Below, piece after piece: positions 1 to 64,000 of a stretch of DNA of 64,000 nt. Source of the DNA: Geosiphon pyriformis (Eukaryota; Glomeromycota; Glomeromycetes; Archaeosporales; Geosiphonaceae); contig JAAOMT010000176.1 of the NCBI GenBank assembly GCA_016748015.1, positions 296,434 through 360,433 on the forward strand. Direction: 5' to 3'. The number at the start of each line of letters is the position of its first letter. Within the stretch, counting starts at the first letter, position 1. The translations under genes were made by a program, and so were the position numbers. The notes under the pieces are model-generated. The model ran no database searches, was not told the DNA's origin, and saw nothing but the letters and a program-made list of their open reading frames with translations.

Positions 1-1165
1 AAGTATTGGGCAGAAAAATTTTATGTAACCAATTTACTAAGATTAAAAAACATTTTTATTAATAGATAAAAGTCAAAAGCCATTCAAGAAATACTGGTAA
101 TAACAGAGTGAATGCTTTTGTATATAGTATTATGTACTTTTATTTGGCTTTTTTTGTTGGAATTTATAAGAGATATATTATAACTAATAGTTTGGTTGTG
201 TTAAAAAATGCTTATTACTTTGTTTACAACATTTATCATATTATTTGTTATGCTTATTGAAAAACAGATTCTGGTTCTAAAATTGTAGATAAATTGTTTA
301 TTTAAAATATAAATTAGATTAATACTGTTTTAGTTTGACATTCAAACTTTCATATGCTTTCTGAATTTATCAACAAAACTTTAGCTGCTTTTTGTACTTA
401 TTTTATAAAGACAGTTTATAGGAGATTACTAGTTGCAGTTAGAAAAAAACTTTATAACAAGAATTATCTAAGTATTTTGTGTTTAATATATAATAATATT
501 AAACTGTTTAATTATGTTTTTACCTATTTAAAAAATATATTTGTGTGTTTTGATATTTTGCTAGAACATATTAAACTATAAAAGTTTTTGGTAGAGATTT
601 GCTTTTTGTTATCTTTTTTAGTATTATGTACTTTTTACTTAGACATATTAGATATTAGAATTTATACAATTTTGTGTAAAGATTTTGTTTTTAAGAACTA
701 ATCTGATAAGATAACATCAATCTTGGATAATAATAAAAAAACTATGTTAATAATAATTAATTTTATTTATTAATTGGCTAAAAAGTATTGTAGTAAGTTG
801 TGATTGTTTAGATTAAAGTTCAGAATAAACATAAAGAAAAGCAGTCTGATAAATAATATAGATATAATACTTGATAATATTAGTGGCTTTTTTAATTTTT
901 TGTTGACTAAGGTAGTATATTTACTTAATATTAATAGATTTTTTGTTATCAATTTTAAATTGTACAAAGCATGTTTTTTTTTAAGCATTAATAGTAAAAC
1001 AAAAATATATATAAGTGTATAATATTGTCTTAATTGACTTAAGTAGCTGGTTATATATAAAAAGTGTATAAACTATATTTAGTTAAGATTACTTAATTAG
1101 TTTTTATATACTAGATAGTAATTAGATTATACTTATAAAACCTAAATAAAAAAAATAAAAAAAAC
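1..1165 (+). mobile_element. LINE 3' fragment (RNase H tail and C-terminal domain), decayed
   Basis: The fragment begins inside the RNase H region of a LINE that enters from outside the window and runs to an A-rich tail (about 1140-1165). The translation at 410-575 (RRLLVAVRKKLYNKNYLSIL) matches the zinc-finger region of the better copy at 20090-20190 (HHRLPVAVCKRLYNKKYSGV). The two Cys of the first zinc pair are partly lost. The stretch at 804-1022 matches the family's conserved C-terminal domain (SSLINNIDIILDNISGFFNF, then a CFFLS-like end). Many frames are closed by stops, so this is a dead copy. Its 3' untranslated end (about 1020-1140) aligns with those at 20695-20820 and 30670-30790. 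Confidence 0.8.
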
Positions 1166-2534
1166 TTAAAACTAGTAAAAAAGTCTTAATATTTGTAAAT
1201 AAATTATTATTAAAAAAAATACCAAACAAAAATTTAAAAAAAGTATTATTAACAATTTATGTTTAAGTCTTATTATCAAAAAAAATAAAAAAAATAATAA
1301 AATTTGTTTCTTAATAAGTTATTTAATTATTAATAAGTTAATTTTATTATTTTTGTGATTTTTATCAAATTATTTATAATATTATTATTTTAAAACTTAT
1401 TTTTTAATCAATTAATTTAACAAAATACAATAACAAATAAAAAAACAGAAGATAAAATAAAAAAAATAAAAAGTTAATATTTTATTATTAAAAACTATTG
1501 TTTAATATATTAAAATTCTTAGATATATGTCTTTAATAATTATTATTTTTAATAAACAAAGCAATTAGAATAAATAATTTAATAATATAAACTATAATTT
1601 ATAAATCAAAAAATTTTTAATAAATAAGTTTATTTTAAATATAGTTATTAATACAAAAAATCTGTTTTAATAATTAAATATTTAATTAGTTTTTTTAATA
1701 ATATTATTTTATATGTATAATTTTTGTAAAATAAGATATTTTAATATTTTAATATTTTAATATTTTTTGAGTTATTGTTAATATTATTGATATTTTTGTT
1801 AGTATTTTTAAAATTTCTGGCATTTTTAAAATTTTTAATATTATATAAATTTTTTTTAACATATAATTAGCTAATTTTATATTATATATATTTATAATTA
1901 ATTATTATTTTTATTTTTTTATAAGTAATACTGTTTTATTAAAAATATAAACAAAAGTTTTTCTTTTTACATTTAAACAGATTCTTATTTTATCTTTTTT
2001 TAATAATAAAAACAACAGAAATATTTATTGTGTTTAGCTTTACAAACAAAATGTATTAAAAAAAATAACTTAAGAAATTGGAAAAAAAATAAAACAATAA
2101 ATTATTTTTTTGCTTTTTCATAATTAGAAAATTGATAAGAAAATTTTTTTTTTGTATTATTTATTTTAATTATACTATTATAATTTATTTTATTTTATTA
2201 TTATTAATTTTAAAAAAGTATTCAGATACTATAAATCATTATTACATAATTTAAATTGTTAAATTTGTATCACATATTTAATATAATTTATTAAAAATTG
2301 TGTTAATAATAAATACTTATCTCAAGAATTTTTATATCTTAAATAAAATGTGTTAAATATACAATATAAAAACTTTTTCTGTTTTTCTGTTTTATAAAAA
2401 ATACTCTGCAAAATAAGATTATATTATTTTAAAACAAAAATGATTTAAAATTTTAATGATATTTTTTCAATAAAAGAATTGATGTTAAAAAGACTAGACA
2501 AAAACCATAAAAGTTATGGTACTTAATTTCAATC
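1166..2534. other. A+T-rich spacer without recognised genes
   Basis: Long runs of A and T with no usable open reading frame. I see no RNA gene, no clear terminal repeats and no protein similarity. It may contain older repeat debris that can no longer be recognised by eye. Confidence 0.6.
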
Positions 2535-4393
2535 CTATAAATATAATTTAATTAATTCATCACTGACACCTGATGGGGTGAGTACCCCCAAGTCCGTGCA
2601 AAGCAATGTGATATACTCGGGTGGAGTATAATCGACTGTAGGATTGATTTCCTAATGGATTGAAAACCATTTAATGAGTCTTGATAAAAAAAATGATTTG
2701 CCAAACAACGAACCTCAAAATTTTGCGCGTCTTTAATGTTGTCTTGCTTGTCAAGATCAGGATATCCGCCTTCTTCGATGTAATGTCTTCGTTGGCTTTC
2801 TTCATCGAGCGGAGATGAAGAACGGGTAATTCCAGACCCTAGTTCTTTGAAATCCTCATCCCGTTGATTTGGTTGCCCTGAATATGAATCTAAATCCGGA
2901 AAAGTCAAAAGATCAGGGGTGTGGGTGGGCAAATCATATTGGTTGAGAGGGAATAAACGAACAAATTTGTAGCTAATTATAGAAAAAGAATTGTTTTTTT
3001 TCGGACGAGTAAAAATTTGGTTTAATACATTAAATATGCTGAAGATTTATTATAGGACAGGCCCAAGACGAGGACATGGCATATGCGAGAATTTCTTGAT
3101 GTAACTACCTTTCTATTACGGCATAAAATGGTTTACTCGCCGCCTTAGCAACAATTGCTAATTGATATGATCCAATCTGTTAATTAAAGATGGAGTGTTA
3201 AAATTGATAAATAGCTAATACCAATAAGTTGTTATTCAAAAACTTGAAAATCAAAAGTTTTTTTTCCCAATTTAACTTACAGCATTGATCAAACCCCCAT
3301 TTTCTACTACGCCTTCTGCTCCAACAAAAACCGCGTCAACCTTGTCAATTACGTACCCAACCGCAGTGTCTAAAATTACTGTTGCGGGGATGCCAGCTTT
3401 ACGCAATATCTTCGCTGATCTAACTCTATCAATAAGACAAAACCCAAATTTTGATCAAAATTGATTCAAACAATAGCAACTTTGATATATAAATTACCCG
3501 TGCCTTACCCCAAAGATGTCGGACGAGATTCAGTTACATAAACTTTAAAGCGTTTATTTTTTCTGGCAGCAAGTTGCAATAGGAGCATCACGACTCGTGA
3601 ATATGCGTGTATTAGAATGACCTTGAGATTTCTTTATGCATCGAAGGAATCCAAATATATGATGGCATGAAATAAATTCAGACATAATCTTAAAATAACT
3701 TACAGCATCATCCTTAATGAATTGTACTCCCAATTCAGCGACTTTATGTCGAACTGCTGCTGATTTTTCTACAAGAACTTTCCCACTATTAATCAACTGT
3801 TCTTTACACGCTCCAAGGTTCTAATAAGGTTGATTAATGTGAAACATAAAATTATAAGTCAAATGGGAAAATCTTGCTATTTTGTAGGAGTGATAAATTA
3901 CCGTAACATCGTGAGAGGTTCTCGTTACAAATCGTAAGAACAAATCTGTGCCCGCAGAAAGAGAAATAGAATTCTTTGTAGATGCCTTTAATTCCTGACT
4001 TGCATCTTTAAGAGATTCCATAAACTCAGAAATAGTGGCCGCTAGGCAGAGTTCAAACGGAAATCAGTCAAAACTTTATAATAAGGTGAAAATCGGTCAT
4101 AAGTTGAAGTAGGACTGAACCTTTGCTGTGCTTTATAAGTTCAATTAAAGCTTCTATAGCTGCAACAGGCATGGATATGTTCTTTGCTCAATAAGAAAAA
4201 TAGAAATTAATGTCTGGTCTCGTACAAGCAGCAACTACTTCACAAGAAAATAATGCATATCAATTACCTCGTTTTCCTTTAAGAACTTTCGGTAACATGC
4301 CACAATGTCAAAAGTTTTAAGAGCATTTTTATTTTTTGAGATTAAACCAGCTGAAATTTCCAAAGTTTTTGGACTTTGAGATAAATTCGACAT
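2535..4393 (-). CDS. GCN3: Translation initiation factor eIF2B subunit alpha
   Basis: Regulatory subunit of the eIF2B guanine-nucleotide exchange factor; in this family it senses phosphorylated eIF2 and so couples amino-acid starvation to translation (cytosolic). Nine exons join in frame with GT-AG introns: 4268-4393, 4121-4181, 3902-4041, 3704-3820, 3509-3621, 3281-3425, 3109-3176, 2714-2972 and 2535-2651, giving 381 residues. Family signatures are [18 protein letters not shown], then [52 protein letters not shown] and the end [20 protein letters not shown]. The start is the ATG at 4393, giving MSNLSQSP. The usual length is about 305 residues. The excess is an acidic, Ser-rich insertion of roughly 75 residues in exon 8, between the FPLNQYDLP motif and the C-terminal domain. 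Two introns use weaker GTTC donors. Divergent from threonine synthase. Confidence 0.93.
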
Positions 4394-4557
4394 TTTCCAG
4401 AAGTATTAATTTATAAAATTTTAATCAAATTCAAAAGATACGCGATTCATCCGCTAGAATTATAGGGAGTCGAGAATCAGAAAGCGTGACTAGAGCCCGG
4501 AAACTTTAAAAATTTGAGTGCGATTAGATTATACCTTTTTGACAATATTCTCGCGCT
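4394..4557. promoter_or_regulatory. Shared divergent promoter of eIF2B-alpha and threonine synthase
   Basis: Only 164 bp separate the two start codons, so both promoters must lie here or overlap the genes. There are near matches to the Gcn4/CPC1 core TGACTC: TGACT at 4487-4491 (followed by A) and GAGTCG at about 4467-4472 (reverse-strand CGACTC). Threonine biosynthesis is a known target of general amino-acid control in yeasts. That these half sites work here is inference. Confidence 0.45.
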
Positions 4558-6287
4558 ATGAGATATATTTCTACTCGTGGTTCTCCCTTATATTATAGCT
4601 TTTCAGAAGCAGTCCTAGTAGGTCTAGGTGATGACGGTGGTTTAATAATACCTGAGCTTATTCCTACTCTTCCTCTTGATTGGAGCATTACCTGGCGAAA
4701 CTTAACTTTTTCTGAATTGGCCTTCAACATTTTTTCTTTGTACATTCCTCAGGAAGAAATCCGCTCTCAAGAACTTGAAAACTTAGTATCTCGCTCCTAC
4801 GATAGTTTTAGAACGCCAACTGTAACACCTTTAGTGAAAATAAAACCACAACTATATATATTAGAGTTATTCCATGGGCCAACGTTTGCCTTTAAGGATG
4901 TAGCTTTACAATTTTTAGGAAACTTATTTGAATATTTATTGAAAAAAAAAAATGCGGGAAAAGGTGAAAAGGAAGTAAAAGATAGAATCACCGTCGTTGG
5001 AGCGACTAGTGGTGACACTGGAAGTGCTGCTATTTACGGTTTACGTGGCAAAAAGAATATATCACTTTTCATATTACACCCTCGCGGAAAAGTCTCCCCT
5101 ATACAAGAGGCACAAATGACTACTGTATTGGATAGCAATGTTCACAATTTAGCAATCGAAGGAACCTTTGATGACTGTCAGGTATTTTAAAAAATCTCTT
5201 TTTTCATTAGGATCGGGTCAATTTTTCTTTGTTTTTTCTATCATAGTTGATTAGCTATCTCTATTTTTATAGAATATTGTCAAAGCCTTGTTCAATGATT
5301 CTCCATTCAACAATAAATATCATCTTGGAGCCGTCAATTCTATAAATTGGGCTCGTATACTTGCTCAAATTACATATTACTTTCATTCTTACTTTCAACT
5401 TCTCGATTATTTGAATATCAACCTCAATTCCCCCGATGCTGAACACATTCAACTTCAATATATTGTACCCACTGGAAATTTTGGTGACATATTAGCTGGA
5501 TACTATGCTCGGCGAATGGGATTGCCGATTCAAAAATTGGTTGTTGCTACTAACAGCAATGATATTCTTGATCGATTTTTTCAAAGTGGTAAATATGAAA
5601 ACTCGGGTGTTATCGAGACTCAAAGTCCTGCGATGGATATTGCAGTTTCGAGCAATTTTGAGAGATGGTTGTGGTATTTGGCCTATGAATGTCTTCCCCA
5701 AAAGAAGCAAGATAGCGAGACAGAGAGAATGAAATATGTTGGAAATCACGTTAAACAGTGGATGGAAGAAGTGAAATCAAATCAGGGATTCTCTATAGGC
5801 GAGGATTTCCTAAAAATTGCTCGTCGCGATTTTCATAGTGCAAAAGTAACCGATGAAGAGGTATTTGTGTATGAAACCAAACCACTTTTAAAATTTTAAT
5901 TTCTCAGAAGCAATATTTTTATCGGATCAGATATTGGAAACCATCAGACGGTATTACTTGCCGAAGTCCACAGATCAAATCTCTTATATCCTTGATCCAC
6001 ATACAGCAGTTGGGATAAACGCAGCGGAACAGCAAACCGTTTCTTCTTCTACTTACCAAATCTGTCTTGCTACCGCACATCCGGCAAAATTCGCTAAAGC
6101 TGTCGTAACAGCCCTTGAAAATATTTCGTCATTTGATTTCTTGTCAATTGAACCTCCGGAATTCAAAGGCTTGTTAGATAGGGAAAAACGTGTGACATAT
6201 TTGGAACGTCCCGATCCAATACTAGTAAAGAAAAAAATTGAAAACGAATTGAAAAACGAAGGAAATGAAAATGAGAACCGAATTTGA
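4558..6287 (+). CDS. THR4: Threonine synthase (PLP-dependent)
   Basis: Converts O-phosphohomoserine to threonine, the last step of threonine synthesis. Three exons join in frame (4558-5181, 5273-5860, 5931-6287), giving 522 residues, close to the roughly 514 of the yeast enzyme. The N terminus MRYISTRG and GDDGGLIIPE are typical. The PLP lysine is K113 in FHGPTFAFKDVALQFLG. The cofactor-binding GATSGDTGSAAIYGLRG follows, then EGTFDDCQ across the first intron, YIVPTGNFGDILAGYYARRM, and YILDPHTAVG in exon 3. The C terminus has the usual CLATAHPAKF segment, followed by a charged Lys/Glu/Asn tail. All key residues that I can place are present. Introns are 91 and 70 bp with GT-AG ends. Divergent from eIF2B-alpha. 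Confidence 0.95.
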
Positions 6288-6968
6288 CGCTTCAAATCCC
6301 AGTCAGTCGCCAAATAGACTACAATCTGGTAGGAGTATGACACAACTATATAATTTGTATATTTTATTATTTTGAAAAAGTATCTTACAAAGGATAATTG
6401 ATTAAAATATGGAAACAATTGAAAAATATGTAGCTTGACCAATCATAAATTAATATCAATAGTATCAAAGTTTAACATCAAATAAAATTTTTTTGAAAAC
6501 AATAGCATAGCAATCTAAAGATAAAGATTTAAAAGCGAGTAAGAGGGTTTTTAAATTGCTCAAGTTTACCTGAGATCTCTTTTATTTTTTGTACAAGTAA
6601 CTCATCATGACGAATAATGCTGACGTGTAGATTGTGTGTTAAAAAACAGTATGATTTAAATGTCCATGCGAGTGTGTTAAATAAAATAATAAGATATTGT
6701 TCTTAAGAATGAACTCGAAATTCCATATACAAGAAATCTATAGGTTCAAGAGAAAAAGTTTAAAGGTATATAATTGGGTAATTTTAAGTAAATATATAAA
6801 CAAAATTATGGGCTCTCGCCGGTTTTATGTGGATTACCGATCAAGGATTGAGAACTCGATCGACTGATTGTTTGATCAAACAACAAATAAATTATGAAAT
6901 CATACCCTTGAAGGTGAATTTTCGAGTATGAACAGCTTTGTAGGTGACATCAACTTTTATACTTTTCC
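6288..6968. other. Intergenic region between two convergent genes
   Basis: This is the 3' flank of threonine synthase and of the F-box gene, which converge here. It is A+T-rich, with no coding exon or RNA gene that I can support. Terminators and poly(A) sites of both genes must lie here, but no single signal stands out. Confidence 0.5.
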
Positions 6969-8704
6969 TCAAGGACCCAAAACTAACAACGGTCTGCCTT
7001 TCCCATCTGAATTATAATCATCCACATATTCCTGCGATACATCTGAACTACGACCAAAAAAGAATTCTTTGAGATGTCGACATCCACAGATGATTGTTTG
7101 AATATGTTGAATTTCTAGATTTGGACAATTTCTTAAGCGAAGATGTTCCAGGTATCGCATTTGGGTAATCACAACTGGAATAAGCTGAAAATTGAAAAAA
7201 ATCTTCATCGTCAAGATAGTCAAAACCAAACTTAAAATTATATATAAATGAAATGCTGGTTAAAGTTAAGGTAAGAAAAATTGAAACTCAAAGCTACCTT
7301 AGCCGGAGCATCTTCGGTACTGGCCAAGAAAAATTCCCGTAATCCTGCACATCCAACTGCAATCGCACGAAGGGCTTCAATTGTCATTTCACCGGAAGGA
7401 AATAAACTTAATTTTCTCAAATTAACCCCGTAAGCCCCCAAACCATTAATATAAACATCCTCGGTTATTTGATCACAATAGGATATTTGTAATGATGTCA
7501 AGGTTCTCGATATACTTCGGAGAAAAGCGATTAATGGTTGATCAGTAATATTGGACAACCCGAAGAGACAAAGATCATTAATCGGCGGGCGATTTTTCTC
7601 AAGCACAACTAATAATGAATCGGAAAATGAACTATTGTAGATATGCAGGGAATTTAAAGTAGTAAAACCTCTTATGGCTAACATGCTTAGTGAAAGGTCA
7701 GTCACGTGTTTTGATCGTGACTCCTGAATTTGAAGATTTGTGAGGTTCTTCATTCGTTCAGCTAATGCAAGAAATCCGGCGTTGGTAATATTGGTAGCAT
7801 CACGAAGCGATAATTTTAATGATTTCAATTGATCCGCGTTAGCAGCTAATGCAATCAAGGTAGCATTCGTAACTCCGGCATGTGGTTCCAAGCCGAAATG
7901 ACGTAATTTATTACAACTTGTAGCCAATTCAACTAATGAGGCATCGGTGAGATTTGGTGGATTATGAAGCACAAGAGATTCCAAATTTTGATGAAGATAT
8001 TCGGGAATTTTTAAGACGACCTCATCATCCAACTCACCACAATCCCATATATGAAGATTTTTTAATCTTGTACAATTTTTTACAATACGAGCAAAAGTAT
8101 GTTTCGTCGGAGTATTTGTCAAATAAATTTCCAAAGTGGTCAAGTAATGTCCATGATTTGCAATCTCAAGCAATCCTTTATTAGTTATTCGGGTGCAATC
8201 ACCTATCGCCAATGATTCTAAATGCCGACATCTTAATAAAATTTGTTGTAATGCATAATCGGTGATATTTGGAAGATTAATCAATTTGATTGAACGCAAT
8301 TCGGAACATCGAATCGCGATTCTGCATAATATTTCTTCACGCAATTCAGATACATTTGAGAAATCGATTGATTTCAAAACTCCACAACTTTCAGAAATTA
8401 GACCAAGTTCAGCTAAGGGGATGTTTGAAGCGAGTCGTGATAGATCCAAGTTTTGTATGAGACAACCGTATGAATATGTCGTAGCACAATGTTTACTTCG
8501 ATATAGAGTTCTGATAAATTTTTGAAGGGTTGAAACGCGTTTCATATATGGAGCTTTCCATAAGTTTGGAGTGGCACAAGTATTCCAAAGACGCGAGACT
8601 ACGCAACAACAAACCAGGTCAACTTGGTTATCTAAATTTGATAAAATTTCACAAATTATATACGCATGATAAGATAATGGAGTTTCTTCGTATTCGTTTG
8701 TCAT
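6969..8704 (-). CDS. F-box protein with leucine-rich repeats
   Basis: Probable substrate-recognition subunit of an SCF (Skp1-cullin-F-box) ubiquitin ligase. Two exons, 7298-8704 and 6969-7184, join in frame through a 113 bp GT-AG intron to 540 residues. Residues about 10-52 form an F-box-like segment (IICEILSNLDNQVDLVCCCV, then SRLWNTCATPNLWK). The rest is a series of about 14-16 Amn1/Fbxl-type repeats of about 26 residues, for example LITNLPNITDYALQQILLRC-like units such as CRHLESLAIGDCTRITNKGL and CGVLKSIDFSNVSEL. The last exon carries a final repeat (MRYLEHLRLRNCPNLEIQHI) and a charged tail. Large expansions of such F-box/LRR genes are known in these fungi. The substrate cannot be told from sequence. 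The start is the first ATG upstream of the F-box. Confidence 0.85.
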
Positions 8705-9019
8705 AATTTTTTTAAAAAATATTACAAGATTATTATAAAGAATTGTCCAGAAAAAGTGGGAGTGAAGGTGAGTTTTTTCAAGTTAAAAATTTAGATTTGG
8801 AAATCTTTTTTTTTTTTTTTTTTACATATACTCAAGTCTATCTTACAAAGTTACAAATATCGGTGATGGTAAGGGAAGCGGGGTTTGAAGCGGAATATAT
8901 ATGCGTGGTTACAAAGTACGCTAACTATTAAACTTTCAGATAAAAAAAGTTAAAAAGAAACAAAATAATATTTATTTTTGTTAAAATTGAAAGTTATGTT
9001 TGGGCAAATGCGACAACTA

Positions 9020-9330
9020 AATATCATTTGATAAACTTGTATTTGCTAAATATAAACTTCAGGGCCTTTCGCTTATGAGCAGGGCTTGTATATTTTTGTT
9101 GAACAAACTTTGTTACTTCTTTATCGTGCACATTTGGAAAATTCCAGTGTAACGTTTTGCAGACTTATTATTTGGTACTGAAAAGAGTAAAGATTATGTT
9201 GCATGAATAATGGATCATAAAAATTGATTTACCGTTTCTCTGGGATCGTCTTTAACCAAAATGGGTTTGGTCTCTTCAATTGGGTAATAGGTTTAATTAA
9301 GAAAAAAAATTTTTTTTTTTTTTAGTTTCA
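9020..9330 (-). other. Possible small coding exon(s), unrecognised
   Basis: On the minus strand, about 9160 to 9026 reads as a Lys-rich peptide with protein-like composition (WNFPNVHDKEVTKFVQQKY, then KRKALKFIF) ending in a stop. Upstream, about 9300-9235 reads YYPIEETKPILVKDDPRET followed by a GTAAAT donor and, 60 bp on, a TTTTCAG acceptor. The reading phases of the two pieces do not join cleanly at that acceptor, and no start codon is evident. It could be a small gene, a gene relic or chance. Confidence 0.25.
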
Positions 9331-10138
9331 TCATTTGTGCAGAAAACTTAAAAGACAATGTATGAATGAATGAACATCATAATGATGATCTATCGTTCAA
9401 GAAGCGTTTGTTTGTGGATGACATGACACAAAAAGTTAAGTCTTTTTGACTATATTAATATATAAATTTTCCAAATAGTTTATTGTCAAGCTCTAGACCA
9501 TTCTTCAAATGGTATTCAGCTGAACTGTTGATTATGAATTAGTGTTTCTCAAATGAAAAAAAAAAATTACAAAAAAACATCTAGAAAATTCCAACAATCT
9601 TCATCCCCATTGTTACCTTTTTTACCCTAGAAAATTTGGTGACTCTTTTTTTCTTTAGTTCGTCACTTGATAGAAACAGGGTCATCGATTTCAAATTTTA
9701 ACCGATGGAAAATTTGGTTGTTTTTTTACTTTGGAATTTATATACGCGTGGGAGATTCAATTTATGGACGCGCGAGGGAAGAGATCTTGATGTGCTACTG
9801 TTTAATTGTTTAAACCTTACTTTTTTTTGAATCTACATTTGATTTTCACTAACATCCTACTGATCTGTTCCATGTTATGCATCAAAATTTTTAACTTTAA
9901 TTCTAAAAGAGGAAAATTGATTATTAGCAGCCTAAACAATCTTTTCCTTTATTCATTCACGATCTGGCTCCCCCATTACAAAGATAATGAAAATCTTTGA
10001 TGACGAATTAAAGAGTTGGTGGCATAAACAAAAAACTAGCTTATAAAGAAAAAACTCAATAAATCTATCAAACTGACATTAAAAAAAGTTTAAAAAAAAA
10101 AATATCAATTTTTTTACTACTCTCATATTCGGTTACGA

Positions 10139-10175
10139 AATGATGATTATGATGATTATGATGATGATGATGAGT
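10139..10175. repeat. (GAT)n / (ATG)n microsatellite
   Basis: About 37 bp of trinucleotide repeat, with TGATGATTATGATG units grading into pure GATGATGATGA. It lies between genes. Confidence 0.85.
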
Positions 10176-10956
10176 CTCTACGATAAGTGTTAGACTGTGC
10201 TACTAATATTAAAAAATAAACTTTGGAAAATCATTATACCCCCAAATATTTACTAAAAATTTTTTTCTGTTAATCATACTTTTAATTGGTAATCTGGGCT
10301 AACTACTTATCTTTTACGAGCTAGTCTATTGTTATTTTGACAGTCACACTATTGTCTCAAAGTTTTATAGGTCTAATATCTATTTGATTTTATGTGAGAC
10401 AATTTATGAAATGTTGTACACATCGCGCGAAACTTTTTAATCAGTGAGTTATATTGTGTTACACTAAAGATTTCATAATGATAGAAAAAAGGTGTGTAAC
10501 TTCTAACGCTGAAAAGTTCAAATTCAAATTTTGTTCATTGTCCAAACTACCTTTAGTTACTCTGGATATTTAAAATTTCAGACTCAAAAAATATGATTTT
10601 TCCTTGGCAATGATCCAAGTGGTCAATTCCTCTGAAAATCAAATTTATCATCATAGATCGTGAAAGAGACATCGAACTCTTAAAAAATTTGGAAATCATC
10701 GGAATTCGGGATCGTCAAAAGTGGTATAATTGATATCTAGTATTAGAACTATTTATATATTCAATGCCAAGTCTTTTTTGATCTAACTAAACGTAAAGTT
10801 ATTAAAATATTGAAATTTAGTGTTAATACAAGTAATATATTGTTCTTGAAAAAAAAAAAAAAAAAAAAAAAAAATTATTTAATCCCTAACATGAATTTGC
10901 ACTAAAAATCTATTATCTCCATATGAAATACAACTTATGATAACAGACCTCCTAAA

Positions 10957-12914
10957 TTATTCACAAGCAAGCTTCGCATCAAAGCTACTTAAGGCAATTG
11001 CGAAAGCTTGAAGTGGGCACATAGGATACATGAAATCCATCGTGAATGTATCCTCCAAGACACGTCCGAATTGCATTATGATGTAATCCACTAAAAACAA
11101 ATATCAAAATGGGTTTGAATATTATATATTCAGAAATTATTAAAAAAATATTTCCAGAAACTTACAATCATTGTCATGTACAATCTGAAAATTTTTAACC
11201 GAAGCTAAAGTGACACGTCCACTAAAATTTAACACGTATGATTGTGTTTCTGCCGTATATAATTTCATGAGAAGTTATGTTAAAAAATGTAATAGATATT
11301 GATTTTAAAAATATTTATTTTTCATACCTTCATTCCATTGAGGAGATTTATTGTGAAGAACTAAAATATCTCGGTGACTACCACTCCGAAATTTTTCAAT
11401 CAATGTTTCTTCTTCCTAATAAAATTTATTTTTCCTTATTATAATCTTTTTGATTTTTACGAATATAAAGAACGAGATTAATAAGATTACCGTCTTTGGT
11501 CGAAATTCAGGTCTTTCCCCACCCTTTGTCATTCCCGTTAACAAAACAGTCATCTTGCGAGGACCTTTAAAACCCAATATATTAGGGTCCTTTCATAAAA
11601 AATCTGTCAAATTTTGGCTTTCATCCAAACTTCAAAACAAAACTTTTCATAGAACCCTTAATTTACGTATACTACGGCTCCCAATTCTTCTCGGACGGGA
11701 AGATTCGCTAAATTAGGCTCCTTTTTTAAAGGATTTCGACCATGCGAATAAATAGAAAAAGCCGTGCCAAGAAAATTCGATCTATCAGTAAAGTCAAAAA
11801 AAAAACCCCCCCCCCCCAAATATTAAAATATAATGGTAAAATCTCGGAAATTAAGATACTTCATTTGAGTTCACCTGACTTTCCCCACAATATGTTTTAT
11901 CGTGCTGGACGTAGTTAATTGTTCAGTCGTGATAACGTAATGCGAACTCTTGCTCTTTTTTCGCTTGCGTGCAGCTAACATAAAGGTTCGAGTTTGATCG
12001 GAAGAATCCTCTACAAATAACTCATATTGGGGATAAAATTTCCCAAACCCATCCTTACTACGAGTTATTTTGCAAAGAACTTTTTGACCTTGGGGAACCG
12101 GCCTACGACAAAAAATCATTTATTTCACCAAGTCACAATTCCGTATTTTTCCCTAGAAACAATCTAAATTCAAGGAAACCATTTTTTACTTCATGATAAA
12201 GTCTAGAACTTCTTCATCTTCCATCGCCTCTCTAGATTTTGATAATCGAAATGTTTCAATCATTTGAGCGGTGGGACGATTGACAACAATAGTACGTAAT
12301 TGTTCGGCAGGGGCAATCGGCTGATCTAATGTTGATGGCATTAGAGAAGATGAGCCATTGACAGATGAGGGGGATGTAATTGATAACGTCAAAGACCCGT
12401 AGCTCTGAGCATATAAAGCAAGACACAAAAGGAAATCAATTCAGAGCCTATAAACTCTGTATTATCTAAACGAAGAAAACATACCGGCGAAAGTGTTGAA
12501 TTTTCATCTTCTGAGAGGTCCGTGATATCTTCAGAAGATCCATCATTTTCAAAATTGTCCTCAACTGAAAGGTTATTGATGGCCGATATTACATTTGGGG
12601 ATATTTCGTTCTCTTTGCAATGATTAATATAGAGGGTGTAATTTAGACAATTGTTAGCGTTTCAGCGTTTTCACGTAATTTCCACAAGAGTCTCAATGAT
12701 AATTTAGAAGGCCCAAGTTTTTCAAGTTGTTTTTGAGAAACTCACCAACACCACTATACATAGAGTGACGACGACGATTTGAGTTTAATCGATTAACTCC
12801 TCTTTGAGAGCTATTGTTTCCATTCTCATCAGTAGATGGCAATCTTGAAGATTGCGAGTTTTGACTGTTATTTTCCCAAAAAATCTCGTCAAGCAAAGTT
12901 TTGTCACCCTCCAT
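10957..12914 (-). CDS. Tubby C-terminal-domain protein
   Basis: Tubby-like protein. The family's C-terminal barrel binds phosphoinositides at membranes; its role in fungi is little known. The gene has several exons. The start is ATG at 12914; the N-terminal exons encode a Ser/Asn-rich, acidic, low-complexity region ([20 protein letters not shown] and similar). The domain starts near 12090 with [20 protein letters not shown], continues [10 protein letters not shown] and [15 protein letters not shown], then a next exon with [16 protein letters not shown] and REELGAVVY. After another intron come [57 protein letters not shown] and the diagnostic end [20 protein letters not shown] before a stop at 10957-10959. 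Exon phases that I checked (AGG/AGA join near 11870; VVY-DPN join near 11590-11660) agree. One intron holds a poly-A/poly-C run at about 11793-11816. All core family blocks are present. Confidence 0.9.
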
Positions 12915-14539
12915 AATACTTTTAAAAATTCAATAAGGCCGAGATTTCAAGAATCCAATGTCACACTTTGTAAAATGACTCATTTCAACAATAGTCGTAA
13001 AATAATAATTTTGATTTTTTGCTTTATATAACAATATTATTATTATTATTTATTATTTATTTTTAAAATTATATATATATATTTAATCATTTATAAATAA
13101 AATAATTATATTTAATCTAAATTTATATTATAACAAATACAAGAAAAGGTTTTTATTGAAAAAAAGTTTTTGTTTTTTCTGCTTTATTAATTTTCAATAT
13201 TTTGCAAAGAACTAACAAGAACTAATAACTGCTATCAATACTTATATAACCAAAAAAAGTTTCTATTGGCAGTAGTTTTACTTAAAAACTTAAAAAGATG
13301 AATAGTAATATTAAAAACTTTAAAAATAAAATAATTTTTTCTTTGGACAAAGCTTTGTTTTTTGACAACAAAATAGTTGTCTTTAAAGTTTTTAATAATA
13401 TAAAAACAAGGGTTAAAGAATTTTATAATAGTAAATATTGAGTTTAATATTAATAATAAAAGTAAAATTTCTTTAAATTCCAGAACAAACACTTTTAAAA
13501 TAAAAAAAATAAATACTAAAAAATTAAATATGTTATTATTAAATATAATTTATTATAATACTAAAATAAAAAAATATCTTTTTTATTTTTTTTTCTATTA
13601 TATTTAAGTTTTGCTTTTGTAATTGTTAAAAAAAAACTGAAAGTTACTATTAAAAAATTTTATGTTTTAAATATTAATCTATTAACTATTAAGTAAAAAT
13701 TTTTTTTTAATGTTATTAATATTAATTTTATTGTTAATAAAAATTGTTAAATTTTTAATAAGTTATTTATTTTTAAAGTATTTTTTATATTTTAAAAAAT
13801 ATATATTATTAAACTTATATATAATTACTTTGTAATAAATATTAACTTTTTTACAAAAATTTTTAATTGTAAATTTTTTAATAATTGTAAAAAAAATCAA
13901 CTTTTTTATAAAAAATTTTGACTTTAAACTTCTTATTAATATAAAAATAAAAAAAATACTTTATAAAAAAATATTTTCTGTTTAAACTTAAAATAAATTA
14001 TTATCAAAATTAACTAATTAATTTTAAAATATTAATTAAATTGTAAATTTTAAAGTAATTAATAAAAAAAGTTTATTTTATTAATTAATAACTTAATATA
14101 TTTTTTTAAAAAAAAGCTTTTTTTTATATATTTTGTTATAATATTAATTTAAATTTTAACACTTTTTTGTTGTTAATTTTTTATAAACTTTTTTAAGATT
14201 TAAATATATATTTTAACAAATTATTAAATATTTAACAAATTTTTAAATATTTAACAAATTCTTAAATATTATATAGTTTAAAATATTATATAATTTAATA
14301 AACTTAAAATAATATTATATATTAAGTAATAATAAAAATTATAAAGATAATATTATATTAATTAACAATTTAAAATTTGTTTAATAACATAATTTTTTTA
14401 ACCTAATTTTTATTAAAATTTAAATATTGTCTATAATTTTCAAATAATTATTAAAGTAATTTGATTTAAAAATTATTAAAATTTCAGTTTTATAAATTTT
14501 TTAAATATATTAAATTTTAATGATTATAATATTAAATTT
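12915..14539. other. A+T-rich block with probable LINE ORF1 relics
   Basis: No intact gene. On the plus strand, about 13250-13500 reads as LINE-like low-quality coding (KALFFDNKIVVFKVFNNIK), and 13640-13690 (FYVLNINLLTIK) matches 23190-23240 (FFVLNINLLTLESK) in the large LINE copy. This is probably the ruined 5' part of the LINE whose 3' end lies at 14540-15450. The remainder is A/T runs with no recognisable content. Confidence 0.4.
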
Positions 14540-15450
14540 TGTTATGTGCATTAGAAAGTTGGTTCTGGTTCTGGTTTTCTGGTGGGTAGTTTGCTTTCAG
14601 ATGTTAATTGGCTCAGTTCTTTTTAGGTATAACACTCTGATTTACATATGGCTGTAGGTTTTACCAGCAGGCATACTGCTGATACTCATACCTACTTTAT
14701 AAAGGCTTTGTATTATCAGCTTTCCATAGCTGTTTGAAAACGCCTTTATGATAAGTGTTATCCCAGTGTTCTGTGCTTGTATTGTGGGAAGATGGAGATG
14801 TCTAATCATGTGTTTTCTTGCATGATCAATATTTCTGCTTGTCACAAGATTTTGGAGTTCTGTGTATTCTCTTGAAGGGAACTTTCTGGTCATTCTCTTC
14901 CTCTTTTGAGTGTTTTGCAACTGTTGTCAATCTGTGCTTCAGATTTTTTAATGTCTTCAGCTCTTTTCAAAGGTTTTGTTTTCAATAGGTGGTTCTCAAA
15001 GGCTGTTTCTGTCTTCCATGATCCCAAAGTAGCTAGGATTAAAGTTGCTGAGTTTATGTACTCTCTTTGTTTCGCTTTTAGAGATGACATTTGGATGGTT
15101 CATGCTAAGCATTACACCTTTATGGAAAAACATAGACTGATTCCAATAGATAGTTCTGCTCTTGTCTCAGTTTCTGGCTCAGCTTTGAAGTTTTCGGCTG
15201 GTGTAGTTAAATTGCTTGGAATTTCTAAGGCTTTTGGTGTTCATTTTGGCTTTTGCAAACCTTGTTTGTTTTTTTTAGATGTTGGTACCTTGGTTTCGGT
15301 TAAAATAACTGCATAGTGTTGTTCTGACTGGTTTGAATGACTGGTTACATGTAGTAAATATATGATTCATACTTAGTTTAGATCATTTTTTTGATGTATA
15401 GTTCTAAGTAGTGTTTGAACTTCGCTTATTAAGTATTAATAAAAAAAAAA
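14540..15450 (+). mobile_element. LINE 3' end, moderately preserved
   Basis: This is the 3' end of the LINE family. At 14690-14830 lies the zinc-finger region (HYQLSIAV, a TGA in place of a codon, KRLYDKCYPSVLCLYCG, then NHVFSCM), with a C-x2-C...H-x4-C pattern. From 14906 to 15316 an uninterrupted frame encodes the family's conserved C-terminal domain (DDIWMVHAKHYTFMEKHRLI, then GVVKLLGISKAFGVHFGFCK and CLFF). The 3' untranslated part and A-rich tail end at about 15445. Base composition is visibly richer in G and C than in the other fragments, so this is one of the younger copies. Confidence 0.85.
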
Positions 15451-15879
15451 ATTTTGTAAATTATTTTTACAAGTATTAAATAAATTGTAAAATTTAAAAA
15501 CTGTTTTAATTTTATAATAAGTATTTATTAATTAAACTGTTTTTTAAATTTATTTTAAATTTGTTTTTGTGTAATTTTTATAGTAAAATTTATTAAAAAG
15601 TTTTTTTTAATAATTTTACATATTTTTAAATGTTTTTTTATATATAAAACCAAAAATAATATTTTAATATTTTTTTGATTATATAATTAAAAAAAATCAA
15701 GTTTTTTTTTCAAAGTAATATTTTTAAAATTTAACTTTAATTTTGTTTTTTATAATTATTAAAAAACTTTTTACAAGTAAATTAAATAAGTTTTAAAAGT
15801 TAAAAAGTACATATTAATATTATTTACAATTATTAATTTTTATAAAAGTTTAATATATAAAAAGTTTTATTATAAATTT
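15451..15879. other. A+T-rich spacer between two LINE copies
   Basis: Runs of A and T lie between the 3' ends of two LINE copies that face each other tail to tail. Nothing else is visible. Confidence 0.5.
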
Positions 15880-18690
15880 TTTTATTTTATTTAATGAGTA
15901 TAATTCAACCACTATCTAAATACATAAAATCAAATAAGATCCTAAATTAAGTATGGCTCATGTTTTTTTTATACATGACCAGTCATTTAAACCAATCAAG
16001 ACAATACTATACACCTAAACTAACTACTACAAAAAAATCATACAAAAAACCAAAATACATACTCACTAAACCAGGATGCAAACCAAAACAAATATAAATG
16101 TCCAATTTGATATCAAACTTATAAATTATCTTATAAGATTACAAGAATATTAAACCAGAATAACTAGAATTATGAATCCATTTTTTGGCAAAAAATCTTG
16201 TTTTTTATAATATATTCTCAATTTGGCAGTAGACACTCAAATTGTAGATTTGTAATCTTTGATAAAACTCTGGACCAAATTAACAACTATCAAACTTTTA
16301 TTAGACCCAAAAACCAACAAACTTATTGTGTTAGTCATTCACTTTTTTATTATAAAATCTTTGGCCAAAGCCATATACAGACAACCAGAAAATCCAGTTT
16401 TATATAAAAACTAAATTGTAGTGCAGCCAACATTACTGATGCTTAGCAAGTTATTCCAAGTCTTAACCATATTAGAAATTAATTTCTTTCTGATATTAGT
16501 GTCTCGTATATACAAAAACATGTAATCAAAATTCTCAATCAAACCATACTGGATACACAACACACTAGGATAGTTCAAGTTGTATAGTCTCTTCCTTTTG
16601 GCCATAGACAACCAATAATATAAGACCTTCATAAAATAAAACTTTGGTGTTGTAAAGGCAGAGTTCAAGAAACCAAAGTGAATTCTATCATCAAAATACC
16701 AAATACAAAAGATCTAACACATATCCAACAATTTACTAAGATTCACATTTACAATACCATCTGCATATTTGGATTTCCAGTCAACAAAACTAATAGCCTC
16801 AAACAAATACCTTATAAAGCAATAAGCATTTTTAAAAACAGTTCTGTTTTTGACAGCAAAAAAGTAATATAGCATTTCAACAGACAATACAAACTTAAAT
16901 TCAGTAATAATACCAGCAAAAAAGTCAGTACATTCATTATCAATAACTCCAGAATATCCCTTGATTTTTTTTCAATGAATTGACAAATTTTTAGAAGCAA
17001 CAGTAGAACAAATGTGTTCTTTTTTAATCCAGCATTTTTTATGAAAGTTGGAAATAACACAATTATTGACTGAAGCACACATATTCAAAAATGTCTGGCT
17101 ATTTGAAACCAAAATTATTGAGCTTGAAATTAAAATGCAATTCAAAGCAAAAACAATAGCCTGCAGTTCCATTAGAATTGAAAAAAGCAAACTATAGACT
17201 CTAACCTTAATATTTAAATTAACATTTAAGAAATAAACAATAGCACTACTACAGGTATTTATAAATCCCAAATTCTTAATTGATTCATTTATGTAAACAC
17301 TTATTTCACTAAACTCATTTTCAATAAGATGCTTATTAATAAATTTCAAACTGCATAAGTATTCATTAGAAGTAAAATGATGAGCCAAAGCACTATTACC
17401 AGCCAAATTACCACCTTTAATAAATAAGACCAATAAATTGAACCAATCAGGAACACTGCTTTTAGGATTCAGTTTCTTCTATCTGCAAAATGTGCTCTAT
17501 GTAAAGCACATATTACAATGGTCCAAAAGTTGATTTACAAAAACAATGCCAAATTTCTTTAATAAATCTATTATATCTAAGTATTAATCTACACCCAAAA
17601 TATCAGCAACAAAAATACCACTACCAGCTCAAAAAACATTAGGTATATTATTGACTAAAAATGATTCACATAATGCCAATGTGTTGATTATACTGGCCAA
17701 AAAGCAATTGATAAGATTAATTAACAACTTGATTGAAAAGCTTAAAGACTGCTGAACATTTAGCTAACAGTCTATAAATCCATGGCTCTGTATTTGAACA
17801 AATTGCTGAAAATGCCCTCTAAATTAGTGAAATTAACCAAACTAGCTAGCAAATATTCAGTTTGCATCTGCTCAAAAAATTTGAAACCATACAACTTAAA
17901 ATAAAAAATAGCTTCATTAGGAAAATTTTTAGGTAAGTTGGCCTTAAGCTTCAGTTCTTTTTTAAGCAATCTGTTTTATTTTTCATATACACTTGCTGAA
18001 ATATAACTAAACTATATTCTATAATTGATAATAGATTGAAATATTGCAAACACCAAATACAAAAATTGCTTGTCTAATATAGTCTTCTTTAAAACTAGAT
18101 TCATAAAAAACTTAATGTCTGAATAAGCTTTGACAATACTGGATTTAAAAAGGCCATTTATAAACAAAAAAATGTTTAAATATTTGTAAGATTTATTCTT
18201 TTTTGCTATTGAAATACTGGATCCACTAATTAACAGCTAAAAATTCTCCACTCTTTGATTGATGAGTATAACAACTATTTTGTCCATGTTAATCAAAATG
18301 TCATTGATTTGAAAAAATTTGCTTGCTATATTCAAAATATTTTGAGTAGTAAACATGCTATTCTTAATTCAAATTGTGTCATCCATAAAAGCCCCAGCAG
18401 CCAAAAAAAATGTCTTGCCATTTCTGAAATCTTGCTTGCCAAACTTTGTAAAAAATTTTGAATCCAATCTGTATTTATATAATTCATTATGTTTCTTAAC
18501 TTTGCAGAGTAAAAAAGCATAAAAAATTCTTCACAATAATGGTAAAAATATTTTTTTCTGATCTAAATCATTGTGAACAGCATAACTATCTGTAAGCCCA
18601 AAATTTGTTATTACCTAATTAATTCAATTATTGTGTATTCTTTCAAAAAACTCAATAAAATGAGAACACATTTTGATCTTGGTTAGATTA
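15880..18690 (-). mobile_element. LINE, 3' half, decayed, minus strand
   Basis: Read on the minus strand. The tail lies at about 15880-16060 (complement of the family 3' end, with the ACTAGATAGT-like motif as plus ACTATCTA at about 15910). The zinc-finger region is at 16411-16668 (FMKVLYYWLSMAKRKRLYNL, then YPSVLCIQYG). The RNase H region is at 16972-17433 (VYINESIKNLGFINTC, matching VYTNGSLSGLGTVSCK at about 56200 in the better copy). Reverse-transcriptase-side remnants follow up to about 18690, including parts matching the 45390-45810 region (at 17772-17969, KLKANLPKNFPNEAIFYFKL versus KFKSGLPFDFPSNTIYHSFF). Stops are frequent and there is no intact ORF. Confidence 0.8.
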
Positions 18691-19690
18691 TTCTACAAGT
18701 AAAATTACTTAATAGAATTATAAATAAATATTATATAATTAAAAAAAAAATATTAAAAAATTTTTGATATTAAAAAACATTTTATATGTATATTTGTTTT
18801 ATAATAAAATTATATATAAAATATATATTAAAAAAAAGTAAAAAATATAAATAAAAATATATATAATTTTTAATTTAATAAATTAAAAACAAATAAAAAA
18901 CAGTTTATATAAGATTAAAATAAATAAACAATTATTAAATATATATAATTATGTTTATTATCATAGAAACAAAATTATTTTAATCTAATAATTAAATATT
19001 ATATTTTAAATAAACTTGATTAAAACAAGTTTTTTTTATTATAATGTATTTTTTATAAATTATTATTATACAAAGTAAAATATAATAAAAATTTATATAA
19101 ATATTAATTAAATATAAAAAAATTAGTAAAAAAGACAAATTAATACCAAAAATTATATATTTTTATATTTTTTAACAAAAATTTTTACAACAAAATAATA
19201 TAAATAGAATATAATTTTATTATTATTCAATATATATTAAATATAGCAAACCAGTTTTTTTAATAAATAATATTTTAATTAATAATAACAAAACAATAGT
19301 AATAAATTATAGAATAAAAAATATTAATTTAAAAATTAATAATTAAAATATTAATAAAAAAACTTAATTATTTAGAAATTATATTATAAATAAAAAACTT
19401 TAATAATTTAAATTTAAAAAAAACTATAAAAAATATAAATTTTTTTATAATATAATAATTAAAAAAATAATTATAAAAAACAATTTATGTATTTAATAAA
19501 TACAATACTTCTTTTAATTATTATTTAACAAATACAAAAAAGCATAATAAATAAAAAAAATATGTGTTAATAAAATATTATAATAATAAAAAAATTAAGA
19601 AAAAATCAATTTATTAAAAATATTTTAAATAAAAATATTATTTAATATTTTATAAAATTAAGTTATTTGTTTAAATTTAATTAATAATAA
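18691..19690. other. A+T-rich spacer
   Basis: One kilobase of almost pure A+T. No gene, RNA or element boundary is recognisable by eye. Confidence 0.55.
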
Positions 19691-20835
19691 TAATACAATC
19701 TAGTCTGGAATAAGGATCTTACTGTGTATTAGATTAAAGTCAAGAGTCATTCTGGAGTGGCCAGTAATATGAAAACTGATATTTTGGCTAGTAAAGCAAC
19801 AGGCTCTCCTGTTTTTCTGCCCATGGGCATGCAGGAACAATTTTTGATAGCTAAAGGCTTAGCTGTATTTAACAATACTCATCATTTTGTTCAGAATGTG
19901 TTTAGGTCTGTTTGTAAAGCTCATTGGGAAGCGAGTTCTGGTTACAATGCAATTTCAAGAGTGTTAGTTGGTAATGTGAATTGGGTTATCACCTCAAGAG
20001 TGTGGCACCCCAATTCACACATGCTTACAAAGTTTACTAGTCGGAAGTCAGCCACTTTGTACATGTATATAATGAAAGCTGTGCATCATAGACTGCCTGT
20101 TGCTGTCTGTAAGAGGCTTTATAATAAGAAGTATTCTGGTGTACTTTGTTTATTGTGCAGTGAAGTGGAATTGCCAGATCATGTTTTTACTTGTGCTTGA
20201 AATATTGATATTTGAAGGAAAATTTTGTCCAAAGCTTCTGCTTTCTGGACTTCTTTGGTTGGTGTTTATGGCTTGTCTTTATCTGCTGTTTTTTGGGTGC
20301 TTGATTTTTGTCATTTAGATATTGGCTTGTATTTGGTAATATGCAAAGATTTTGTGTTAAAGAATTGGTGTAAGGAAGCTATTAAGATTTTTGATAGGAA
20401 AGAAAGAGCTGTTAGCTTTGTCATTAATTTGATTGAGAGGTTGGTCAAGCTGCATTATTTTAAAGTATGGTTGATAAGATTTGAGTTTAGAGTGCATATG
20501 AAGAAGACTGGTTTGGTTGGTAATGGTGGTGTGTTGTTAGATTTTTCATATTGTGCAAATTCTGTGTTGTCGGATAGTGTGGTCAGGTTTCTTGGTATGC
20601 TAGATTTTTTTACTGTTAGCTTTGGTTATTGCAGGCCTTGTCTTTTCTTTTTTGGTTTGAATGGTAATCTTTATGTTAATATAGGTGTGTAGTATTGTTT
20701 TGTCTGGCCTGAATGGCTAGCTATATGTAGAAAATGCGTGAATTGCATTTAGTTTAAGCCACTTAGTTTGGTTTTATGTACTAGATAGTGGTTGGACTTT
20801 ACTTGTTAAATGCATTAATAAAAAAATAATAATAA
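19691..20835 (+). mobile_element. LINE 3' end, comparatively well preserved
   Basis: At 19757-20200 an open frame encodes the region between RNase H and the zinc finger plus the finger itself (SNMKTDILASKATGSPVF; KRLYNKKYSGVLCLLC; ELPDHVFTCA; C-x2-C-x7-H-x4-C). After a stop at 20198-20200 and a frame change, 20225-20692 encodes the family C-terminal domain (FVLKNWCKEAIKIFDRKERA, then VVRFLGMLDFFTVSFGYCRP and CLFFFGL) ending in a stop. The 3' untranslated end terminates in an A-rich (TAA)n tail at about 20815-20835. This makes a useful reference for judging the decay of the other copies. Confidence 0.87.
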
Positions 20836-21375
20836 TAAATTTATTAATATTAGTAATTTGTTTAAAAAATTGTTTTATAAATTTGTATATTATAAAATAA
20901 AGACTAAATAATTTGTTTTAAAACTAATTAGTATTAAAACTAATATTAAAAATTGTTATTTGATTAATATAATAAATTTATAAAAAATATTAATAGTAAA
21001 CTTTTTGTTATAATTTAAAAATATTTGTGTTAAATGTTTTAAGTATATTAAAACACACCAAAAATATTAAAATATAGAAAAAATTAAATATAAATTAAAA
21101 ACAAAATAATAATAAATTAAAAATATTTATTAATAAAATTTGAATTAATTTTCATTATTAGTAAAATTTTAATGTGTTTTTAATGTTAATTTTAAAATTA
21201 ATATTAAGATATATAATTTAATATTATTAATTTTAATTAAAATCACAGTTATTATATTAATAAAATATGTTTTTAAAAAAAAAAATTTACATAAATAATA
21301 TATACATATATAATTTAAAATTACCAAATAATAAACCAAATTATTAAAATTACAAGTTACTTATTAATATTTTAA
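20836..21375. other. A+T-rich spacer
   Basis: About 540 bp of A/T runs between tail-to-tail LINE fragments. Nothing else is recognised. Confidence 0.5.
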
Positions 21376-22430
21376 TAAGTAAGATCCAAATATTACTTAA
21401 TACAATATATCAAATTAAGTAATCTAAACTAGATACAAATCATGTATTTTCTACATATGACCAGCCATTTGAACTGATCAAAACAATATTATAGAACTAT
21501 ATTAACAGACATTTCATTATTAATACCAAAAAAAAAACTGCAAAGTTTGTAAAAACCAAAACTAATACTATATGTCTCAACAATACCAAGTAACTTAACA
21601 ACTCCATTAGAAAACAATAAAAAAAACCCACAGGTTTCTGAATGTACTGAACCATCACATGTAATCAAACTTTTTGATTCTATAAATACTCTGTACTTAG
21701 TCTTAACTATTCACATTTTTTTATAATAAGTTTTATCTAAATTTTTTAGCAATTCAATAATTTTTTTGCCAATAACTTTAGCATAGACAAAAATAAATAA
21801 AGCCTCCAAAAATTAATCTCTAAAAACAAAACTCTTGTACAAAGCTATATATACCTCAAAGTCAAAGGCATAAGTAAAAAGCATTTGCATAATATGAGAT
21901 AATGACAGACATGTCTCTGACATAGAAGTTTACAAAACCATATATGAATCAAGCAATGTTTTATGAACAGCAGAGTTTATTATATATGTGAACAAATAGT
22001 TGGGAAGTTCAATCTTCTTACAATAAAGACACAATATATCAGGATAAATTCTATCATACAAATATTTTTTTATAGTGATTGGCAAATAACAATACAAAGC
22101 TTTTATAAAATATAAGTGTAAATCAGCAATAAGTTTATTTATAAAATCAGATGTTATATGTAAATTAGAGTGCCAAATTAATGAAATTCAATCTCAATTC
22201 ATATTACTAATCATATTAGTATTAATTATATTAAACTCAGGCCCAACCTTCTAATAAGCTTAATAAACAGTTCTAAAAACATCACAAGTAAAATAACAAA
22301 CATTTTCTAATACTACTATTCTATTAGCCTTAATATAACTTTTCTTGACAAGAACAAAAATTGCAAAATTTGAATGCAAAACCAAGTAAGCCAGCTTATC
22401 AATACACTACTTATTAATATAAAAAATAAA
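21376..22430 (-). mobile_element. LINE 3' fragment, decayed, minus strand
   Basis: The plus-strand text at about 21420-21500 (ACTAGATACAAATCATG...CTACATATGACCAGCCATTTGAACTG) is the complement of the family's 3' untranslated end (GAATGGCTAGCTATATGTAG in the copy at 20715). Further up the minus strand, about 21540-21860 corresponds to the C-terminal domain and 22010-22150 to the zinc-finger region. It is broken throughout by stops. The 5' limit near 22430 is approximate. Confidence 0.7.
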
Positions 22431-22690
22431 AAATATATAATAATAAATATCTTTTGTTTAGATTTAAAATTAACTATTAATTATTTTAATAAATTTTTAA
22501 ATATTTTGGTAAATTTTTAAATATTATATAATTTAAGATATTATATAATCTAATTATTATATTTAATTATACTTATATATTATATATTATACAAATTAAA
22601 ATATTATTTTTTTACTAAACTAATTAGCAAAAAAAAAAAATATTATAAAACTTTTTTCTTTTTTTTATTTCAAATTTTTAAAAAAAGTTT

Positions 22691-25600
22691 TTTATGTTTT
22701 TATATTTATTATTTCTTAAGAAACAAACTCTTTTATTATTAAACTAGTTGTTATTATAAGTAATTTTACTACTAAGAAAAAATCAACCAGAGTTTTAACT
22801 TTAAGTTTAATTAATAATAGTTTGATTTAATGACAGAAAGTACTTCTAAACAATATTAAATATTTTAATAATAAGACTAATATAAAATTTAGAAAAACTG
22901 AACAAATTATTAGGCAATTTACTAAATTAAATATGAATAAAAAGATGCTGATAGGTTTTTTTGTAAATGTTAAAACTGGTTATAATACTTATAGTAAAGA
23001 TAAAAGCTATTTTGACTTAAAAATAAATACTCTAAAAACTAAAAGAATTAATACTAATGAAACAATTAAAACTTTTATTAATGTTTTTGAATACAGTTTA
23101 GATAACAATAAAATTTTATTTTTTTCTTACTTCTTATTGTTATTAAAAAAAAATTAATTAACCCAAAAATTGTTAAAATTTAAGTTAAAATAACAGTTAA
23201 AAATTTTTTTGTATTGAATATTAATCTTTTAACACTTGAAAGCAAATTGACAATTGCAAAAACTTAAACAATTAGGAATTTTTTTTTATTAATTAATGAT
23301 TTTAAAAAGATCACCATTTTTTTAAATTTTGAAAAAATAATTAAATTTATATTTATATTAAAAAAAAGCATAAAAAAAGCTATATTATTGATTAAAAAAA
23401 AATATTATAATGAATAGTGATTTTAAGAAACAAAAATTTTGTTCAAATTAGTGTTATTAGAAAATTTTTACACTTTTCAATGCAAAAATTACAATATATA
23501 CAATGAAAATTAACATCAAAATTATGTAAAAAAGGCCTATATTATTATATTTAATCAACAAAATCAGTTAACAATCCAAAAATAAATAATCAACAATTAG
23601 TTTAATTACAACAAAAAGATATGGCACAATCCAATAGTTTAATTAAATTGAATACAAAAAAAATTTGACAAACTAAGAAACATCAATAAAAATAAACAAT
23701 TAATACATATAATTTAATAACAATAGATTTTGTTTATGCTTCAAAATTCTTATATGCCCTTATTAAAACAATTTAACATTCCAGATCTATGATCAATGAT
23801 TAAAAATAATTATCAAAAAATATAATTAATTGATTTATTTTTGATTATGTTGATTATAATTACAATTAATGTTTTAGATCCAGTTATCTAAATCTGATCA
23901 TCTAAAATCATTAGCTTTTGAAAAAATAATATGCTAAATAAGCTTATTTTGAATTAATTAAATTAAAATATATAAATAATTAATGTATTTTAAATAGTTT
24001 TAATAGAATATGTAAATTTAATATAATTTAACTATATATAGTCTTTTTGTCAGCTTAAGAAAGTATTAATTAAATACTAAATCAACTTTTTGTTATAGTT
24101 TTATAGTAAGCAATTAGTTTTTTTTCTATATCTTATTCTTTTTTTTCTTTTTCTATGCTTTAAATACTTGTTATCACAATTTTAAGTATGTCTTTTTATA
24201 TTCCTTATTACTATTTGAAATTATATTGTTTATAATCTTTTACTTATTTGTTAACATTATTTTAAGTTTTTTTATTATTTTTGGTTTTTAAATTATGTGT
24301 TATTACTATTTTATATTAAGTCTTGTTTCACTAAACAAGTTATTAAATATTAAAATAAGTAATAAAATATTATATTATTAGAAAGTAATCTCAACAATAA
24401 AAAGTTTAATCAAAATCTATTTTAGCTATGTTTTACTTTTATAATTTCTTTATTATTTTTATAACTTCATTTTCAAAGCTGAATATTGAATACCACATTC
24501 TTTCAATGACTAATTAACAGAATTATGGTTATGTATTTATTAAAGTAGTTTGATTTTTCTTGTTGCTAGTTGTGTTTTTAATATGTACAAAGAGATATGA
24601 CTTTTTTTTCCTCTTTAAAATACATTAAGCTGGTTTTTGTTCAAAAACAAATAATAATGACAATATTTTTTTTTACTTTTAATAACTTTATTATACATTT
24701 TTTTTCACTTTTTCAATTACTAAAATAGTCTATACATTTATAATATGCTATAATTAATAATTATAATCATAGTAATAAGTGTTATAAGTAGAAACTATTG
24801 CTATTATTAAGAAGTGATTAAATTTGTAGTTTTTACTTGGTAACATCAAGCTGTAATTATTAAAGAAATTTTCATAAATACACTGAAAAAAATAATTATT
24901 ACAGCTCTTTTTGAGTTTGGCCAAGTAATGTTAATTTAATTGTAACTTATTGGACTATAACAAAAAACTGTAATAGAATTTGCTATATTAAGTCAAGTTA
25001 ATCTGTTAACATTAAAATAGTTATTTTTAATTGGAAAAAATTCAAAACATGTAGCCAAAGCTGTAAAAAATTATAATATTTAAATGTTAAGAAATTAATT
25101 TAAGATATTTCTGTTTATTTTGTCTATAAAAATAATTACTTATAATTTAAATGGTTTGTTAAAAGAGGCTGGTAAGAAAACATGAATAATTAATCAATTA
25201 TTTAAAACTGGCAATAGAATTTATTGTATTATAGTTGGTTTTGGATCAGAAAAAAATTTAGAATTTGTCTTTTACACAAAACTAATTTTTGGTAATATGA
25301 AATTTTTTTGGGTTAGACTAGATTTGATTTATTGTAAAAAATATGAATATTTTGAATATTTTGCTTTAGAATATAATATATTAAGTATATCTACTCTTTT
25401 GTTTTTGAAAATATATAAAAAGTTTGTTTTAAACATAAATTACTTTTAGTTGGCCAAATTATATATTAAAAAAAATGTTTTTATCTTATATTCTGCTGTC
25501 TTTAATGACAAATCATAAGTCCAAGTGGTTTTGCTGGTCTTTGTTTCTAATAATATTTACTCTGGTTTTGGTTCTGAATTATTTTTTTTTGGTGCTCTAT

Positions 25601-28600
25601 ATTTTAATAAGGTTTTTTTTGCTTTATAAATTTATTTGTTTATTAATGTTCATCTGGTTTTTTTAAATATTTCTTGAAACTTTTGGCTAATCAAGTATTT
25701 ATTATTATACAAAAACTGAATAATACAAATTTAGTGCTCTTAGTTACTGCTTTTTAATTTTTTTTTAACTGTTTTTATGCTTTTAAATTCAAGTTTAAAT
25801 TCAAATATGGTTTTAAATAACTTGTAAATATTATCTTTTTTTTTTCTAATTGCAATGTCTAAAACTTCAAATTTAGATATAAATAGCTCTAAGATTTTAA
25901 CCACCAAGATAGATAGTTTGAAACTGAAAATAGTTGCTTTTGACATTTTTGTTAATTTAGTTTTAACAAAATTAAATCAATTGTGCTTTGGCTTGAATTT
26001 TTTGGTACATTTTTTATTTTGATAACTAATTATGTTTGAAAGTTTGTAATATACAATATTAAAAAAATAAACAATTTGGTTAAATAAGAAAATATTATTA
26101 GATAGCATAAAAATTCTAGCAATTTGGTTTTTATATTTACTAAGACAAAATTAAAAAGCAAATTAAGTCTTAGATTAAGAACAAATTTTCAGAAGTAAAA
26201 GTTTTTATTTCTGGTTTGAATACTGGTTATCTGAATTTAAAAGTAATAATAATTATAGATAATATTCTTGTTTAATATATATATAAAGTTTCTAAAATTT
26301 TTAGTTGTCTTTTTTCAATTTGTTCGCTGTTTGTCAATAAATTTTTAATAATGATTTTAAGTTTGTATGCTGATGTTTTAGCTAGTGTATAATTTAATTA
26401 GGTTTATAAAGTAAATTTATGTAGTTAATTCAAGTTCTTATATAATATTAAGCAGTAATTTTAATAAAAATGAAATGAAACAGAATATAAACTTCAAAAA
26501 ATGTTTTAATCTGAATTTATATAATTTTTTTTCAAGTAATTTTGTTGTTAAGCTCTTAATTTAAAACAATTTAAAAGGTATAAAAAAAACTATTGATTAT
26601 ATTTTTATTAATAAGTATTTTTTAACAGCTGTAATTAATTAAAAAGTTAATAATATTTTTGATTTTTTTAATACTGATTACATGATTATTATAGTTTTTT
26701 TTAACTTAAATAGGCTTTTAGATAAACATCTAAATATAATTTATAAGTATGCTAATAAAGATTAATAAAAGTTTATAATTAAGAATATAGATAGTGCCAA
26801 GTAGACATGCTTTAAAAAAATCTTTTTTGCTGAGCTATTAATAGTAATAAATAAGTTTATAAACACAAAAGTTCTTAATAATTTAGATATTATGTAAAAG
26901 ATATTAAAAAAAATAATAATGAACTTGGTTGATATAGTTTTTTTTAGGTATTGATTTAACAAGTTTAAGTATTTAAAAAACAAATAATCTTTAAAGTTTT
27001 ATGAATTAGAATTGTTAATTGGCAAAATAATAAAGAAATTAGATTTGAATAACAGGTCTAAATATAATTGTCTTATTAAAAAATAGTCTATTATTAATAA
27101 TAAAAAGGCTTTCAAAGTTAGTAATATGTTTTAAAATAATATAAAATCAATAAATATTATTAGATATTTGTTAATAATTAAAAAAAAGTATAGAAAATCC
27201 AAATATTATGAATTAAAAGCAATTAAAAATACAGCTGTTAAAAAAATAATTAAAAAATGAATAAAAAGTTTTAGTTTTAATAAAAAAAACATAATAAAAA
27301 GTATTTTGGAATGGCTTTTTTATAAGATAATTTTAGATTATTTAATAATTAAAAAAAAATTAATTTTAGAGCCAAATAAAATAAAACTTAGAGTTAATAA
27401 ATCATAATAAGTTGGACAAGAAAATAAAAGATGTTTGTAGTACTGTCTAATTTATGATCTTACTAGTATGTACTATTAAGCTATATAAAATAATATGCTT
27501 TTTTTAATGTAATAAGTAAAATTAAAATGAATAAATTAGTTGTAATAATTGATGGTTTGTCTAATGATAAAGCTGCCAATCTATTTGGTATATTAAATAA
27601 ACTTTAGAAATATTATAATAATATAATAATAGGATGCTTCTTATATTTATTAAATTTTTGTTTAACTTTTAATAATATTCCAATTCTTTAGAAAAAGCAT
27701 AAATTTCAATAATTTCAAGCCTTAAAATTAAGATAGTATCCTTACAATTAGAATAGTATCTTTATAAATATATAATCTATTGTATTTATTAGAATAATTA
27801 AAAAAATTTTGTTAAAGATTTTTTTGGATTATATTTTTTTTGTTTGTAATAAATTTAATGTTTTTTGAAATGCCAATTTCTTGGTTTTAAAGAGTATTTC
27901 GATTTAATTTTCTGTGTTTGCTGTTGGTTTGATAGTAAAAAATGCTTTGAAAAAAGTCTAAAAGCTTTAATTGATTTTACAGAATATGTATAAAGCATAT
28001 AATTTGGTTGGTTAATAATTATTTGAAAGTTAGTTTAAGATAAATTAAGATATATAATAAGTTTATTAAGTTTTTTAAAAATATATACATAAACAAAATC
28101 AACAGAATAATAACTGATTTTGGCTTTTTAGATAATTATAAAATACAAAATAAACTTGATTAAGATAAAGTATTTTTTTTACTTAGTTAAAAAATTTTTT
28201 TATGATCTATTATTATGTAAGATAAAGAGATATAAACATTTATATAGATATAGAATTAATACTAACTTTGTAGCAAAAATAAATAAAATAAAAATCAATA
28301 AAAAATATTTTTTTTTTTGCAACTAATATTTTTATTAATAATATAATTTGAATAAAAAATAATTAGGCTTTAACACAATATATTTTAAATATTGTTAGTA
28401 AGTATTTTAGAGTCAATAATAACAAGACAGTAGTAATTTCAATCAACTAAAAAGTTGTAAATGCTTTTTTATATATTAATAATCAGCCAATTTTTATTGT
28501 CAAATATAGTAAATTTTATAAGTATTTAAAGTTTTTTTTGTTAACAAAAAGTATCTTTAAGCTAAGTCTTGCCAAGACTTATTTAGATATTAGGTTTTTT

Positions 28601-30815
28601 TAAAATTTAGTTTTTAGAAAAATATTATCAAATAAACAGTTTTTTTATTTGGTTTTAGTAGTTTTGTAGCTTATAATAGATTATTAAATATACTTTAGTT
28701 TTATATTTAAAAATATGTACCAGAAATAAGATGTTATAATTAGAAAAAAATTTAGGTTTAAGACCAATTTGCCAAAGGGTTTTTTTAATAAGGTTTTGCA
28801 TTATCTGTTTTTATATAGATAGAAATTTTTTGAACAGATATAAATAAAAAACAAAATAGCTTTAGTAATTTGGTTTTTTAATGTAACTAAAATTTTTGCC
28901 AGTTATTTAAGCATTATTTTTTAGATTTATAAATTTTAGAATAGATATCTATAAACTTATTGTAATATTTAATCAAGCTAAAAATTAGTTCTATGAATAA
29001 TTATTTGATAGACATTATAAAATTTTTTTTTAATAACAAAATTTCTTTGGTTAATAACTTGTTCAGTATGTTTTGTGGTTTTTATTGCTTTTTAATGTTT
29101 AAGATATTAAAAAATTCCTATTATTTTAATGTAGTTTACTTTTTAAAGCATTTTAATATTGTCTTTAGAAACATATTATTAGATAAATATAAGCTAATTG
29201 TAAATTAGAAGACTTTTTATTATTGAAAAAAATTAAGTTTTAAAAATTTGGTGCTGTTGTAGTTTATATGAATAATCTAATTATTAAATTTAATAAGATT
29301 GCTCTTATTTCTAATTACTTAGATTTTTTCTGTTTAAAAATTTTTTTGAATATTCAGAAATATTTGTATAAATTATAAACAGATATTTTTAATGTTTATA
29401 TTAATAATTTATTAAAATACTTAAATACTATAAAAGTAACTAGTAAAACAGGAGCTTATTTTTCTAATATTGGAATAAATATAAGTATTAAAGTATATAA
29501 ACTGTTGTTTTTGATAATATTAGAATTGCAGACAATTATTTTGGTATTAAAATATATTTCTTTTTTCTGTTTAGCAGTTTTGTATATAAACAATTAAACT
29601 GCTATTAATATATGTATTTTAGAGCTTAAGTTTTATCTGTCTGATTTTTGAAATAAATATTAGATAAAAAAACATTATGTGGCTAATTTGATTAAGTTAA
29701 AAAATATTTTTATTAAATAAGTAAAAATTAAAAATTATTTAGAAAATATAGGCAATAATTAAGTTAATGCTCTTATTTATAATATTATATAGTTTTGTTT
29801 TGTGCTTTTTATTGAAATTTATAAAAAGTTTATTATAACTAATGATTAAATTATGTTAAAAATATTTATTATTTTATTTATAATATTTATTAAATTGTTT
29901 GTTATGCTTAATAGGAAGCAAATTCTAGTACAAAAGTTATAAATAGATTAATAATTTAGAATATAAATTAAACCAATACAGTTGTGGTTTGGCATTTGGA
30001 TTTTTATATATTTTTAAAGTTTACTAACAAAATTTTAGTTATTTTTTATATATATTTGATAAATACAGTTTATAGAAAACTACTAGTTATAATTAAAAAA
30101 ACTTTATAATAAGAATTATTTAAATGTTTTATGTTTAATATGTAGTAATATTAAACTGTTTAATCACATTTTTATATATTTAAAAGATGTTTTTATATGC
30201 TTTAAATTTTGTTAAGTTATATTAAACTATAAAAGTTTTTAGTAAGAATTTGTTTTTTGTTATTATTTTTAATATTATGTACTTTTTTTTAAAGATTTTA
30301 GATATTAATATATATATAATCTTATATAAAAGCTTTGTTTTTAAGAATTAAATTAATAAAGCAATATTAATTTTTGATAATAAAAAAAAGACTGTTTTAA
30401 TAATAGTTGATTTTATTTGTTATTTGACTAAAAAACATTATAGTAAGTTATAGTTGTTTAAGTCAAAATTCAAAATAAATATAAAAAAAAATAACTTAAT
30501 TAGTAATATAAGGATAATATTTGTTAATTTTTATAGTTTGTTTAGTGTTTTATTAATTAAAATTATTTGTTTGCTTGGTATTATTGAGTTTTTTGCTATT
30601 AGTTTTGAATTACATAAAACTTGTTTATTTTTTTCAAATATTATCAATAGTATAAAATTTATATAAGTGTATAGTATTGCTTTAATTGGTCTAAATGGCC
30701 AGTTATATGTAATAAACACATAAATTATATTTAATTGAAATTACTTAATTTGTTTTTATATACTAGATAGTAGTTAAATTGCACTTATTAAATAAAATAA
30801 AAAAAATTAAATTAA
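22691..30815 (+). mobile_element. Near full-length LINE copy destroyed by G-to-A / C-to-T decay
   Basis: The order of recognisable blocks follows the family. An ORF1 relic with an RRM/zinc-knuckle part lies at 25190-25380 (TGNRIYCIIVGFGSEKNLEF; the knuckle Cys are partly Tyr: YCKKYEYFEYFALEY). The ORF1 coiled-coil end is at 25870-25990 (SSKILTTKIDSLKLKI versus SSLKVLTTKVSGLESK at 42745). The ORF2 endonuclease start at 26045 aligns base by base with 42905. RT relics run through 26600-28200. RNase H is near 29390-29560, the zinc-finger region at 30050-30190, the C-terminal domain at 30454-30666 and the 3' tail at 30670-30815. In the endonuclease start, AGGGGAATAAACAATTC has become AAAAAAATAAACAATTT. 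No ORF is intact. The 5' limit is approximate. Confidence 0.75.
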
Positions 30816-31129
30816 ATTATTAATTAAATGATAATATGATTAAATAATAAGTAATAAATTAAAACAATATTATATGCTAATTAATAAATAAAAATTATAA
30901 AAATAATTTTATGCTAATTAATAATTTAATTTTTGTTTGATAATAATATATACTATTAAAATATAAATATATATTATTATATAAAATTACCAAAAAGTTT
31001 TTTAAAATTACATTAATATTTATATATTCAAAAATCATATTATTTTATTTGTTATATTTATTATATTAAAAATTGTGTTTAATAAAAAGTAAAATATTTG
31101 AACAAAAATTTGATTAATGACATAAATTA
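30816..31129. other. A+T-rich spacer
   Basis: About 310 bp of A/T-rich sequence between LINE copies, with no recognisable content. Confidence 0.5.
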
Positions 31130-31560
31130 ACACAAAATAATATTGATTTAACATTTAGACTTATATATAAAATCTGGTATTATTAATATAAAAACAACAA
31201 GCTTACATATTTATATAATGAAAATTTTATACTATAAACTATTTGTAACTACACAAAAAAATATATGAGATTAAATATTTAAGCTTTGAATACATCAAGT
31301 ATAAAAAAATCGAATTGTCAAATCATGTGTTTAAGTATAATACAAATATTAATATTAAAAAGAGAATTACAAAAAAATATGGTTTGCTTAACCAAATTTT
31401 ACAATTAGTACATCTAAGATTTTACAAAATATAAGGAATTTAAGAAACAGTAAATCAACATCTGCAAAATGATTTTATGTGACTTTAACAAAAAGTTTTG
31501 TGTTAAAGAACTGGTATATTAATACTTTGGGAATATTTAAGTCAACCTAAATAACCACTG
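31130..31560 (+). mobile_element. Short LINE 3' fragment
   Basis: The bases at 31195-31345 (TTATATAATGAAAATTTTATA...CGAATTGTCAAATCATGTGTTTAAG) align with the zinc-finger region of the copy at 20060-20200. The text TTTGTGTTAAAGAACTGG at about 31498 equals the TTTGTGTTAAAGAATTGG at 20352. No open frame remains and the limits are approximate. Confidence 0.65.
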
Positions 31561-32436
31561 ATAGAATAGTGAATTTGTACGTATTTTTGTAATTGCACAC
31601 AAAGAAAGAATGTAAATTCTAACTGCAAAGTTGAAAGTAGATAATAATAAAAAAAACTTAATTTAAAAAGAGAATTTAAGCGTGGAATTTTATGTCAATA
31701 ATAGCAAGTTTAATGATGCTAAATTGAAGAATAGAATTGGGTCATCCGAGTTATTCGATGATAAAATTTTTTTTTCAAACATTTAATTAATGGTGTGATT
31801 ATGATAAGTTAGTCAATAAATTGTTGTTTAATGTATAATGTTGTATTATATTTTGTTAAATTTACAATTTAATTTACATATAATGGTTGAAAAAAAATCA
31901 AGTTATACAGCATAAATAAAACTGATTGTAAATTTTTGACTAAATTACATAATGATACCAAAAGTTTAAGAGATTTTACTTGATGAGACTGCACAAAATT
32001 TTAAGACTGCTTCTTGACTAGTGTTGACTAATCATAATTAGTAATCAATTTGTTTTGCCATGATTCAGATACACCCAAAGCGCACTGTCATTCAACTAGT
32101 ACAATACCATCTTTAATTTCTTTTTCTTTTCCGTTCACAATTGCTATACCTTTTATCTTGACCAAAATCAATCACCAGTTGAAATCCGGCCTTTGTAGCC
32201 TACACTTGAAATTTCTTTCCATATCGCAAAGCGTTTTGTGTCGTAAACCGCGTACTATTAGATTTTGTTGGGGTTCGATCTCAACAGATCATTTATTGGA
32301 ATTGCTTATCTTATCAGTTGTGATCACTAAATATCGATTGATTTTGGATAAACTTGGGTGCCTATTAAATAATATTAGAATGTAAATATTCCAAGGTGAA
32401 TTTACTTGCTTACCCCAAAAAATGGGTTGTACTCTG
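31561..32436. other. Spacer with a possible relic exon on the minus strand
   Basis: The first half is A+T-rich. From about 32050 to 32300 base composition turns genic, and the minus strand can be read as protein-like in two frames (EIEPQQNLIVRGLRHKTLCD, or YAVYDTKRFAIWKEISSVGY). No start, clear splice sites or known domain could be fixed. The plus-strand 111-codon frame over the same DNA has poor protein character. It is possibly a gene relic downstream of the Trs65-like gene. Confidence 0.25.
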
Positions 32437-35400
32437 TTAAGCCACTTCAATTTTGCTAAAATCCGTTCCATCTTGATCTAAACCCATTGTACTCAATTTC
32501 TCTTTAGTAGAGCTGCTCAGCTTGCCAACATGAATTTCCAGCACATTTCGCAAATTTGTGATGAAGCCGGTGTCATTATCTACTAACTGCACCAGATCTA
32601 TCACATGAAGAGATTCTCGGACTGCTATGAAATGCAGGGAAATTGATTCGCATGTCGAAGGATTCAGAGGGCTAAATAGCGAGATGAAAATGATCATTTT
32701 GCATCCATTTCAGGTCGCCAGATGTGAGTCAAAAATTTTTGGATCATTCATACCCCATTCGAACATTATTCTCAAGACAAATGATATCAGCCTCGTTAGT
32801 TTCAAATTCCAAGTATCTCTTCAGAAACTCTTAGGTCGGGAAATATTCCAAATTGAGGTAAAAATTAGGGTTTTGTGACAGAGAGAAAATTCGAGGAAAA
32901 TCGTACTTTCATTAATCAGGGATATACCGATATTTTCATTTATTCGAACAGATAATCGGTCGGTTAGGAGACCGGTGTTATTTTTTGTACGGATCCAAAT
33001 ATTGCGTGTATCAGTACGTAATTACTAATAACAAGCTTTATATCACCGTAATAACACGAAAACCCGGTCATTAACCAATGATCATCAGCAGAAATAAATG
33101 GTTCTACCAGTAGACCTCAGATATAATGATGAACCGTTATCATATGTGTAGCATGACAATAAATAGCTTTACCAGGATCCTTGTCAGTGAATCAGTTATA
33201 ATTCATTGATATGATTCTTCTGTTATCGAGTACCGTAGTATCACTTAATCATAAATCTGGATGGATTTATGATTAAGGGATACTGAGGTATCGCTATAGT
33301 AAATTTGTCAGCTAGTACGCATAAGATGACAGTCATCTTGCTCATTCAGCTTGCCAATACCCGTTTCTTCCATAAAAGCTTCGACAGTATTCGCCGATCC
33401 ATGTCCTAAGGCTTCTGCAGGGTGTGAGAGCTTTCCAACGACTGGTATAGGTGGAAGGTTCTTAATTGCGCTATTATCGAGAAATTCCTGTTATTATTAG
33501 TAGTTATCGTCCATCTGCTGTTTCATACAAATATTGATAGCTACTTACCTATCATTGGGTCTTCTCCGATTAGGGACTACCACCGTGAATCTGCGAACGT
33601 GTTTTGACCGATTTACAATAAAAACTTGGATATTAAACACGTTTCCGATTATAACCTTGGATTCGACTAAATTTGTGTTTGAAAGTACGGACTTAGTATG
33701 AAATCCAAATCTCAACTAAGGGAGTTCAATATAATTACCAGAAAATGATACCACAACACCATCGCTCACTTCCATTTCCGCCGGCCTTTTGGGTGTCGCG
33801 GCAAGGATGCCATTTCCTACAGCACTAAGAACATCATTGTCTGGAATAGTGGGGAGATTTGCAAAGTTTTTTCTTCCTCCAGCAGAGAAAGTTCCCTTTG
33901 TCGGGGTGGGTGTCATAGCTCCTGAAGGGGAAAATATGCTAGCAGGTCTGGAGGGGGTGGCTGCTTGTGTAGGCGTTTTCATAGAATTAAACTGCATGGA
34001 TAATCTTTGATTGAAGCCAAGTGCTCTCGGAAATTGAGGGGGTAAGGCGTCTTCGCGTCTTCGAAGATTACTCAAATCAAGCATGCAATTCCATCGTGAT
34101 TCTACACTTCGACTCCTTACCCCATCTAATGCAGGGGACCCACGGACAACAATTGATACATGACGTTGTCGATCATCAGAGGCAGTCACGGCTGTGTTTG
34201 AAGAAACAACAGAAGCAATTGATGACCGACGGGAAGAAGTGCGTGATGCGTAAGGTTTTGGAGGGGGAAAAACTTGAGGAGGACTTTTAGGAACAACAGT
34301 CTCTTCGAGTATTGTGATACTATATAAAAATGTAACTTGATCGACTGGATGAAGGGTCAACGGAAACTTATCCTGAAATAAATGTATAAATAGAATACCA
34401 TAAATTAGAAGATTTAATGAACCAAAATCTCGCCAAAATAAGTGGAAAAAAAACAAACATCACTATTTTCAAGCCCCCAATCATATTTTGCGACAATTCC
34501 ACTCGCAATTTCAACTTTGACTGCCTCAACCTCGAATGCACTCCCGGCATCTGTATTGTTTTCCAATTCAACCGACATCATTAGAACATTATCCAGAGGT
34601 GACACACTGGTTGTCCGCATTCGAACATTGAGAGCTGACTTTACTGGTAAAACTCTTCTAAAAACTCGTTTGATTGGTTGAACTCTGGGTGGTAAGGGCT
34701 GGTTAGGATATATACTTTGTCTTTTAAATTCTGCATTACGTATTCGTGCAATTGGAAGGACTAAAGTTGATTTGGATTCTTCAAATGAGGGATCTAAATC
34801 CAAGTCGGCATATTTCTAAAATATTTAATATTGATAGAGTTCTATCTAGAGAATAACAGAGTAAACTAAATGTTTAACTCACCATCATAAAGTCCTTGAA
34901 GCAAATTGACAGTGGTGAAGTTTTCTACTGAATACGGGTCAGTTTCACCAAATTCCTTTTGCACTACTGTTTGGGCTCTTTGGGATACGATAGTAGTGAG
35001 GGCCAAGGCGGGTGATTGCGCACGAGTCTTTACATAAGCTTAAAGCCAAAATTGTAAAAATTTTAACAGATTGAAAACGAAATTCTTGAAAAGCGCCTGA
35101 AAATCAGAGTTTTGTTATAAAAGAAATAGATACTTTTCATGTTATCACATACCAACAGGAACAGCCAAGGGGACAATGCAACACCAGGAACCATTCCTTT
35201 CCAAAACCAGCATTTCACGATCTTTCGCTTTTGGATTATAAACGTACGAGTAAATCACGGTGCCATCAACTTTTGGTACTTTTTTATCCATCGGTCCCGG
35301 TAAAGGGGAACTAGGAGTCGTTGGAGAGGTAGTGTTGGAATTGGAGCGTGATCTGCCCGGTGGAAGACGATATATAGGGGGTGGGGTAGGGGAGGGAGCA

Positions 35401-35748
35401 GTGAGTACACTACCATCTATTAAAGAAGCCTCAGCAAATATTTCAAGCTGATGGAAGAAAGAAGTTGCCGTCGCGTGATCAGGAATGCCAGAATCGGAAG
35501 AAAGACGTAAAATTAAATAAAAAAAGAGCTGTTCATCTTTTCTTGGGAAAAAAGTCACTATTCGTGAATAAAACGAGGCAAGTTATAAAAAGCTAAAACA
35601 TAAAAATATAAAGGTTACCATAATAAGCTTGAGTTCTGGCTCTGGCACAAAAAATCTTTTCAGCGTCCTCAGGAACGCATCGGAGAATGCCATTAGGAGT
35701 TGTAATGTCGAGAATCGCCTCAGAAAATAGAGTTTCGGGAGCTTTCAT
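32437..35748 (-). CDS. TRS65: TRAPP-II complex subunit Trs65-like protein
   Basis: Vesicle-tethering/GEF subunit acting at the late Golgi (family knowledge). The gene has several exons. The start is ATG at 35748 (MKAPETLFSEAILDIT). Exons follow near 35145-35560 (KDEQLFFYLILRLSSDSGIP; Pro/Ser-rich linker), about 34895-35040, 34455-34820 and 33730-34370. Characteristic blocks are VQPIKRVFRRVLPVKSALNV, MMSVELENNTDAGSAFEVEA and KFPLTLHPVDQVTFLYSITI, followed by a Ser/Thr/Pro-rich low-complexity region with polybasic stretches. Further exons give IIGNVFNIQVFIVNRSKHVR (about 33560-33660) and PAEALGHGSANTVEAFMEET (about 33345-33480). After a long gap, LEFETNEADIICLENNVRMG and PLNPSTCESISLHFIAVREs form the C-terminal Ig-like end, with the stop at 32437-32439. 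Exon borders in the 32840-33345 gap are not resolved. The block order fits fungal Trs65. Confidence 0.75.
33222..33297. repeat. Long inverted repeat (hairpin) in an intron of the Trs65-like gene
   Basis: CTTAATCATAAATC, a 6-base loop TGGATG, and GATTTATGATTAAG form a perfect 14 bp stem (33244-33277). The arms continue imperfectly outward (GAGTACCGTAGTATCA against GGATACTGAGGTATCG) to make a stem of about 30 bp. It lies in the 0.5 kb gap between two exons. It could be a small non-autonomous DNA element or a structured intron segment. Confidence 0.7.
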
Positions 35749-35920
35749 GATTACGGGGAACAAGTTTATTGAGGGATGAAAAATTATGAATTTAATTCCG
35801 ACATGCTGCCGATCCAGAGATCACAAATAAAGCAGATATTAAACTTTCCCCAATTTCAAAATTTGGAGATTTTCTATTAAATGTTAAACATTTAACCAAT
35901 CATTACCTTCATAACCCAAT
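35749..35920. promoter_or_regulatory. Short divergent promoter region
   Basis: 172 bp lie between the start codons of the Trs65-like gene (minus) and the following plus-strand gene. A+T is moderate; no TATA box or operator-like repeat is evident. Confidence 0.4.
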
Positions 35921-38900
35921 ATGTCTTCTTTCGACAAGACCTACAGCCGATTGGCAAGGAGTCATTCTTTTGAACAACGTGAAAGAAGTCTACAAAGAGA
36001 AAAAATTGGTAATGCGGGAAGAGGGTTTGGAAGTTTGATCAGTGAGGAAGGTGGAAAAGGTATTATTCTTCCTCAACACGGCATCTTTATTTAAAAGTTA
36101 AAAATGTGTTAACAGAAAATTTCAATGCGCTCACCAAAAAGATTCCGTGGCTGATTTACTAGCAAATGTGAAAGATGAAGATGCGCTAAAGCTGGCACAG
36201 ATCACACAGAGACATGCTAACCAGAAATCCCGGGGACGCAGCTCAAACGAACCAGAGAATGAGAAGAAAGCGGAAGCTGAACACGGTAATGAGCTTTCCT
36301 TAAATTTTTTTCCAAATATAAAATTTAAACTAATGATTTTAGTATGTTCTCAACAGCTCATCTTGCCGAACTTGCTTGATCTAAATGACAAATTTCGGAT
36401 CGATAATCTTGCAACTGTAAGCTGTAAACCTAGCTTCATCATACAGTCGGCAAGATTTTTGATTCAAATTAAAATATTCTTGGATCAAGACAACTTTTGG
36501 CAAGATCCGCTATTGAGAATGGCATTGTTTTATATTCATATGGAGAGTACAACGCGGGACTTTAGAAAATACTAGTATTTCTTCATCAATATGTGGGTAC
36601 ATAGATTTTTCCTTAATGATGGAATCTAAAAGGAAAGTTCAGCGAAAAAGAAATGAACAAACTCTTTTTCAATCAATAATGAATTCAATTCGAAAACTGT
36701 TCGTGACTATTTGTCTTTTTTTCTTGTCAAAATCTTTAATAAAATTTTATCATATCATAAGGGATTCGTGCTTCAAATTTTCTTCCTTCCGAACCCACGA
36801 TCGCTGCATCTCGTGCTTGCAAATCGTTTTTTGAGAAAAAGTATAGTCTACTTTTTGAAATGATCAAAGAAAATCAGCTCTATAATCCACTTCAGGTGAT
36901 TCGAAATCGCCAGGATGAGAGATCCTATGAGGGGTTTGATAGCAATAACTTTTGGGGTGGTAATCGGTCAGGCCTATTTCGAATTCGAAGTGGGGGTAGT
37001 AATTCATCATCAAGGCATCGTAAAAGCATATGGGATATTACAACGGAGGAATTGCTAAATCGTTATCTACACCAAAAATTTCCCATTAATACTCCTAAAA
37101 TTGCGATTGGCGAGATAAATGAAGAACAAGATAAACTTTACACAGTAATTGAAGAGGACATCTTACCGAATTCAAAGACGAAACAAGGATTACCTCATTC
37201 CTCCAAATTTTCTTCTTCAAGCCTTGAGGCTCTCATAGTTAAATCGGAATCAAAACAACCTCGGAATCAGAATCCCAAAAACCGCCGCTTATCCCAACCT
37301 AACATGAGTTCTTTTTCAAATGCACAAAGACCAGATTCAAAGTATTCCGCTGCTCACATGATCAATGATGGTCATTTGTCAAATGAAAATCGTCCGCATT
37401 ATCCCAATACTCGTAAACATCATCGCTCATCTAGCTTAAGTAGTATTTCCAATAATTCATTACCTCTTTCTGCTGAAAAACACAAAGATACACATCACGG
37501 TAAACTGCACCTTTGGTCGTCTTTATTCAAACGAAAGCTGAAAAGAAGGCACAGACATTTTGTTACTGAGGAACATAATCATGAGGAAACTGTTGGAAAA
37601 TCTGACGAAAATCAACATGGGAAAATTAACGAGCCACTAGACGAGTTTCCAAATTCCGTATCCCATTCGTTCCATCGCCATCTCATTCCATCCTCAGATT
37701 CTTCGCCAATGTCCGGCTATTCTTCGATTGATGGAACTCCTCGCAATTCAGCAGAAGATACGTGGTCAACTGTTGAAATTCCTTCTGTTTTGGGCATTCC
37801 AAAACAAGATAATGGCACAATTTCGGATGAGGGGAGCCGTAGCATCAGAAGCATGATGGCTTCCAGTGATGCTGGTGAAACAGAAAAAGATTTGCGAAGG
37901 CGTTCTCCATTTGACCCGAATTCTACAAAGGATTCTCAACCCAGTGAGGAATCAAGTCAAGGACCATCTCCGAGGCAATCTATTACTGATATTGATTTGG
38001 GGAAGGTTGGTTTTATTTTTAATAATGATATATTTTTTACAATTTCTTTTAGTTACAAAACAACTTAAGATTAATTCCTTAATGATTAGGATACTCTTTT
38101 GAATGAGTCAAGAGCACCATGTACTAATTCTGATACTCCACCGTTCTCTCAGCAATCACTCGGACAACAGATAACCTTTAATCCTAGATCAGAGTCTCCT
38201 TGGGATGGTATATTTATTTTTCTCTCGGATTAGATCATTCTTATTAGAACACCATTTATTAACTATTAAGATTCAAGAGGAAAGCGAGACTGAACCCGAA
38301 TATGAGGACCAATTGATTTTCATTGATCGGCAAAATCTGCCCCCCGACTTAGTTTCATATTTGGTCCATCAAGACATGGGAACGATAGTGAACATGGAGG
38401 GCGAACAATTTGGTAAGTGTATTTATGTTGTGATTTTATGACCATATTAATAAGGCTAGAAAACTTCTCATTTATTCTTTCTTTCTTTTGATCCATTCAG
38501 TGGGATTAAATCCAACATTCAAGTATAACAAGTTCATTCGCCATCAAAGTGAGCTTATTCCGTTTTTATTGGCTCTTTTTTACTTTATTTTGATCGATCC
38601 AATTAATAGGATCATTCTAAAAGTCCTTCGAAATCTATATTTCAATGTCAGATGATTTGCTCGATTTACAAGTAACAATAAAGGGTGACCCATCAAACGA
38701 TTACAAAAGGTAATTTTTTATTTATCCTAGTTTTTTTTACTACTGATCAATATTTACGGCTAAATTTGGTTCACGATATCTGTATTAGTACTCAATTAGA
38801 GATGACCAAAATTACAAGTCGCTATCAAAGTTATATCAAAGAGGCTAAAGAATCCATTAATCAGGTGCCAGCAATAATTGGCAGATTTATCTCGTTGAAA

Positions 38901-39725
38901 GTGACAAATTTCGGCTTTAATTCAATTCTGATTCGTAGAGTCATTTGGTGGATCAACTTGATGATATCAGAGCTAGTTTTTTGTTTACGGATGAGATGGA
39001 TGATATCCCCTTTGTTCAATCACCACTATCCACTGAAAAAAATTTCTCAGCCTATCCTCCTATCAAAAAAGAATCTTTAGTTGCGCCGAAATCACAGCTT
39101 AAGACCGAATTACAATCTCTCGAAATGGTCTTAATCAAATTTGAAGGTTTGTTAGAGACATTGAAAATGAAACATTCAAGGTAATTATGTTCAAAAGAAT
39201 CTTCATTATTAACATGTAATGCGTCTAAGATAACCTATAAACTGCATGATAGCCTTGCACAAGATATGCATTCAACCTTGGACCAAATCAATGGTATGGC
39301 TTTGGATGCGAATAAGGATTATGTCCATGAGGTATGTTAACTAGTTTTGCTCACGCATATTATCGGATAAATATTGAACTCATTTAGTTATTCCTTTGTA
39401 GCTGAAACTGTTGGATGATGAAATTCAGGTCTTGACTCAAAAACGCGACGAGTCTTTTTTTTTAGACATTTTCTACATTATGCTATCCTACGTCCTTGCT
39501 GGTAATGTTAGAATCAGACTTTTTTCTTTTTATAGTAAATTATTTGTTTGAAAATCGAGTACTCATGCATTAAATTTGCCGTCCCCATTATTTTCGAATA
39601 CAAAATTGAATATATATACAGGGATTATGTTCATGTTTTGGTTCGTCGTGTATATTTTCAAATTGGTGCGACGGACTTTGCTACTACCACGAACGGTTGT
39701 GAGATTTGCGGTTCGCGCTTTATAG
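35921..39725 (+). CDS. Fungal multi-exon protein of unknown function, C-terminal membrane segment
   Basis: I do not recognise a named family. The proposed model starts at ATG 35921 (MSSFDKTYSRLARSHSFEQR). Exon 1 ends after EEGGK with a one-base overhang; exon 2 begins at 36143 (GAT-TCC join, DSVADLLANVKDEDALKLAQ) and ends at 36285. A phase-compatible acceptor at 36761 leads into IRASNFLPSEPTIAASRACK, FFEKKYSLLFEMI and NQLYNPLQVIRNR. Then follow a long basic, Ser-rich region (to about 38005), an acidic exon (ESETEPEYEDQLIFIDRQNL) and VGLNPTFKYNKFIRHQ. Further exons hold SQLKTELQSLEMVLIKFEGL and LHDSLAQDMHSTLDQINGMA, which look helical/coiled. The end, FYIMLSYVLA plus IMFMFWFVVYIFKLVRRTLL, is one hydrophobic span with a basic tail and a stop at 39723-39725. 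Alternative: two genes, the first ending at a TGA at 36377-36379. The 466 bp intron in the single-gene model is longer than its neighbours. Confidence 0.6.
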
Positions 39726-40799
39726 CATGCTATGAACAATGAGAGTGATTTATTGCTTTGCAGATTTTATTAGATTTCATTCATTAAATTATAAATTTAA
39801 TAATGACAATTATAATTGGACTGTTCATTCCAATTTTGAATAGTGTAGCTTAATAATTATGAAGATTGGAAAGATTTTTCAATATTTAAAAATCTTTTGC
39901 ATACATGTTTTTGATGTGTATATTTCATATACAATAGTTATTTGATTTTTGAAACAAGTTAAAAAACAATGATTTTAATTAATATTTTTATATAATTGTT
40001 TATTATATAAAAATTAAAAACATAAAATAATAATCATAAGGCAAGTTTTATTTTGTTTATATACACATAATAAATATAAAATATAAAAATGGTTTATCAA
40101 ATTATTTAAATTTAGTTTTAATTATGGAAGAATTATTTTTATTAAAATTATTTTATATGCATTTTTTTATACATTTTAAATTAATATAAATTTTAGTTTT
40201 ATAAAGCTTAATATGTTTAAAGAACTTATTTATTAAAGCAATAGAAAAAACCAGTTTTTCAAAAAAAAAATTTTGCAAAAATTATAATTATTAAACTTAA
40301 AAACAAAAAATAATTAATTAGCCAAAAAACTTAAATATATAATAACAAATTATTTAACAATATATTTAGACATTAAAGTTTTATTACATATATTTTAAAG
40401 TTAAAAAAAATAATTTTATACATAAAATAATTTTTTTTTACCAAATTGAGTTTTTTTTAAAGTATTAATTTTAATAATAACAAAATTTAAGATTTTTTGA
40501 ATTTAAAAATTATAATTACATATTTTTAACAAAAATAAAATTTTAATAATTAATTAAAAAATTTATACAATTAAATTAATCAATATTATAAAATAGTAAA
40601 TAAATAACAATTTAAAATTGTTAAAATATCTTTTATTAAAATATTAATTACTTTTTTAAATATAAATTTTAATTTAAATTATTTAAAATTTTTTTTATAT
40701 TAAAAGTTTAAAATTTTATTATATTTTTAAATTAAAAATAATTATTTTGTGTTAATTTAATATAAAAATTAAATTATTATATTAATAATAATTTTAAAT
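39726..40799. other. A+T-rich spacer between gene island and LINE
   Basis: A drop to very high A+T begins about 100 bp after the stop codon. No gene, RNA or element ends are recognised. Confidence 0.55.
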
Positions 40800-40891
40800 T
40801 TCTTTTTCTTGTCAATCCTCTGATTATGACAAGAATGAAAAAAAAAAAATTTTTTTTCTTAAAGCCATAGCCTTTTTTTTCTTCTTTCTCT

Positions 40892-42880
40892 TTGTTTTTA
40901 CCAGCTATTTCTTCAAACATACCTATATTTGTTGTGATGGAGCTGGCAAGCATATTTGCTGGTAGGCCTGGTACTAGTTCAATTGGTTTGAGGACCCATT
41001 TAAGTGCAAAAAAAAACTGTATAGATAGTGTCTACTCCCATGATGCATCTTATAAGAAGCTGAAGAGGCCTGTTGTCAGTAATACCATCGACTTGTCTGC
41101 TGGCCCTTTGAGTATGGGTGACCTTGTCGGTGCCAGCATCAAGCCTGTAGTGTCTTGAAGTAGCAAGATAAGCAGCATTGCGAGCAATGCTAGTGGTTTT
41201 TCTAATATTAAGAACATGAAAAACACGGTGGCAGAAGAAATAAGCTACATAGATTCTAATGCTTCATTTGAATATGAGAATATGGACAACACTACTCTTA
41301 GGAAGACTTAAACCCATACTTACATGTTGGACCATCTGCCAAAGCAGCCTTTATTTGATTGTATGAATAATGATAATGGTGTTTTGAAGCTTCCTCTATG
41401 CAAGAAACCTGGATCCAATCAGATGTCGCCGTCCAAGTCACATGTCCTAATTACACATAGTTTTAATTCGACCAAATCTTTCGCACTTAATATTGAGCTT
41501 TTTGTGGTGCCTAGTAAATTTATTAATGATAAGTTAATTTCAATAAAAAAGATCTTTTATAGAGTAGATAGTTTTGGGAGTGCTTTCACTCCTTCAAAAT
41601 TCTCAGAGATCATCAAATCTTTATTTACTTCTGAATTTAGCATGAATAAGACAAAAAAATTGGCAATTCATGAGAAAATTGTGGTAAATAATGATCTTAG
41701 AAAGATTGACAGCTGTTCAAATAAGAAAATTATTGTTAAGGAAATTCCAGTTAATCTTTCCAAATCAGCTGTAGAATTTGTTTTTTCTAAGTTTGAAAAG
41801 ATTGTATTAATCAAGATACAGCTGATTGGTCTGTGGCAAAAAGCTTTGGTGAAGTTTAAGTCATCTGAAATAGCTGATTTGGTTGCAGTTAAATGGTCAG
41901 TTTTCATGGGAAAGGATTCTGTTCGAGTGGTAAAAGTTGTTGATAATAAACAGTCATGAGTTTTTAGGAATTTACACCAGGCATTGCTTTATACTCTTTC
42001 AGTTGGTATTATGACACATGATCTTTTTGATTTGTTGGAGTTATATGGTGGGAAAACTTGTTTTATTGGCTGTAATCCGAGTTTTTATGCACACAATATA
42101 TGTGTAATTGTGTGTTTTGCTGATGAAACATCCAAATTGGCTGCTATTGGTTCTATTTTGGTGTTTAAGGGTGTAAATTTGCACTGGACTGGTCTTTTTT
42201 TGGCTTGTTGTGCCAACTGTAAACAATTTGGTCATGTTTCTAATGTGTGTTCGGCTGGTGAGAACTCTGGGGTTTGTCGTAAGCAAGTGATGTCTTCTTA
42301 GAATCAGATTTGTCTGGTTAACATTTATAAGAGGAAGCAGGCTCTGGTTGCTTGCCCAGTTTCTTTTAGTGGGAAAACTTGGGCCTAAATTGCAGGTGGT
42401 TCTTTTTTTTGTGTAGCATTGTCAGTTTTTTCTGGTATTGGTTTGCTTTTAGGTATAAAACCTTTGGTGATTGCCTCCAACTCTTTTGATGATTCTGGTT
42501 TGGCTGACTGTATGGCTTCTTTGGAGTGCTCTGTAAAGCTTTTGTCAGATCAGGTCTTTGAAATTTTGAGAAAATTGAGCTTTGTGAAATTGGTGCTGTT
42601 GTTATCTCCATCTTGTGTTCCCTTCCCAATTGTTACTTCTTCTTTGAATTCAGCTCTGGATTCGGATATAGTTGTGAATAGTGTGGTGGTGCCTCCTTCT
42701 CCTCCAGTGGTTGGTAATGCTGGCCCTGAACTAAGTTTGAGCAGTTTAAAGGTTCTTACCACTAAAGTGAGTGGTTTGGAATCGAAAATGATGGCTCTAG
42801 AAGTTTCAATTGGCTTGGTATTAATGAGGTTAGACTCTTTGTGTTTTAGTTTGGGTTTGTCAGCTCTTCTTCCTTCTTAA
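40892..42880 (+). pseudogene. LINE ORF1: RRM-like domains, CCHC knuckle, coiled coil
   Basis: Nucleic-acid-binding ORF1 protein of the LINE. One frame is shared across the whole interval but is broken by stops at about 41156, 41309, 41957 and 42299. The RRM-like first domain is at about 41725-41930 (KKIIVKEIPVNLSKSAVEFV, LIGLWQKALVKFKSSEIADL). A second RRM-like block is at 41984-42190 (LYTLSVGIMTHDLFDLLELY, then ICVIVCFADETSKLAAIGSI). A CCHC knuckle is at about 42208-42252 (CANCKQFGHVSNVC). A Ser-rich linker leads to a C-terminal heptad-like stretch (LKVLTTKVSGLESKMMALEV). Most stops fit Trp, Gln or Arg codons changed by G-to-A or C-to-T. Confidence 0.8.
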
Positions 42881-42889
42881 TGAATGATT

Positions 42890-45800
42890 TTGTTTAGAGA
42901 GTTGCTACCTGTAATATTAGGGGAATAAACAATTCTGTGAAACAGAAAAATATCATTTGTTGGCATAAGGATATGAACAATTTGATTTCTATTGTTACTG
43001 AGACTAAATTGAAAGACAAGATCCATCCTTGGATTATAAATAAATTTAGTGGTGTCCAGATCTTCACTTCTGGGTTAAATTCTGGTTATATGGGCTTTGG
43101 TGTTGCGATTATCATAGACATTTCTCTGGCATGACATGTGTGCAAAGTTTTTGAAATGCCTAATTAGCTCCTGTCTGTTAAGCTGTTCTTCAAGAATAAA
43201 CTTTCCGTGTTAATTTTGGGCTATACACTAGTGCTTTTTCAGTGATTCAGTTTTTTCAGACTGGTGAAATCAACTCATTTATTGCTAAGGCCATAAATGA
43301 AGCATTTTTCATTGTTCTTGGTGGAGATTTCAATAAAGATGATGTGTGTAAATGTGCTAGTTTTAAAAGATGTCTTGATCTGAGGCTGGTCAATTCTCTG
43401 CTTAATAGTCCAGTAGTAAAAGTTCCCATATGGAAGAATTTAAGAGGTGTGAAAAAAACAATTGATTATGTATTGGTTTCTTCTAATTTGGTCAATGCAG
43501 TTTTAGAACACAGTATTGTGAATGTTAATGAGTACTTTGACACTGATTACCAAGCCATTTCTGTAATAGTAGATCTGAGTGGTTTGCTGGATATGTAGTT
43601 AAACTCTTTTTGTAAACAGACTAATAAAGATTGTTAGAAGTTTGATTTCAAGAGTGCTGGTAATGATAAGTGGGAAAAATTTGAAAATGCCACACTGGTC
43701 AATACTGAGATGTTTTCTGACAAATTTGTTGCCACTGTCAAGTTTTCAGATTTGAATGCCATATGGAATGTTCTACACAGAATAATAACTCTTTCAGCAA
43801 ATGAAATATTTAGAAAGAAATAGTTCAAAGATTTTAATAGTGTTTTTACTAAAGTTTCTTCAAAGTTTCATAAGTTGGAGCTTTTGGTTTCAAAAATTAT
43901 CAGGGTTTTTCATGAAGGGAATGTTGTTAGTTTTGTCTCTTTTATAAAGCACTGGAACTCTATGGACAGTATCAAAGCCTCAGTTGTTTAGGATCTTATT
44001 AACTCTGGTGCAGCCTTTAATTGTGTTCACTCTGCTCTCTCTGGCATTAGGAAATCTTATCATACATCCAAGCTTGCTGAATCTCTGGCAGCTAAAAAAA
44101 CAAACATTAGAGCTGTTATAGATAAGAAGATAGAAAACTTTGAGACAAATAAGGGTCATACTATCAAGAGTGTTCTAAAGCACCCTTTTTACAAAGTGGT
44201 TTTGGACTATCTGGTTGTTAATAACAAGCTTATTTTGAAGCCCAATTCAGTTAGATCTAAGGTGCACATTATTATGAAAAGTTGAACCAAGAAGCATAGT
44301 GTGGTTGCTAATGTTTTTGATGTTTGGTCTTGTCAATATTAGCCATTGGATTATGTTTTTAATAAAGCCTTTTCTGGTATAATGTGTTTAGTTAAGCTTA
44401 GTGAGCTGCTTGATGTGATTTCTAATCTGCCTGATGGCAAAGCTGCTGGTCTTTCAGGTATCACAAATGAGCTTTGGAAACATTGTGACAAATCAATTCT
44501 GAATATGCTTTTGGTGCTTTTAAACTTTTGTTTATCTTGCGAATTAGTACTCAGACCTTAGATGGAAGCTTGGGTCTTGATAATTCCTAAACCATATAAG
44601 TGGAAAGGTGTTCTTATGAATACCCATCCTATAGCTTTGATCAAGACAGCTTGTAAGATCCTTTCCAAGATTTTTTCTGATAGGATTTCTTTGGCATGCA
44701 ACACTTTCAATGTTCTTTGTGAGAACAATTTTTCAGTTTTAAAGAGTATAACGACTTAGTCTCTTATTTTTGCAGTTGGATCAGTAATTAAGGATGCATT
44801 AAAAAAGAATCAAGAACTCTGGCTGGTTTTGTAGGATATGCGGAAAGCATATGATTTAGTTAGCTAGAAACATCTTGAGAAAAGTTTGGTCAGAATCAAG
44901 ATGTATGACAGGTTTATTTGGTTTTTTGGTAGTATTTATAAAAATTGTACTAACAGGGTAATAACAGACTTTGGGTTGATAGATAATTATTGTGTGCATG
45001 ATGGTTTGGACCAAGGAGAAGTCTTTTCCCTTCTCCTGTGGTGTATATTTTATGATTCTCTACTGTGTGAAGTCAAGAGGCAGGAAAGCATATGTGGTTA
45101 TAAATTAAGTTTTCATTTTATTTCAAAGAATAGTCATGCTGAATCTCAGGCTGGACTTTCTTCTTTTTTTGCAGCTGGTGCTTTCATTGATGATACAATT
45201 TGGGTTGGTAGTAATCGGGCAGCTACTCAACATATTTTCAACATTGCTAATGAATTTTTTCAAATTAATAACATTTTCATCAATAATGACAAAACAGTGG
45301 CCATTCCCATCAATAGTAAAGTCAGCAATCCTTCTTTTTCTATCAGTGGTTTACCAATTTCTATTGTCAAAAAAGGTGAATCTTATTAATATTTGGGTAT
45401 CTTTCTCTCAACTAAGAGTCTTTCAAAGCCTAGTTTGGTGAAGGCAAATTCGGATGTTTGTTTTTTTACCAATTTGGTTCTGAAAAAAACTGTTTCAGAC
45501 AAGCAGTTTTTATATTTGGTATCAGCAGTTCTTCATCTTATAGTTAGTTATAGAATGCAGTTTAGTTTCATTTCTATTGGTATATGCAACAAGTGAGATG
45601 CTTTGATTCATAAGGGCTTGAAGTTTAAATCTGGTCTACCTTTTGATTTTCCTAGTAATACAATTTATCACTCCTTCTTTTATGGTTTAAAGTCTTTCTT
45701 TCAAGTTCAGTCTGAGAGCAAGGTGGCCTTTTTTGTTAGTTTTGTGAATTCTGGTGGTATTCTGGATTGTTTGTTTTCTTACAGATCCTATAACTTGCAA

Positions 45801-46019
45801 GTTCTTTGCTAGTGCTCTGTTTATTTGTTAAGTTCTCTTGTTTATATTTATGTCAATGCTTCTAATAACTTTCTAGTGGGCATGGTTCATGTTCTTCTTG
45901 ATTGCAATTTGTCTCTGGGTGGCTCTTTGACCAATCTTTTTTGGTTTTATGGTAGAGTCCTTATGTCTATTGTTCTGGGTGAGTCACAATTTCTTAGGTT
46001 TTTTTCTTCTCTCCAATGG
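42890..46019 (+). pseudogene. LINE ORF2: endonuclease and reverse transcriptase (5' part)
   Basis: An AP-type endonuclease begins at about 42899 (RVATCNIRGINNSVKQKNII; TETKLKD at 42994-43014), shifts frame near 43140-43240 and continues with FIVLGGDFNKDD (43307-43342) and KKTIDYVLVSSNLVNAV (43453-43505), both typical catalytic/binding blocks. Reverse transcriptase: LPDGKAAGLSGITNELWKHC (44427-44488), PIALIKTACKILSKIFSDRI, GLDQGEVFSLLLWCIFYDSL (45004-45063) and the active-site block AGAFIDDTIWVGS (45174-45212), where the usual A/YxDD is FIDD. Many stops interrupt it. The RNase H half lies beyond the LTR-element insertion at 55928-56963. Confidence 0.85.
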
Positions 46020-46949
46020 TGTTACTTGAATAGAAAAACTGATCTGAAGTTATGAAGAAACATGACCAGAATGTGACATAACCCAGAATAGCACACAATA
46101 ATGTTGAATAACACGTTATAATTTAAGATAGCATGCAATAACATTGAATAACGTGTTATAACTTAGGATAATGCAAGATAACATGTTACAACAAGGAATA
46201 ACACAGAATAACACTAGATAACATGTTATAACATAGAATAACTAGTAATAATGTAGAAGAACAAAGCAATAACAGAAATAACAAAGCAATAGTTAACAAT
46301 AATAAAACAATTAGAAGCAATCCTGTAAAACCAAAAGAATATATAAAAACGAGTAGTGGTAGAAAGTAGAAAAACAGGACAGATAGATACGAACCACTAG
46401 ACAAGAAACAAACATCCATCACCCCTTCTCATTTATTATATTTCCATATTCATCTTCTGAAATAAATCAATTATCAAAGAAATCAGAATCATGAATTCAT
46501 GTTCTCAAACTGTATGAGATTTATGTGAATTAATCATTGTTTTGTATCTTTATTTTAGAACAGATGCTCTTAGCATAACCACTTTGAACTATTAATGATT
46601 TGGACCAATTGCTCTTGATCATGACAATTGACAATACTAATTTATTTTTTATTTTTTTTCTTTTTCTTTCTTTCTTATTTTTTTTTGTGGAGCAGCAACA
46701 TAGTAAAATCAACTGTGCTCGTTAGCTCGGAGAAGAAAGCTTACATTTATGGAAGACATTGCAATCGACGAAAGACAAACTCTGTGCCTTATAATCAAAG
46801 AACTCAATGGGTAGATTCACATCCAGAAATAGACCTTCAGAGACTAATAATCGAGACTAAGCCAACAAAATTACATGAAAGACACATTACCAATAATTGA
46901 GAGCATTAAATATTATCATCTTCATTACCTACCAAGTTTACTCATAACA
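46020..46949 (+). repeat. Left LTR of element 1 (930 bp)
   Basis: Begins TGTTAC and ends ATAACA. The U3 part has about four tandem units of about 40 bp (46090-46250) rich in palindromic GTTATAAC/ATAACATGTTAT text. A TATA box (TATATAAAA) is at about 46339 and AATAAA at about 46461, followed by T-rich text at 46640-46690. Confidence 0.92.
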
Positions 46950-46951
46950 TT

Positions 46952-46968
46952 TGGTGCCCCCTGTGAGG
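46952..46968 (+). other. Primer-binding site of element 1
   Basis: TGGTGCCCCCTGTGAGG starts two bases after the left LTR. It begins with the TGG that pairs with a tRNA CCA end and is strikingly C/G-rich for this window. The matching tRNA was not identified. Confidence 0.75.
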
Positions 46969-47010
46969 TTATAAATCCACAGAGACAAAGCACCCCAGAA
47001 ATACACAAAA

Positions 47011-48630
47011 GTGGTGACTATTGGAACAGTAGAAAAGAACCACTCCCCATACAGAAGAACACTATTTCAATACTTTCGAAAAGACCTAGAAATACCAGCA
47101 GAAACTGCTTATACAGAAAGTGATTTTTATAACTATATCAATGCAAAAATTGACTGCTTATTAGGCCATGCAACTGACACAGGAAGACTAGAAGAACAAA
47201 TCTATCAAAGCTTATTAGGGTACTTAACAGCCACGACTACCCAAGCAATTACTGAAACTCTGTGCATAATCAATACAGACATTAAATATTACATGGCAAA
47301 ACAATTCTCTCAAGTACAACAACCAGTGGAATCTGATCCTGAGGAATACGAAGACAAATCCAACAATCCCGTAACTGCCTAAGCCAAGTCCATAGTCAAC
47401 AAGAAACCAAGGTTCCTCTTCCCAACAACTCTATCATACCATCAGACACCCCAAAGTAGAATTGTATTCAACCCACTCCCGAAAACCCAGTCAGAAACAC
47501 CACGAACTCCTAGAAATCTATACCCTTAAAATCAACATAGTTGGACCAAATTATTAGGAGAATATGGATCATTGTTTGGAAATCTCTCCTCAATACTTAA
47601 CAAAACAGACGGAAATACATCAACATGAGAACTACTGCCAACCCAAACATTGACCAAATCATCAATTACCTCCTTTGAAGAAACAGCTATCTTCCAGTCC
47701 ATTGGGAAAATTAATAAAGAGAAACAACCAGAATTAGCACCAGGAGAACACTTTAGCATGCAAACACCAAACCTTCCAGTATCAATCAGTAAGACTCCAC
47801 CTACTCACCAGATCATGGCTTACTGAGATATTGCCAAATTAAAGAAATTCTCTGGTGAAAAAGATGACACATATATATGGATCGCGGAAGCCAAGAAAGC
47901 CATCACTGCCAACAATTAGAATAATGATAGGACCATTCAAGTATTGCCATTCTTTCTAACTGGAACTACAAACTCATGGTATTAAAGCCTTGCAGAGAAA
48001 CCAACCGACTTTGCCACCTTTAAACTTGTCTTTCTGCAATACTTTTGTGATCCCAACACTTTTATTAGATTACAAAATTAGTTCAGTATCATAAAACAAA
48101 AAGACCACAAAGCAGTAACTACTTATCTTGGATGATTCAACCAAATTATTCTTTAAATCCAGGCCATTGAAAGAGATTACTACACTGTGGCGCAAATCCT
48201 TAACCAATTCATCAAAGGATTAAAAAGCAGTCTCCTCCGATCCATAAGATCCCACCACCTAATAAACCTACAAAAAACAGTTACTCTTGTTCATGATTTT
48301 GAGTCAGCAGAACAAGAGACTAACCATACTCAAACCATTAACCTGGCTATTAATGGAACATCTGATATCAACACAAAAATAATTCAATTAAGTGAGAAAT
48401 TAACTCAGAAAATTGAGGGATTTTTAGCCAGTACTGTAGGACTTTACCAACCACCACAACAAAAAAATAGTAATAACACTAGATACCAACAACAACAGAA
48501 TCACCAGCAACAACAACAATCTTGAAGATCCAATTCCTGCAATTGTTACTATTGCCAGAAATCTGAACACATCATCTGGGACTGTTATAAAAAAGTAATG
48601 GACCAAAACCAAAGAAATCAATATTAGCAC
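47011..48630 (+). pseudogene. Element 1 gag with CCHC zinc knuckle
   Basis: Frame 1 holds a first part (47011-47382, including LLGHATDTGRLEEQIYQSLL). A Gag capsid-like segment follows (about 47860-48330): WIAEAKKAITANN, VLPFFLTGTTNSWY, FATFKLVFLQYFCDP, then the open piece from 48187 (AQILNQFIKGLKSSLLRSIR). A Gln/Asn-rich tract leads to the knuckle CYYCQKSEHIIWDC at 48544-48585 (C-x2-C-x4-H-x4-C). There are at least six stops in frame. Confidence 0.82.
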
Positions 48631-49149
48631 CCAAGATACTCTTAAAACATAGTATTCCAATATCCTACACCTCAATATTAACTGCCTTAATACTCACCAC
48701 AAATGCAGTATACCCAGTAACCACCTCAGACCTACTACCAGTCTTCACAGCCAATGGCTCAAGCAGTACTCCAATACCAAAACTCCGTTAATAGCCAACC
48801 TAAGCATCGTACAATTGATTACAACTAAGGATAGAGAAACCTCAGCAACAACTAACAATGTACCATTGTGATCCCTAAATTGTAGTAATGTCTTGTCTCA
48901 ATCAGCACTAACTGGATACTCTAACCAAGCCTCATATCTTGGTCTCACTGAAAATCAAGATTTTTATAGTTCTACACCTTTAGAAGAAAAGGATATAGGA
49001 GAGACTTTCACCTCTTTAAGGTGAAATCAAATCAACAATACCATTCCACCTGCCATCATTACTGAAAACACTACTCTTGCAGCCATATTCCCCTTCAATA
49101 TTGACCATCTGAACACCACTAACTTTTTCAGTAAAGCCGCCATTAATCA

Positions 49150-49510
49150 GGATAAACCAATTACAGCTCTGTACACCAATGCTAGAGTTGGGAACATAAA
49201 TATTAAGTTAATCTTAGACAGTGGTTCAGCAGACAGTATAATAATGAAACAACTCATGGATCAATTAAGTCACTGAATAGATTATGTCACAACTACTTGA
49301 ATCATCACCACAGACAGCAATACCAAGACTCTCATTGAAGAAATCAATAATTTCCCCTTTGAGATCAACAGAATCCAGATTTCTATTAAAGTCTTGGTTA
49401 TAAAAGCCATGTAATATCAAGCTTTCGTCGAAAACCACTGGTTGGCCAAAGTCTATATCACTCTTGACTGGAACACACAGGAATTACAGATCACCTTTAA
49501 TAAATGACAT
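49150..49510 (+). pseudogene. Element 1 aspartic protease
   Basis: The active-site block is IKLILDSGSADSIIMKQLMD at about 49201-49260 (D-S-G motif), followed by ITTDSNTKTLIEEINN and KVLVIKAM…YQAFVENHWLAKV. It matches the intact protease frame of element 2 (KLILDSGSTGSIIIRQLIDQ) residue for residue over most of its length. It contains several stops. Confidence 0.85.
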
Positions 49511-49749
49511 GTCTGAATCCCAGCTATATGCAGATACTTCCAAGTCCAAAGCTCAGAGGAACTACTAATTGAATTCGATGACACAACACCACCACTTACC
49601 ATAGAAACCTATCAAGTTTTGTGGGCAGATGATTTCTGAACAGAGTTACTCCCACTACCAACTTGGAAAGAAAAAGGAAAGGGAAAAGCAGAAGAACTAC
49701 AATCAGCACCTGCAGACTATTCTACCTTAAGTCAAGGAAGTCAATAATA

Positions 49750-50290
49750 TTGAGCCCTGAAATTAAACTGTGTTGACTGTGGAAAAAAGTTATCCTCTAT
49801 GGGCATGTGTATAGGAGATAATAAAAAATGGCCAACTGCTACAAAATACTATTATAGACTATATGTAATGGAAAGATTCAGAAAACTGAAATAACAAGAC
49901 AAATGGGACAGTACACTATGTTTTGCCTATGGCGAGATTTTGCCAGATAAAAGATTCTGGAATAATGTATTTGGCAGAGGAGAAACATGTAATGAAGTGT
50001 GTTAATATATCATCTTGATTAATAATTGGGTACAAAAAAGAACTCCAATCAAAGCTGTCTGGAGACAAGCTCTCAGTAGATTAGACAGCTATCCACATGA
50101 CAAACACAAAATATGGAGGATGGCAAGTGCCAAATCTGAAAGTGCTATACTTAGTGAAATATGAAAAGAACAGAAACAAAGACTAATTGACTTAAACACA
50201 AAATTATGTGATTATTGCCTAATCCCTTGCTATTTTCAGTATTGTGACAAATATGACCTCATGTTTAATCCACTGCCAAGAATATTACAT
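49750..50290 (+). pseudogene. Element 1 Cys-rich domain between protease and dUTPase
   Basis: Not a standard Ty3/Gypsy pol domain that I know. It has a first pair CVDCGKKLSSMGMC (about 49770-49811), then KYYYRLYVMERFRKLK, CFAYGE, FWNNVFGRGETCNEVC, YIILINNWVQKRTPIKAVWR and a final cluster CDYCLIPCYFQYCDKYDLMF before NPLPRILHSI. The Cys spacing suggests a zinc-binding fold. Element 2 has the same order with more Cys retained (CANCGKKLSSMGVC, CLACRE, CDEMCQY, CDHCLIPC, YCNECD), so conservation is at protein level. Function unknown. Confidence 0.7.
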
Positions 50291-50429
50291 TCTATTGACA
50301 AGCTACCAGAACCCGAAGAAGAAGCTGAATTAATAGTTGAGGACATGCTGTTTTAAGAGCCTAATGAGACTACCAAAACATAGCAGTACTTTGCGTATCC
50401 CAATCTATCCAAAAAACTAGAGCTAAAAT

Positions 50430-50870
50430 GGTACAGTGACAATGAAGAAAAAATTTGCTCTGAAAAAATGCATAACACCAATGCTGGTTTCAACCTATAA
50501 TACCCTGGACAATCATCCATTATTATAGCCTCACATTCCCTTGTAAAAATAGATCTTAAGATAGCATTAGAAATTCCTGTTAGTACAATAGTATAAGTTG
50601 CCTCTTGATCTAGTCTAGCCAAGAAAAAAATTGACGTAAAAAGAGGAATCATTAATGCCAGTTACACAGAAAACATCATCATGATACTACAAAACAATTC
50701 GGACAGACCTTACAAAATAAAATCACAAGAAAAGATTGCCTAAGCTATCTTCCTACCCCTAGTCAAAATACCCCAATTAATTCTGGTAACAACCCAAGAA
50801 GAATTAGGCCTCACTGCTTGAGGAATCAACGGGTTTGGATCAAGTAGAAGAGAAAACGTATCAATCAACT
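50430..50870 (+). pseudogene. Element 1 dUTPase domain
   Basis: The domain hydrolyses dUTP, limiting uracil in new DNA (family knowledge). Motif 1 reads NAGFNL (canonical DAGFDL) at 50479-50496; motif 2 VASRSSLAKKKID; motif 3 GIINASYTENIIMILQNN (canonical G-x-I-D-x-x-Y-x-G); motif 4 QEKIA; motif 5 GFGSSR at about 50829. The catalytic Asp of motif 3 is Asn, as expected from G-to-A. Stops are present, so it is dead here; element 2 retains the better version. Confidence 0.83.
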
Positions 50871-51299
50871 TTACAGAGAAAAACAGTAACCAGGTAGAAC
50901 TTATTTACACTAACACAGTCATCTCTATTCCCCTTTATTAACAATACCTCCTTAAGGTGAATTAAAAGATTTAAGATCAAGCCCTGTTATTTAAAGCCAA
51001 TCCTGAAATCTGTTTTCTAGCCAATATTGCTAACTTATACCTATCAGCCAAAGCCCATAAACACTTCAAAATCCCCATCCACAATCCCACAGAATATGTA
51101 ATTGAAATTCCTGAAGGAATCCTTATTGGTTCTATCTCACTGAACATTCAACATCCCAAAAAACCTCAGTCCATTCCAGATTTCGCACAGCTATTCTTAT
51201 TTTGTGACATTACCTTACAAGTATGGAATTTGCCAAAAGAAAGTTATTTGTTCACACCAGAAGAGATCAATAAATTGAATTTAGAAAACTTAAGTACTT

Positions 51300-52675
51300 T
51301 GCAACAAATGCAACTCAAAGTTTTTCTGAATTAGTATGCTGATGTTTTTGCCAGTGAAAATGAGTTCAGACACACCAACATCATAAAGCATCAAATTGAT
51401 ACAAGAGATGCTCAATCTATTAAACAACAAGCTTACTGAGTACTCCCATTTGATGACAACCTTATCAAACAAGAAGTCCAACAAATGCTTGACAACAGTC
51501 TGATCAAAAAATCATTAAGCCTTTAGTCCTCTCCAGTAGTCTTGGTCACCAAGAAAAATGGAAAGGTGTGATTCTGCATAGATTACCAAAAACTAAATAG
51601 TATCATGTGAAGAGATAGTTATCCCACTCCCCTTATTCAAAAAATTCTGGACAATCTAGAAAAAAAGAAATGGTTCTCATCATTAAATTTAGTAAGTGGT
51701 TATTGGCAAGTTGAAATAGACCTTAAAGACAAAGAAAAAACAGCATTTACCACTTAAGATAGAAACTTCAAGTTTAACATAATGTCTTTTGAACTCTGTA
51801 ATGCTTCCACCACATTCCAGCGCCTCATGGATATTGTATACAAAGGAATCCTATGGAAATCAATCATAGTATATCTAGATGACACCAATGTTTTCTCTGA
51901 AATGTTCAATGATCATTTGCTCTATCTGCAATAAGTCTTCAAATGTCTTCGTAGTGCTGAATTGAAACTCAATCCCGATAAATGCTTTTTTGGAAAAACT
52001 GAGTTAAAGTTTCTAGGACATGTAATTGGCAAAGATGGAGTCAAATCCAATCCAGATAAGGTCTGAAAAGTCAAGAATTTTTCAGCCCCAATTAACTTCA
52101 GAGAATTATGAGAATTTCTAGGATTGGCAGGCTATTATTGTCGATTTGTCAAAGGTTTTTTGAACATTGCAAAACCACTCCATTATTTGTTGTCCAAATA
52201 CATACCATACTTATAGAAAGAAGAGCAACAGAAAACATTCGACTATCTTAAGCAGTATTTGATTACATCTCCCATCCTGATTTACCCAGATTTTATTAAA
52301 CAGTTTATTGTTGCTATGGACACCTTAAAAAATGCTCTAGGAGCAGTATTATCTCAGATAGGACCAGACAATAAAGAACATCCAGTTGTCTATGCCAGTT
52401 GTAGCATAAGCCCAGCAGAAAAAAATTACAGCACAACAGATCTGGAATGCTTCGCCATTTATTGGGCCATACAGACTTGGAAACATTATCTCAGTCAACC
52501 ATTTGATCTATATACCAATCACAAAGGACTTATTTGGTTACTCAATAATCCACAATTAGAAAAAAAATATGCAAGATGGAGTACTTATCTGCAACAATTC
52601 TCACTCAAAGTCCATTACAAGGAAGGATCCAAGAACACCAATGCTAACAGTTTGTTGAGGATACCACAAACCTAA
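51300..52675 (+). pseudogene. Element 1 reverse transcriptase and RNase H
   Basis: SPVVLVTKKNGKV then a TGA for Trp then FCIDYQKLNS (51533-51600); WFSSLNLVSGYWQVEIDLKD; FELCNASTTFQRLMD; active site SIIVYLDDTNVFSEMFNDHL (51862-51921); LKLNPDKCFFGKTELKFLGH. RNase H is open from 52259 to 52675: FIVAMDTLKNALGAVLSQIG (the first acidic residue), AEKNYSTTDLECFAIYWAIQ, YTNHKGLIWLLNN (canonical TDH is TNH here, again Asp to Asn) and VHYKEGSKNTNANSL. About ten stops lie in the RT part. Confidence 0.9.
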
Positions 52676-52879
52676 TCCCAAACCTATGGACACACTCATT
52701 TATCAATGACTACATCAGTACTTATCAACACTACATTTCAAGAAAATATTATCTCAACAGGAACACAGTACCATATAAAAACAAGCCCGAAATTATTTTA
52801 TTTAAGACAACCAACTATATCAACGAGAATGTCAAAACTGCCCCACCCCACAACAAGTTATAAAGAACAGTAAAAAAAA

Positions 52880-53975
52880 AACTATATTACATAATATGCA
52901 TTCTGATCCAACTGCAGAACACTTTAACAAGGATGCTACCCTTAAAAAAACACTAAATTTATATTATTAGCCAACAATGTACAAAGACATTTTTGAATAT
53001 GTGCTCAATTGTGATGCATGCCAGTGAAAAAGAGGAGCAAGATCAACAAAACTACTTTGACCCATTCCAGTTGGAAATCCATTTAATAGAATCAAGATTG
53101 ATTTGGTTGGACCTTTTTTGATTAGATTTCAAGGAAATTGCTATATCACTGTAGTCGTAGACTATCTTACAAAATGGCCAGAAGCCAGAGCAATCCAAGT
53201 GGCTGACACCAAAACAGTAGCCAAATTTGTGCATCAAGACTTAATTTGCTGATATGGATGTCTGAAAGAATTATTATCTAATTAAGGAACACATTTCATT
53301 AATAATATGCTAACTGAACTAAGCCAATGGTTTGGAATAAAACAACTCTTATTATTACCATACCACCCACAAACAAATGGACTGGTAGAACAATTTAACT
53401 GAACACTGTGTGAAGCACTAGCAAAAATAAGTCATAAAAACAAACAAGAATAGGACTTATTCATACCTTCTGTACTCTTTATATACCGAACATTAAAACA
53501 AAATATGACTTATTTCACACCCTTTGAACTAGTTTATGGAAGAAAAGCTATATTACTGATTGAACAAGTGATATTGTCATACCCAACAGAAACAATTAAT
53601 GAAGAAAATTTTGAAGCTACCTTATACTGAAGAACATACCAGCTAATAAAAACATTGGAAGACAATCAAAAAATAACAGCTGACAATATTAGTCACACTC
53701 AAAAATGACAAAAAGAAAGACATAATAACCACCTACTAGAACAACCAATGGAATTCAAGATTGGAGACCAGGTACTATTACATCATACAAAAGCAGAGAA
53801 ACAGTGGAGTGAAAAGTTCGACCCAAAGTGGGACAATTTATTCCATATACATGAAGCATTAGGAAATGGAGCTTACAAATTACGATTAGAAGACAAGATT
53901 TTAAAGAAAGTAGCATATGGAAATTGGTTAAAAATTTATCATGCAAAACAGAAATTATTGTCATCAATACCTTAA
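52880..53975 (+). pseudogene. Element 1 integrase
   Basis: The HHCC zinc domain is at about 52893-53030 (MHSDPTAEHFNKDATL, then VLNCDACQ). Core: KIDLVGPF holds the first Asp (about 53098-53112). The second catalytic Asp is changed to Asn, followed by a stop (LLSN-stop-GTHFINN, 53271-53300), where element 2 keeps LLSD. The Glu block PYHPQTNGLVEQFN is retained at about 53359-53400. A C-terminal domain is open from 53748 (KIGDQVLLHHTKAEKQWSEK, then AYKLRLEDK), ending at 53973-53975. Confidence 0.9.
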
Positions 53976-54123
53976 CTAAATTTTATTAATCAGACCAGAA
54001 GATATATCACAAGATCTGGAACCAATCATTGTCATCAAAACATAGACAATGTACAGCAAATTAAAGTAGGGAATTCAAATATATAACATCTAAAAAGCAG
54101 CAAGAAACAATAGAAATTTCAAT

Positions 54124-54861
54124 ATGGACCTTTCAGATCAAATTTTAAAATTATCTAAACAATTATTTGAAACAATTCAAAAATTGACATCTCAAATAAA
54201 AATTATAATTGATAGAAAAAAAATAAGATATAGAGATAAGGGGAAGGAAGGGATGGGCAAAAGTTCAACTAGAACTAACCGTTCTCATCTCTACACCCTG
54301 CCTGAGAAAAAAATTTTACAAAAAAAAATTAATTCGTCTCAGGCAGGGCTTGAAGAAAGTGTAAAGGAATAAGAATTATTTTATAAAAGAAGATATTTGG
54401 TCCCCAAGCTAGAAAAAATAAAAGAAGCTTTAGCTTATGGGACTGAACTTCCCGAAACAGAGAAGTAGACACTTGACAATGCCCAGGAATGAAAAGAAAG
54501 ACTGTCTCCAACATATTGGTTCTACAAAATTGGTGAACAACTAGATTTGAAAACACTATATAGAGATTTCAGCCAGAAAACTTTCAACAAAAAAGCAATA
54601 CAACAAGTAGAAAAATTCATAGGAAAAAGCAATCTGACCCTACATTACAAAACAACATACTGACTATATACTGCTTTCCAATATTGTCCAAACATACTGC
54701 TGTATGGATCTATAAAGATAATAACGGTTAACAACATAGGATGAATTACCAATCGACAGTTCGAAGACCTATGAAAAACAATACTTGACACAACAATCGA
54801 ACATTACACAAATGAAGACATAAGAACAGATACATATAATTTTGCAGGAGCTCAATTCTAA
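54124..54861 (+). pseudogene. Element 1 post-integrase ORF (ORF3), unrecognised
   Basis: A separate reading frame starts about 150 bp after the integrase stop (MDLSDQILKLSKQLFETIQK). A basic Lys/Arg region follows, then FYKRRYLVPKLEKIKEALAY, LSPTYWFYKIGEQLDLKTLY, FNKKAIQQVEKFIGKSNLTL, FQYCPNILLYGSIKIITVNN and a final GAQF-stop at 54859-54861, one base overlapping the polypurine tract. Element 2 encodes a matching protein in the same place. There is no hydrophobic span, so it is not an envelope-like membrane protein. About six stops, most explicable as Trp or Gln codons. Confidence 0.7.
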
Positions 54862-54875
54862 AAAGAGAGGAATAA
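54861..54875 (+). other. Polypurine tract of element 1
   Basis: AAAAGAGAGGAATAA immediately precedes the right LTR (TGTTAC at 54876) and would prime plus-strand synthesis. Confidence 0.85.
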
Positions 54876-55927
54876 TGTTACCTGAGTAGAAAAACCAATC
54901 CAAAGTTATGAAAAAACGTGACCAGAACATGACATAACACAAAATAGTGCACAATAATGTTGAATAATGCATTATAATTTAGGATAGTGCACAATAACAT
55001 TGAATAACGTGTTATAACTTAGGATAGCACAAGATAACATGTTACAACATGGAATAACACAGAATAATACTAGATAACATGTTATAACATAAGATAATTA
55101 GTAATAATGTAAAAGAATGAAGCAATAACAGAAATAACAAAGCAATAGTTAACAATAACAAAACAATCAGAAGCAATCCTGTAAAACCAAAAGAATGTAT
55201 AAAAGCGAGTAGTGATAGAAGGTAAAAAAACAGGACAGATAAATACAAATTACTAAACAAGAAACAAATATCCATTACTTCTCCTCATTTATTATATTTT
55301 CATATTCATCTTCTGAAATAAATCAATTATTAAAGAAATCAGAATCATGAATTCATGTTCTCAAACTGTGTGAGATTTATGTGAATTAATCATTGTTTTG
55401 TACTTTCATTTTAGGACAGATGCTTTTAGCATAACTGCCTTGGACTATTAACAATTTAGACCAATCGCTTTTGATCACAGTGATTGATGATATTAATTTA
55501 TCTTTTCTTTTTTTTCTTTTTTTTTCTTTTTTATTTTCTTTTGTGGAGCAGCAACATAGTAAAATTAACTGTCTGGAAATAGACTTCGTGATAGCCTGGT
55601 AAAAGAGGGAGGCTCCCTCTAGGTTTTGGATATTAACATTATCTTGTTAGCTTACCAGAAAAGTGAAAAGACACCACCAGACCCTAATGACTGTGCTTAT
55701 TAACTCAGAGAAGAAAGCTCATATTTACAGAAGATATTGTAATCAACAAAAAACAAACTCTGTGTCTTATAATCAAAGAACTCAATGGGTAGATTCACAT
55801 CCAAAAATAGACCTTCAGAGACTGATAATCGAGACTAAGCCAACAAAATTACGCAGAAGATGCATCACCAATAATCAAGAGCACCAAACATTACCATTTC
55901 TATTATCTACCAAGTTTACCCATAACA
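54876..55927 (+). repeat. Right LTR of element 1 (1052 bp, with 122 bp insertion)
   Basis: Aligns end to end with the left LTR (TGTTAC...ATAACA). Excluding 55573-55694 its length is exactly 930 bp. The same U3 palindromic repeats (54950-55110), TATAAAA at about 55198 and a T-rich tract at 55500-55540 are present. Confidence 0.92.
55573..55694. mobile_element. 122 bp insertion in the right LTR
   Basis: Absent from the left LTR. ACTGT stands just before it (55568-55572) and ACTGT ends it (55690-55694), as a 5 bp target duplication would. It is more G/C-rich than its surroundings and contains a GAGGGAGGCTCCCTC hairpin (55605-55619). No terminal inverted repeats. The text TAGCCTGGTA followed by GGTTTTGGAT weakly resembles tRNA box A and box B, so a tiny SINE is possible; a deletion in the left LTR is the alternative. 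Confidence 0.6.
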
Positions 55928-56964
55928 ATGGTATAGTATTGTCTTTGTGAATCAACTTTATAATCATTATGGTTCTGTCTTTGATTGGCACATTTTCAAG
56001 TGTTGGAAGAAGTTGGACCCCTGTGGTCTTGTTCCTGAGTAGTTCAGACTTTTTGTTGTGTTTCTTGATAGTGAAGGTTTTTTTCTTACTCATCTCTTGT
56101 CTTTGGATAGTGTTAATTCTTTAAACATTCTTGAGTCTTATGATTTTGTTTCTGTTTGTGATTGTCTCTCACAGGTTAGTGTTAACAGTTTGTCAGTGTA
56201 TACAAATGGATCTCTTAGTGGTCTAGGCACAGTTAGCTGTAAAGCTGGAGCTGCTGCTTTTTTCAAAGATATTGATTTGAGTTTGGGTATTGGTGTGTTG
56301 GGTTTGATATCATCTACTTTGGTAAAGTTGCAGGCTAATTGCACTGGCTCTGGAGTGTGTTCCTTCAATAAGCTCTGTTAAATTGTTTTTGGATAGCCAA
56401 TCTGCTCTGGATGCCTGTAGGTCAGAATTGGGTCTGGCATGTCCCAATTTCCATAACCAGTATTAGGTAGAGTGTCATTATATTGTCAATGTTATTCACA
56501 ATAAGAATTTAAAGGTCAGCTGGCATAAAGTTAAAGATTACTCTTGTGTTTTAAGAAATAAGCATACTGACACAATTGCTGGTAACACTTTTCTCTCTAG
56601 TTAGTATTTTTTTTCTCACTTGGGTGAATGCTTTATAATGGCTGATGGTGTTGTTGTTTCAGGCAATTCCAGACATTTTGTTTGTGATATTTATTGTTTG
56701 GTTTGTTGTATATGCTGAGAGATTGGTTCTGGTTCCAGGTTTTTGGCAGACAGTTTGTTTTTTGAGGTTGATTAGCTCTATTCATCTTTGGTTTGGCACC
56801 TTGACTTGCATATAGTTGCCAGTTTCACCAGCAAACTCTCAGCTAATCCATGTACTTATTTCATAAAAGCTCTACATCACCAGCTGCTGGTTGTTATTTG
56901 GAAGCACCTCTATAATAAACTCTTGGAAGGCAGCTTCTGGTCTTTCTTACTCTTCTTTAGGTGT
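55928..56964 (+). mobile_element. LINE, second part of the split copy (RNase H onward, truncated)
   Basis: Continues the LINE after element 1. The RNase H block is at about 56200-56330 (SVYTNGSLSGLGTVSCKAGA, then LVKLQANCTGSGVC). A piece with SNPCTYFIKALHHQLLVVIW and KHLYNKLL at 56835-56925 is the start of the zinc-finger region. The sequence is then replaced at about 56962-56965 by the end of a second LTR element. The missing C-terminal domain and 3' tail of the LINE, if still present, lie beyond 64000. Confidence 0.85.
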
Positions 56965-57837
56965 TGTTATAGGTGATTATTTGGGATCTCAAAGCAAATA
57001 ACAAACCCATAACTTGGTGCTCAAAGCTGTTGTCAATGATAGAAATCTGAAGATGTGTTTATCTGAAGGTTTTGGTTGAGTCTTTTGTATAATAGACAGA
57101 GATTCAGTGGTAATAGTTTTATCCGTAGCTTCCCGAAACCACAGTTTTTGTCAATTTTTTTCTCAGCGTGATGGCTGGTGTTTTTCCTGGTAAGCTATCC
57201 ATTAATATATATAATTCTACCCTTATTTCTGGGTCTTTTACCAGTGCTATATTTTGACATCAGTATCCCGCACATGAATCCTCAATAGAGTTAGTAATAA
57301 CAACAATTAAGACAAGAAAATAAAAGAAATAACATAAAAAAATAAGCCAAGACAATAAACAAGTTAGTATCCTGTCAATAGTTATGATCAAAAGCTATTG
57401 TTCTAATGTGGTTAAGTATCAATTACTATCAACATGAAGTGTTGATAGTGGAGAGTGAATTTGAATGGAGAATGATTTATTTATTTAATATTTGTGAATA
57501 GAAGATTTCTAACTAAAAGATTCTGTCTTTTTTCTACTTCTTATGCTACCACTATATATACATAATTGATGTTTTATAAGATCGTTCACATTTCCAAACA
57601 ATGTGCTATAATTTCTTGAGCAATGCTCACATTGCTGAGTAATGTGCTCTAATTTTCTAACATCACTCTACATTGCTGAGTAATGTGTCATGTTTTTTGA
57701 TATTGCTCCACATTGCTGAGCAATGTGCCATAATTTTTGACATTGCTCCACATTGCTAAGCAATGTGCTCACATGCTAAATACTATTCTCTTATTGGTCT
57801 GCTATTTTCTATATTTGTTTTCTTTTTATGAGTAATA
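56965..57837 (-). repeat. 3' LTR of element 2 (about 873 bp)
   Basis: Read on the minus strand it begins TATTAC (TGTTAC with a G-to-A change) right after a polypurine tract and ends TATAACA near 56965. The exact lower end could be 56962 (TGTTGTTA). It contains the tandem palindromes at 57590-57775. Confidence 0.75.
57590..57775. repeat. Tandem about 40 bp units with CACATTGCTGAGCAATGTG palindrome
   Basis: CATTGCTGAG starts at 57630, 57671 and 57711, and CATTGCTAAG at 57751, a period of 40-41 bp. Each unit carries a near-perfect 19 bp palindrome (best copy 57709-57727). A degenerate unit precedes them. They lie in the U3 region of the LTR. Confidence 0.9.
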
Positions 57838-57855
57838 TTATCTCCTTCTTTTAAT
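57838..57855 (-). other. Polypurine tract of element 2
   Basis: On the minus strand, TTAAAAGAAGGAGATAA directly precedes the LTR, parallel to AAAAGAGAGGAATAA in element 1. The ORF3 stop overlaps it. Confidence 0.75.
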
Positions 57856-58510
57856 ATTGAGCTCTATCAAAATCTTTGTTTTGAATTAATTCTAATACTT
57901 TTTTTTTAAGTATTGTTTGTTCGACTTTGTTCTTTACATCTTTTACTTGTGTATTGTTCATTCTTCTCTATTGGTTAATGGTTATGATTTCTATGTCAGA
58001 GTGTAACAGTATTTCTGGATAGTTCTGAAATATGTTGTGCAGTTAATAAATTGTTCTTACATGTAGTATCAAGTTTATTTTTTTTTCAATAAATTCTTCA
58101 ATTTGCTGTATTATGTTTTGGTTAAATACTCTCTTGGATTTGTCGATATACAACTTCTGTATATTCAATTTTCGACCTAGCTGGTAGTAATAGTATGATA
58201 TTGGAAGTTGTTTTGTCCATTGCTTCCAATTTTTTTTTGTAAGCTCTTCTGTTGGTGCCATAATAAGTATTTTTCCAAAAGTGTTTTTTACTTTTTCTAT
58301 TATGTTATTTGATCAGTTTTTATCATTTTTTGGTACTTGCTAATATAATGTATTCTTTGTCTTTCTTTTGGTGTTTTGATAGCAAATTGTTTGGTTGTTG
58401 ATGACAATTTCTATGTCTAACTGTTGTTGACTTAGTGCCTGGGACAGTTGTTGAGTTATGGTGTGAATGTGATCTGGTATTTCCATTTTTCTTGGTTGCT
58501 TTTGTCATGT
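57851..58510 (-). pseudogene. Element 2 post-integrase ORF (ORF3), unrecognised
   Basis: From 58261: APTEELTKKNWKQWTKQLPI, SYYYYQLGRKLNIQKLYIDK, FNQNIIQQIEEFIEKKINLI, a stop at 58043, then FQNYPEILLHSDIEIITINQ, VKNKVEQTILKKKVLELIQN and a final RAQY-stop at 57851-57853. This aligns along its length with ORF3 of element 1 (SYYYYQLGRKLNIQKLY against PTYWFYKIGEQLDLKTLY; PEILLHSDIEIITIN against PNILLYGSIKIITVN). The N-terminal part (58508-58323) is basic and low in complexity. No membrane span, signal or known domain is seen. Confidence 0.7.
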
Positions 58511-58639
58511 GTACTGTGTCTTTATATACTCTTTTGGTTGTTCAATTTGATGTGTTTAGTTTAATAACTATGATTGGTTCCAGATCTTGTGGAATCTCAT
58601 CTGGTTAAACTATTATCTTTTGTACTCCCAACTGTGGAA

Positions 58640-59725
58640 TGGTATTGGTAGATGATGATGCTATTTGCGTAATATGATTTTAGTCGATCATTATGTGCTG
58701 CTTTGGCTAAGATTTTGTTGTCCCATCTTAATTTATAAGCTCTATTTCCAAGAATTTTTTTTATGTGAAATGATCCATTCTATTTGGGGTCAAATTTTCC
58801 ACTTCATTGTTTTTCCGCTTTGGTATGATGTAAAAGTACTTTGTCTCCAATCTTGAATTTAACTGGTTTGTCTGGTAGTTGATTATTATATCTTTCTTTT
58901 TGTTTTTCTTGTGACTTTTGGATGTTATCAGCTGCTTTTTGTCATCTGTTTTCCAGTGTTTTTATTAAGTTATATGTTTTTTTCAACAAGGTTTCTTGGA
59001 AATTATCTTTTGTTATTGGTTCAGTTGAATATGTATTGACCTCTATCTCAACTGGTAATATTGTTGTTCTACCATATACCAATTCAAATGGTATTGCTTG
59101 TGTGATATCTTGCTTTATTGTCCAATAAGCAAATAATACTGATGGTATCAACAAATCCCATTTTTTTTGATTTTCTTGACTGATTTTGGCAATTGCTTCA
59201 CACAGTGTTCTTTTAAATCTTTAAACTAAACCATTTGTTTGTGGATGGTATGGTGATGATACTGGTCTTTTGATTCCAAATCAGTGACTTAATTCCACTA
59301 ATGTTCTGTTCACAAAGTGAGTTTCTTAATCTGATAGTAGTTTTTTTGAACATTCATGTTGACAAATCAAATCTTGATGAACGAATTTGGCAACAGATTC
59401 TGTATCTGCTCTTTGAATGGCTTTTGCTTCTGGTCATTTAGTGAGATGATTCATAGCTACTGCAATATATTTGTTGCTTCTGCTGGTGATTGTTAATGGT
59501 CTGACTAAGTCAATTCCGATATGGTTAAATAATTGTCCCACTTTGATTGGTCTTAATGGTTCACTGAGTTTTGTTCCACCTTTTCTCTAACAAACATCAC
59601 AATTCTGAACATATTGAATAATATCTGGATACATTGATGGCCAATAGTATTTTTTTCTGGTTCTTTCCATGGTTGCTTCTTTATGAAAATGTCCTGCTGT
59701 TGGATCTGAGTGCATGTTGAATAAT
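58640..59725 (-). pseudogene. Element 2 integrase
   Basis: HHCC domain at about 59720-59580 (HSDPTAGHFHKEATMERTRK, then VQNCDVC). Core: GIDLVRPLTITSRSNKYIAV carries the first Asp, LLSD-stop-ETHFVNR the second, and PYHPQTNGLV-stop-RFKRTL the third block, where the expected Glu codon is a TAA/TAG-type stop. The 70-codon open stretch 59154-58942 reads LIPSVLFAYWTIKQDITQAI. The C-terminal domain (KFKIGDKVLLHHTKAEKQ) is at about 58860-58800. Confidence 0.87.
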
Positions 59726-59989
59726 ATTGTTTCTTTTTCTGGTTCTGTGATTACTCTGATTGGTTGATCTGGATTTTTTCTGTTCTTTTGGTAAAGTATA
59801 TTTTGATAATTGATAAAATATTTTGATTGTTGTTTAATGTTCCTTTGTTCTTTTTGAGATAATTTCTCCTTGAACAGTTGGGTATTTATATAATGTTGTA
59901 GTTGTTAGTATTTTTGTATATTCATCTTTTGTTATATTTTTGGTTTGAAATGTTTTTAGATTTGTCTCATTTGTAATAGTCCATCAGTA

Positions 59990-61240
59990 TTTCTATTGTT
60001 TTTTCCCTTTTTATAATGTACTGTATAATTAAATGGTGAAAGTTCTATTTTCTATCTGGCATGGCAATTGTCTGCAAATTTTTGTTTTTGAATTGAAGTC
60101 AATTCTTTGTGATCAGTGTACACTTCAAACTTTTGGCTCAAGTATTCCTTCTATTTGATAACAGTCCAATAGATAGCTAAGTGTTCTAGTGCTGGAGTTC
60201 CATAGTTCTTTTCAGCTAGACTTAAGCTTCTACTGGCATAAGCTACTGGATGTTCTCTTTCATCTGGTTTTTTCTGTGATAGTACTGCTCCCAATGTTTG
60301 GCCAGATGCATCAGTAGTAATGCTGAATAATTTGCTGTGATCTGGATACATTAATACTAGAGCTTGAATAAGCTTTCTTCTTAAGATATCAAAAGCTTTT
60401 TGTTGAGTTTCTGTCCATTCATACTTCACATTCTTTGTTTGAAGTTGGTGTAGTGATTGGGTTATTTTGGAAAAATTCTTGATGAAGTGGCAGTAGTATC
60501 CAGCAAATCCCAAGAATGCTCTCAATTCTGTGAGATTATTTGGTACTAGAAAGTTTTTGACAGTCTTAATTTTGTCTGGATCTGTTTTTATTCCATCTTT
60601 GCTTACCACATGTTCCAAAAACTTGAGTTCAGTTTTTCTAAAGAAACATTTAGTTGCATTTAATTTTAGTCTGGCTCTTCTTAACCTTTCAAACACTTGT
60701 TGAAGATGATACAGATAATCATTGAATGTTTTTGAGAACACATTGGTATCATCCAAGTATATGACTACTGACTTCTATAGTAGTCCAATATATACAATTT
60801 TCATTAGCCATTGGAATGTGGCTGGTGCATTTATCAATCCAAATGGCATGACTTCAAATTCAAAATTTCTTTTTCTTGTGATAAATGCTGTTTTCTCTTT
60901 GTTGGCTGAATTCATGGCTACTTGCCAATAACCACTATCCAAATTCAGTATTGAAAACCATTTATTTTCTCCAAAAGCATTAAACAGCTCTTGGATTTTG
61001 GGCGTTGGATAGTTATCTTCTTTGGTTACTCTATTCAGTTTCTGGTAATCTACACAAAAGCAGATTTTCCCATTTTTCTTTTGGACTAGTACCACTGGTA
61101 ATGACCATGGGCTCATTGATGGCTGAATTAGCCCATTGTTAAGCATTTGGTTAATTTTTTGACGAATGATCTTATGGCTAGCTGGTGGTACTCTGTATGC
61201 TCTTTGTTTAATTGGCATTGCATCTCCAGTTTTGATCTGA
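59990..61240 (-). pseudogene. Element 2 reverse transcriptase and RNase H
   Basis: RT begins in the long 62493-60775 frame (SPWSLPVVLVQKKNGKICFC; DYQKLNRVTKEDNYPTPKIQ; WFSILNLDSGYWQVAMNSAN; PFGLINAPATFQWLMKIVYI). A TAG at 60775-60777 replaces the Trp seen as TGG in element 1, after which the frame reopens with VVIYLDDTNVFSKTFNDYLY (active site YLDD). RNase H follows (FSITTDASGQTLGAVLSQKK; NYGTPALEHLAIYWT; VYTDHKELTS), with stops from 60151 on. Confidence 0.92.
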
Positions 61241-61769
61241 TGCTGGATGATGTTGGTTCTGCCAAATTCGTTTTTGCTGGCAAAAATGTTATTGAAGTTG
61301 CTGAGTAACATCTTTAGTTGCATCTGTTGGAGTGGGTCTAGATTCCCTATGTTTATCTGTTCCAATTGTTCTGGTTGAAGCAGATAACATTCATTTCGTC
61401 CATAGATGGTTTGTGATATGATATTCACATATCCACAAAGCTGTGAAAAATCTGGAATATAGTTTGGTGGTTGGTTCTCAACTTTGGTGGTTAAATATCC
61501 AATGATAGTTCTTTTTGGTATTTCAATAATACATCTTGTTGTGTTGTAGATGAGAATTTTGATATTCTTGGGGCTGTTGGCTGATATGTAGAAATTGGTG
61601 AGTCCAATTTCTCTTGATTCACAAATGATAGCTTCTTTTTCAAACAACTGAGCTTGATTCTTTACTTCTCTTTTTATAGCTAACATATACTGGTCATATG
61701 GTGGAATGAAAATTGTGTGATGAGTTGAAATAATTTCTTTTTTGTCAACAATTTTTTCCTCTGCCATAT

Positions 61770-62250
61770 TAACTGGTATATTTATTCTACCCATTGATCC
61801 AAATCCTTGTATCTCTCTAGCAGTAATCCCCAATTCTTCTCTGTTTTTTACTAACACTAGCTGAAATACTTTCACCAAAGGTAAGAATATTGCCTGTGCT
61901 ATCTTTTCATTTGGATCTATGATATATATTTTTTCTGAGTTATTTTGTAGCATAGCAATGATATTTCCTACATATCCTGTGTCAATTATTCCTTTTCTAA
62001 TGTTGATTCCCTTTTTTGCTAAGCTACTTTTGGATGCTAATTGAACCATTGTTGTTGCTAGAATTTCCAGTGCTATTTTCAGATTGATGCAAGTGCATAA
62101 GTAAGGTTCTAATTTGATGGAATTTTTCTCCAGATATCTCAGATCAAATCCTGCATCAGTATCATGTGTGTGTTTAGGCATAATATCTTCATTATTATCA
62201 CTAAACCATTTCAGTTCTTGCTCTTTGGTAAGATCAGGTAGAGCGATATA
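61770..62250 (-). CDS. Element 2 dUTPase domain (within a 572-codon open stretch)
   Basis: Part of the uninterrupted frame 62493-60775. Residues about 111-245 carry the five trimeric-dUTPase motifs: DTDAGFDLRY (motif 1), LASKSSLAKKGINI (motif 2; the usual Arg is Lys), GIIDTGYVGNIIAML (motif 3, catalytic Asp present), NEKIAQAIFLP (motif 4) and GFGSMGR (motif 5). An acidic Asn-rich linker (residues 40-85) separates it from the Cys-rich domain. About 200 residues between motif 5 and RT (for example FIPPYDQYMLAIKREVKNQA and EIPKRTIIGYLTTKV) resemble a second beta-rich domain repeated in element 1. The domain could still fold; the polyprotein as a whole is interrupted. Confidence 0.85.
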
Positions 62251-62429
62251 TGTTTCGGAGTTTAAATTAGAGTCTGGATTGTTGTTATTTTTGTTGTTGT
62301 TTTGAGCAGAACTAAAACCAGTGTTTTCATCATCATCATTGTCAGAGTTTGAATTGGGATTGAAAATTGATTTTGATTCTGATGCACAGTTGCTCATTGG
62401 TTTGTCTTCTTCTGGAATTGTGTAGATCA

Positions 62430-63085
62430 TACATGGTAGTGGATTGTAAATAAGGTCACACTCATTACAATACTTGAAGTTACATGGGATCAAACAGTGG
62501 TCACATAATCAGATGTTTATTTCTTCCAAGCATTGTTTCTGTTTCTTTCTGGTGGGTGCCAATTGTTGGTAATGTTTATGGAATTCCTTTGAATTGTCCT
62601 TGATGTTGCCAAAAATGTTGAAAGTTTAGATGTATTCAGGTTCAAGAAGTGATAAAGGGTTGTTTTTGATTTTTAGTAGTTCACTGGTTGTTGCACTTTC
62701 TGCTTTTGCATATGCCATTCTTCAGAGTTCATGTTTGTCATGGAAATATCCTTCTAATTGTTACAACACTCTTTTCCAGACATCATCGATTAGTGTGTCT
62801 TTGCATATCCAGTCATTGATTAAGATTGTATATTGGCACATTTCATCGCACATTCCTCCTTGTTTAGGAATGTTGTTCCACATTCCTTCATTTGGAAGAG
62901 TTTCTCTACAAGCTAAACATGGTGTATTATCCCATTTTCTCACTTGTTTTAGCCTTCCAAAATGTTCAACAAGATATGCGTGGCAATAAAACTTAGTTGC
63001 CATCTGGTATTCTTTGTTATCAGCACAGCATACACCCATTGAAGACAATTTCTTACCACAATTGGCACATATAAGCTTTAGTCAA
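62430..63085 (-). pseudogene. Element 2 Cys-rich domain
   Basis: CANCGKKLSSMGVCCADNKE, ATKFYCHAYLVEHFGRLKQV, NTPCLACRETLPNEGMWNNI, GGMCDEMCQYTILINDWICK, then (after stops near 62755 and 62510) CDHCLIPCNFKYCNECDLIY. At least six CxxC-like pairs suggest two or three zinc sites. It is located between protease and dUTPase as in element 1. Confidence 0.72.
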
Positions 63086-63495
63086 TAATAATTTGGTTGT
63101 GGTAGTGTGTAAGTATATGCATAATAAATGGTGATTGGTATTGGAATTTCTTCATTCTCTTTCCTTTTTTCTTTGTGGTTATCTTTTTCTCACTCCCAGG
63201 TTGTTGGTAGTTTGTTTTGATCGTTTTCAGTTCTCTAGACTTAATCCAAATTCCAGGTAAGTTCTTCTGTTTGTTTTCCTTTTCCCTTATTGTTCCAGGA
63301 TAATATTGGTGGTAATTTGTTGTGGTTGTCTTTATCAGCCCAGGAAACTTGATAGACTTCCCAGGTAGGTTTCTCTTTTTCTTTTTTCAATTCAATAAGT
63401 GGAGCTGATGGTGTGATAATAGGTTTGAAATGGCCATATATGGCTGGTATGCATGTGTTTCATTTGTTTTGGCTAAGCTGGAGCTCTTGGGTGTT

Positions 63496-63840
63496 TTAGT
63501 TGAGTGTTGCATTGATTTTGGACAGCCAGTTATTATTCACTAGTGCTTGGTATTGAGTGGCTTCTATGACTAATATCTTGATTGGTACAGTGATACTATT
63601 GATTTTTATGAGCAAATTATTTATTTCACCAATTGGAGTCTTGGTGGCTCCATCAGCTGTAATTATCTTTATACTGGCAGCTCGATTAACTCGATGACCT
63701 AATTGGTCTATAAGCTGTCTTATGATGATGCTGCCAGTTGATCCACTATCTAGGATCAGTTTGATGAACTGACCATCAATTTTGGCATCTGTGTACATCG
63801 CCATGATAGATTTTTCCTCAAGTGTGGCTCTACTGAACAA
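63496..63840 (-). CDS. Element 2 aspartic protease (open frame)
   Basis: Uninterrupted 114-codon stretch: IMAMYTDAKIDGQFIKLILD, then the active site LDSGSTGSIIIRQLIDQLGH, IITADGATKTPIGEINNLLI and KILVIEATQYQALVNNNWLS. It covers the whole retropepsin-like fold; the second conserved block (ADGATKTPIGE) is intact. It ends at a stop at 63496-63498 where element 1 has Asp-Trp. The gag part upstream is outside the window. Confidence 0.85.
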   Translation of the reverse strand: MFSRATLEEKSIMAMYTDAKIDGQFIKLILDSGSTGSIIIRQLIDQLGHRVNRAASIKIITADGATKTPIGEINNLLIKINSITVPIKILVIEATQYQALVNNNWLSKINATLN

Positions 63841-64000
63841 AAGAGTTTCTGTCAGTTCCTTGATTTCGAAGGGAAATATTGCTGCTAGAGACTCGTTTTC
63901 TATGACAGTGGCTAGTGGAATATTGGTAAGTGGTTGCTTCTGGTTGGGTTCCCAGGTGTTGGATAAGGCATCTTTTAGAGTAACCAGAAGGCTTAAATAG

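Follow-up and report, generated by a model that had tools for sequence, protein, structure and literature searches.

Does the DNA between the integrase and the polypurine tract (PPT) of a decayed LTR retrotransposon of Geosiphon pyriformis encode a third protein, and what might such a protein do for the element? The window, i.e. the whole stretch of 64,000 nucleotides that was analyzed, contains two decayed LTR retrotransposons, each with an extra gene behind the integrase; its source was identified as G. pyriformis by a protein search, in which 35/35 matches were G9A89 proteins of this species. An initial annotation, made from the letters of the window, had placed an extra open reading frame (ORF) between the integrase and the PPT of element 1, and this placement agrees with the distribution of the following features:

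46020-46949, plus strand: 5' LTR of element 1 (TGTTAC...CATAACA), from the LTR alignment
46952-46968, plus strand: probable primer-binding site, adjoining the 5' LTR and assigned from its position
47011-48600, plus strand: gag region of element 1, with stops and frameshifts and a CCHC knuckle near its end; limits approximate (frame translations and the family of gag N-terminal copies)
49052-53975, plus strand: pol remnants of element 1 (frame translations; non-integrase domains named by eye)
54124-54861, plus strand: decayed third ORF of element 1 (group A), with six in-frame stops before the end stop (translation)
54848-54854, plus strand: GAGCTCA motif before the PPT, kept in five groups in two reading frames (copy comparison)
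54860-54875, plus strand: PPT, overlapping the stop codon of the ORF at 54859-54861 (sequence)
54876-55927, plus strand: 3' LTR of element 1 (LTR alignment)
57851-58486, minus strand: decayed third ORF of element 2 (group C), with four in-frame stops (translation, genome search)
61795-62184, minus strand: dUTPase domain in the pol of element 2 (Pfam PF00692, E 3.5e-17; residues 104-233 of ORF 60775-62493)

Element 1 spans positions 46020-55927 (LTR alignment, repeat pairs) and is flanked by ATGG at 46016-46019, which recurs at 55928-55931 (repeat pairs). Its pol remnants follow the order protease, cysteine-rich stretch, dUTPase-like stretch, reverse transcriptase, RNase H and an integrase with an SH3_Tf2-1-like end. 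The integrase frame of this copy has its stop at 53973-53975, and the integrase piece shows weak Pfam matches to rve, Integrase_H2C2 and SH3_Tf2-1 (E 2.1e-6 to 5.9e-4, under the curated cut-offs); no chromodomain was detected in it with Pfam. Element 2 is located on the opposite strand and has the same pol order, with its gag lying beyond the window. In both elements a stretch with several CxxC motifs separates the protease from the dUTPase (49800-50200, plus strand, and 62500-63100, minus strand); the element 1 piece had no Pfam match. The 3' LTR of element 1 contains 122 bases (about 55568-55689) that are absent from the 5' LTR, and an Rfam scan of 46000-56000 gave no match.

The frame at 54124-54861, initially described as 245 open codons, is in fact interrupted by one TAA, one TAG and four TGA codons before the final stop, and it is still interrupted under translation table 4. 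The proposed counterpart in element 2 does exist, with its limits corrected to 57851-58486 (the ATG is at 58486, not 58510), and it includes one TGA, two TAG and one TAA. A profile built from four family B proteins picked 3 of the 528 window segments, all of them over the two ORFs, with scores of 215.6 and 62.2 bits for element 1 and 64.5 bits for element 2, the best other segment reaching 7.3 bits.

The nature of the damage was analyzed in the genomic copies of the ORF, which fall into five homologous groups within G. pyriformis: A (including element 1), B, C (including element 2), D and E. None of the ten A copies is open (3 to 8 stops each). Within groups, informative transition entries greatly outnumber informative transversion columns (A, 167 vs. 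4; B, 216 vs. 3; C, 210 vs. 20; D, 67 vs. 6; L037, L057 and L080, which have a gap or are partial, were left out), and most stops can be explained by a C-to-T/G-to-A change from a sense codon that another copy retains (42/52 in A, 74/74 in B, 117/118 in C and 4/6 in D). The change is strongest at CpG, affecting 0.84, 0.67, 0.69 and 0.51 of pairwise C sites in groups A to D, respectively, vs. 0.10-0.32 elsewhere. Both window copies are pseudogenes, wrecked mainly by C-to-T/G-to-A mutation. Since transitions dominate and most stops are accounted for by this type of change, it is probable that the ORF was open in the founders of the groups and that cytosine deamination ruined the copies later. 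Classical RIP has a CpA bias, and the decay of the third-ORF copies (L001-L083) is of a different, CpG-weighted kind. Neither Geosiphon nor the string Glomeromyc- occurs in the main text of a survey of RIP in fungi (PMC12543289).

Searches of the genome yielded at least 152 matches for A/B and at least 150 each for C, D and E, i.e. about 600 scored loci as a lower bound, the four sets being taken as separate on their identities and not on compared coordinates. Stop-free rows are frequent in D (87/150, over a 140-residue part) and E (63/150, over 235 residues) among the matches listed, as counted by eye, and nearly absent from A/B (three, one of them partial, among those listed of 152) and C (1/150). 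For further comparison, slices were taken from the 10 best among 40 DNA matches that were scored for A, and from the best 30 of each search for B and C. The D slices (L071-L083) were picked from rows stop-free over the 140-residue query, which biases the observed proportion of open copies (10/12). At the protein level, a search with one A copy (L006) retrieved P0002, a protein of 244 residues with no stop, 64% identical over its full length. P0048 and P0109 are further database proteins that are naturally free of stops. Alignable and often stop-free ORFs are present in other copies of the family, as the initial annotation would require.

The relationship between the groups is supported to different degrees. 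The B profile scores 26.9-37.7 bits against eight D/E proteins, compared with a maximum of 7.2 in 2000 shuffles and 7.3 for unrelated window segments, and hhalign gives probabilities of 99.6% for B-C, 95.6% for B-E, 90.6% for B-D and 100% for D-E. The link of C with D/E is weak (hhalign 3-8%; profile scores of 10.3-19.3 bits vs. 9.5 for shuffles). Together with the profile scores, the shared position ahead of the PPT makes common descent of A/B/C and D/E the simple reading. An integrase match was found upstream of the ORF in 68/70 A/B/C loci (9/10 in A, 29/30 in B and 30/30 in C) and in 2/13 D loci, the other D slices being too short to tell. All matches of the protein searches belong to Geosiphon: 35/35, 4/4 and, for a D query with 194 proteins at E <= 1e-3, 120/120 of those listed; the method needs shared 5-residue words. 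When IMG/VR and prokaryote contigs were searched with alignment A1, 0/600 and 0/591 pattern matches, respectively, encoded a relative. In the literature on Geosiphon retrotransposons or transposable elements, the third ORF is described in no title or abstract start that was found.

The many stops of the window copies, together with last codons that follow a DNA motif, would also suit a non-coding stretch ahead of the PPT that is open to translation by chance. For D vs. E (235 codons, 16 pairs), dS was 0.86 and dN 0.20 (dN/dS about 0.24). Because of the deamination bias, a measure based on transversions only was also used: the rates at 0-fold and 4-fold sites were 0.063 and 0.207, a ratio of 0.31, vs. 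3.8 and 2.2 in the shifted frames. The corresponding ratio for A vs. B was 0.35, vs. 1.5 and 1.6 in the shifted frames (NG86 dS 0.48, dN 0.20); the shifted-frame figures derive from 1 to 3 fourfold changes in each pair. The sample comprised four D, four E and three or four copies each of A, B and C, all hand-picked, with the E copies stop-free. The ratios for B-C (0.63), A-C (0.56) and B-E (0.65) are weaker than that of D-E and lie near saturation. In group C, third positions account for 14 of the 20 informative transversion columns; groups A, B and D have few such columns, which are not clearly synonymous (3/4, 0/3 and 1/6, respectively), and those of B and D are mostly non-synonymous. As a yardstick, the integrase was compared between A and B (five copies each), giving a transversion ratio of 1.45, which counts neither way since part of the 25 fixed-offset pairs are disturbed by indels (nucleotide identity 0.55-0.90).

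Taken together, these results show that the third ORF is a protein-coding gene kept by purifying selection, and we are highly confident that it is a real, selected third gene. With many stop-free D and E rows and frame-specific constraint in two group pairs, a chance reading is refuted for the body of the ORF and, as an account of the whole, can practically be dismissed.

The tail of the ORF requires separate treatment. In A, B and C the ORF ends immediately ahead of the PPT, its last residues being GAQF, GAQY or a variant, and the matching GAQF/RAQY ends noted initially for the two elements are indeed seen. In D and E, the GAGCTCA before the PPT is translated in a different frame (ELS). Here the ORF continues through the PPT, whose purines encode glutamates, into a region that corresponds by analogy to the 3' LTR (TGTTACC). 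With transitions allowed, GAGCTCA occurs in one frame in 9/10 A, 28/29 B and 27/29 C copies and in the other frame in 11/12 D and 4/4 E copies; the remaining A to D copies gave no match. Since D and E read the same DNA in a different frame, the tail appears to be kept at least in part as DNA, and the shared ending, largely a conserved DNA motif beside the PPT, is a weaker argument for the relationship of the two ORFs than was first thought. The GAGCTCA motif is perhaps a part of plus-strand priming. More generally, a terminal motif shared beside a PPT can reflect DNA constraint rather than protein homology, which calls for caution.

The position of the ORF directly behind the integrase raises the question of its expression. 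In groups A and B, the ORF frame overlaps the end of the integrase without a common stop and is one base off, as might be expected of a C-terminal integrase extension reached by frameshift or stop read-through. The frame of the ORF relative to the integrase is, however, not constant: it is +2 in five A/B copies, takes two different values in three C copies and is +1 in one D copy. Moreover, in 12/12 D copies the ORF frame is closed by a stop 105 bases ahead of the ATG, and in 9/10 A and 30/30 B copies the integrase frame terminates at a stop 83 bases ahead of it. No Pfam match links the ORF to integrase extensions, a homology that would have spoken against the initial annotation. A conserved fusion is unlikely because the relative frame varies and because of the upstream stop in D, and the idea that the ORF is an integrase extension is accordingly given very little weight. 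In B (30 copies) a longer product is possible, as no ORF-frame stop is common to 90% of the copies until 339 bases upstream of the ATG. As the frame relative to the integrase differs between the groups, we consider a separate message for the ORF fairly likely; translation would then begin at a start codon of the ORF itself, on a transcript that is spliced or initiated internally.

Several observations concern the neighborhood of possible start sites. By eye, group A seemed to have an intron in its LTR leader; this candidate was rejected, since its donor is not kept in B. No conserved splice sites emerged. Between the integrase and the D ORF (L071-L083) lies an A-rich spacer that is conserved across the ten copies inspected and includes TATAATTTAG some 90 bases upstream of the ATG; it is possible that this spacer contains a promoter or a splice acceptor. 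At the other end of the element, the conserved part of the A/B and C Gag (L084-L101; window 46950-47382) begins with valine in 17/18 copies (GTG in the window). In most of the 18 copies, the stretch that separates this part from the in-frame stop close to the primer-binding site lacks a methionine, and Gag may need a non-AUG start or a spliced leader. One copy matching the A/B Gag piece (G000:C355:1830555-1830920) belongs to an open frame with a listed length of 2448 aa, i.e. an unbroken frame of gag-pol size is present in the genome.

The predicted protein is conserved in its N-terminal and C-terminal parts, and the linker between them is changeable and mostly basic; this linker contains most of the A-B differences (residues about 38 to 85, by eye, window A vs. 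P0002). It lacks a membrane segment: in six stop-free relatives, the maximum 19-residue Kyte-Doolittle mean ranges from 0.44 to 1.14, in agreement with the initial remark that there is no hydrophobic segment. A degenerate envelope gene, which the position after the integrase would suit, is therefore hardly credible, there being neither such a segment in these relatives nor a match to an env family. The description of the ORF as a conserved extra gene other than an envelope is supported by hundreds of genomic copies, by purifying selection and by the missing membrane segment, while the RNA-binding or structural accessory role first proposed for it is a conjecture. A basic N-terminal half had also been noted, and the net charge of this half is +3 to +10 in six B to E proteins; it is not distinctive in B, where the C-terminal half is equally basic (+11).

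Searches for a known fold or domain provided little guidance. Pfam and NCBIfam gave only sub-threshold scatter for the ORF and no known domain, and the best match by sequence in the PDB had an E value of 0.29. An above-cut-off match to RT_RNaseH in P0003 was discarded, as it covers residues 202-244 of a fused gene model, off the ORF family. Two AlphaFold models are of low confidence (pLDDT 55.7, pTM 0.46, and pLDDT 50.8, pTM 0.28), and both tentatively predict a helix plus a two-strand hairpin at the N-terminus, followed by a loose linker and then helices in the C-terminal part. Fold searches, performed with the first model alone (pLDDT 55.7), returned nothing usable.

A small and often basic protein (pI 9.3-9.7 in P0002, P0155 and P0048), mostly helical in these low-confidence models, could be a particle component, either a matrix-like or capsid-stabilising partner of Gag or a nucleic-acid chaperone for reverse transcription. 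The Gag of groups A and D already has a CCHC knuckle, and the two group E proteins examined have pI values of 5.8 and 7.1. Origin by duplication of the N-terminal domain of Gag was considered after a promising by-eye alignment with the C-terminal part of the ORF, and was rejected when hhalign gave at most 1.2% against the N-terminal parts of the A/B and C Gag, two parts that match each other at 97.5%. This lack of similarity also speaks against a particle component, a role that we consider rather doubtful.

The changeable linker and the detection in a single species would fit a host-interaction factor, e.g. an anti-silencing or Nef/Vif-like protein. The retroviral nef gene runs through the PPT into the 3' LTR, and the D/E ORF, which passes the PPT into the presumed LTR, has the same layout; the strong C-to-T decay also suggests host action on these elements. 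Selection over the ORF as a whole is, however, purifying, and host counter-defence is an unlikely function.

On balance, we favor the combined reading in which the ORF is the third gene of a Ty3-type LTR retrotransposon lineage in G. pyriformis, located behind gag-pol, and its product an accessory of the RNA phase or the particle. Because the CCHC Gag already supplies a nucleocapsid, an RNA-phase factor is preferred to a nucleocapsid; such a factor might bind the element's own RNA or Gag, and would most resemble CERV of Cer1 or retroviral Rev. By this analogy, RNA export or regulation is put forward tentatively as the function, and some activity beyond export, particle and counter-defence is about equally probable. 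More speculatively, the family could be private to an early-diverging fungal lineage and perform a Rev/CERV-like export of unspliced element RNA, with a nef-like layout in D/E whose last codons are the PPT and the first LTR bases. If this were true, a Rev/CERV-like accessory function would have arisen independently in a fungus.

Among known systems, the one closest in layout is Cer1, a Ty3/gypsy element of Caenorhabditis, with its protein CERV. The CERV gene, like the Geosiphon ORF, lies between pol and the 3' LTR, does not resemble env and has no obvious homology outside its host group (PMC10309623). CERV is there reported to be produced from a spliced mRNA and to be needed for the export of genomic RNA; its N-terminal half shares some peptides with GAG, whereas the Geosiphon ORF has no similarity to the N-terminus of Gag (PMC10309623). 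The likeness is one of descriptions, and CERV is used here as a working comparison rather than as a family to which the ORF would belong. Plant aORF-3S (Athila, Bagy2) include some env-like ORFs with transmembrane segments (PMC7264820), in contrast to the Geosiphon ORF, which has none and whose host is a fungus. As in the definition of aORF-3S, a sense ORF lies between the integrase and the 3' LTR (element 1 and the 68/70 A/B/C loci), with protein-coding character found in the D-E and A-B comparisons. LTR lineages of bdelloid rotifers, several of which encode a dUTPase, likewise include non-envelope ORF3s; the ORF3 products are GDSL esterases, DEDDy exonucleases or env-like (PMC5408684), whereas no such domain was detected in the Geosiphon ORF. 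Fungal Gypsy elements are also described with a pol-encoded dUTPase, which one family has between PR and RT, and a figure legend in the same source mentions an additional ORF of unknown function (PMC2864245). The ORF of Boty (Botrytis) is antisense, unlike the sense ORF described here.

The Geosiphon ORF is a new family within a known kind, the accessory ORF between pol and the 3' LTR. Its role is testable, since it is present in hundreds of copies, many of them stop-free, with measurable selection. Accessory genes in the env position, often without a known function, have been known from plants, nematodes and rotifers, and they are now also found in Geosiphon, a relative of arbuscular mycorrhizal fungi.
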